Positions 1 through 36,050 of a DNA stretch of 36,050 nt are shown here, in pieces. A model generated the notes under the pieces. That model was not told the origin of the DNA and searched no databases. It was given only the letters and a program-made list of their open reading frames with translations. A program made the translations under genes and the position numbers. This DNA is from Selenomonadaceae bacterium (GTDB lineage: Bacteria; Bacillota; Negativicutes; Selenomonadales; Selenomonadaceae), in the NCBI GenBank assembly GCA_017535925.1, contig JAFXTD010000010.1, positions 1 through 36,050 on the forward strand. Reading direction: 5' to 3'. Positions within the stretch are counted from its first letter, which is position 1. Each line of letters opens with the position of its first letter.

Positions 1-138
1 CAGGGATGTTTTTATAGCCGGACTAACGCCCTTTTCTTTTGCTACTTTTCTTTTGGGCGCTGCAAAAGAAAAGTAGATTTAAAATATAAAAATTATGATT
101 CGTCAATCGGAGTCGCCATTCCAATTTACCAACACACC
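1..138 (-). repeat. Truncated copy F of the structured dispersed repeat family
   Basis: This is one end of an element that begins before the window. It ends with a terminal repeat that reads AGGGTGTGTTGGTAAATT on the minus strand and abuts CTAG at 139-142. The internal perfect palindrome (arms CTACTTTTCTTTTG and its complement) matches the element at 33632-33846, as does the A/T-rich stretch after it. No coding potential is seen. The 139-193 stretch next to it holds nothing recognisable. Confidence 0.75.
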
Positions 139-193
139 CTAGAAAAAAAATGACCCCTGACCACTTTTATCATTCGCTTACGAGCAAAGCGTC

Positions 194-222
194 TTGTAAT
201 TTTAACGTTGCTGTGCTAATAT
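194..222 (+). promoter_or_regulatory. Probable sigma-70 type promoter of tig
   Basis: TTGTAA at 194-199 and TAATAT at 217-222 are separated by 17 bases, about 40 bases upstream of the tig start. An overlapping TATAAA at 220-225 is an alternative -10. Called by eye only. Confidence 0.45.
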
Positions 223-260
223 AAATGCCGCATTGCACAAAGAAATGGGAGGTTAAAGTT

Positions 261-1694
261 TTGAAACTGACTCAAAAAAAAATAGACGACTACACGATTG
301 AATTGACAGTTACAGAGGCGGCGGAAGAATTTTCCAAAGCGATAAAACATGCCGCAAAAGTTTTAAGTGAGCGCGTGACGATTCGCGGCTTCCGCAAAGG
401 CAGCAACATTCCCGCAAAAATTCTTGAGGCTCATCTCGGCAAAGGTGCAATCGTCAACGAGGCAAGCGAAATTTTATTGCAGAACGCCTCGCGCAAGGCA
501 TTCGGCATTTTGAATTTGCGCCCCGTCACCGAACCCAAAGCCGAAGTTGTCACAAACGAGGAAGGAAAAGATTTTGTCTTCACGTTGACTTTCACGCCCT
601 ATCCTCAAGCGACACTCGGTCAATACAAAAATCTTTTCGCGGAAAAAGTTGTTGAGCCCGTCACCGACGAAGATGTCGACAAGCAGTTGGAAGACATGCG
701 TGCACACCATGCCAACTTGATTGACGCGGCGGAAGGCGATTCGATTGTCAACGGCGATTTTATCACACTGGACTACACCGGCACTGTCAACGGCGAAAAA
801 TTTGCGGGCGGCGAGGCAAAAGACGCTCCGTTGGAAATCGGCGCGCACAAATTTATCGGCGACTTCGAGGAACAACTTATCGGCTTGAAAGTCGGCGAGG
901 AACGCACCGTCAAAGTCACCTTCCCCGATAACTATCATGCCAAAGACCTCGCGGGCAGAGATGCCGAATTCGCCTGCAAGATTAACAGCATTAAACACCG
1001 TGAACTTCCCGCGCTTGACGACGACTTTGCAAAGAAGGTCAGCACCTTCCAAACGCTCGACGAATACAAAGCCGACATTCGCAAGAACATGGAAGCCAAT
1101 GCCGCTCGCCGCGCAGACGAAAACCAACGCCAAGCGGTTCTCGACAAGGCAGTTGAAAATATGACGGTCGACGTTCCGCCTGTCATGATTGAAAATCGTA
1201 TTACTCAAATGATTAACGAACTCGACGCGCAACTTCGCTCACAAGGCATGAACCTCCAACAATACATGGCGTTTTCGGGACTCGACATGGACAAAATGCG
1301 CGAGGATTATCGCGAGGCAGCCAAGCAAAATGTTCTTACGGATATCATGCTTGAAAAAGTGGCAGCGGCAGAAAAAATTTCTGTCACCGAAGAAGAATTA
1401 AACATTGAGATTGAAATGATGTCACGGCTCTACAGGACACCGCCGAAACAAATCGTGAAGTTCTTGCAGAGCAACGGACAGTTGGAAAGCGTGGTTGCAA
1501 CGATACTTCGCCGCAAGACGATTAAATTTATTTTTGACAACATGGCGACCGACGAGGCTGCTTCCCAAGAGGCGGCGGCTCCCGCGCAAGAGGATAAACT
1601 TCCTCAACCGGAGGCAACACCCGTTAAACCTGAAACGGCACCCGCTAAACCTGAACCGGAAAAAGTACCCGTTGAAGCAGCGGACGAAAAATAA
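261..1694 (+). CDS. tig: Trigger factor, ribosome-associated chaperone/PPIase
   Basis: Trigger factor binds the ribosome near the exit tunnel and shields nascent chains. The ribosome-binding signature GFRKG lies at residues 43-47, an FKBP-like peptidyl-prolyl isomerase domain at about 150-240, and the C-terminal chaperone domain follows. I choose the TTG at 261 because GGGAGG sits 8 bases upstream and the product then begins like other trigger factors; an upstream in-frame ATG at 225 lacks a ribosome binding site. At 478 aa it is longer than the usual ~430. The excess is a low-complexity Pro/Ala/Glu/Lys tail after about residue 435. It heads the tig-clpP-clpX-lon cluster but is separated from clpP by a terminator. 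Confidence 0.95.
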   Translation: MKLTQKKIDDYTIELTVTEAAEEFSKAIKHAAKVLSERVTIRGFRKGSNIPAKILEAHLGKGAIVNEASEILLQNASRKAFGILNLRPVTEPKAEVVTNEEGKDFVFTLTFTPYPQATLGQYKNLFAEKVVEPVTDEDVDKQLEDMRAHHANLIDAAEGDSIVNGDFITLDYTGTVNGEKFAGGEAKDAPLEIGAHKFIGDFEEQLIGLKVGEERTVKVTFPDNYHAKDLAGRDAEFACKINSIKHRELPALDDDFAKKVSTFQTLDEYKADIRKNMEANAARRADENQRQAVLDKAVENMTVDVPPVMIENRITQMINELDAQLRSQGMNLQQYMAFSGLDMDKMREDYREAAKQNVLTDIMLEKVAAAEKISVTEEELNIEIEMMSRLYRTPPKQIVKFLQSNGQLESVVATILRRKTIKFIFDNMATDEAASQEAAAPAQEDKLPQPEATPVKPETAPAKPEPEKVPVEAADEK

Positions 1695-1711
1695 GACAGC
1701 TGAAAAATTTT

Positions 1712-1740
1712 AAGGGCGTAAATTTGAAACGCCCTTTTTT
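1712..1740 (+). terminator. Intrinsic terminator between tig and clpP
   Basis: A 7-bp stem AAGGGCG / CGCCCTT (1712-1718 with 1730-1736) is followed by a T tract. It lies just after the tig stop and 24 bases before the clpP start, so clpP expression depends on read-through or an unseen promoter. Confidence 0.8.
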
Positions 1741-1763
1741 GAAAACTTTATGAGGTGTTGAAT

Positions 1764-2360
1764 ATGGCTTATTATGTGCCGATGGTTATCGAGAAGACGA
1801 GCTACGGCGAACGCGCTTACGATATTTATTCGCGCCTGCTCAAAGACAGGATTGTTTTTTTGGGCGGCCCGATAAATGATGACGTTGCCAATTCGGTCGT
1901 CGCGCAGCTTTTGTTCCTCGAATCGGAAGACCCCGACAAAGATATTCATCTTTACATAAACAGTCCGGGCGGCGTAGTCACTGCGGGGCTTGCGATTTAC
2001 GATACAATGCAGTATATTAAACCTGATGTATCGACGATTTGCATAGGGCAGGCGGCGAGCATGGGCAGCTTGCTTTTGACGGCGGGCGCGAAAGGCAAAC
2101 GATATGCATTGCCTTTGGCAAGGATAATGATTCATCAACCGTTGGGCGGAGCGAGCGGTCAATCGACCGATATACAAATTCAAGCAAAAGAAATTTTGAG
2201 ACTGCGCGAGGTCGGAAACGATATTCTTTGCAAGCACACGGGACAGCCGCGAGAAAAAGTCATGGCGGACACGGAGCGCGACAACTTCATGACGGCAGAG
2301 GATGCCAAAGCTTACGGCTTGATCGACGACGTGATAACTCGTGCGGTTGCGGCGCAGTGA
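1764..2360 (+). CDS. clpP: ATP-dependent Clp protease proteolytic subunit ClpP
   Basis: This is the serine protease core that docks with ClpX to degrade unfolded or tagged cytosolic proteins. The catalytic triad is visible as Ser99 (in GQAASMGS), His124 (in MIHQPLGG) and Asp173 (in DTERDN). The oxyanion-loop motif SPGG is at 67-70. The start at ATG 1764 is supported by GAGGTG ending 6 bases upstream and gives 198 aa, normal for the family. No long N-terminal propeptide is present. The gene is followed by clpX, but a 258-base repeat-filled gap separates them. Confidence 0.97.
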
Positions 2361-2376
2361 GCCCCTGTCTTTGATG

Positions 2377-2447
2377 GTAGGAACTAGTAAATAGGAACTG
2401 GGAACTAGTAGGGATTAGTGAACTGGTTCCTAGTTCCTAGTTCCTAC
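2377..2447. repeat. Inverted heptad-repeat unit (AGTTCCT type)
   Basis: The left arm repeats AGGAACT-like units and the right arm repeats AGTTCCT/CTAGTTC units, so the 71-base unit is an imperfect palindrome starting GTAGGAACTAG and ending CTAGTTCCTAC. It lies between clpP and clpX. Positions 2393-2418 match the flanks of the element at 33632-33846 and represent the uninterrupted site. Confidence 0.8.
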
Positions 2448-2574
2448 AAGAAAAAACGCCTCGCGGGGGCGTTCGTCATTCATTGTTCGGAGGTTGCGAT
2501 TACCCGCAGCCCGATGTGCCCGCAAAAAAACTTCCGTGTTTTTGTTGCGGGCGGCGCGCGTCCATGCGCGCCTC
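2448..2574 (+). repeat. Copy A (right half) of the structured dispersed repeat
   Basis: It contains the CGCC-TCGC-GGGGGCG hairpin, a CCCGCAA...TTGCGGG hairpin with a TTCC loop, and a final GGCGCGC-gtccat-GCGCGCC hairpin. The same order and loops occur in copies B and C, but the stem bases differ in a compensated way. The first long hairpin is missing; the heptad palindrome stands in its place. It lies just upstream of clpX and may be in its 5' leader. Confidence 0.75.
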
Positions 2575-2618
2575 TTTTGACAATTAATAATCACTTACCG
2601 CTATCGGGAGGTGGGAGT

Positions 2619-3890
2619 GTGTTGAAATTCGGAAATAATCGCGACGAATTGCGTTGCTCTTTTTGTGACAAGTCCGAGCACGCCGTAAGAAAATTAATCG
2701 CCGGCAAGGGCGTTTATATCTGCGACAGCTGCATTGAGATTTGCAACGAGATTTTGCAACGGGATACGGAAGAGGAAGAAAGCTCCGTCGTCGGCACAAA
2801 TAAATTGCCGAAGCCCAAAGAAATTTGCGCTCGGCTCGACGAATATGTTATCGGGCAGGAGGATGCGAAGAAAACTCTTTCGGTCGCCGTCTACAATCAT
2901 TACAAAAGAATCGGGCAAGCAAAAAGCGGCAAGTCGGATATCGAATTGCAGAAGTCGAATATCATGATGATTGGTCCTACGGGTTGCGGCAAGACTCTTC
3001 TGGCTCAAACGCTGGCAAAAATTTTGAAAGTACCGCTCGCCATAGTCGATGCCAATTCTTTGACGGAGGCGGGCTACGTAGGAGACGATGTCGAAGATGT
3101 TTTGCTTGCGCTGATTCAATCCGCGAACGGTGACATTGTAAAAACGGAACGCGGAATCATTTACATTGACGAAATTGACAAAATCGCTCGCAAGCAGGGA
3201 ATGCACCGCGATATTTCGGGTGAAGGCGTTCAGCAAGCTCTGTTGAAAGTTTTGGAAGGCACGCAAGTCAATGTTCAAATGCCCGCCCGTCAAGGTCAAA
3301 TGCAAATGCAACCGCCCGAAACTTTGACGATTAACACGAAAAATATTTTGTTCATTTGCGGCGGCGCGTTCAATGACCTCGACAAAATCATAGAGAAACG
3401 CACCAAAGGAGCTCAAGTCGGTTTCGGGGCGGCGGTCGAATCAAAAGACGAAAAGGATGTCGGAAAAACCTTGCGTGATGTTCAGCCGGACGATTTGATA
3501 AATTACGGCTTGATACCCGAATTCGTCGGGCGGTTGCCGGTTGCCGTGACTTTGGACGCGCCGGACGAAAATTCTTTGGTTGAAATTTTGACCAAGCCGA
3601 AAAATGCATTGGTTAAACAATATCAAAAGCTCATGGAGATGGACGGAGCAAAACTCAATTTCGAAGACGAGGCATTGCGGCTCATAGCAAAAGAGGCGAT
3701 TCAACGTAAGACGGGCGCACGCGGCTTGCGTTCCATACTTGAAAGAATCATGCGCAACGTTATGTTCGAGGTGCCCAGTGTCGGCGGCAATACCGTTTGC
3801 ACCGTCACGAAAGAAGACGTTCTCTTTAATCAAGAACCCAAACTAAGAGCGAATATCAGAAGGACGCGGCGGACTTCTTCTTCGCAATAA
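2619..3890 (+). CDS. clpX: ATP-dependent Clp protease ATP-binding subunit ClpX
   Basis: ClpX is the AAA+ unfoldase that feeds substrates to ClpP. The N-terminal zinc-binding domain shows CSFC ... CDSC (C4 type), followed by Walker A GPTGCGKT, which has Cys where Ser is common, Walker B IIYIDEID, and a sensor/C-terminal domain containing [10 protein letters not shown] place the start at GTG 2619 (TTG 2622 is equally possible) because GGGAGGTGGG precedes it and homology begins at KFG. The longer upstream frame runs through repeat DNA and is not coding. About 423 aa, normal length. Confidence 0.96.
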
Positions 3891-3954
3891 AGGATTCGGA
3901 GGCGGCTCAAAAGTTCCCTTCATGAGCATTAAACCGCCGAAGGAGGTTTTTCAA

Positions 3955-6267
3955 ATGGCTGAGAAAGTTACGTTGCCGCTCGTGGCACTCAGAGGAATTG
4001 TCGTCTTTCCGAATATGATTATGCATTTGGATGTTGGTCGCGATAATTCCATTCAAGCACTCGAAGCGGCAATGGTCGGTAATCGCCGGATATTTCTGGT
4101 TGCACAAATGGACACGGATAACGATTCGCCCGAAGAGGAAGATCTTTATGAAGTCGGAACTGTCTCGGAGATTCGACAAATAATTAAGTTGCCTGACGGC
4201 AATGTTCGCGTTTTGGTCGAGGGCATCAATCGCGGCATCATGCGTGAATATCACGACGAAGGCAAATTCGTTGAGGTCGTCGTTGAAATTCACGAGGACA
4301 CTTGGGAAGATACTATGGAGACGGAGGCTCTGGTTCGCGGCGTCATACATCAATTCGAGGAGTGGGTCAAGTTAAGCAAGCGCATTCCTTCCGAAACTTT
4401 CGTTGCCGTGACTATCCTTGAAGATTTCGGAAGATTGGCTGATTTGGTTGCCAGTCACTTGAATTTGAAACTTGACGCCAAGCAGGAAATTTTGGGTTGC
4501 CTGAACGTTGAGAAGCGGCTTGAGAAACTTTATGTCATCTTGGCTCGTGAGTTGGAAGTTCTTCAAATGGAGTCGCAGATAAGCAAGCGCGTTCGCAACC
4601 AGATTGAAAAATTTCAAAAGGATCATTACCTGCGCGAACAACTCAAGGCGATTCACAAGGAACTCGGCGAGGACGAGGACGCGGCGGAAGAAACTTCGGG
4701 CTATCGCAAAAAATTGGAGGAAGGCGATTATCCCGAAGAAGTCAAAACGATTGTCGACAAGGAATTGAAACGCTTGGAAAAAATCCCGTCGATGTCTTCG
4801 GAAGGCAACGTGATACGCACCTACCTCGATTGGTTGATTGAATTGCCTTGGCGAGTGTCGACAGACGATTCAATGGACATAGCGGAGGCGGCGAAGGTAC
4901 TCGACGAAGACCACTACGGACTTGAAAAAGTCAAAGAGCGCATCTTGGACTTCTTGGCAGTCAAGGCACTGACCAAAGACAAGCCCGCCCCGATTTTGTG
5001 TTTGGTGGGTCCGCCCGGCGTCGGCAAAACTTCTTTGGCGTCGTCGGTTGCAAAAGCTATGGGCAGAAAATTTATTCGGGCAAGTTTGGGCGGCATACGT
5101 GACGAGGCAGAAATTCGCGGGCACAGACGCACTTACGTCGGAGCTTTGCCGGGGCGAATCATTCAAGGCATAAAAAAAGCCGGCGCGAACAATCCCGTGT
5201 TCCTTCTCGACGAAATTGACAAGCTCGGCAAGGACGGTTATGCGGGCGACCCTTCCGCTGCGTTGCTTGAAGTCCTCGACCCCGCGCAGAATAATTCTTT
5301 TGTCGACCACTACATTGACACGCCGTTTGATTTGTCAAAAGTTTTGTGGATAGTCACGGCGAACAATCCCGTTACGATACCGAAGCCTCTGCGCGACCGC
5401 ATGGAAATTATCACGTTGTCCAGCTACACCGAACAAGAGAAATTGGAAATTGCGCGACGCTATCTGACCAAGCGACAGAAAGAAGAAAACGGACTCAAAG
5501 GCGGCGACTTGGTTTTCACGAAAGGCGTCCTTCAAGAAATTATCGCCGAATATACTCGTGAATCGGGTGTCCGTGAGCTTGAAAGGTTAATCGGGCAGGC
5601 GTGTCGTAAAGCTGCCAGAAAAATCGTCGAAGGTCACGAGGGCGTCGTCTACATTACCAAGAAAAATCTGCACGACTTTTTGGGGCGTCCGAAATTCCTC
5701 AAGACACACGCCGAAAAGCAACCTCAAATCGGCGTCTCAACCGGCATGGCTTGGACGGAAGTCGGCGGCGATATCATCCCGACGGAAGCCATAGTCCTAA
5801 AAGGCAACGGCAAATTACTTTTGACCGGCAAGCTCGGCGAAGTCATGCAGGAGTCCGCGCAGGCAGGTTTGACTTATATCCGCAGCCGCAGTGACTTGAT
5901 GAAACTTGCCGACGACTTTTACGAGAAAAATGATATTCACGTTCACGTGCCCGAAGGTGCCGTTCCCAAAGACGGACCGAGCGCGGGCATTACTATGGCG
6001 ACCGCAATGATTTCCGCCTTGACGAAGAAGAAAGTTCGCAGTGATGTTGCAATGACCGGCGAAATTACTTTGCGAGGAAATGTCTTGCCGATTGGCGGGC
6101 TCAAAGAAAAAGTTCTTGCGGCTTATCGCGAGGGAATGCACACAATTATCCTGCCGAAAGAAAACGCACCCGACCTCGAAGATATTCCAAAGAGCGTCCG
6201 CGAAAAATTGGAATTCGTGCCCGTCGAAAACATGGACGAGGTTTTGAAGACCGCGCTTCTTCAGTGA
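3955..6267 (+). CDS. lon: ATP-dependent protease Lon (LonA type)
   Basis: Lon is a cytosolic AAA+ serine protease that degrades damaged and short-lived regulatory proteins. The order is an N-terminal substrate-binding domain, coiled helical region, AAA+ module with Walker A GPPGVGKT (about residue 352) and Walker B VFLLDEID, then the protease domain. Catalytic Ser lies in KDGPSAG (about 675) and Lys in GGLKEKV (about 717). ATG 3955 is preferred over ATG 3922 because AAGGAGGT sits 7 bases before it. 770 aa, standard. It follows clpX by 64 bases with no terminator seen, and is followed at 11 bases by a toxin-antitoxin-like pair. Confidence 0.96.
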
Positions 6268-6278
6268 GGAGGATTTTT

Positions 6279-6476
6279 ATGGATAACGAAAAACGCTACT
6301 GCAGCATTGAAGAATCGATTATCGAGGCGTGTAAGGAAGTCAATTTGATGCGCAAAGGCTTGTTGCCCGAAGGCGGCGATTGGCGTGATTGGATTGCAGA
6401 ACTTAGAGAAAAATATAAAGATGATTTGGCAGAAGAAGAAATTGTCGTCCCGAAGAAAAAGGTTGCTTTAAGATGA
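6279..6476 (+). CDS. Small acidic protein, putative antitoxin of a RelE-like pair
   Basis: This is a 65-aa charged protein beginning MDNEKRYCSIEESI and ending in a Lys-rich tail. I see no clear helix-turn-helix or ribbon-helix-helix motif. The ATG at 6279 has GAGGAGG 6 bases upstream; an earlier GTG overlapping the lon stop is less likely. Its stop codon overlaps the start of the next gene (ATGA), the usual arrangement of antitoxin before toxin. The role is inferred only from size, charge and its RelE-like partner. It is co-directional with lon, and Lon commonly degrades type II antitoxins. Confidence 0.6.
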   Translation: MDNEKRYCSIEESIIEACKEVNLMRKGLLPEGGDWRDWIAELREKYKDDLAEEEIVVPKKKVALR

Positions 6477-6826
6477 TAATTGAACGCAGTAAAAAAATAA
6501 ACAGTGACATCGACTACTACATCAGGAAAAAGAAATACAAAAAAATTCTTGATGATATAAGTTCAATACTTCCGGATTTGGAAGCGGGCAATCTCGTCGG
6601 TGACAAGCTTGAGGGTTTCAACTTACCCGAAGGCGCGGCTCTCTACAAAGTCCGCATTGCGAACACTTCGGCGAACGTCGGCAAGTCAAACGGATTCCGC
6701 CTCATCTACTACGTCGCGATTGAGGATAAAATCTACCTTTTAACAATTTACTCGAAGAAAGACGACGAACGCATTCCCAACGACGCACAAATTGCCATGC
6801 TCGTCGGCAACACGCTTGAATTTTGA
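6473..6826 (+). CDS. RelE/HigB-like toxin family protein
   Basis: This 117-aa basic protein has the layout of the RelE/HigB mRNA-interferase family. An N-terminal helical part is followed by beta strands with YKVRIAN, GKSNGFRLIYYV and IYLLTIYSKKDDE, the last two typical of the toxin fold's C-terminal sheet. Such toxins cleave ribosome-bound mRNA and are neutralised by the partner antitoxin. It overlaps the upstream 65-aa gene by 4 bases, so translation is probably coupled. The pair sits between lon and engB, genes that are commonly neighbours in Firmicutes, which suggests insertion. Activity is not provable from sequence. Confidence 0.7.
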   Translation: MIIERSKKINSDIDYYIRKKKYKKILDDISSILPDLEAGNLVGDKLEGFNLPEGAALYKVRIANTSANVGKSNGFRLIYYVAIEDKIYLLTIYSKKDDERIPNDAQIAMLVGNTLEF

Positions 6827-6836
6827 ACAAGGATTC

Positions 6837-6869
6837 GCCTTCCGAAAATCGGAGGGCAAATTTTTTTTT
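6837..6869 (+). terminator. Intrinsic terminator after the toxin gene
   Basis: GCCTTCCG pairs with CGGAGGGC (one wobble) around an AAAAT loop and is followed after AAA by nine Ts. It lies immediately before the engB ribosome binding site, so it would limit read-through from lon and the toxin pair into engB. Confidence 0.6.
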
Positions 6870-6881
6870 GGAGGAATTGAT

Positions 6882-7493
6882 ATGGAAGTAACGATTATCA
6901 AAAGCGAATATGTGACTTCGGCGGTGAGCAGGGCTACTTGTCCCGAAGAACCTCTGCCGGAAATTGTCTTTGTCGGTCGTTCAAATGTCGGCAAGTCCTC
7001 GCTGATTAACTCTTTGACCAACAGAAAATCTTTGGCGCGAACTTCGGGCACACCCGGCAAGACGCAGACGATAAATTTTTTTCGTGTCGAATTGAAAATC
7101 GAAGACACCCGCCGCGAATTTTATTTGGTCGATTTGCCCGGCTACGGCTACGCCAAAACCTCGAAGACCAATCGCAAACTCTGGGCAAAATTCATCGACG
7201 AATATCTTTCAAGCCGCCGCGATATAAAATTTGTCTGCCAACTGATTGACATGCGACACGCGCCCATGAAATCCGATTTGGAATCATTCGCAAGCCTCGT
7301 CGAAAAAAATTTGCCCGTGCTGATTGTCGCAACCAAGTCAGATAAAGTCCCGAAGACTTCACGAAAAAAAAACCTCGACATCATCGGAAACGCCTTGGGC
7401 GTCGAGGAAGAATCTCTTTTGCCTTACTCCTCACAAAAAAATGAAGGTCGTTCAGATTTGCTTGACGTTATCGCAAATTCTTTGATAAAATAG
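6882..7493 (+). CDS. engB: Ribosome biogenesis GTPase EngB (YsxC/YihA)
   Basis: This essential small GTPase is needed for assembly of the large ribosomal subunit. The motifs appear in order: G1 GRSNVGKS (about residue 34), a TPGKTQ switch region, G3 DLPGYG, G4 TKSD and G5 YSS. The ATG at 6882 follows GGAGGA by 6 bases; the longer upstream frame runs through the terminator and is rejected. 203 aa, normal. The neighbour lon fits the conserved lon-engB context, here interrupted by the toxin-antitoxin-like pair. Confidence 0.95.
   Translation: MEVTIIKSEYVTSAVSRATCPEEPLPEIVFVGRSNVGKSSLINSLTNRKSLARTSGTPGKTQTINFFRVELKIEDTRREFYLVDLPGYGYAKTSKTNRKLWAKFIDEYLSSRRDIKFVCQLIDMRHAPMKSDLESFASLVEKNLPVLIVATKSDKVPKTSRKKNLDIIGNALGVEEESLLPYSSQKNEGRSDLLDVIANSLIK
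7462..7491 (+). promoter_or_regulatory. Probable promoter of ahbA-ahbB inside the engB 3' end
   Basis: TTGACG (7462-7467) and TAAAAT (7486-7491) are spaced by 18 bases and end about 47 bases before the ahbA start. The hexamers overlap the last engB codons. Confidence 0.5.
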
Positions 7494-7538
7494 CGGCAGA
7501 AAATTTGCGTCGTGAGCAGAGGCGGAGGAGAGTTTAAC

Positions 7539-7997
7539 ATGATGAGGCTGTCGAGTTTCGATAAGGCATTGTTGAACGAATTGCAGGGCAACATACCGAT
7601 TTGCAGTCATCCGTTCGCGGAATTGGCAGCGCGACTCGGTACGGACGAGGAAACCGTGCTTGCCGGAGTGCGTTCACTGAAGGCGGCGGGCTTCTTAAGG
7701 AGAATAGGAGCTTTCTTTGATTCGAATCGGTTGGGCTATCAAGGGACGTTGGTTGCGCTCAAAGTCGAGCCGTCAGCTGTCAGTGCCGTCGCGGAGGCAA
7801 TCAATCGTTATCCCGGCACAACTCACAATTACGAACGCGAAGGGATTTACAATTTGTGGTTCACCTTGTTGACGCCCTGCGCCGAATACGAATCGAATAT
7901 CTTGTCGGAAATAAGGTCGCTTGACGGTGTGGAAGATATGTTGCGTCTCAAGGCGAACAAGCGGTACAAAGTCAATGTGCAGTTCAAACTCCAATAG
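7539..7997 (+). CDS. ahbA: Siroheme decarboxylase subunit AhbA (Lrp/AsnC-like fold)
   Basis: AhbA with AhbB removes two acetate carboxyl groups from siroheme to give didecarboxysiroheme in the alternative heme route of anaerobes. The protein has an N-terminal winged-helix region and a C-terminal Lrp-type sheet, so it resembles an AsnC regulator. The motif THNYERE ... YNLWFTL corresponds to the conserved His/Tyr region of the AhbA/B and NirDLGH group rather than to a regulator. ATG 7539 has GGAGGAG 8 bases upstream, giving 152 aa. The tandem pairing with a second member, 17 bases downstream, strongly supports the enzyme call. No other heme genes are in the window. Confidence 0.8.
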   Translation: MMRLSSFDKALLNELQGNIPICSHPFAELAARLGTDEETVLAGVRSLKAAGFLRRIGAFFDSNRLGYQGTLVALKVEPSAVSAVAEAINRYPGTTHNYEREGIYNLWFTLLTPCAEYESNILSEIRSLDGVEDMLRLKANKRYKVNVQFKLQ

Positions 7998-8014
7998 CTC
8001 GGAGGTCGTGTCGA

Positions 8015-8485
8015 ATGTTGAGTCGGCAGGATAAAGAGATAATCAAAGTGTTGCAGGAGGAGTTCCCGCTTTGCGAGGAGCCTTACAAAATTTTGGCGGA
8101 ACGTGTCGGCATTACGGAGGAAGAATTTTTGCGGCGCGTGAAAGAACTTCTCGACGAAAAAAAAATTCGCAAGATGGGAGCCGTACTCCGTCACCGCGAA
8201 ATTGGTTTCAAAGCTAATGCGTTGTGTGCTTGGAAAGTGTCGCCCGATAAGCTCGACGAAACTGCAAGCGTCATGAGTTCAAATGCCGCCGTTTCTCATT
8301 GCTACGACCGGACGCCTTTGCCGAATTGGAATTATAATCTTTATACAATGATTCATGCCGCGACTCGTGAAGAATGTGACAGGATTATCGGTGCTCTTGC
8401 CGACGCGACAGGCATTACCGATTACAAAATCCTCTACACCAAGCGCGAGTGGAAGAAAGCCGCCATGAAGTATTTCAGAGAGTAA
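8015..8485 (+). CDS. ahbB: Siroheme decarboxylase subunit AhbB (Lrp/AsnC-like fold)
   Basis: This is the second subunit of the siroheme decarboxylase. It has a winged-helix N-terminus, the segment IRKMGAVLRHREIGF, and the diagnostic SHCYDR ... WNYNLYTMIHA, which carries the His and Tyr conserved in AhbB/NirD-type proteins. ATG 8015 follows GGAGGT by 8 bases; 156 aa. It is co-transcribed with ahbA and is followed by structured repeat copy B, whose last hairpin can act as terminator. It would be mislabelled as an Lrp/AsnC transcription factor by fold alone. I prefer the enzyme because both neighbours match the two-subunit pattern. Confidence 0.82.
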   Translation: MLSRQDKEIIKVLQEEFPLCEEPYKILAERVGITEEEFLRRVKELLDEKKIRKMGAVLRHREIGFKANALCAWKVSPDKLDETASVMSSNAAVSHCYDRTPLPNWNYNLYTMIHAATREECDRIIGALADATGITDYKILYTKREWKKAAMKYFRE

Positions 8486-8497
8486 GCGGGAGAGGTT

Positions 8498-8761
8498 GTC
8501 CCCTTCTTTGCCAAAGAGTGGACACGCAGAACCGGCTGTCATGCTTGGAGTTTTTCGCTTCGATTGAACGTTTTAATGAATTTTATGTTTAGAATCTACT
8601 TTTTCTTTGCTTGTCCAAAGAAAAAGTAGCAAAAAGAAAAGACCCCTCGCAGGGGCGTTCGTCATTCATGATTCGGAGGTTGAGATTACCCGCAACCGCT
8701 CGGCCCGCAAAAAAAACATCCATGTTTTTATTGCGGGGGAGCCGCCGTCCATGGCGGCTCC
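8498..8761 (+). repeat. Copy B of the structured dispersed repeat (near full length)
   Basis: The copy shows a left segment CTTTGCCAAAGAGTGG, a perfect 14-bp-arm hairpin at 8596-8629 (CTACTTTTTCTTTG arms), a CCCC-TCGCA-GGGG hairpin, a CCCGCAA...TTGCGGG hairpin, and a final GGAGCCGCC-gtccat-GGCGGCTCC hairpin. It aligns along its whole length with copy C at 11884-12146 in the same orientation, and these two copies flank the histidine kinase gene. No ORF in it looks real. Confidence 0.85.
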
Positions 8762-8767
8762 TTTTTG
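8738..8767 (+). terminator. Terminator-like final hairpin of repeat copy B
   Basis: A 9-bp perfect stem GGAGCCGCC / GGCGGCTCC around GTCCAT is followed by TTTTT. It would end transcripts from ahbAB coming from the left. The convergent kinase gene stops just beyond it at 8770. Confidence 0.7.
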
Positions 8768-8769
8768 AT

Positions 8770-11700
8770 TTAATCTTTAATCAGTTCTTCAAGTGTTTTG
8801 TATAAATGTTCAGGGTCGGCGGGTTTCGTCAAGTGCGCGTTCATTCCTGCCTTCAAAGAGCGTTGAACGTCCTCGTCGAAGGCGTTGGCTGTCATTGCGA
8901 TTATCGGAACTCGTTTGGCGTCGGGGTGATTCAATTTTCTTATTGCCGTCGTTGCAGCCAAGCCGTCCATTACGGGCATGCGAATATCCATTAAAACCGC
9001 GTCGTAATATCTTTCGGGCGACGCCGCAAATTTATCGACGGCTATCTGTCCGTTTTCTGCCAAGTCTGCTTCCATGCCGCGCATTTCCAAAATCATCATC
9101 ATTATCTCGGCGTTGACCGGCATGTCTTCCGCGACCAATATCCGTCGTCCTTCCAAGTCAACTTTCTTTTTCTCCGGCAGAAGTTTTTGTTTCCGATTGA
9201 AGGCTTGGCGGAATTCGTAAAGCACGTTCGACGACGAAAGAGGTTTTGCCATGAAGGTATCGACGCCCGCTTCTTTTGCTTTGTCTTCAACCTCGTACCA
9301 GTCGTAAGCCGTCAGCACGATTACCGCCGTTTCCTCGCCCAAAAGCTCTCGGATATCGCGTGTCAATTCTATGCCATCTTTTTCGGGCATGAGCCAATCA
9401 ACTAAAATTAAGTTGTAGTCTTCGCGCCGCGCATGTCGTAATTTTATTTGCTCCAATGCCTCCACGCCGCCGCTGCTCGTATCTGCTTCTATGCCCACTT
9501 CCTGCAAGACAGACTTTGCATGTTCGCGCGCCAATTCCTCGTCGTCGATTATCAGCACTTTGAAATCTTGAGGACGCATTTCGCAAGTCTCGCCCGATTC
9601 GCTGCGCACAGAATCTTTAAGCGGCACGTTCACGACAAATTCCGTTCCGACACCTTTTTCCGAATTGATTTCTATCGTTCCGTTCATGATGTCGATTATG
9701 TTTTTGGTTATCGCCAAGCCCAAACCCGAACCGCCGTAGCGTGAGGTCGTCGTATCGTCTTCTTGGCTGAAGGCGTCGAAAATTTTCGGCAGATATTTTT
9801 TGTCAATGCCAATGCCCGTATCTTTAATCGTGAAACGGAAATTGGATTGCCCGTCGAATTGGGAAGTGCATTCGATTATCAACGTGACAGAGCCGCGTTC
9901 CGTGAACTTGATGGCATTGCCCAAGATATTCAAAAGCACTTGCTCCAACTTCGCGTCGTCGCCTATGTAATATTTGCCGATGTCACCGACTATCTCGCAA
10001 TTATAAGTCAAGCCTTTGTCTTTGCATTGCTCGTCGATTATCGAATTGATTTGATAAACGAACGAGGTGAAATAAAATTCCTCGTTGCGAAGCGTCATGC
10101 GTCCGCTCTCAATTCGGCTCATGTCGAGGATGTCATTTATTATCGTCAAGAGGTAGCGGGCGCTGGATCCGATTTTTTCGAGGTAACCTTTCAGCGTCGG
10201 CGTCAAGTCTTTGTCGTGCAGGGCGATGTTGTCCAAGCCGATAATCGCGTTCATGGGCGTGCGTATCTCGTGGCTCATGCGCGAAAGGAAAGCTGTCTTG
10301 GCAACGTTTGCTTGCTTGGCAACCGTCAACGCCTCACGCAACCTTTCGTTCTGTTCAGTTTGCTTGCGCTGAATTGCGGTCGTGTCGCTCTTGAGCAGGA
10401 TAAAGAAATCGGCTCGCGGGTCTATCGTGTAGAAGTCGAATCGCTTATAAAAAATTTCGCCGCCGATTTTGCAAGTGATGTTCACGACGTAAGGCTCCGA
10501 CTTTTTAATTTCATTGCGAACAGTCGACAAACTCAATTCCTCAAGGCGATTGTCCTCCGTCATGACGGGTTGCACTTGATTTTTCAAATATTCTTCGTAA
10601 CGACCTTCGCGGGTCACGGGGAAGATTGAACCTTTGCCGATAAGAGCGGCGTCGCCGACAACCACGCTGTACTTGTCGTTCACGAGGTAAGCTACCATGT
10701 CGAATTGCCGCGCCAAAATTTTATCAAGCAGAGCACCTTCGACTTTCTCTTTGCCGGCTTCCTGTTCCGAAATGAAAATGATTATGTCGTTGCTAATCGG
10801 GTGACGCGTGAAGACCGCCCGATAGTTCACGTAGCAATAATGCCCGTCGCGCCGCCGTGAAAACAAATACATTGTCAAGCTTGTTTCGCCGCGTGCGAAG
10901 CGGGCTTTAATTTTTTCGGCGTCAAACATTTCGACGAATAACTTTTGCTCTTCCTCTATCGGATAATTTTTCGCCCGCAACTTTATCAGCTCGGAGTAGG
11001 GGCGTATCACCGAATCCGTCCCGAACAAGTCGCGCCCTTGAACGTCTTCCACTTTGTTTCTCGTCAAGTTGGCTCTCAACATTGAAAGCGTCCGTTCGTT
11101 TGCGCGATAGAAATTGTCGCCTATGCTCATGTAAGTTAATTGCAAACGCCGTTCATAAACTTTAATCGAAGTCACGTCGAAGAAAGTGCAATAGACGTAA
11201 TGTTCGCCGAAGTCGTCTATGAACGTGTGATTGACGTTGCACCAGATGATCTCGCCCTTAGCCGTCGTCATCCGAATTGTCAAATCTTTGGTGCTGTCTT
11301 CGGAAGTGCGTCGCCTCAACATGCGTTTGACAGCAAGGCGGTCGTCGGCGTGCGTGAAAGCGATTACTCCGTTTTGATTCAAAGTTCGCAGGGCTTCCTC
11401 GACACTGCACTGCATGAGCTTGGCGAAAGCCTTCGACACAAAAACTGCCTCGAATTGGGCGTAGGTCTTCTCGCGCAGGAGAACCGTCGAGCCTTCCGTT
11501 TGGCGTATCGTTTTGAGGAATTGTTTGCGTGCAATTTTCTTTTCGTCCTCTGCAATGTTTATCACTGCGAAGCCGATATAAGGAGCGGGCACGTCTTCCA
11601 GCTGCGTCTTCATGAATTTTCGATTGTCTATCAGTTCACTCACAAGTGCTCCCGTAAAATCCGTTTTGCCCGTCAGCCGCTTGAATGGCTCATTACCGAA

Positions 11701-11808
11701 AATTATACGATAATCGCGCAGGGATCCGTCCGTATTTTTTATCGGCTTGCAAATGATGATGGCCAGAGGCGCAACCGCGTATTTGGTCGTATCTAACGGT
11801 AATGTCAT
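8770..11808 (-). CDS. Soluble hybrid histidine kinase, PAS-HisKA-HATPase-REC-REC
   Basis: This ~1012-aa cytoplasmic hybrid sensor kinase has no predicted membrane segment. N-terminal PAS-like sensor domains fill about residues 1-470. Next come a HisKA dimerisation domain with phospho-acceptor His at about 513 (SHEIRTP), an ATPase domain with N box NILGNAIKF, DTGIGI and GGSGLGLAI, and two receiver domains with phospho-acceptor Asp at about 804 (VDWLMPE) and 941 (MDIRMPVMDG). No HPt domain or cognate regulator is adjacent. ATG at 11808 has GTGAGG 6 bases upstream and is preferred over a TTG at 11826. The gene is isolated between two direct repeat copies. The signal it senses is unknown. Confidence 0.9.
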   Translation of the reverse strand: MTLPLDTTKYAVAPLAIIICKPIKNTDGSLRDYRIIFGNEPFKRLTGKTDFTGALVSELIDNRKFMKTQLEDVPAPYIGFAVINIAEDEKKIARKQFLKTIRQTEGSTVLLREKTYAQFEAVFVSKAFAKLMQCSVEEALRTLNQNGVIAFTHADDRLAVKRMLRRRTSEDSTKDLTIRMTTAKGEIIWCNVNHTFIDDFGEHYVYCTFFDVTSIKVYERRLQLTYMSIGDNFYRANERTLSMLRANLTRNKVEDVQGRDLFGTDSVIRPYSELIKLRAKNYPIEEEQKLFVEMFDAEKIKARFARGETSLTMYLFSRRRDGHYCYVNYRAVFTRHPISNDIIIFISEQEAGKEKVEGALLDKILARQFDMVAYLVNDKYSVVVGDAALIGKGSIFPVTREGRYEEYLKNQVQPVMTEDNRLEELSLSTVRNEIKKSEPYVVNITCKIGGEIFYKRFDFYTIDPRADFFILLKSDTTAIQRKQTEQNERLREALTVAKQANVAKTAFLSRMSHEIRTPMNAIIGLDNIALHDKDLTPTLKGYLEKIGSSARYLLTIINDILDMSRIESGRMTLRNEEFYFTSFVYQINSIIDEQCKDKGLTYNCEIVGDIGKYYIGDDAKLEQVLLNILGNAIKFTERGSVTLIIECTSQFDGQSNFRFTIKDTGIGIDKKYLPKIFDAFSQEDDTTTSRYGGSGLGLAITKNIIDIMNGTIEINSEKGVGTEFVVNVPLKDSVRSESGETCEMRPQDFKVLIIDDEELAREHAKSVLQEVGIEADTSSGGVEALEQIKLRHARREDYNLILVDWLMPEKDGIELTRDIRELLGEETAVIVLTAYDWYEVEDKAKEAGVDTFMAKPLSSSNVLYEFRQAFNRKQKLLPEKKKVDLEGRRILVAEDMPVNAEIMMMILEMRGMEADLAENGQIAVDKFAASPERYYDAVLMDIRMPVMDGLAATTAIRKLNHPDAKRVPIIAMTANAFDEDVQRSLKAGMNAHLTKPADPEHLYKTLEELIKD

Positions 11809-11840
11809 ATGAATCCTCACTCTCAAATTATTTTTAAGTC

Positions 11841-11849
11841 ATTATAACA
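11841..11849 (-). promoter_or_regulatory. Extended -10 promoter of the hybrid kinase
   Basis: On the minus strand TGT-TATAAT forms an extended -10 box about 33 bases before the kinase start. The -35 region is weak, as expected for an extended -10 promoter. Confidence 0.5.
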
Positions 11850-11883
11850 GAGATTGGGCTTTTGTGCATTAAAAACTTTTCTT

Positions 11884-12146
11884 TCCCCGTCTTTGCCAAA
11901 GAGTGGGCACGCAGAACCGGCTGTGCTTGTCGGAGTTCCTCACTTCGATTGAGCGTTGTAATGACTTTTATTTTTTAAATCTACTTTTTCTTTGCGTGCC
12001 CAAAGAAAAAGTAGCAAAAAGAAAAGGCCCCTCGCGGGGGCGTTCGTCTTTCATGATTCAGAGGTTGAGGTTACCCGCAACCGCTCGTCCCGCAAAAAAA
12101 ACATCCATGTTTTTATTGCGGGGGAGCCGCCGTCCATGGCGGCTCC
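11884..12146 (+). repeat. Copy C of the structured dispersed repeat (near full length)
   Basis: It has the same orientation and order of parts as copy B: the CTTTGCCAAAGAGTGG segment, the 14-bp-arm hairpin at 11981-12014, the CCCC-TCGC-GGGG hairpin, the CCCGCAA hairpin and the GGAGCCGCC-gtccat-GGCGGCTCC hairpin at 12123-12146. No T tract follows the last stem here. It lies directly upstream of the kinase and downstream of the P-loop/Asp23 gene. Confidence 0.85.
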
Positions 12147-12172
12147 AATGTTTACCGTTTTAATCTTTAATT

Positions 12173-13015
12173 TCAGTGCACTCGTTGTTCGACGTAAAGA
12201 GCGCGGATGCTTATGTCTACCGCGTGCACTATCATTCCCGTTGTGTATTCGACGGCGTCGCGAATGTTGCTTTGCGTTCGTCTTATCAAGGTCGGGATAT
12301 GGCTTCCGTAGCTCAAAACAACTTCGCAAGTTATTTTTATGCCTCTGTCTTCCTCGCCTTTTGAGACGTGTTGAACTGCGATTTTCTTCAAACTTTTTAT
12401 GTATTCTCGACTTTTCAAGATCCGTTCGGTTATCGCTTGGATTACTCTGTCTTCGATTGTCAATTTTCCGTAGTAGCTGAACACGGGGCGCACTATCGAT
12501 TTTTCGCCCAGCTTTCGACGTTTTACATCTGATTGTTTGAAGATGCTGTGCAGAGGATTGATAAGCCAACCCGAAAAGTGAGGCTTGAGTTCAATCGTCG
12601 GCACGGGGATTATATGCTTGCCCTCTTTCAAGCGATGATATTGAGCTGCCTCAATCTCGCGCCGCGTCGCAATGTCTTCTATTCTGATTATCTGTTGTAT
12701 TGCGGGCAAATCCAAAGTCTTGGCGATTTTTTGCACCATGTTTTCCGAAGTTCCGATTACCAAGATTCTGTGAGGGTGAATTTGTTCTATCGCCTCACGA
12801 ACTCCGGCTGCATGTCCCGGCAAAACAAATATTGCTCGCCTCACAGCCATGATTTTGCTTTTCTCCGTCTTGGCACTTTCGCCCGCGATTATGTGTCCGT
12901 CTTTTATTAAAATTCCGTCGTCGATTATCGCGTCCGCCTCATGTTCGCGTGCCACTTGCAAGGCGCGGTGACTTTTGCCCGTGCCGCTTGGTCCGACCAA
13001 CGCTATAACATCCAT
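12173..13015 (-). CDS. P-loop ATPase fused to an Asp23/Gls24-like domain
   Basis: The N-terminal half is a P-loop NTPase: Walker A GPSGTGKS at residues 8-15 and a Rossmann-like segment HRILVIGTSENMV around 105. The C-terminal ~110 residues resemble the Asp23/Gls24 envelope stress domain, with YGKLTIEDRVIQAITERI, a VVLSYGSHIPTL strand and the ending IRDAVEYTTGMIVHAVDI. A ribosome binding site AGGAGA precedes ATG 13015. It lies 15 bases downstream of leuA in the same direction and is probably co-transcribed with it. Function is unknown; fusion of a nucleotide-binding module to Asp23 suggests an ATP-dependent envelope or stress role, which is inference. 280 aa. Confidence 0.7.
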   Translation of the reverse strand: MDVIALVGPSGTGKSHRALQVAREHEADAIIDDGILIKDGHIIAGESAKTEKSKIMAVRRAIFVLPGHAAGVREAIEQIHPHRILVIGTSENMVQKIAKTLDLPAIQQIIRIEDIATRREIEAAQYHRLKEGKHIIPVPTIELKPHFSGWLINPLHSIFKQSDVKRRKLGEKSIVRPVFSYYGKLTIEDRVIQAITERILKSREYIKSLKKIAVQHVSKGEEDRGIKITCEVVLSYGSHIPTLIRRTQSNIRDAVEYTTGMIVHAVDISIRALYVEQRVH

Positions 13016-13030
13016 AGCCGTCTCCTGCCG

Positions 13031-14692
13031 TCAATTCACCATCCGATTTATCGCGCTGAGCAATGCCTGTATCGAAGCCGTGATTATGTCCGTATCCATT
13101 CCCGCGCCCCATACGACTTTGCCGTCGCTTGCCGTGATTGAAATGTATGCTATCGCTCGTGCACTCTGTCCGATTTCAAGTGCGTGTTCGTTGTAAGTCA
13201 AATTCGTGTAGCTGATTCCCAAATTTTTCTGCAAGGCGTTCGACACCGCATCCAAACGTCCGTTGCCTCGCGCAGGGTATGTGACATGTTCGCCGTTGAC
13301 TCCCAATTCGACCTCGCCGACTCGTGCGCCGCCGGGTTCCTTGCGAAGATGAAATTCTATCAGCTTGTAAGGTTTGTCCACATTGACGTACTCGTTGAGG
13401 AAAATTTGATATATCTCGTCGGGAAGAAGTTCTTTGTGTTTGTGGTCGCTGACCGACTTGACACAATAGCCGAAGTCCTCGCGCATTTTCTTGGGCATTT
13501 CGACGCCGTACTTTTGCTCCATGATAAAACCGACGCCGCCTTTGCCGCTCTGCGAATTGATTCGGATAACGTCGCTGTCGTATTCGCGCCCGACATCGTG
13601 CGGATCGATTGGCAAGTAAGGCACAGTCCAGCGGTCTGGATTTTTTTCCTCGCGCCAATGCATTCCTTTGGCTATCGCGTCTTGGTGGCTGCCGCTGAAC
13701 GCCGTGAACACCAACGCTCCCGCATAAGGTTGGCGGTCGTGAACTTTCATTCGAGTAACGCGTTCATACATTTCAACAAGCGCGGGCATGTTTGAAAAAT
13801 TCAATTCGGGGTCGACGCCCAAAGCATACATATTCATTGCCAAAGTCACGATGTCGACATTGCCGGTGCGTTCGCCGTTGCCGAAGAGGGTGCCTTCTAT
13901 TCTGTCCGCGCCCGCCAAAAGTCCGAGCTCGCAATCGGCAACACCGCAACCTCTGTCATTGTGCGGGTGCAAGCTCAATACAACTTTATCGCGGTGCTTA
14001 AGATATTTGCTGATGTATGCAACCTGCGCGGCGTAAATGTGAGGCAAGCTCATTTCGACCGTAACGGGAATATTTATTATCGGGCGTCGGTCAATCACAG
14101 GCTCCCACACGTCGAGGACGGCATTGCAAACTTCCAAAGCATATTCGGGTTCGGTGCCCGTGAAACTTTCCGGCGAATACTCAAAGCGATAATTTGCACC
14201 CGCCGCCTTTGTCAGCTCAAGCAACAACTTCGCTCCGTCAGTCGCTATCTCTTTAACTTCTGCCTTCGACATTTTGAAAACTTGCTCGCGCTGCGCCACA
14301 GAAGTTGAATTGTAAACGTGAACGATTGCGTTCTTTGCTCCGTCCAGTGCCTCGAAAGTCTTCTTTATGATGTGTTCCCGCGCTTGAGTCAAAACTTGTA
14401 CCGTCACGTCGTCGGGGATTAAATTTTCCTCTATCAGCTTGCGAAGGAGTGCGTATTCCGTCTCGCTCGCTGCAGGGAAGCCGACTTCTATTTCTTTGAA
14501 GCCGATTGCCACCAGCATTTTATAGAATTCAACTTTCTCGTCCAAGCTCATCGGGATTATCAACGATTGATTGCCGTCGCGCAAGTCCACGCTGCACCAA
14601 ATCGGAGCGCGTTCCGGATATTCTTTCAAAGCCCAATCCGTTATCATTTCGGGCGGCAGATAATAGCCCTTGCTGTATTTTTTGTATTCCAA
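13031..14692 (-). CDS. leuA: 2-isopropylmalate synthase, LeuA2 type
   Basis: It condenses acetyl-CoA with 2-ketoisovalerate, the first committed step of leucine synthesis. The catalytic TIM barrel begins with CSVDLRDGNQSL, metal-binding residues include Asp in DLRDGNQ and the HPHNDRG motif, and NGERTGN follows. The C-terminal allosteric domain covers about 430-553. Length and the YLPPEM / APIWCSVDLRDGNQ opening fit the longer LeuA2 class. Start choice is uncertain. TTG 14692 has GAGG 8 bases upstream, whereas TTG 14698 and GTG 14701 lie on top of it. It heads a minus-strand pair with the P-loop/Asp23 gene. No other leu genes are present. Confidence 0.93.
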   Translation of the reverse strand: MEYKKYSKGYYLPPEMITDWALKEYPERAPIWCSVDLRDGNQSLIIPMSLDEKVEFYKMLVAIGFKEIEVGFPAASETEYALLRKLIEENLIPDDVTVQVLTQAREHIIKKTFEALDGAKNAIVHVYNSTSVAQREQVFKMSKAEVKEIATDGAKLLLELTKAAGANYRFEYSPESFTGTEPEYALEVCNAVLDVWEPVIDRRPIINIPVTVEMSLPHIYAAQVAYISKYLKHRDKVVLSLHPHNDRGCGVADCELGLLAGADRIEGTLFGNGERTGNVDIVTLAMNMYALGVDPELNFSNMPALVEMYERVTRMKVHDRQPYAGALVFTAFSGSHQDAIAKGMHWREEKNPDRWTVPYLPIDPHDVGREYDSDVIRINSQSGKGGVGFIMEQKYGVEMPKKMREDFGYCVKSVSDHKHKELLPDEIYQIFLNEYVNVDKPYKLIEFHLRKEPGGARVGEVELGVNGEHVTYPARGNGRLDAVSNALQKNLGISYTNLTYNEHALEIGQSARAIAYISITASDGKVVWGAGMDTDIITASIQALLSAINRMVN

Positions 14693-14710
14693 TTTCAACA
14701 CCTCGCCCCA

Positions 14711-14740
14711 ATTATAGCTTAACGCTTTGCAAATGTCCAA
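14711..14740 (-). promoter_or_regulatory. Possible leuA promoter
   Basis: On the minus strand TTGGAC and TATAAT are spaced by 18 bases. The expected transcription start falls only about 12 bases before the leuA TTG codon and almost on its ribosome binding site. Either the leader is extremely short or this is not the functional promoter. Confidence 0.35.
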
Positions 14741-14754
14741 CTTTCGTTTATAAT
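14727..14754 (+). promoter_or_regulatory. Promoter of the 14785 gene and lactate permease
   Basis: TTGCAA (14727-14732) and TATAAT (14749-14754) are spaced by 16 bases, with an AAGGAG ribosome binding site about 15 bases beyond. It overlaps the possible minus-strand leuA promoter. Confidence 0.6.
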
Positions 14755-14784
14755 TACTCTTCATAATGAAAGGAGTTGGAACTC

Positions 14785-15309
14785 TTGATATATTTTCTCG
14801 TCGTGATATTTGTAATCGTCACAGCCGTATATTTTTATCTTGACGGGCGCAAAGAAAAAGTTGTCCCCAAGCTTGACAGCCGCACGCCGTTCGAAGTCGT
14901 GTCCGTTGACGATAAGTCAGTGACGCTTGCCACTGTCATTGAATTTCGAAACGAAGGCACTCAATCCGCAATGATTGTCGACGCCATTTGCAAACCGCAA
15001 CTGCCCTTTGAACAATACGACGGCTTCGACGTGCGCGGCAAGGCGGAGCGGGAAGGTGTTCCGCGTGAAGATGATTACTTCGAGGCGTTGGTCATTGAAC
15101 ATAAGCAATCGGTTAAGCTCGTCGCCAAAGTTACATTGACTGCAAGGAAAGGATTGACTTTGCAGGAAGCCGCCCGCGATATGGTAGATTTTCCCGTTGA
15201 ATTCATTTATCGTGAAGTCGGAAGGAGCCCGATGCGTTGGTCGATAGCCCGCGTGTTTTTGACTGCAGATGAATTGCGGAAACTTGTCGGAGCCGCTAAA
15301 CAGGAGTAA
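14785..15309 (+). CDS. Membrane-anchored protein of unknown function
   Basis: This 174-aa protein has one N-terminal transmembrane segment (about residues 2-19, LVVIFVIVTAVYFYL), then a soluble domain rich in beta-forming and charged residues (VSVDDKSVTLATVIEFRNEG, VKLVAKVTLTAR). I do not recognise the family. The TTG at 14785 is chosen because AAGGAGT ends 9 bases before it; TTG 14776 directly abuts that site. It is 6 bases upstream of the lactate permease gene and surely co-transcribed with it. An accessory or unrelated envelope role is possible. Confidence 0.65.
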   Translation: MIYFLVVIFVIVTAVYFYLDGRKEKVVPKLDSRTPFEVVSVDDKSVTLATVIEFRNEGTQSAMIVDAICKPQLPFEQYDGFDVRGKAEREGVPREDDYFEALVIEHKQSVKLVAKVTLTARKGLTLQEAARDMVDFPVEFIYREVGRSPMRWSIARVFLTADELRKLVGAAKQE

Positions 15310-15315
15310 ATCGCT

Positions 15316-16947
15316 ATGTTGGCATTGATAGCGACCATACCGATTATCCTCACCATTATATTGACGGTCGGGCTGAACATGGCGGCGAAAAAAGTTCTTC
15401 CCATATCGTGGCTTGCCATCGTTATCATCGGCTTGAGCTACTGGGGCATGGACTTTCAACACATTGCGGCTTACACGGTGATGGGTTTTTTGAGTTCCTT
15501 TGATGTGCTGTTCGTTATCTTCGGCGCAATATTGCTCATGAATACGCTCACCGTCGCCGGCGCAATGAAACGCATTGAAGGCATGTTCAACAGCATATCA
15601 AAAGATGCGCGTATTCAGCTCGTTATCATAGGCTTTGCTTTCAGTGCTTTCATTGAAGGCGCGGCAGGCTTCGGAACCCCGGCGGCACTTTGCGCACCTT
15701 TGCTTATCGGTCTCGGCTTTCCACCTATGGCGGCAGCCGTCTCTTGTCTTATCTTAAATTCAACGCCTGTATCTTTCGGCGGAGCGGGTACTCCCACAAA
15801 TGCAGCTATAGCCGCCGTAGTTTCCGAACTTCCCGCAATGGAAATCAATATTGACGAGTGGATATTGGCTTTGTCCTTTTTAACCGCTTTGGGTTTGTGT
15901 GCCGGTGCATTCTTTATCATTTTCCTCGTCGTTGGTCTTGTCACGAAAATGTTCGGCAAAAATAAATCCTTTTCGGAGGCAATGCCGGTTTTGCCTTTTT
16001 GCCTGTTTGCGGCTTTTGTGTTCAGCGCAACGGCTCTGCCCATTGCTCGTTATATCGGCACGGAGCTAACCTCTTTGACGGCTTCGGCGGTGACAATATT
16101 CGTTCTGCTTGCTTGCGCTCGTGTAGGCTTCCTCATGCCAAAGACCGTATGGAGATTTGAAGATAAAAAGGCGGCGGCGAAGTCTGCAGAGGACAAAAAT
16201 AATTTCCAAATGTCTTTGTTCAAGGCGTGGCTTCCGTATCTTTTCATTTCACTTTGGCTTGTGGTCACACGCATTCCGCAGCTCGGCATTAAGCCCGTCA
16301 TTCAATCTTTTTCTGTGGAGTTGAATAATCTTTTGGGTGTTGCGAACGCCGCTTGGTCATTTAAATTCGTCAATAACCCCGGCATTTTTCCTTTCATACC
16401 GGCGATAATTATTGCCGTAATTATTTACGGACTCAACGGGGAGCAGATTTCTTCCATTGTAAAAAAATCTGTGAATCAGTGTTCGGGAGCATTTATCGCC
16501 CTGCTCTTCGGCTTTGCGCTTGTGTCTGTTTATCGCTATTCCGATGCCAACAGCGCGGGGCTTGTCTCCATGCTCATTGCAATGGCGAGCGGAATGGCGA
16601 ATTTTGCGGGAACGAATTATTTTTATGTTTCGCCGTTTATAGGCACGATAGGAGCCTTTATGTTCGGATCAAACACGGTGAGCAATGTTATGTTCGCGCC
16701 GTTGCAATTTGAGACGGCAAAGATTTTGGAATTGCCGACGCTGCTTATAGTGGCTCTGCAAAATCAAGGCGGGGCGATAGGCAACATGATATGCATAAAC
16801 AACATAGTCGCCGTCTGTGCCACTACGGGTATTTCCGGCGTCGAGGGAAAACTTATCCGAACGAATTTTATCCCGTGGTTTTGTTTTTATGTCGTAATCA
16901 TTATCACTGCTCTGGCTGTTTTGCATTTTGGCATTTTACCGAAGTAG
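15316..16947 (+). CDS. lctP: L-lactate permease family transporter
   Basis: This is a polytopic inner-membrane protein with about 13 hydrophobic segments, of the LctP family of lactate/glycolate symporters. The conserved [19 protein letters not shown] segment at about 112 is the family signature, and the C-terminal repeat [15 protein letters not shown] ... [10 protein letters not shown] ... [19 protein letters not shown] matches the family closely. 543 aa, normal. ATG 15316 follows CAGGAG. It would let the cell import or export lactate; no lactate dehydrogenase is in the window. It is followed by heptad repeats rather than a clear terminator. Confidence 0.93.
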
Positions 16948-16990
16948 CTGTTAGCTGTTAGCTAAAACCTATAACCTATAACCTATAACT
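16948..16990. repeat. Two short heptad arrays (CTGTTAG and CCTATAA)
   Basis: Two copies of CTGTTAG begin right after the lctP stop and are followed by three tandem CCTATAA units. This fills the gap to the next ribosome binding site (AGAGGAGG). Confidence 0.75.
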
Positions 16991-17009
16991 TTAAAGAGGA
17001 GGTTTATTT

Positions 17010-17666
17010 ATGAATGTTGAAATTATTCCGATTACCACTCGAATCCTCACGCCGAAAGATGATATTGTCGACGCGATAGAACATTACACTCGCGATATTG
17101 TTACTCAAGATGATGTCGTTACCGTCGCCGAAAGTGTCGTCGCAATTACTCAAGGCAATATCGTTCGCCCTGACGAATTGCATCTTTCCAACCTCGCAAA
17201 ACTCTGTTGTCGCTTCATACCCGATTACGGCTCGCTTGCCACGCCGCACGGTATGCAGGCTCTCATGGAAAAGGAGGGCGAATGGCGCGTTGCCTTTGCT
17301 CTCTTGGCAGGTTTTCTCGGAAAGGTCGTCGGGATTCGCGGTCTCTTTTATAAATGGGGCGGGCGTCAAGCTGCTCTCATTGATGACGTTACGGGAACAA
17401 TGCCGCCTTTCGATAAGTGTGTTGTCTACGGTCCGGAAAATCCCGATAAAGTTGTCGCCGCTCTCAAGACTCGCATGAATTGCTTCGGCGCAATGATTGC
17501 CGATGTCAACGACCTCAAACGCTCGCGAATCGTCGCTGCAACGCCGGGCATGAACGCTCAACTTGCCTCCGATTTGCTTATCGATAATCCGTTCGGCAAT
17601 GCCTCTCAAAAGCGTCCGATTTGTGTCCTTAAAAATTTCCGTCAGTATCAGGAGAAATCGTCATGA
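17010..17666 (+). CDS. CofE-like (F420-0:gamma-glutamyl ligase family) protein
   Basis: This 218-aa protein matches the coenzyme F420:L-glutamate ligase fold. It opens with [18 protein letters not shown], has a central [17 protein letters not shown], and later [19 protein letters not shown], resembling family metal- and GTP-binding segments. No other F420 genes are here and this lineage is not expected to make F420, so it is better read as a family member of unknown substrate that may add glutamate to another compound. ATG 17010 has AGAGGAGG upstream. It overlaps the next gene by 4 bases. Confidence 0.7.
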
Positions 17667-19060
17667 AAACTTTTCTTATCGCCCTAATGCTCTTGCTCAC
17701 GTGTCAAACGGTTTACGCCGTACCGATTCCTCTGCGCGGGGTCGTCGAAGGTTTTTACGGTGCGCCGTGGACTTTCGAGGAGCGCGCCGATATTCTCAAC
17801 TTCTGCCGTCAACACAATCTCAATTACTACATCTACGCGCCGAAGGACGACCCTTATCACCGTGACAAATGGCGCACGCCTTATCCTGCCAATGAACTTG
17901 CCGACTTGAAAGCTCTCGTCGAACGCGCACAAGCTTATAAAGTTCGGTTTATCTTCGCCGTCTCGCCCGGTCTCGATTTAAATTATTCCGGTTCCAAAGG
18001 CGAACAGGATTTTAACACTTTGATTCGCAAACTCGAAAGCCTCTATCAAATCGGCGTCCGTGACTTCGCAATTTTTTTCGACGACCTCAAAGACGCTGAA
18101 GGCAACCATCACGAAAACGGCAAGCTCCAAGCAAAATTCCTCAATCGCGTCCAAAAATATCTTCGCACAAAATATAAGGACGTTGCTCCGCTTATCACAG
18201 TCCCGACCGAATATTTTTACGAGGACATGATTAAAGGCAACAAGCTCAAGCCGTACACCCGTGACCTCGCCGAAAACCTCGACGATAAAATTGTTGTCCT
18301 CTATTCGGGCAAAGGCGTCGTATGTCCCGGCATTTCGGATGACGAACTCGCCAAAGTCAACGAAATTTTTAATCGCGAAGTCGGTATCTGGTGGAATTAC
18401 CCCGTAAACGATTACTCGCTCACGCCCGACGGCAACCGCAATGTCAAGCTCGCGCTCGGTGCCATAGAAAATTTGCCGACCGCTCATGTCACTGCCGTCT
18501 TCTTCAATCCGATGCAACAAGTTCAACTTTCCAAAGTCGCGCTCACTACGGGTGCCATTTACACAAACAATCCCGCCGATTATAATCCCGAACTCGCTTG
18601 GGAAATTGCGCTCGCCGAATTGTTTGGCGAACTCAATATCGATTTTAAAAACTTCGCAATGCACTCGCGGCACATGGAAAATTCTTGGGCGAAGTGCGGG
18701 TCGCCCGACGACCCCGAATTCAATGCGGAAGTCAACAACATCCTCGCCGACTTGAAACATAATCGCAAGCCCGACTTCTCGACACTCGAACGCCGCATTT
18801 CTCAAATCGATAATTCGATAGACCGTCTGCTTTATCGCCTGCCGCAAAAATATCTCGTCGAATGCAAACCGCAACTTCAACAGCTCAAGCGAATCCTTCA
18901 CGCCGATAAAGTTGCAATTCAATCGCTCAAGGCAGGCAAGCTCGACCCGCAACTTAAATCTCTTCGCGAGGAAATCGCCGCTCATGAATCCGAAGCCGTC
19001 CTCTCCGAACTCGTTGCCCGCAGATTTATCGATGAGGTTCTGAAATATTTTTCGCGTTAA
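17663..19060 (+). CDS. Secreted GH84 beta-N-acetylglucosaminidase
   Basis: This is a family 84 glycoside hydrolase that removes beta-linked N-acetylglucosamine by substrate-assisted catalysis. A signal peptide ([19 protein letters not shown]) precedes the catalytic domain, which opens with the typical [20 protein letters not shown]. Next come [15 protein letters not shown] and the catalytic aspartate pair in [10 protein letters not shown], about residue 137. The C-terminal third is helical. 465 aa. Its start overlaps the CofE-like stop (ATGA), so the two are translationally coupled. Likely periplasmic or exported, acting on peptidoglycan-derived or host glycans. The family call is firm; the substrate is inferred. 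Confidence 0.88.
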
Positions 19061-19073
19061 ATTATTTTGTTGC

Positions 19074-19109
19074 AAAAAAAAACCGTCGTGAATGACGGTT
19101 CTTTTTTTT
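19074..19109. terminator. Bidirectional intrinsic terminator
   Basis: AACCGTC / GACGGTT form a 7-bp stem around GTGAAT with an A tract before and a T tract after. It serves the GH84 gene on the plus strand and the MutS-like gene on the minus strand. Confidence 0.85.
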
Positions 19110-20886
19110 AATCAATATTTATTCCGACCAAGCGCAAAAGATAACGGGCGTTCGTCGTGTGTGTTCGACCTTCGCGCAACTTGTAATCGAATTTTATTTC
19201 GTCGCCCTCGTAGTGTTCTTCAAAGTGTCCGTTGCTTATCCGTTCGTGTTCCTTTTCCAATTCGCAAAGTTCAAAGTCATGCGTCGTCACCAAAGTTATG
19301 TTCCGCTCCGTCGTCAAACGTCGTATTGCCTCCTTCGCGCCGCTCACTCTGTCGTTTGAATTCGTTCCTTTAAAAATTTCGTCAATGCATATCAGCAATC
19401 GTTCGCCGCGCTCCGTCGCTTCTATCATCGTTTTGATTCGCATGAGTTCCGCGTAGAAAGTCGACAGCCCTTGACTCAAGTCGTCGTTCACTCTTATCGA
19501 GGTTAAAACTTTCAAGCTGCTCACTTGGAAATTTTTGGCACAGACCGGTGCTCCGGCATAAGCCAACATGACCGCGCCCGCCAAAGTTCTTATCCAAGTC
19601 GTCTTGCCGGACATGTTCGCGCCGGTGATTATCGTTGTGCCCGCTGTCAATTCGACATTGTTTCCGACGCCTCGTTCTTCGGCAACCAAAAGACTTTTCA
19701 AACCTTCCGCTTTTATGTGAGGCTCCGGCTCTTCATAAAACGTCGGGAAAGTGTATCGCTCTCGCGTTTGACCTATCGTCGCCAAAGACATGAGCACTTC
19801 CACTTCCGCATGTGCCGCCAGCCAACTGTCAATGTGCCACCGAACTGCCTCGCGCCATTGCATGTATCTTTTCGCCAAATGCAAATCGCCCAGCAACAAT
19901 CCGTTCCACACGATAAAGAAGACGGGATTTCTCCTCGCACGAACCAACTCAACCAAAACCCGCAATCGCCGCAATTCCTCGCTCGCTTGAACCTCGTCTG
20001 TCAAAATGTCTCGCACGGCTATCAATCTTTTGCTGCTGAAATTTGTACTTTCCAAGCGTTCAAAAATTCTTTCGTAAGCCCGCAACTCTTTTGAGATGAC
20101 TTTCAAGCCGCGCACTCGTTCGTTCACGGCAGGTATCGCCATAACGCCCGCCATTACTCCCAAAATAATTACGCTGCCCAAAATTTCCAAGCCCGCTTGA
20201 CCGAACGCATAAAGCAACAAGCTTGCAATCACCAAGACGGGTTGAACATATCGCAGCGCGTAAATTTTTCCTGTCAAAGGTTGTTCCTCTTCCACGCTGG
20301 CAACCAATTCGCTCGTGTCGTGATTGTTCGGCATTAAGCGTCCGTATGCTTCCAAGTCCAATGCCAAGCGCGGTCGTTGCAAAAGTTCCTGCACTCCGCG
20401 TTGACGATTCCTCAATTCGTTGAAGTCTTTCGCCTCCGGTGTAAATGCTTCCGCCAATAAATCTCGTCCGCGTTTTGTTCTTGCCGCGCAGATATATTGA
20501 TAGACCGAGCCGACTCCGAAAATATGTAAGTCTTCGTCTTGAGGTCTGTTGTTTTTCAGATAAATGCTCCCGTCGTTGGAACGCTTGCGCCATGTTCCTT
20601 TTGCGCGTGCCAAATATGAATTCACGACCGCCAAACGACTCTTTAAAAAATTTTTTCGACGCTTCAAGTAGTCGTGATAATTTATCAGCCGTATGAATAT
20701 CATCAACATTATCGCCGAAATTATGTAGCAGTAATGTGTTCCGCTGTCCCAACCGATTGCAAAGCTCGCTGCTCCTCCGAGAAATACAAGCGAACGGGCG
20801 GCGATAATTTTTTTCTCCCGCTTATGCAAAGTCTTTTGTTCAGCCAAGTCAATCTCGCGCTCGTTGTCGTAAAACTCCCGATTCAT
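19108..20886 (-). CDS. Membrane-associated MutS-like ATPase
   Basis: The C-terminal ~190 residues are a MutS-type ABC ATPase: Walker A TGANMSGKTT (about 420), the family's SxxxDDLSQGLSTF region, Walker B LLICIDEIFKGTNS and VTTHDFELCEL. The N-terminal part lacks the mismatch-recognition domain. It has two hydrophobic pairs (about 28-68 and 210-255), so the protein is probably membrane-bound. Homologs of this layout are annotated only as MutS-related. A role in mismatch repair is unlikely. 592 aa; ATG 20886 with AAGGTGG upstream. It is monocistronic. Confidence 0.8.
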   Translation of the reverse strand: MNREFYDNEREIDLAEQKTLHKREKKIIAARSLVFLGGAASFAIGWDSGTHYCYIISAIMLMIFIRLINYHDYLKRRKNFLKSRLAVVNSYLARAKGTWRKRSNDGSIYLKNNRPQDEDLHIFGVGSVYQYICAARTKRGRDLLAEAFTPEAKDFNELRNRQRGVQELLQRPRLALDLEAYGRLMPNNHDTSELVASVEEEQPLTGKIYALRYVQPVLVIASLLLYAFGQAGLEILGSVIILGVMAGVMAIPAVNERVRGLKVISKELRAYERIFERLESTNFSSKRLIAVRDILTDEVQASEELRRLRVLVELVRARRNPVFFIVWNGLLLGDLHLAKRYMQWREAVRWHIDSWLAAHAEVEVLMSLATIGQTRERYTFPTFYEEPEPHIKAEGLKSLLVAEERGVGNNVELTAGTTIITGANMSGKTTWIRTLAGAVMLAYAGAPVCAKNFQVSSLKVLTSIRVNDDLSQGLSTFYAELMRIKTMIEATERGERLLICIDEIFKGTNSNDRVSGAKEAIRRLTTERNITLVTTHDFELCELEKEHERISNGHFEEHYEGDEIKFDYKLREGRTHTTNARYLLRLVGINID

Positions 20887-20929
20887 TACTCTTCCACCTT
20901 TTAAAGATTTGCCCCGCCGTCGGAAACAT

Positions 20930-20950
20930 TATCGGTCATTATAACCGATA
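20930..20950. promoter_or_regulatory. Palindrome overlapping the -10 box of the MutS-like gene
   Basis: TATCGGT and ACCGATA form 7-bp arms around a 7-base centre. The centre includes TATAAT on the minus strand (20938-20943), a plausible -10 about 50 bases before the gene. This position would suit a repressor operator. No regulator is known. Confidence 0.45.
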
Positions 20951-21049
20951 GGCTGAAAGATTAAAAGTTTTTGCTTGCAACCTTGCATTTTGAATTCGTC
21001 AAGAGCCTCGGCTTTCGGCTCGGAAAGTTTCAAGCCTTCCGCAGAAATT

Positions 21050-22213
21050 TCAATCGGCTGTCTCCTTTATGAAATCTTCACCCAAGACGCGTCGGACTTC
21101 TTCAAGCGTCGTCAAGCCTGCACGAATTTTTTCGTGAGCGTCGTCGGTTAAAGTTTTCAAGCCCGCCTCAAGCGCGGCAGTTTTTATTTCGTCGAGGTCG
21201 CGGCTGTTGAGAATCAAGTTGCGCAGATTTTTATCGACGCATAAAATTTCATGTAAGGCGATTCGTCCGCTGAAGCCCGTGCCTCTGCAGTGCTCGCAAC
21301 CTTTCGCTCCGCAGTGAGGACAAATTTTTCTGACAAGCCTTTGAGCCACGACGCCTTTTAAAGTCGCCGCAAGGAGGTAAGGTTCGACGCCCATTTCAAG
21401 CATACGAAAAACCGCGCTGCACGAGTCGTTTGCATGAAGCGTGGTGAAAATCAAGTGACCCGTGAGCGCGGCGCGTATTGCGATTTTGGAAGTCTCTGTG
21501 TCACGAGCCTCCCCGACCATCAAGACGTTGCAATCCATACGCAACATCGCCCGAAGCCCCGCCGCAAATGTCAAGCCGGTTTTCTCATTGACTTGCACTT
21601 GAGAAATTCCTTCGACGTGCTGTTCAATCGGATCTTCCAAAGTCATTATCGAACGCGTCGGTTGATTCAATTCACGCAAGGCGGCGTAAAGCGTCGTCGA
21701 CTTCCCGGAATTCATCGGCCCCGTCAAAATTATCATGCCCGTTGCCGAATTTATCATCTGCCGAAAAATTTTTTCGTTCGCCGAAGTGAAACCCAACTCG
21801 CTTAAATTGTGCAGTGCCGGCGAAGAATCCAAAAGCCTTATCGTCAAACTTTCCGCCCCGAAAGACGGCATGGAGGCCACGCGCATTTCCACGTTGCCGA
21901 ATTGAATTGCTCCGTCGAGCGGCAGGAAAGCGGCTGTCGTGTCCATGCGTGCCAAAATTTTTATTCGTGCCGTCAAAGGTTCCGCCAAGTGCAACGGTAA
22001 AGGTTGATGCAATTCCTGAAGTTGTCCGTTGATTCGATAACGCACGCGCAAAGCTTTTTCAAAAGGTTCAATGTGCAAGTCGGAGGCGCGCATTTTTATC
22101 GCGAAGTCAAAAAGCAAATTCACAAGCTCGACAATCGCCCGCGAAGAACTTCCCGCGAAGTTGTGTCGCTCCATGTGAATCAATTTCCTCAAGCGTTCGT
22201 CGAAGTCGTTCAT
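21050..22213 (-). CDS. GspE/PilB-type secretion/pilus assembly ATPase
   Basis: This hexameric ATPase family powers type II secretion or type IV pilus assembly. Seen in order are ASDLHIEP, Walker A GPMNSGKSTT (about 165; MN replaces the usual TG), an Asp box LEDPIEQ, Walker B LMVGEARDTET, HANDSCSAVFRML and a C4 zinc site CPHCGAKGCEHC. At 387 aa it lacks the N-terminal domain that recruits GspL-type partners. No pilin, GspF or other pilus genes are nearby. It overlaps the aroE stop by 4 bases and is translationally coupled to it, an unusual pairing. Confidence 0.87.
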   Translation of the reverse strand: MNDFDERLRKLIHMERHNFAGSSSRAIVELVNLLFDFAIKMRASDLHIEPFEKALRVRYRINGQLQELHQPLPLHLAEPLTARIKILARMDTTAAFLPLDGAIQFGNVEMRVASMPSFGAESLTIRLLDSSPALHNLSELGFTSANEKIFRQMINSATGMIILTGPMNSGKSTTLYAALRELNQPTRSIMTLEDPIEQHVEGISQVQVNEKTGLTFAAGLRAMLRMDCNVLMVGEARDTETSKIAIRAALTGHLIFTTLHANDSCSAVFRMLEMGVEPYLLAATLKGVVAQRLVRKICPHCGAKGCEHCRGTGFSGRIALHEILCVDKNLRNLILNSRDLDEIKTAALEAGLKTLTDDAHEKIRAGLTTLEEVRRVLGEDFIKETAD

Positions 22214-23067
22214 TTTTTTGAGAGGATTTTTTTCAAAGTCTTTTCCATTATTTTCGTGTCGGGGAATTGTCCCGTGAAGAGCCGATAAGCTTCCTTGCCT
22301 TGAAGTAACAGCATTGATAATCCGTTGAGCGTCGGGTAGCCGAGTTCCTTTGCCGTCTTGAGCAATTTCGTTTCGATCGGGTTGTAGATTATGTCGTAGA
22401 CGAGCGCGCCTTCCGGCAAGAGTTTTAAATCGACGGGCGGCATGTCGTCGACGAGCGGGAACATGCCCAGCGGCGTCGTGTTTATCAATATGTCAGCCGT
22501 TTGAATCATTTCTTTGAAGTCGTCGGAATTCCAATCGAAGCTTTGAACAGAACCGTAAGATAAAAAGTCATTCGCCAAGTTTTGAGCCTTTTGAGGATTG
22601 CGTGCACCGATTGTGATAAGTGAGGCGCGTTTCTTGCACAAGCCCCACAAAATCGCACGAGCCGCTCCGCCCGCGCCCAAGATTGCCGCGTGACAATCTT
22701 CGGGCAAAAAGTTTGCTTCCTTCAACGCCGCCAAAAAACCCGCAACGTCTGTGTTGTAGCCGGTCAACATGCCGCCGTCATTTACGACCGTGTTCACTGC
22801 GCCGATAACCAATGCGTCAGAGTCAATCGCGTCGAGGTATTTTGAAATGGTTGTCTTGTGAGGAATGGTCACGTTCACGCCGCGAAAGTCCAAGCTTTTA
22901 ATTGCTTCGACTGCCATAAAAAGTTTTCCGGCTTGAACTTGCAAGGGTATGTAGTTGTAATTTATAAAGCCTTCCGCCTCGAAGACCGACTTGTACATTT
23001 GCGGCGACAACGAGTGACCGACAGGGTAGCCCATAATCCCGAAATTTTTTATTTCTGTTGAAGTCAT
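22210..23067 (-). CDS. aroE: Shikimate dehydrogenase
   Basis: It reduces 3-dehydroshikimate to shikimate with NADPH in the aromatic amino acid pathway. The substrate-binding SLSP lies near residue 19, the catalytic Lys in NVTIPHK, Asp in YNTD, the nucleotide loop GAGGAARA, and NTTPLGM. ATG 23067 follows AGGAG and gives 285 aa, the usual size; the longer frame to 23124 runs past the promoter and is rejected. It heads an operon with the downstream GspE-type ATPase gene. Confidence 0.95.
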   Translation of the reverse strand: MTSTEIKNFGIMGYPVGHSLSPQMYKSVFEAEGFINYNYIPLQVQAGKLFMAVEAIKSLDFRGVNVTIPHKTTISKYLDAIDSDALVIGAVNTVVNDGGMLTGYNTDVAGFLAALKEANFLPEDCHAAILGAGGAARAILWGLCKKRASLITIGARNPQKAQNLANDFLSYGSVQSFDWNSDDFKEMIQTADILINTTPLGMFPLVDDMPPVDLKLLPEGALVYDIIYNPIETKLLKTAKELGYPTLNGLSMLLLQGKEAYRLFTGQFPDTKIMEKTLKKILSKK

Positions 23068-23095
23068 TTGCAAAACTCCTTTCGTTAGCGGCGTC

Positions 23096-23124
23096 ATTGT
23101 ATCACATGCTGCTTTGAGTGACAA
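23096..23124 (-). promoter_or_regulatory. Strong sigma-70 type promoter of aroE
   Basis: On the minus strand TTGTCA (23124-23119) and TACAAT (23101-23096) are spaced by exactly 17 bases, placing transcription start about 22 bases before the aroE ATG. Confidence 0.75.
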
Positions 23125-23145
23125 TCATGTTTAAGGGAAAGAGAC

Positions 23146-23278
23146 ACCGTCTTTGCAAAGAGTGAGCTTCTCCCATTTTCTTTTGCTGCGCCCAAACAAA
23201 GTGGTCAGTGGTCAGAGTTTTTTTCTAATCACTAACCACTAACCACTAATCACTAAATTGTGCGGCCGGGTTTTCATT
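23146..23278 (+). repeat. Degenerate copy G of the structured repeat with heptads inside
   Basis: The left end (CCGTCTTTGCAAAGAGTG) matches the left ends of copies B and C. The right end (TGTGCGGCCGGGTTTTCA) matches the inner right part of the element at 33632-33846 read on its minus strand. The hairpin core is missing; positions 23201-23257 instead hold heptad repeats AGTGGTC and ACTAACC/ACTAATC as imperfect inverted arms. Confidence 0.6.
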
Positions 23279-23280
23279 AA

Positions 23281-23309
23281 AATAAAAAAGCCTCCCGAAT
23301 TTGAGAGGC
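23281..23309 (-). terminator. Terminator of the nnr gene
   Basis: On the minus strand GCCTCTC pairs with GGGAGGC (one mismatch) and is followed by a T tract, 11 bases past the nnr stop. Confidence 0.7.
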
Positions 23310-23319
23310 GATTGTTTTC

Positions 23320-24876
23320 TCAAGAATTTTGATAGCCGATTGCGCGAAGTTTTTTTATCGCGGCGGGCAAGCTGTTCATTACGTCGGAGGCGATTAATCC
23401 TTCGGCATTTTCTTCTGCCGCCAAGTTACCTGCCGTTCCTTGCAACCAAACACCCGTCAACGGTGCAAAAGGTGTTTGTTTCATGAGACCGGCTATCGCG
23501 CCCGCCAACACGTCTCCGCAACCGCCCGAAGCCATCGCGCTGTTTCCCAGAGGCGAGATAAAAATTTCTCCGTTCGGGTAGCCTATGATTGTCGTTTCGC
23601 ATTTGGCAACGATTATTGCACGATATTCCTGCGCGGCGCGTCGAACTTCCGGAACGAGCGAGGCACGAAGTTTTTCAACGGGAATATCCAACAATGCCGA
23701 AAGTTCACCCAAGTGCGGCGTGAGTATCGGGATTTGTTTGCAAGCTTTAAGGTCGTCGGCGTGAGCATTGAAAGGATAAATTGCGTCGGCGTCAAGTATC
23801 AGCGGCTTGTCGACTTCTTCAACGATTTTTCTTACGAGAGCTTGAGTTTCACGTTCGCGACCAAGTCCGCAACCCATTAAAATCGCGTCGGCTTTTTCCG
23901 CCAAGTCCAAAATTTTTTCCGAAGCTTTATCGCCGCCGATAATTCCCTGCTTGACTTCGGCAAGAGGAGCCGTAACGACTTCGGTCAATTTCATTTCGTA
24001 AATCGGGTTGAGACTTTCGGGCACCGCCAAAGTCACGAGACCCGCGCCGACTTTCATTGCACTCATTGCCGCCAAAGATGCCGCGCCCGTCATGCCTCGC
24101 GAACCTGCCACGATTAAAATTTTCCCGCAAGTTCCTTTATGAGAATCTTTCGGACGAGCGGGCAGGAAAGTTAAAGCAAGTTCGTCGTCGACAAGCGTTT
24201 GATGAATTTCTTCCGTCAAGAGGTCGGCGGGCAAACCGATATTGTCGACGAAAAGTTTTCCGACGTAAGACGCGCCGGGGCAAATGTAATGACCGACCTT
24301 CGGCAAACCGAGCGCAACGGTGCAATCGGCTTGCATGGCAGCCTCGCCGACCGCTCCCGTATCCGAATCGACGCCGGAGGGAATATCGATTGAGACGGTA
24401 ATTTTTTTTACGGCGTTGACAAGACGAATCAAACGCAAGGCTGCGGGGCGAAGTTGTCCGCTGAAACCCGTGCCCAAAATTCCGTCGACGACCGCGTCAC
24501 AAAATCTCAACGTGACTTGCAAGCGTTCCCAAGCTCTGTCGCTGTCAAGTTGTTGAAGTTCGACGCCCATGCCTCGCAAAATTTTCATCTGGACGTTGAG
24601 CGATTGAGTTCGGTGGTCTTTATCGCCGAGCAAAAAAATTTTCACACGAGCACCCGCGTTCGAAAGATACCTCGCCGCCGCCAATGCATCGCCGCCGTTG
24701 TTGCCGCTGCCCGCCAAGATACAAATGCTTTTCTTGCCGACGCCGCCCAAAAAATTTTTGACTGCCTCGAAGACACGATGACCCGCGCTTTCCATCAAGG
24801 ACAATTCGGGCAAGCCGTATTCCTCGATTGCGCTTTTGTCTATCTCGTGCATTTGTTTCGCCAATGCCACTTTCAT
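23320..24876 (-). CDS. nnr: Bifunctional NAD(P)H-hydrate epimerase / ADP-dependent dehydratase
   Basis: This enzyme repairs hydrated NAD(P)H. The N-terminal epimerase domain (about 1-215) shows LMESAGHRV, GSGNNGGDAL, GTGFSG and SIDIPSGVDSDTG. The C-terminal ribokinase-like dehydratase domain (about 225-510) has SHKGTCGKILIVAGS, MGCGLGR, LDADA, TPHLGEL and the catalytic GNSAMASGGCGDVLAG. 518 aa, usual for the fused form. GGAGGA precedes ATG 24876. It is 31 bases downstream of the M48 protease gene and probably co-transcribed. Confidence 0.95.
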   Translation of the reverse strand: MKVALAKQMHEIDKSAIEEYGLPELSLMESAGHRVFEAVKNFLGGVGKKSICILAGSGNNGGDALAAARYLSNAGARVKIFLLGDKDHRTQSLNVQMKILRGMGVELQQLDSDRAWERLQVTLRFCDAVVDGILGTGFSGQLRPAALRLIRLVNAVKKITVSIDIPSGVDSDTGAVGEAAMQADCTVALGLPKVGHYICPGASYVGKLFVDNIGLPADLLTEEIHQTLVDDELALTFLPARPKDSHKGTCGKILIVAGSRGMTGAASLAAMSAMKVGAGLVTLAVPESLNPIYEMKLTEVVTAPLAEVKQGIIGGDKASEKILDLAEKADAILMGCGLGRERETQALVRKIVEEVDKPLILDADAIYPFNAHADDLKACKQIPILTPHLGELSALLDIPVEKLRASLVPEVRRAAQEYRAIIVAKCETTIIGYPNGEIFISPLGNSAMASGGCGDVLAGAIAGLMKQTPFAPLTGVWLQGTAGNLAAEENAEGLIASDVMNSLPAAIKKLRAIGYQNS

Positions 24877-24892
24877 AAACTTTCCTCCGTGT

Positions 24893-24909
24893 TAAGCTAA
24901 CAGCTAACT
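24893..24909. repeat. Short GCTAAC heptad-like remnant
   Basis: TTAAGCTAACAGCTAAC lies between the M48 and nnr genes and resembles the GTTAGCT heptads at 16948 and 32697. It is too short to be sure. Confidence 0.35.
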
Positions 24910-26011
24910 ATTTAATTGAGTTCAATCTTTCGGCTAAGGTGTAAGCGTCCTCGTCGCCGTCAAGAGGCGCGATAATCGGTTGGTTGCCAAGCATGACGAT
25001 TCCGTTTTCAACCGTCGCCTCGTATTTGTTTTGTCCTTTGTGATAAGCCGTTGCCAAATTTCCAAGAATAAAATACGAACGCTCGGCAGCTGACATATCG
25101 GAGGAGGCGGCAACCTTCATGAAAGTTTTGTTGTTCACGGTGATAATTGCGTTCTTGGCAGTGACATGATTCTTGCTGTACTCGTAAAGCTTTTTGACGT
25201 AAGCGTCGCGCCGTTTCTCGCTGTCGGGGTGGTCTGAAGGATTAAAGAACGCCGCCGCACCCGATCGCTTGCCGCCGATTGACATCTCAACAAATTTTTG
25301 CATGACTGCCGCGCAGGCTCCGGGATTGTAATTCGTGTGAACCATGTAATCGAAGCTCAAGAGGTCTGCTTCCGTCTCATGTTTTCTGTCGCCGTGAGCA
25401 ATCGAATGATTGAGCGCAACTTGTGTGACAATCGAACCCAATGCGCCGCCGCCGATAGCCGTGCCCGCAATCGCAGCCGTCACTTGCTTTTGAAGATGTT
25501 TCTTGTTGCTTTTGGCGACGTGATTTTTTTGTCCGTGACCCATCTCGTGTCCGACGATAGCCGCAATTTCATCCTCGTTGGTAATTTTTTTGAACGTGCC
25601 GGCATTAACCATCATGACATGCCCCATTGAGCAGGCGGCGTTGATAGAATTTTGATTCGAGACAAAATAAAGATACGGCTTGCTTTTAATCGTCGGGTCA
25701 ATCACGGCAACGCCTTTTGTCAAGTTCGCCATAATCCTGTCGAGCGCGGCATTGTATTCGGGGTCTTCGTTGACGCCGTATTGTTTGCGGAAGTTGTCGT
25801 AAAGTTCCTGCCTTCCGGCTTCGGTCGTGTCATAATATTTAATCTTCTCATTAATCTGCGCGTTCAACTGCGCGGCTTGAATGCCTATCGCTATGCCGGT
25901 GCCGATAAGACTTGAATTAGCCGCCTCGCCGACAACGGGACTGCCGAACGTCAACGAAAAACTCAACGCCGCCGCCGTCAAGCCCGCCAAAAATTTTTTT
26001 TTAAAATTCAT
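24908..26011 (-). CDS. Exported M48-family metallopeptidase
   Basis: This zinc protease probably acts in the periplasm. A signal peptide (about 1-30, ending GEAA) is followed by the M48 domain with HEMGH (about 155-159) and the third ligand Glu in KHETEADLLSF. A hydrophobic Gly/Ala stretch lies between them. The C-terminal part (about 285-367) is a separate small domain. 367 aa. GGAGGAATG precedes ATG 26011. The domain order resembles BepA/LoiP-like quality-control proteases of the outer membrane, which fits a cell with an outer membrane, but the substrate is unknown. Confidence 0.88.
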   Translation of the reverse strand: MNFKKKFLAGLTAAALSFSLTFGSPVVGEAANSSLIGTGIAIGIQAAQLNAQINEKIKYYDTTEAGRQELYDNFRKQYGVNEDPEYNAALDRIMANLTKGVAVIDPTIKSKPYLYFVSNQNSINAACSMGHVMMVNAGTFKKITNEDEIAAIVGHEMGHGQKNHVAKSNKKHLQKQVTAAIAGTAIGGGALGSIVTQVALNHSIAHGDRKHETEADLLSFDYMVHTNYNPGACAAVMQKFVEMSIGGKRSGAAAFFNPSDHPDSEKRRDAYVKKLYEYSKNHVTAKNAIITVNNKTFMKVAASSDMSAAERSYFILGNLATAYHKGQNKYEATVENGIVMLGNQPIIAPLDGDEDAYTLAERLNSIK

Positions 26012-26055
26012 GACAACATTCCTCCAAAAAAATTTTCAATAAAAACGCGAAATCA

Positions 26056-26240
26056 GGAGCCGTCATGGATGACGGCTCCCCACGCCGCACTGAAACAGGA
26101 TGTTTCTGCGGCGCGCCCCCGCGAGGGGTCTTTTCTTTTTGCTACTTTTTCTTTGGACAAGCAAAGAAAAAGTAGAAGAAAAACATAAAAATCATTAAAC
26201 GTCAAATCGAAGTGAAAAACTTCCGCAGTGACGAGTTGTC
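26056..26240 (-). repeat. Copy D of the structured dispersed repeat
   Basis: Read on the minus strand it has the same 14-bp-arm hairpin as copy B, then the GACCCCTCGC-GGGGG hairpin. A third stem (CGCCGCAGAAACA-tcc-TGTTTC...TGCGGCG) and a final GGAGCCGTCA-tcca-TGACGGCTCC stem follow. The middle ~55 bases of copies B and C are absent. It ends 45 bases before the M48 start and may be in its 5' leader. The rest of the 26012-26502 gap holds only the ompH promoter. Confidence 0.82.
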
Positions 26241-26441
26241 TTTGAGCCCTTTTGCTTAACAAACGAAAGGGCAATTTCGCCCAAATGATAGCAAAAAACT
26301 TTTCCGCGTGCAAAAATTTTTTTCGCGTCTTGAATATCTGAAATTATTCTGGTAAGATAAGCGCAATAAATTTTGAGCAGCGGAGGGGAAATTAATGGCG
26401 AGGGTTTGGGCGCGAGCACCGTCTCATGAAAAAATTTTAAT

Positions 26442-26470
26442 TTGCAAAGGAAGATACCGTCTGCTATAAT
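26442..26470 (+). promoter_or_regulatory. Strong sigma-70 type promoter of the ompH operon
   Basis: TTGCAA (26442-26447) and a perfect TATAAT (26465-26470) are spaced by 17 bases, 33 bases before the first OmpH gene. Confidence 0.8.
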
Positions 26471-26502
26471 CGGCGGCGTCAAAATTTAAGGAGAGTTGCA
26501 TA

Positions 26503-26970
26503 ATGATAAAATTGGAGAAGAAACAAGTTAAGCTCGTCAGCATTTTAATCGCAGTGATTTTTATCGGCTCGGTGGTAGCGATAGCTTTGACACAAACCGG
26601 AAATATCGCAACGGCGGCGAGCTCTTCAAGTGTCGGGACGATAGACTATCAGCAAGCGATGTCTTCCCACCCCGATGTACAAAATCTTCAAGGGCAAATG
26701 GAAACGGCGATTAACGATGTCAAAAAAGAATTCGACGAAAAATCTGCCGGCATGAACGACCAAGAGAAGGCAGATTATTATCGTCAATGCCAAGAGCGGC
26801 TCGCGCAGAGGCAACAAGAATTGCTCGACCCGATTAGAAATTCAGTTGACGCCGCGATTAAAAAGGTCGCCGACAAAAGAGGCTTGGCTGTTGTTATCGA
26901 CAAGATGGCTGTCATTTACGGCGGGCAAGACATAACGGCGGAAGTCATTTCGGAACTCGGCAAGAAATAA
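26503..26970 (+). CDS. OmpH/Skp-family periplasmic chaperone-like protein 1
   Basis: This 155-aa protein has an N-terminal membrane segment (about 9-30). The OmpH core starts with VGTIDYQQAMSSHPD, continues through a coiled coil rich in Gln/Glu/Lys, and ends with the strand GLAVVIDKMAVIYGGQDIT. Skp-like proteins hold unfolded outer-membrane proteins. GGAGAG precedes ATG 26503. It is the first gene of the envelope block leading to lpxD, a common context in Gram-negative bacteria. The long N-terminal segment may stay as an anchor rather than being cleaved. Confidence 0.87.
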   Translation: MIKLEKKQVKLVSILIAVIFIGSVVAIALTQTGNIATAASSSSVGTIDYQQAMSSHPDVQNLQGQMETAINDVKKEFDEKSAGMNDQEKADYYRQCQERLAQRQQELLDPIRNSVDAAIKKVADKRGLAVVIDKMAVIYGGQDITAEVISELGKK

Positions 26971-26974
26971 TCAG

Positions 26975-27052
26975 CGGTTAGTGGTTAGTGGTTAGTGGTT
27001 AGTGGCTAGAAAAATTCTAATCACTAATCACTAATCACTAATCACTTTTTTT
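26975..27052 (+). repeat. Inverted heptad array forming a ~30-bp RNA hairpin
   Basis: Four tandem GGTTAGT units are followed by AAAAATT and four tandem CTAATCA units, then a T tract. Pairing the arms gives a stem of about 30 bases with four G-U wobbles and one C-A mismatch in the plus-strand RNA. The minus strand would have A-C mismatches there. It could act as terminator or attenuator between the first OmpH gene and the coiled-coil gene. Confidence 0.8.
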
Positions 27053-27066
27053 TAGGAGGCGGCACG

Positions 27067-28131
27067 GTGAACTACAAAGTTTTGGCGGCGGCGATGTTGG
27101 CATTAATCGGCGGCGGACTCTACTTTTACGGCTCACCTGCTCCGCCCGTCGAACCTGCCGAAAAAATCGAAAAGCCTGCGCCCAAAGAATCGGAAGGCTT
27201 CGGGATAATCGACATAGAAAAAATCCAAGCCAATCACCCCGACGGCGAATATCTGAACGAATTGCGGGCGAGGGAATTGCGTTTGCGCCTCGAACTCAAC
27301 GAGGCAATGAAGATTGTCGAATTGCCGAAGATTCCTCCGCCCGACCCGAACAAAGAAGTTTTCGACGAGGCGGCTTGGCAAAAAAATGCGCAGATTGTCG
27401 TAAGTCAACTTGCCGAGCTTGAAATGCGCAAGAAAGCGGCGGCGGAAAATTATCGCAAAGAATCCGAGCCGCATTACCTTGAAGAGCGAGACAAAATCAC
27501 CGCCGAATATATGAATGAACAAGTAAATCTTCAGCTGAAATTGCAGAACGCCGACAATTTGCACTTGACGCCGGAACAAGTCAATGAACTGCAACAAAAA
27601 TTTGAGGCAGTCGAAATGGCGAGGAATAAAGCGCAACTGGAATTGCTTGAAAAGTGGAAGGCGGAAATTGTAAAATTCGCGGAAGATTCGGTAGCCGAAG
27701 ATGAGGCACGGCTCAAGGCAGAGGCAGCAAGATTGAAAGCAGAAGTCGAGGCTCAAACGCGGCAAAAAGAATCGGACGTCACCGAACGAAACAAAAAGCT
27801 CATGGAAGATTCGTTGCGTGAAATGGAAGACAGGCAAATCAGGCGGCGAGAACTTTTAACCGAACTCAACGAGGTCGGCAGAGAACGAGCAGAGCTTGAG
27901 AAAAAAATTTTGGATTCGATTATCGACAAAGCGACGATGTTGGCGGCAGTCTATCGTTTGGAAACGGTTTTGGTCAAACGCAGCCCCGATGACGCCGATA
28001 AAATTTTGCCGCGACATATCGAGTGGAATTTTGAACTCAAGCCGCCCGAAAGAGTCGGAGCTGTGATAATTCCCGGCAAGAAGGCTCGTGACTTGACAAA
28101 CGACTTGATTAAAGAAATGAATCGACTTTGA
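27067..28131 (+). CDS. Membrane-anchored coiled-coil protein with OmpH-like start
   Basis: This 354-aa protein starts at GTG 27067, 8 bases after AGGAGGCGGCAC. One N-terminal hydrophobic segment (about 5-22) is followed by a Pro/Glu linker. The segment GFGIIDIEKIQANHPDGEYL closely resembles the OmpH/Skp opening. The middle (about 70-300) is nearly all charged, a long coiled coil with runs such as ARLKAEAARLKAEVEAQ. The C-terminus (about 300-354) is globular. It looks like an enlarged OmpH relative acting in the envelope; its function is not known. Confidence 0.7.
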   Translation: MNYKVLAAAMLALIGGGLYFYGSPAPPVEPAEKIEKPAPKESEGFGIIDIEKIQANHPDGEYLNELRARELRLRLELNEAMKIVELPKIPPPDPNKEVFDEAAWQKNAQIVVSQLAELEMRKKAAAENYRKESEPHYLEERDKITAEYMNEQVNLQLKLQNADNLHLTPEQVNELQQKFEAVEMARNKAQLELLEKWKAEIVKFAEDSVAEDEARLKAEAARLKAEVEAQTRQKESDVTERNKKLMEDSLREMEDRQIRRRELLTELNEVGRERAELEKKILDSIIDKATMLAAVYRLETVLVKRSPDDADKILPRHIEWNFELKPPERVGAVIIPGKKARDLTNDLIKEMNRL

Positions 28132-28147
28132 CAGGAGTGATTTATAA

Positions 28148-28576
28148 ATGAACTTTGCAAAAAAAATAGCGGCAGTTGCGCTTTTGGCGTCGTCATTGCT
28201 GATAGCAGGTTGCGGCGCGGGACAAATCGCCTCCGTCGACGTGGAAAAAATCATGGCAGAGGCTCCGCGTGTGAAAAAATTAATGGAAGAGGCTCAAAGC
28301 AAAGTCACTGCCGAGCAACAAAAATTTGAACAGGAAAATTCGGGCAAAGAACTTAGCGACGAAGAGGCTTTAAAAGTTCAGATGGATTTTCAGCGCAAGT
28401 TGGAGAGCATAAATCAAGCTTACGCCACGCAAATCAAAAGCCGCATGGATGTTGTGATTGAAGAAATTTCACGCGAAAAAAATATCGACGTGGTTGTTAA
28501 CAATTCCGAAGACCAGAAAATTCTCTTCAAAGGCGGCATTGACATAACCCAAGACGTGATTAACAAAATGCAATGA
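28148..28576 (+). CDS. OmpH/Skp-family lipoprotein
   Basis: This 142-aa protein has a lipoprotein signal with lipobox LIAGC (Cys at about 22), so it should be lipid-anchored. It then has an OmpH core: IASVDVEKIMAEAPRV, a coiled coil, and the ending IDVVVNNSEDQKILFKGGIDIT. ATG 28148 has a CAGGAG site 8 bases upstream. It is 16 bases after the coiled-coil gene and 13 bases before lpxD, so it is within one operon. With the two preceding genes it gives three OmpH-type proteins anchored in different ways. Confidence 0.85.
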   Translation: MNFAKKIAAVALLASSLLIAGCGAGQIASVDVEKIMAEAPRVKKLMEEAQSKVTAEQQKFEQENSGKELSDEEALKVQMDFQRKLESINQAYATQIKSRMDVVIEEISREKNIDVVVNNSEDQKILFKGGIDITQDVINKMQ

Positions 28577-28589
28577 GCAGGCGATTCAA

Positions 28590-29609
28590 ATGGAAAAAAA
28601 TTTACAAGAGATAGCCGGGCTGATTGACGGCTCACTTGCGGGCGACGGCGCGATAAAAATCAGCGGGCTGTCGAATATCAAAATGGCTCGTTCGGGCGAT
28701 TTAATCTTTGCGGTGCCGCCGCACCTCGACGAGGCAAAAACTTCTGCGGCGTCGGCAGTTTTAATTCCGCTTGACACGGAAGACTTCCCGAAGCCCGCAA
28801 TCAAAGTCAAAGACCCGCGAGCTGCTTTTGCGGCTTTGTTGGAAATGTTCATGCCCAAGCTTGAAATTCCAATCGGCATAAGTCCCGAAGCTCATATCGG
28901 CAAGAATGTAAAAATTTCCGACGGCGCGACGATTATGCCCTTTGCGGTTGTCGACGACGGAGCGGAAATTAAAAGCGGCGCGATAATTTATCCGCATGTC
29001 TATATCGGGCAACACGCCTCAATCGGCGAGGACACAATCGTTTATTCAAGCGCGACTGTCCGCGAATTTTGCAAAGTCGGTTCTCGTTGCGTGATTCACA
29101 GCTCGGCGGTTATCGGTTCGGACGGCTTCGGCTTCACGACTTCAAACGGCATTCATACCAAAGTTCCGCAAGTCGGCAATGTGATTATCGAAGACGATGT
29201 GGAAATCGGCGCGCATGTCGGAATTGATCGGGCGGCTATGGGCTCGACGATTATCGGGCACGGCACAAAGATTGATAACCTCGTTCACATTGCTCACAAC
29301 TGCAAAATCGGCGCGAACTGTTTAATCGTTGCGCAAACCGGAATCAGCGGTTCGACGACGGTCGGCGACAACGTGACTTTCGGCGGGCAAGTCGGAACGG
29401 TCGGGCATATTCATATCGGCGGCAATTCGGTTTACGCGGCGCGTTCGGGCATTTCAAAAAGTATGCCGGAAGGATTTTTCGGCAGCGGCTTCCCGATTCA
29501 ATCTCACAGCGATTGGCTCCGTCAACAGGCGGCTTTGAAAAAAGTTCCCGAGCTCATTGAAAAAATCCGTCGCCTCGAACGCGAACTTGAAAATTTAAAA
29601 CAGTCTTAA
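28590..29609 (+). CDS. lpxD: UDP-3-O-(3-hydroxyacyl)glucosamine N-acyltransferase
   Basis: It adds the amide-linked hydroxyacyl chain in the third step of lipid A synthesis. An N-terminal uridine-binding domain (about 1-95) precedes a left-handed beta helix of hexapeptide repeats (for example IGKNVKISDGATI), and the catalytic His lies in HIAHNCKIG (about 233). A C-terminal helix follows (about 310-339). 339 aa, normal. Its ribosome binding site (GAGCAGG) is weak. Its presence shows the cell makes lipopolysaccharide, which with the Gram-positive style cluster at the window start points to Negativicutes. Confidence 0.95.
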   Translation: MEKNLQEIAGLIDGSLAGDGAIKISGLSNIKMARSGDLIFAVPPHLDEAKTSAASAVLIPLDTEDFPKPAIKVKDPRAAFAALLEMFMPKLEIPIGISPEAHIGKNVKISDGATIMPFAVVDDGAEIKSGAIIYPHVYIGQHASIGEDTIVYSSATVREFCKVGSRCVIHSSAVIGSDGFGFTTSNGIHTKVPQVGNVIIEDDVEIGAHVGIDRAAMGSTIIGHGTKIDNLVHIAHNCKIGANCLIVAQTGISGSTTVGDNVTFGGQVGTVGHIHIGGNSVYAARSGISKSMPEGFFGSGFPIQSHSDWLRQQAALKKVPELIEKIRRLERELENLKQS

Positions 29610-29682
29610 CGAAGCCTTAACGAAAAAATAATTTTCTTTGATTAAAATGTAAGAAAATTATTTTCAAAGGAGGTTGACTGCC

Positions 29683-30063
29683 ATGAAGAAATTTTTGATT
29701 GCAGCTGCGGCGACTCTGATTATCTTCGGCGGGCAAGTCGAGGCGGCTCCCGCTGACAATTTGAACGCAGAAATTGAGACGCAGGATATGGGCACGAGTA
29801 AATGGGCGAATTTCAGAGACAAGTATATTCTTAACCGCGAAACCGAAAACGAACGCCGCGACCGTAAAGATTGGGAACGTCAATACCGTAAAGATTGGGA
29901 ACGTCGGCACAGAGATTATCCGCCTCCTCCGCCGCCTCACTATCGCGACGGGCATCCTCATTATCCTCCTCCTCCGCCACCACCGCCGCCTCGTTATCGC
30001 GACGGACGTCCTCATTATCCGCCTCCGCCTCCTCCGGGTCCGCCTCCTCCGCGCTATCGTTAA
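29683..30063 (+). CDS. Small secreted Pro/Arg/His/Tyr-rich repeat protein
   Basis: This 126-aa protein has a signal peptide (about 1-22, ending VEA) and a mixed segment DKYILNRETENERRDRKDWE. A charged repeat RKDWERQYRKDWERRHRDY follows, then two copies of a YRDG(H/R)PHYPPPPPP block with polyproline runs up to nine. ATG 29683 is chosen over the in-frame 29674 start because AAAGGAGGT lies 8 bases upstream of it. I do not recognise a family. It could be a cell-wall or surface protein, or a metal- or polyanion-binding spacer. Followed by a terminator. Confidence 0.65.
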   Translation: MKKFLIAAAATLIIFGGQVEAAPADNLNAEIETQDMGTSKWANFRDKYILNRETENERRDRKDWERQYRKDWERRHRDYPPPPPPHYRDGHPHYPPPPPPPPPRYRDGRPHYPPPPPPGPPPPRYR

Positions 30064-30085
30064 GACTTTCAAACGAAATAAAAAT

Positions 30086-30113
30086 CCCTTCGTCACAGGC
30101 GAGGGGGTTTTTT
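30086..30113 (+). terminator. Intrinsic terminator after the Pro-rich gene
   Basis: CCCTTCG pairs with CGAGGGG (one wobble) around TCACAGG and is followed by six Ts, 23 bases past the stop codon. Confidence 0.75.
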
Positions 30114-30150
30114 CAATTGAGAATTGGGAATGTGGAATTGGGAATTGAAA
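30114..30150. repeat. GAATTGG heptad-like repeats
   Basis: GAATTGG, GAATGTG, GAATTGG and GAATTGA occur in 7-base register just after the terminator. Weak but of the same kind as the other heptad loci. Confidence 0.5.
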
Positions 30151-30203
30151 TTGGCAGGAAAAATTTTTAAGCGAAAGAATATTGACGGCGGAGGTTGATA
30201 AAA

Positions 30204-30743
30204 ATGCGTGTCTTGCTTGTGACATTGACAGACCAATTGTCGGGAGCACTTTCAATTTTAAATCCCGAATTGGAATACTGCGCGATTGTCGTTGATGAAG
30301 TTGAGCCTGCAAAAAAAATTTTGGAACGAGTCGGCTTGCCGCGGGATTTGCTTCATCCGTTTTATGAATTAAGAGAGCTGTCGGGAATTTATTATTATGA
30401 CGCTCTCATTTGTGTTCATGACGGACGAACGTATAAAATTTTTCCGAAAAAGATTTTGAAATACGGTGTCCCAAAAAATAAGTTCATAGATTTGTTCATG
30501 GCGACCACGCATGAATATTTTTTGCTGGAAAGAGCCTTGCAATACTTCAAAGAACGAGCAGCCGAATTCGAAATGTTTGCCACAGGGTTGAGCCATACTA
30601 CCATGTCTTTGGATGTTACCCGCTTCAAACGTAAGCTTTTCAATTTCGCTCGCGGCGGTCAAGATTTATACTATGACTTTCAAATCGCAAAACGAGCCGT
30701 GCTATATGGGGGGGGCATAGCAAACTGCGTTATGCGCTTATAG
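30204..30743 (+). pseudogene. SGNH-hydrolase-like gene, N-terminal part, split by a G8 tract
   Basis: The start ATG 30204 has GGCGGAGG 9 bases upstream. Residues 1-120 look like a Rossmann-type module (KMRVLLVTLTDQL, YDALICVHDG). From FATGLSHTTMSLD the sequence resembles the start of an SGNH/DltD-like hydrolase, and RGGQDLYYDFQIAKRAV is also typical. The frame is lost at a run of eight Gs (30708-30715) and stops at 30743. Joining to the other frame gives YGGHSKLRYALIGLA and continues without a stop to 31345, so six or nine Gs would restore one protein of about 380 aa. This is phase variation, a mutation or a sequence error. Confidence 0.75.
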
Positions 30744-30781
30744 GTCTTGCTTCCGGTACATTTCATGAAGACAGGTCACTT

Positions 30782-31345
30782 ATGCAAAGTGAAAATTGGC
30801 GCCTTGCCCAGTATGCGATTTCTTTTGGCGATTTACATAATTTTTGGATGCCTGCAGAAGAATATTTAAAATTGTTTAATGCAGCTTACTTGTCTGCGAG
30901 GTTGCCGACGGAGCCGCTTGACAGAAACAATGTTTATTTGGAAAGACCTTCGCGCCAATTTATGACTTGGGTTGAAAGATTAAATATGCTTGATGTGATT
31001 GCTCCTTGGGACAATAAAGAGTATCCGGCGACACGAGCCGAGAATGTAAAAATTTTGGACGAATACTTGACGCTCTGCGAGGAAAATAATATTCGCCCGA
31101 TAATGTTCCTGCCGCCGCAAACGGAAGTTTACAGAAAATATTTCAATAAAAAGTTGCTTGATGAGTTTTATTATTTAATTGGACAAGCCTGCAAAAAATA
31201 TCCGTCGGCGATTTTTATTGACGGTTGGAAACTGCATGGAGTGACAGACGCGGATTTTTATGATGTATGGCACATGAACATTTACGGCGCGGCGAAGTTC
31301 AGCACGTTTCTGAATAACTTTATTGAGAATCTTGAAAGACGGTGA
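30782..31345 (+). pseudogene. SGNH-hydrolase-like gene, C-terminal part after the frameshift
   Basis: This is the continuation of the split gene. Open sequence in this frame extends back through the G tract (codons H-S-K-L-R-Y-A-L-I-G-L-A from 30716), so the ATG at 30782 is only an internal methionine with no ribosome binding site. The segment NNIRPIMFLPPQTEVYRKYF is typical of the SGNH fold, and DADFYDVWHMNIYGAAKFSTFL ends it with the Asp/His pair that completes such active sites. Its stop overlaps the acyltransferase start (GTGA), so loss of frame could also lower translation of the next gene. Confidence 0.72.
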
Positions 31346-32301
31346 ATCTAATCGAATACAGATTTTTAAAATGCTTGAGCACGTTGGTTTGTCTTCTGCC
31401 GCTGAAATTTTGTTTGACCTTCGGGAGAGGATTGGCGAATTTGATTTGGATATTCCTGCCCGCCAAACGCAAAAGACTTGCTACGGAAAATATCATTCGT
31501 TGCTTGAAAGTTTCAAAGGCGGAGGCGGAACGAATCGCCAAAGAAAGTACGGTTCAATTCGGCGCGATGTTCATGGAGGTTTTGTCCTTCCCGAAGCTCA
31601 AAAAAAATATGGCAAGTCACGTTAAAGTTGTCGGCTTGGAACATTTGACACGCTACAAAAATTCTTCCACTCGCGGCGCGGTGATTATGACCGGGCACAA
31701 TGACAACTGGGAACTCATGGGCGGAGCCTTCGCGCAAAACGGTATCCCGCTCGTCGGTGTGGCGAAGAAACAAAAATCCGAAGGCGCGGACAAATTTATC
31801 AACGAATACCGCACGCTTATCGGCATGCACATTACCTATCGCAGCGGTGTTCGCGAAATGTACAAGATGCTCGACGAGGGGCACTTTATCGGCTTGATAA
31901 TGGATCAAGATGTCGGGCGCGTCGACGGAGTTGTCGTGAAGTTTTTCAATCAGGCAACGCTCTTTGTGACGGGCGCGGCGTCAATGTCACGCTTCAGAAA
32001 AATTCCAATCTTCCCGGCGTTCATGCACAAAAATTCGGACGGCACGCACACGCTGGAAATTTCACCGCCGCTTATGGTTGAAAAGACTTCGGACAAGCAC
32101 GCCGATATAAAAAAAATGACGCAACGGCTTGCGACATTGATTGAGGAGCATATAAAAAAATATCCCGCCGAATGGTTTTGGCTTCACGACCGCTGGAAGT
32201 CCATGCGCGTCGAATTTGAGGCGGAGGAGGTTGCAGAGTTTGAAAAAGATTTGGGCATTGATAATTCTGCTGATGTTGCCCGCGCAAGTTCAAGCGATTG
32301 A
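31342..32301 (+). CDS. Lipid A biosynthesis lauroyl/myristoyl-type acyltransferase
   Basis: This member of the LpxL/HtrB family adds secondary acyl chains to lipid A at the inner membrane. It has an N-terminal membrane anchor (about 10-40). The H-x4-E motif is in TGHNDNWELMG (His about 126), the middle has GLIMDQDVGR, and WFWLHDRWK near the C-terminus is a family hallmark. It starts at GTG 31342 overlapping the preceding stop. 319 aa; the last ~25 residues are an extra acidic/Ser tail that overlaps the next gene. Coupling to the SGNH-like gene suggests joint envelope modification. Confidence 0.9.
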   Translation: MNLIEYRFLKCLSTLVCLLPLKFCLTFGRGLANLIWIFLPAKRKRLATENIIRCLKVSKAEAERIAKESTVQFGAMFMEVLSFPKLKKNMASHVKVVGLEHLTRYKNSSTRGAVIMTGHNDNWELMGGAFAQNGIPLVGVAKKQKSEGADKFINEYRTLIGMHITYRSGVREMYKMLDEGHFIGLIMDQDVGRVDGVVVKFFNQATLFVTGAASMSRFRKIPIFPAFMHKNSDGTHTLEISPPLMVEKTSDKHADIKKMTQRLATLIEEHIKKYPAEWFWLHDRWKSMRVEFEAEEVAEFEKDLGIDNSADVARASSSD

Positions 32302-32692
32302 ATTACCCGTGACGAGTCCTTTCGGCTGGAGAATTCATCCGATTTCGGGCGAATGGAAATTTCATGCGGGTGTCGATTTGGGCTACGACTACGGCGCGTA
32401 TATCGGTTCGCTCTTCGACGGGCAAGTTGTCATTGCCGAAAATCTCGGCGACGGCTACGGCAACCAAGTGCTGATTTATCATCCCGCGATTGATTCTTAC
32501 ACGCGCTATGCTCATTGCTCGACACTTCACGTTGCGGCGGGGCAAAGCGTTTCGGCGGGACAGATTATCGCGCAAGTCGGAAGCACCGGCTACTCGACCG
32601 GACCGCACCTCCACCTCGAATACATTATCAAAGTTGACGGCGTCTATCAATATGCCGACCCGCTAAGCTTGTGGAATGCCGGCGGCTTGTAG
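32240..32692 (+). CDS. Secreted M23-family peptidase (LytM domain)
   Basis: This is a zinc endopeptidase-type peptidoglycan hydrolase. A signal peptide (about 1-19, ending VQA) is followed at once by the LytM domain: SPFGWRIHPISG, HAGVDLG (ligands His and Asp), DGYGNQVLIYHP, TRYAHCS and the catalytic HLHLEY. All metal ligands are present, so it looks active rather than a degenerate activator. TTG 32240 is chosen because GGAGGAGG lies 9 bases upstream; the start overlaps the acyltransferase end by 62 bases. 150 aa, a minimal single-domain form. Confidence 0.87.
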   Translation: MKKIWALIILLMLPAQVQAIELPVTSPFGWRIHPISGEWKFHAGVDLGYDYGAYIGSLFDGQVVIAENLGDGYGNQVLIYHPAIDSYTRYAHCSTLHVAAGQSVSAGQIIAQVGSTGYSTGPHLHLEYIIKVDGVYQYADPLSLWNAGGL

Positions 32693-32696
32693 TTGT

Positions 32697-32721
32697 CAGC
32701 TGTTAGCTGTTAGCTGTTAGA
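32697..32721. repeat. Heptad array CTGTTAG
   Basis: A degenerate first unit (CAG) and three tandem CTGTTAG units fill the short gap between the converging M23 and trpA genes, and run into the last trpA codons. The same 7-mer occurs at 16948. Confidence 0.7.
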
Positions 32722-33498
32722 ATAAAGTGAGCGCAGAGCTTCTTTCATTTCGCGGACGTATTCGCCGATAAGTTTGGGAGCCTTTTCGCTGTGAGCCGCA
32801 AGAATTTTTATAATCGCCGAACCGACAATCGCGCCGTCCGAAATATTTGCCATCTGCTTTGCCTGCGCGGGCGTCGAAATGCCGAAGCCGATAGCGCAGG
32901 GAATTTTTGTGTTGGCTCTGACCGCCGCGACTATCGAAGTCAAATCGGTTTTAATTTCGCTGCGCACGCCCGTCACGCCCAAGCTTGAAACGATATACAC
33001 GAAGCCCTCCGCCTCACGAGCTATCTTGGCGATTCTGTCTTCGGAAGTCGGGGCAATCATTGAAATTAAATCGACGCCGTATTTCCTGCACAGCGGCAAA
33101 AATTCTTCTTTCTCTTCGAAGGGAACATCGGGCAAAATCAAACCGTCAATCCCGATTTCTTTGCACGTCGAAATAAATTTTTCCGCGCCGTAGGAAAAGA
33201 CGACGTTGGCATAAGTCATGAAGACGAACGGAACTTTCACATCGCCGCGCAGATTTTTTACCATGTCGAAAATTTTATCGGTCGTGACGCCGCCTTTGAG
33301 CGCACGAACATTTGCCTCTTGAATCACGACACCTTCGGCAGTGGGGTCGGAAAAGGGAATACCCAATTCGACGAGGTCGGCTCCGTTTTCGACGGCGGCT
33401 CTGACTGCGGCGGCGGTTGTTTCCAAATTCGGGTCGCCGCACGTTATGAACGGTATGAACGCCTTGCCCTGCGCGAACGCCTCTTTAATCTTGCTCAT
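32710..33498 (-). CDS. trpA: Tryptophan synthase alpha subunit
   Basis: It cleaves indole-3-glycerol phosphate to indole, which passes to TrpB. The catalytic Glu is in VELGIPFSDP. The position usually held by catalytic Asp (ADG in E. coli) is Glu here (DPTAEG), a variant I believe also occurs in other Firmicutes. DGLILPDVP, SSLGVTGVR and AIGFGIST complete the barrel. 262 aa, normal. It is alone on the minus strand with no other trp gene in view, although trpA normally follows trpB. Its last codons overlap the heptad repeats. Confidence 0.95.
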   Translation of the reverse strand: MSKIKEAFAQGKAFIPFITCGDPNLETTAAAVRAAVENGADLVELGIPFSDPTAEGVVIQEANVRALKGGVTTDKIFDMVKNLRGDVKVPFVFMTYANVVFSYGAEKFISTCKEIGIDGLILPDVPFEEKEEFLPLCRKYGVDLISMIAPTSEDRIAKIAREAEGFVYIVSSLGVTGVRSEIKTDLTSIVAAVRANTKIPCAIGFGISTPAQAKQMANISDGAIVGSAIIKILAAHSEKAPKLIGEYVREMKEALRSLYSNS

Positions 33499-33528
33499 GA
33501 AAATTTTCTCCTCTGTCTTTTTGAAATC

Positions 33529-33557
33529 ATTTTACCTTGAAAAAAATTTTGCGTCAA
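33529..33557 (-). promoter_or_regulatory. Sigma-70 type promoter of trpA
   Basis: On the minus strand TTGACG (33557-33552) and TAAAAT (33534-33529) are spaced by 17 bases, about 30 bases before the trpA ATG. This supports trpA as a separate transcription unit. Confidence 0.65.
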
Positions 33558-33600
33558 TTCATGCCCGCTTGCCCAAAATAAAAATCTCTTGTAAAATGAT

Positions 33601-33631
33601 TAGGAACTGGTAAATAGGAACTGGGAACTAG
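33601..33631. repeat. Left half of a heptad unit interrupted by an insertion
   Basis: This stretch matches 2378-2408 with one difference seen by eye. It ends in CTAG (33628-33631), where element E begins. Confidence 0.8.
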
Positions 33632-33846
33632 GGTCTGTTGGTAAATTAAAAAGCAGCGGTTGGTGAAAACCCGGCCGCACATGGACGTGCGGCCGCCGCG
33701 ACTTAAAACCTGGAAGGTTTTATAGCGGTCAACGCCCTTTTCTTTTGCTACTTTTCTTTTGGGCGCCGCAAAAGAAAAGTAGATTTAAAATATAAAAATC
33801 ATTGAAACGCTCAATCGCAGCCGCTGATTCAATTTACCAACAACCC
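33632..33846 (-). mobile_element. 215-bp MITE-like element E with terminal inverted repeats
   Basis: The ends are imperfect inverted repeats (GGTCTGTTGGTAAATT and, from the right, GGGTTGTTGGTAAATT) extending inward to AGCAGCGG / TCAGCGGCT. CTAG is duplicated at 33628-33631 and 33847-33850. Read on the minus strand the inside has the family's long hairpin (33748-33782), an AAAACC-ttcc-GGTTTT hairpin and a GCGGCCGCAC-gtccat-GTGCGGCCG hairpin. There is no transposase and no credible ORF, so it would need to be mobilised in trans. The target-site logic resembles IS5-like elements that use CTAG-type sites, but the family is not assigned. Confidence 0.8.
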
Positions 33847-33899
33847 CTAGTAGGGATTAGGAAAAAGTCTAGTTCCTGGTTCTTGGTTCCCGGTTCCTA
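33847..33899. repeat. Right half of the interrupted heptad unit
   Basis: Starts with the second CTAG, then TAGGGATTAG exactly as after CTAG at 2405-2408, then GTTCCTG/GTTCTTG/GTTCCCG/GTTCCTA heptads. It ends 25 bases before hisZ. Confidence 0.8.
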
Positions 33900-33924
33900 A
33901 AAATCGACCGAAGGGAGATTTTTT

Positions 33925-35070
33925 ATGACAGGACTTTTAGAGACACCCTACGGCACACGCGATTTTCTGCCGGCGGAGGCTGTCGTTAAACGCAAAGTCG
34001 AACAAAAAATTTTTACGCTGTTCGCACTCTTCGGCTACGAGGAAGTCGTGACACCGACAATGGAATATCTTGAGACGCTCACGACTTCGAACGGACGAGC
34101 ACAAGAGCCGCATCTTTTTAAAATGTTCGACCGCAACAATCGGACGCTTGCCCTGCGACACGAAATGACCACGCCGATTGCAAGGCTTGCCGTCAGCCGC
34201 TTGAAAGATTCGCCGTTGCCGCTCAAGCTCTCCTACAATACAAACGTCTTCCGCTTCCGAACAAATCAGCCCGGTCGTCAATGCGAATTCTATCAGGCGG
34301 GCGTCGAACTTATCGGAATTTCAAACGCATTCGCCGACGCGGAAATTATCGCCCTCGCCGCGCAAGCTTTGACTGTTGCAGGTTTGGAAGACTTCAAAAT
34401 TTCTTTGGGGCAAGTCGAATTCGCGGGCGGGCTCATGGAAAATTTATCCGCCGCTCTTCAAGCCGAAATCAAATCTGCAATCGAACGACACGACATTGTT
34501 GCGCTGAATAATCTTGCCGTCGACGACCGCTTGAAAAAAATTCCGACTCTTCAAGGCGGACGAGAAATTTTGGACGCGGCTCAATTAATCGCCGACAACG
34601 ACCGCTCCCGCAAAGCTCTCGACAACTTGAAAGAAATTTATCGTCTGCTGGAAATTTACGGCGTCGCCGATAAAATCACTTTCGACTTGGGCTTGATTCG
34701 CGATTTCGAATATTATACCGGCATGGTCTTCGAGGCGTATTCTCACGGCGTAGGCTATTCGCTTGCGGGCGGCGGTCGCTACGACAACATGCTCAAAGAC
34801 TTCGGCGCGGCTTGTCCCGCTACAGGTTTTGCTTTGGGCATCGAAAGAATTTTGACCGCAAGAAAGTTTCAAGGCGTTGACGAGGATTCGCAGTTCAAAG
34901 ATTTTTATTTGAGTTATGCTTCCGGTCAAGAAGGCGAGGCTATTCAAAAGGCGGCTGAACTTCGGGCGGCGGGCAAAGTCGTTGAAGTTTCCTTGACACC
35001 GCAAAAAAAATCCGACGCCGAAATTTCTTGCACAGAGAAAAATTGTGTGGAGTTAATTTATTTGGCATGA
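33925..35070 (+). CDS. hisZ: ATP phosphoribosyltransferase regulatory subunit HisZ
   Basis: HisZ is a histidyl-tRNA synthetase paralog that activates the short form of HisG at the first step of histidine synthesis. It opens with TPYGTRDFLPAEA. Motif 2-like LALRHEMTTPIARLAVSRL differs from true HisRS. QPGRQCEFYQAGVELIG, YYTGMVFEAYSHG and GGGRYDNML complete the catalytic-like fold. At 381 aa it lacks the full anticodon-binding domain of HisRS (~420 aa). AGGGAG precedes ATG 33925. hisG is not in the window, unlike the usual hisZ-hisG order; its stop overlaps an HD-domain gene. Confidence 0.88.
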   Translation: MTGLLETPYGTRDFLPAEAVVKRKVEQKIFTLFALFGYEEVVTPTMEYLETLTTSNGRAQEPHLFKMFDRNNRTLALRHEMTTPIARLAVSRLKDSPLPLKLSYNTNVFRFRTNQPGRQCEFYQAGVELIGISNAFADAEIIALAAQALTVAGLEDFKISLGQVEFAGGLMENLSAALQAEIKSAIERHDIVALNNLAVDDRLKKIPTLQGGREILDAAQLIADNDRSRKALDNLKEIYRLLEIYGVADKITFDLGLIRDFEYYTGMVFEAYSHGVGYSLAGGGRYDNMLKDFGAACPATGFALGIERILTARKFQGVDEDSQFKDFYLSYASGQEGEAIQKAAELRAAGKVVEVSLTPQKKSDAEISCTEKNCVELIYLA

Positions 35071-35576
35071 GTGTTTTAAAAAGAATTATGCAATTCGTTC
35101 GGGCGGTGACGGCGCGTGTCACTGTCGAGGACGGCAAATATATTTCTGCCCATCTCAATGCTGAGGAGCAGAAAATTTTTTTCGCAATGAGTATCGCCGA
35201 CCAAGCTCACAGCTTGCGAACCGCCTACAAGGTCGAACGACTTGTTATCGAGGACAAACGCGGCGTCGACAAAGAATTTCTGATTCGTTGCGCCCTCCTT
35301 CACGACACCGGCAGACGCGCAGGCGACTTGACGATTCGCGGAAAAATTTTCGTCGTGCTTGTTACAAAGTTTGCACCGAAATTCGCCGAACGTCTTGAGA
35401 TTAACGGCAACCGCGAGCTTTACATTTATCATTATCATGCGGAAATCGGCGCGCGCCAACTTCAGCAAATCGGCTTGTTCAAAGAGGCGAAAATCATTGC
35501 CAAGCATCACGCCCCGCCCAAGCCCGACGACCCGTTGGAGTTGAAACTTTTGCGTTTGGCTGACAACGCAAGCTGA
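35067..35576 (+). CDS. HD-domain phosphohydrolase-like protein
   Basis: This 169-aa protein has the HD metal site: His in AHSLRTAYKV, HD in LLHDTGRRAGD (about 80-81), histidines in YIYHYHAEIG and AKHHAPP, and Asp in LADNAS at the end. Such proteins hydrolyse phosphomonoesters or nucleotides; the substrate is unknown. ATG 35067 overlaps the hisZ stop (ATGA) and is preferred over the earlier in-frame start at 35028 inside hisZ. It is 13 bases before the methyltransferase gene, so the three genes are likely one transcript. Confidence 0.75.
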   Translation: MSVLKRIMQFVRAVTARVTVEDGKYISAHLNAEEQKIFFAMSIADQAHSLRTAYKVERLVIEDKRGVDKEFLIRCALLHDTGRRAGDLTIRGKIFVVLVTKFAPKFAERLEINGNRELYIYHYHAEIGARQLQQIGLFKEAKIIAKHHAPPKPDDPLELKLLRLADNAS

Positions 35577-35589
35577 CAGGAGAATTTTC

Positions 35590-36050
35590 ATGGCGAAGAA
35601 CAAAAATTTAAATTCGGCGGCGAAAGCCAAGAAAGATGAATTCTACACACAGCTCCGTGACATTGAAAACGAATTGCGCTACTACCGTCAACACTTCAAA
35701 GACAAAATCGTTTTGTGCAACTGCGACGACCCTTACGAAAGCGAATTCTTCAAATACTTCGCGATTTATTTCAATCAGCTCGGCTTGAAAAAATTAATCG
35801 CGACATGTTATGCGGGTTCGCCGATTGTTCAGACGGAACTCGATTTTTGGGGAACGCCAAACGAAAATCCTCACTTCGACAAACGCAGGCAGGCAATCAA
35901 GTTTGAAGTCAGCGAGGTTAAAGATTGGAACGGAGACGGTGCGACAGACCTCGACGACGTGAAACTTTTGCTTGAGACAAACAAAAACGTCGTGACGTAT
36001 CTTGACGGCGACGGAGATTTTCGTTCGCCCGAATGTGTGGAGGCACTCAA
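35590..36050 (+). CDS. EcoRI-type adenine-specific DNA methyltransferase, N-terminal part
   Basis: Partial; it continues past the window end. The 153 visible codons start MAKNKNLNSAAKAKKDEFYTQ, then KIVLCNCDDPYESEFFKYF, resembling the SAM-binding start and the start of the family that includes M.EcoRI, then LGLKKLIATCYAG. At about 116-127 a DWNGDGATDLDD loop looks like an EF-hand/dockerin calcium loop, followed by a second GDGDFRSPEC. CAGGAG precedes ATG 35590. Whether a restriction gene follows cannot be seen. A solitary methyltransferase for regulation or defence is possible. Confidence 0.75.
   Translation, partial: MAKNKNLNSAAKAKKDEFYTQLRDIENELRYYRQHFKDKIVLCNCDDPYESEFFKYFAIYFNQLGLKKLIATCYAGSPIVQTELDFWGTPNENPHFDKRRQAIKFEVSEVKDWNGDGATDLDDVKLLLETNKNVVTYLDGDGDFRSPECVEAL

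Follow-up and report, generated by a model that had tools for sequence, protein, structure and literature searches.

Does a family of hairpin-rich repeats that recurs seven times in one contig of a draft genome (2.59 Mb in 76 contigs, from a Selenomonadaceae bacterium) consist of decaying copies, or has its folded form been kept by selection? The latter had been proposed in a sequence-only reading of the window, by which we mean the whole 36,050-nucleotide stretch analysed here, on the ground that hairpin arms change together while loops are conserved. The occurrence of the same core in distant bacteria argues for a structured element not yet described, and against junk.

Copies in the window and in the host genome

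All seven copies (A to G) are present in the sequence at the places reported for them, with two corrections to the list: copy E is longer than given when its terminal inverted repeats (TIRs) are included, and copy A is without the core described below. Copy B (8498-8761, folding strand inferred to be minus) is of the type that has no TIRs and lies between the stops of two convergent genes. Its core occupies 8596-8646 on the minus strand, with the long stem at 8596-8609/8616-8629, a third strand at 8631-8639 and a loop-complementary segment right after it; the core model matches it with 75.1 bits, B itself being among the 19 sequences used to build that model. The third hairpin of B (8704-8737) has the tip ATGGAT on the minus strand, and the last hairpin (8738-8761) has on the same strand the loop ATGGAC, an AYGGAY sequence. 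Copy C (11884-12146, minus strand, core 11981-12031) is 91% like B over 263 bases. Copy A (2448-2574, minus strand) retains only the AYGGAY half, the core being replaced by a palindromic minisatellite at about 2378-2446. Copy D (26056-26240, plus strand) is inverted relative to B, with its last hairpin at 26056-26079 and its core at 26125-26175. Copy E (33629-33849, plus strand) is a complete miniature element with IS5-like TIRs at 33629-33647 and 33831-33849, the last hairpin at 33672-33695 and the core at 33731-33782; copy F (1-142, plus strand, core 25-76) is an element of the same type truncated by the contig start. Copy G (23146-23278, no strand given) is a decayed remnant with a minisatellite insert in its middle (23223-23254).

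Copies B, C and D have CTACTTTTTCTTTG as the arm of the long hairpin, copies E and F CTACTTTTCTTTTG, each with a perfect partner, and the stems and loops of the last hairpins are likewise as they had been described; copies E and D lie on the opposite strand, and their plus-strand loops are ATGGAC and ATGGAT. What had been taken as one family is spread over two carriers, one with IS5-like ends (E and F) and one without (A, B, C and D). In searches of the host genome B was matched 53 times, E 84 times and A 11 times, some of these matches being palindrome echoes of one place, and 58 distinct copies with an exact core were counted in the genome stretches examined. Several contigs start inside a copy, and assembly breaks of this kind may conceal further ones. 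RNA folding z-scores are -4.3 for B (8498-8775, plus strand) and -9.9 for E (33600-33900, minus strand), both with flanks included. At a distance from these copies, positions 29919-30026 of the window hold a 54-base tandem repeat (87% alike) with ORFs overlapping on both strands.

An apparent three-strand core

The long hairpin is apparently one part of a three-strand core, in which the loop would pair with bases downstream to form a pseudoknot and a third segment mirrors the purine arm of the stem. On B's strand the core reads CTAC-TTTTTCTTT-G, the loop, C-AAAGAAAAA-GTAG, C-AAAAAGAAA and then the loop-complementary bases. The arms and the third segment vary jointly (5+3, 4+3, 3+4, 4+4, 3+3 and TCTC variants), and the third segment stays the mirror of the purine arm.

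To a set of 162 Selenomonadaceae/Selenomonadales cores we added an outside set comprising 108 of the 122 core-model matches, giving 270 cores in total, 172 of them distinct. The outside set was found with model R1, which pairs the long stem only, and includes L262 from the host's own family (genome G290) and two cores from a viral contig (L250 and L253); the Selenomonadaceae set came largely from an exact-palindrome scan, to be read as at least that many, and from a pattern requiring six purines after the stem. An exact seven-base mirror occurs in 87 of the 103 distinct outside cores (permuted mean 49, maximum 60) and in 68 of the 69 distinct Selenomonadaceae/Selenomonadales cores (permuted mean 50, maximum 55). 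Among the outside cores, 62 fit the mirror only, one a direct repeat only, 25 both and 15 neither; a stricter parser, by which 19 of the 270 cores were left unread, classed the asymmetric outside arms as 56 mirror, two direct and 19 neither, several of the last being parser artefacts. A loop-downstream helix of at least four pairs is found in 57 of 78 outside cores and 50 of 68 in the Selenomonadaceae set (permuted means 15 and 17, maxima 26 and 29).

Covariation of the stems and the third strand

From the 103 distinct outside cores, those with a six-base loop and fixed spacing were kept as the ungapped alignment A2, whose 65 rows come from 35 genomes or records and, since copies share ancestry, do not count as independent events. 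For the long stem and the loop-downstream stem together, 15 of 19 pairs changed on both sides, with a covariation score of 0.439 against 0.127 in shuffled alignments and at most 0.122 in slid ones. Taken singly, the long stem has 10 of 14 pairs changed on both sides and 96.4% of its cells paired, and the loop-downstream stem 5 of 5 and 80.9%, its outermost pair (columns 16-49) being formed in only 18 of the 65 rows. Further pair types in both stems numbered 33 against 30.0 in shuffles, a value reached by 61 of 500.

The third strand was assessed at four of its eight positions, the rest hardly varying. All four parallel pairs changed on both sides, and the score was 0.418 against 0.207 shuffled and at most 0.147 slid; further pair types of the third strand were not above shuffles (5 versus 6.3). 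An antiparallel pairing of the third segment with the 5' arm, as in strand exchange, was rejected in register 0, where no pair changed on both sides. Register +1 stands above shuffles (93.5% paired, score 0.218) because most rows cannot separate it from the parallel rule, but it fails in all 12 discriminating rows. The parallel rule holds in those 12 of 65 rows, from 9 genomes or records, and the reverse is seen in no row; as exceptions, two rows fit antiparallel register 0 only and three fit none.

The base found in the third strand depends on the stem pair that it faces. In A2, a T-A pair is given A in 439 of 442 cases and a C-G pair G in 66 of 69; an A-T inversion is given C in 4 of 4 (three genomes), which is G on the opposite strand, and a G-C inversion, seen in one genome only, A in one case and G in three. 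Both main rules are obeyed throughout 53 of the 65 rows, with at least one exception in the other 12; two Bacteroidota rows (L345 and L348), in which the triple run is one base longer and out of register, were counted against the rule. The code read on the opposite strand is U.A-U, C.G-C and G.U-A, which we take to be the pyrimidine-motif code. The triplex code comprises T.AT, C.GC, T.CG and G.TA. On the AYGGAY strand the core fits a major-groove triple helix of U.A-U and C.G-C triples, and a covarying second stem joined to a third strand that follows the triplex code would place it, as far as its sequence tells, among the H-type triple-helix pseudoknots.

It had been claimed that stem substitutions are paired more often than chance would have it. 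This is borne out in the wider alignment, by the last hairpins of the host genome (below) and by the 65 cores from 35 outside genomes or records; the shuffled and slid controls argue against chance as the source of the pairing. A search of the genome and its relatives with a covariance model had also been suggested, and the core model recovered cores beyond the host family, with covariation.

The folding strand

Paired stem changes alone are not decisive, because template switching that perfects palindromes could yield them. Loop-downstream pairing and a mirrored third strand are not expected from template switching, so a folded single strand is indicated, and the claim of selection on a folded RNA or single-stranded DNA (ssDNA) finds its support in these two features, most of all in the parallel third strand.

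With moderate confidence, the strand opposite to B is taken as the folding strand, mainly for the triple code and the AYGGAY loops, and we lean, not strongly, towards RNA of that strand rather than ssDNA. The argument from wobble pairs is mixed. Among non-Watson-Crick pairs of the long stem on B's strand, A.C outnumbers G.T by 21 to 2 in A2 (14 and 2 genomes or records) and by 24 to 8 in the wider outside set, A.C corresponding to G.U when the other strand is read. In the short stem, A2 has 8 A.C versus 5 G.T, but the count is 0 versus 5 inside otherwise formed helices, and the last hairpins of the host genome have two of each. Along the folding strand come first one side of the short stem, then the third strand, one side of the long stem, the other side of the short stem and finally the other side of the long stem; the loop across the short stem would be 1-3 nt on that strand, which is tight by the loop-crossing limits of pseudoknots. 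As C.G-C triples require protonated C (PMC3711454, excerpted text), the stability of the core should depend on pH. The copies in the host genome are not oriented with respect to flanking genes (18 versus 13 in same-direction gene pairs), and a 3'-UTR orientation was rejected on this gene context; their orientation relative to GC skew is likewise unbiased (19 of 48 positive, p = 0.19), on which an orientation by replication strand was rejected.

The AYGGAY hairpins and TwoAYGGAY

The last hairpin was found in 54 of the 58 host-genome copies (none in 4), and its loop is AYGGAY in 53 of the 54, on the strand opposite to B. Over its 21 distinct sequences, 93.6% of cells are paired, 8 of 9 pairs changed on both sides and the covariation score reaches 0.662, where shuffles give 0.190 and slid controls no more than 0.160; on two of the five measures shuffles came close, the pairs changed on both sides being matched by 52 of 500 and the further pair types by 56 of 500.

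An Rfam scan of the window returned nothing at the gathering threshold. Below it, TwoAYGGAY (RF01731), whose signature such loops are, matches the third and fourth hairpins of copy B with 35.6 bits, the cut-off being 43. This motif, which is treated in PMC4333381, PMC2864571 and PMC11701678, was proposed in the excerpted text of PMC4333381 to bind CsrA. Outside the genus it lies above the cut-off beside the core at L201 (56.7 bits), L244 (51.3) and L280 (60.6), the first two both in Pseudoalteromonas; in all three it is upstream of the core on the same strand, and at L201 the match extends into only about 11 bases of the core, its last 11. Among the 40 core loci of one scan set, TwoAYGGAY (E up to 0.01) matched only L244 and L280. 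The likeness thus lies in hairpins tipped with AYGGAY that directly precede the core on its own strand, whereas the window copies remain below the cut-off, the core also occurs without TwoAYGGAY, and neither the core nor a mobile repeat is mentioned in the excerpted texts of PMC4333381 and PMC2864571.

The host genome has one csrA gene. CsrA was not found in 11 of the 44 core-bearing genomes, namely 5 of 5 Bacteroidota, 5 of 38 Gammaproteobacteria and G290, which is 99% complete and of the same family as the host, the other absences coming without a completeness figure. CsrA is therefore unlikely as a general partner, given the five Bacteroidota hosts, and at most a partner in some hosts.

Distribution in other bacteria

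Copy B was matched (E <= 0.001) in 16 of 25 genomes of the genus, its own included, and in none of 16 from other families. An exact-palindrome scan of named genomes gave, among the matches listed, Quinella, other Selenomonadaceae/Selenomonadales, one Bacteroidetes and one Haemophilus record. With model R1 (E <= 1e-5) the core was found in 2 of 398 genomes of the host's phylum (own included), 38 of 274 sampled Gammaproteobacteria, the class of Haemophilus haemolyticus (centre genome counted), and 5 of 296 Bacteroidota (centre genome counted), counts that are likely lower bounds as these large scans used stricter filters and had few scored candidates. Named records with the core include Pseudoalteromonas, Aeromonas caviae, Ilyobacter and Paraburkholderia, three Paraburkholderia records alone holding it in at least 40 places; a BLAST listing adds Burkholderia and Pasteurella, with plasmid matches in both. 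At E up to 0.01, none of 20,395 E. coli records matched the gammaproteobacterial consensus.

Two core matches lie on a 43 kb IMG/VR viral contig (L200 10239-10289; G043), so that a virus or provirus can serve as a carrier of the element. In the records of four ssDNA phages (Microviridae/Gokushovirinae, L206-L209) the gap after VP4 holds a hairpin with a like stem and third segment; these hairpins have no loop-downstream stem and were left out of the family as a possible case of convergence.

In Gammaproteobacteria, the copies of a single genome mark out elements about 500-690 bases long, several of them with two inward-facing cores; exceptions are the close outward-facing pairs L202, L349 and L350 and the same-direction pairs L254, L256 and L305. 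Five wider inward-facing pairs (L281, L284, L290, L304 and L320), with cores 1.1-1.7 kb apart, enclose one or two ORFs and resemble gene cassettes with structured ends. An ion channel is encoded at L281 and, at L284, a DpnII/MboI-like nuclease akin to Aga_Helical-REase of PADLOC; the other proteins have no assignment, and no recombinase was detected by Pfam among the proteins of four of them (L281, L284, L290 and L304).

Mobile carriers and turnover

The ends of the type E element (copies E and F) are TAGGGGCTGTTGGTAAATT and AATTTACCAACAGCCCCTA. These terminal repeats have 188 matches genome-wide at up to two mismatches, a reversed control pattern having none. Of 32 end-bounded units examined, 23 contain an exact core and are 212-223 bases long, with one of 245. 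Matched TIRs at both ends were found for 22 type E core copies, 16 of which show YTA..TAR (TA) at both ends, a candidate target-site duplication. Element L078 251-1036 (786 bases) has type E ends and a 124-aa ORF with a DUF4096 match (PF13340, 2.5e-16), which is part of an IS4/5-type transposase; this ORF does not span the whole element, and a complete transposase was not seen in it. The type E copies are miniature elements that end like an IS5-family element of the same genome. Copies A, B, C and D, read in the sequence, have no TIRs of the type E kind.

Around copy B, the sister genome G1046 shares 95.1% identity across 8.3 kb to one side and 92.7% across 3.1 kb to the other, and comparison with it revealed turnover at single sites. 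Copy B is absent from G1046, where a different palindrome built from GGAATT-like units lies between the genes instead. G1046 has a core at site A, where the window has a GGAACTAG-type palindromic minisatellite; at site F its element is truncated directly after the core, and at site C synteny stops. Single copy sites are dispensable, because copy B is missing from G1046. We regard the carriers as mobile, and take both this mobility and the structure-preserving evolution of the core as established. Palindromic minisatellites with units of 7-8 bases (GGAACTAG, GGTTAGT and GGAATT types) are themselves dispersed, in the window at 2378-2446, 23223-23254, 26973-27046 and 33601-33631 and elsewhere at L084, L071 and L239; they interrupt or replace the core hairpin within elements, and one of them occupies B's place in G1046.

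What the fold may do

The explanation that we favour, tentatively and at a little under even confidence, is that the repeats are non-autonomous mobile elements with a strand-specific folded cargo, an RNA plug that would shield or tune read-through transcripts. It starts from the co-evolution of stems, loop-downstream pairing and mirrored third strand in Selenomonadaceae, Gammaproteobacteria and Bacteroidota. The folded molecule would be RNA produced by read-through from neighbouring genes, and its triple helix would act as a stable plug by which decay is slowed or the transcript is terminated or tuned; such a plug could make insertions tolerable and keep element-borne RNA abundant. The AYGGAY loops would bind CsrA only in hosts that have it, and the inward-facing pairs that cores often form in Gammaproteobacteria would place a folding form near the transcript 3' end whichever strand is transcribed. 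That the molecule is RNA rather than ssDNA, and that its role is protective or regulatory, we infer.

The main rival to an RNA plug is that the fold acts as ssDNA, a replication- or transposition-time substrate for a recombinase like IS200/IS605 ends or REP, in which RNA has no part. The carriers are mobile and dispersed, the inward-facing core pairs of Gammaproteobacteria sometimes flank one or two genes as element ends would, the wobble-pair support for RNA is mixed, and a parallel pyrimidine triplex also forms in DNA. Yet type E already has IS5-type ends, which transpose as double strands and can do so without an internal hairpin; the replication strand tends to set the orientation of ssDNA elements, whereas GC skew gave no bias, and the four wide pairs searched with Pfam encode no recombinase. 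On balance we consider the ssDNA reading unlikely, though it deserves more weight than the other alternatives. Rather less probable is a CsrA sponge, in which the elements are dispersed CsrA-binding RNAs of the TwoAYGGAY kind and the core merely stabilizes them. It would account for AYGGAY loops on one strand, for a TwoAYGGAY that adjoins the core in the same strand and order at L201, L244 and L280, and for the csrA gene of the host, and it agrees with the binding proposal in the excerpted text of PMC4333381; against it stand the 11 core-bearing genomes in which CsrA was not found, all five Bacteroidota among them, the majority of core loci without a TwoAYGGAY match, and the third hairpin of host-genome copies, which by eye often has no full AYGGAY loop.

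Two further explanations concern the palindromes themselves. Paired stem changes could be a mutational by-product of template switching on lagging-strand hairpins, without selection, as the great perfection of the long stem (96.4% of cells paired) and the replacement of the core at A, and of B in G1046, by other palindromic minisatellites might suggest. The mirror relation would then require parallel copying in the 87 outside cores and the 68 Selenomonadaceae/Selenomonadales cores that show it, and the AYGGAY loops (53 of 54) and the loop-downstream complementarity (57 of 78 and 50 of 68) would go unexplained; palindrome-perfecting mutation is largely refuted for the core by the mirror rule, and we hold template switching as the whole explanation to be very improbable, although it may still add to stem perfection. 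The repeats might instead be bidirectional transcription terminators or buffers between convergent genes, the setting in which B is found, with TTTTT after its last hairpin, and 45 of the 47 copies with an assigned position, among which 10 at stretch ends are not counted, lie between genes. However, the contexts given by a simple codon-score gene caller (18 + 13 tandem, 8 convergent, 6 divergent) resemble the background at the same loci (15 + 17, 9 and 6), a T-run directly after the hairpin is by eye inconsistent across copies, and neither the loops nor the third strand is explained; we give this idea the least credence of all.

The RNA plug can be carried into a bolder proposal, which we find somewhat doubtful. 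The elements would form a cross-phylum class of mobile elements with an encoded parallel major-groove triple helix, whose third strand tracks stem changes by the pyrimidine-motif code, with G opposite T-A inversions. Two inward-facing copies in many Gammaproteobacteria would bracket a short spacer or one or two genes, so that the RNA, whichever strand is transcribed, would end in one and the same protective triple helix, and the class would be a prokaryotic counterpart of eukaryotic transposon ENEs.

Relation to known systems

Triple-helix ENEs occur in transposable-element RNAs and in MALAT1 and are proposed to slow decay. The likeness would be that of a triple helix carried by the RNA of a mobile element; in contrast to ENEs, the core has no poly(A) capture, has a pseudoknot topology and is found in bacteria. 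The type E copies resemble IS5-family MITEs in their matched terminal repeats, in YTA..TAR at 16 of 22 and in a same-ended element with a DUF4096 piece, but differ in having a conserved structured domain inside, which is also found without these ends and in other phyla. To our knowledge, long regular triple helices in bacterial RNA are known mainly from riboswitches. Telomerase RNA, the guanidine-III riboswitch and the SAM-V riboswitch are close known systems. In the excerpted texts, the guanidine-III riboswitch (PMC5696562) has the strand order of the core, with a third strand in the groove of stem 2 between stems 1 and 2, and the SAM-V riboswitch (PMC6061858) likewise has this order. Unlike both, the core has a regular series of pyrimidine triples, about 7-9 in number and moving along with the stem, a very short loop across stem 1, multiple copies in mobile repeats and no known ligand core.

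Over the core, Rfam gave no family at cut-off in the window or, with laxer limits, at 48 loci, save the TwoAYGGAY overlap at L201; BjrC1505 spans B at chance level (26.4 bits, cut-off 50, E 0.38). Literature searches with core strings and keywords (triple helices, extragenic repeats, CsrA, Quinella) returned no description of the element. The longer gammaproteobacterial core strings had no occurrence there; the 14-letter arm GTTACTTTTCTTTG appears in a Pyrococcus paper, perhaps as a primer, and the short gammaproteobacterial string GTGCTTCTCGCC in mouse and receptor papers. The parts are of known kinds, and their combination looks new. Comparative genomics would give dozens of natural three-strand variants, a direct in vivo test of base-triple rules; TwoAYGGAY, an Rfam motif without assigned function, gains a neighbour and a mobile carrier, and the question of why a structured RNA should be selected inside miniature transposons becomes testable. 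A Paraburkholderia core pair (L205) is flanked by weak inverted matches to Bp1_684 (RF02421; 37.3 and 27.7 bits, cut-off 44), which touch the core ends.
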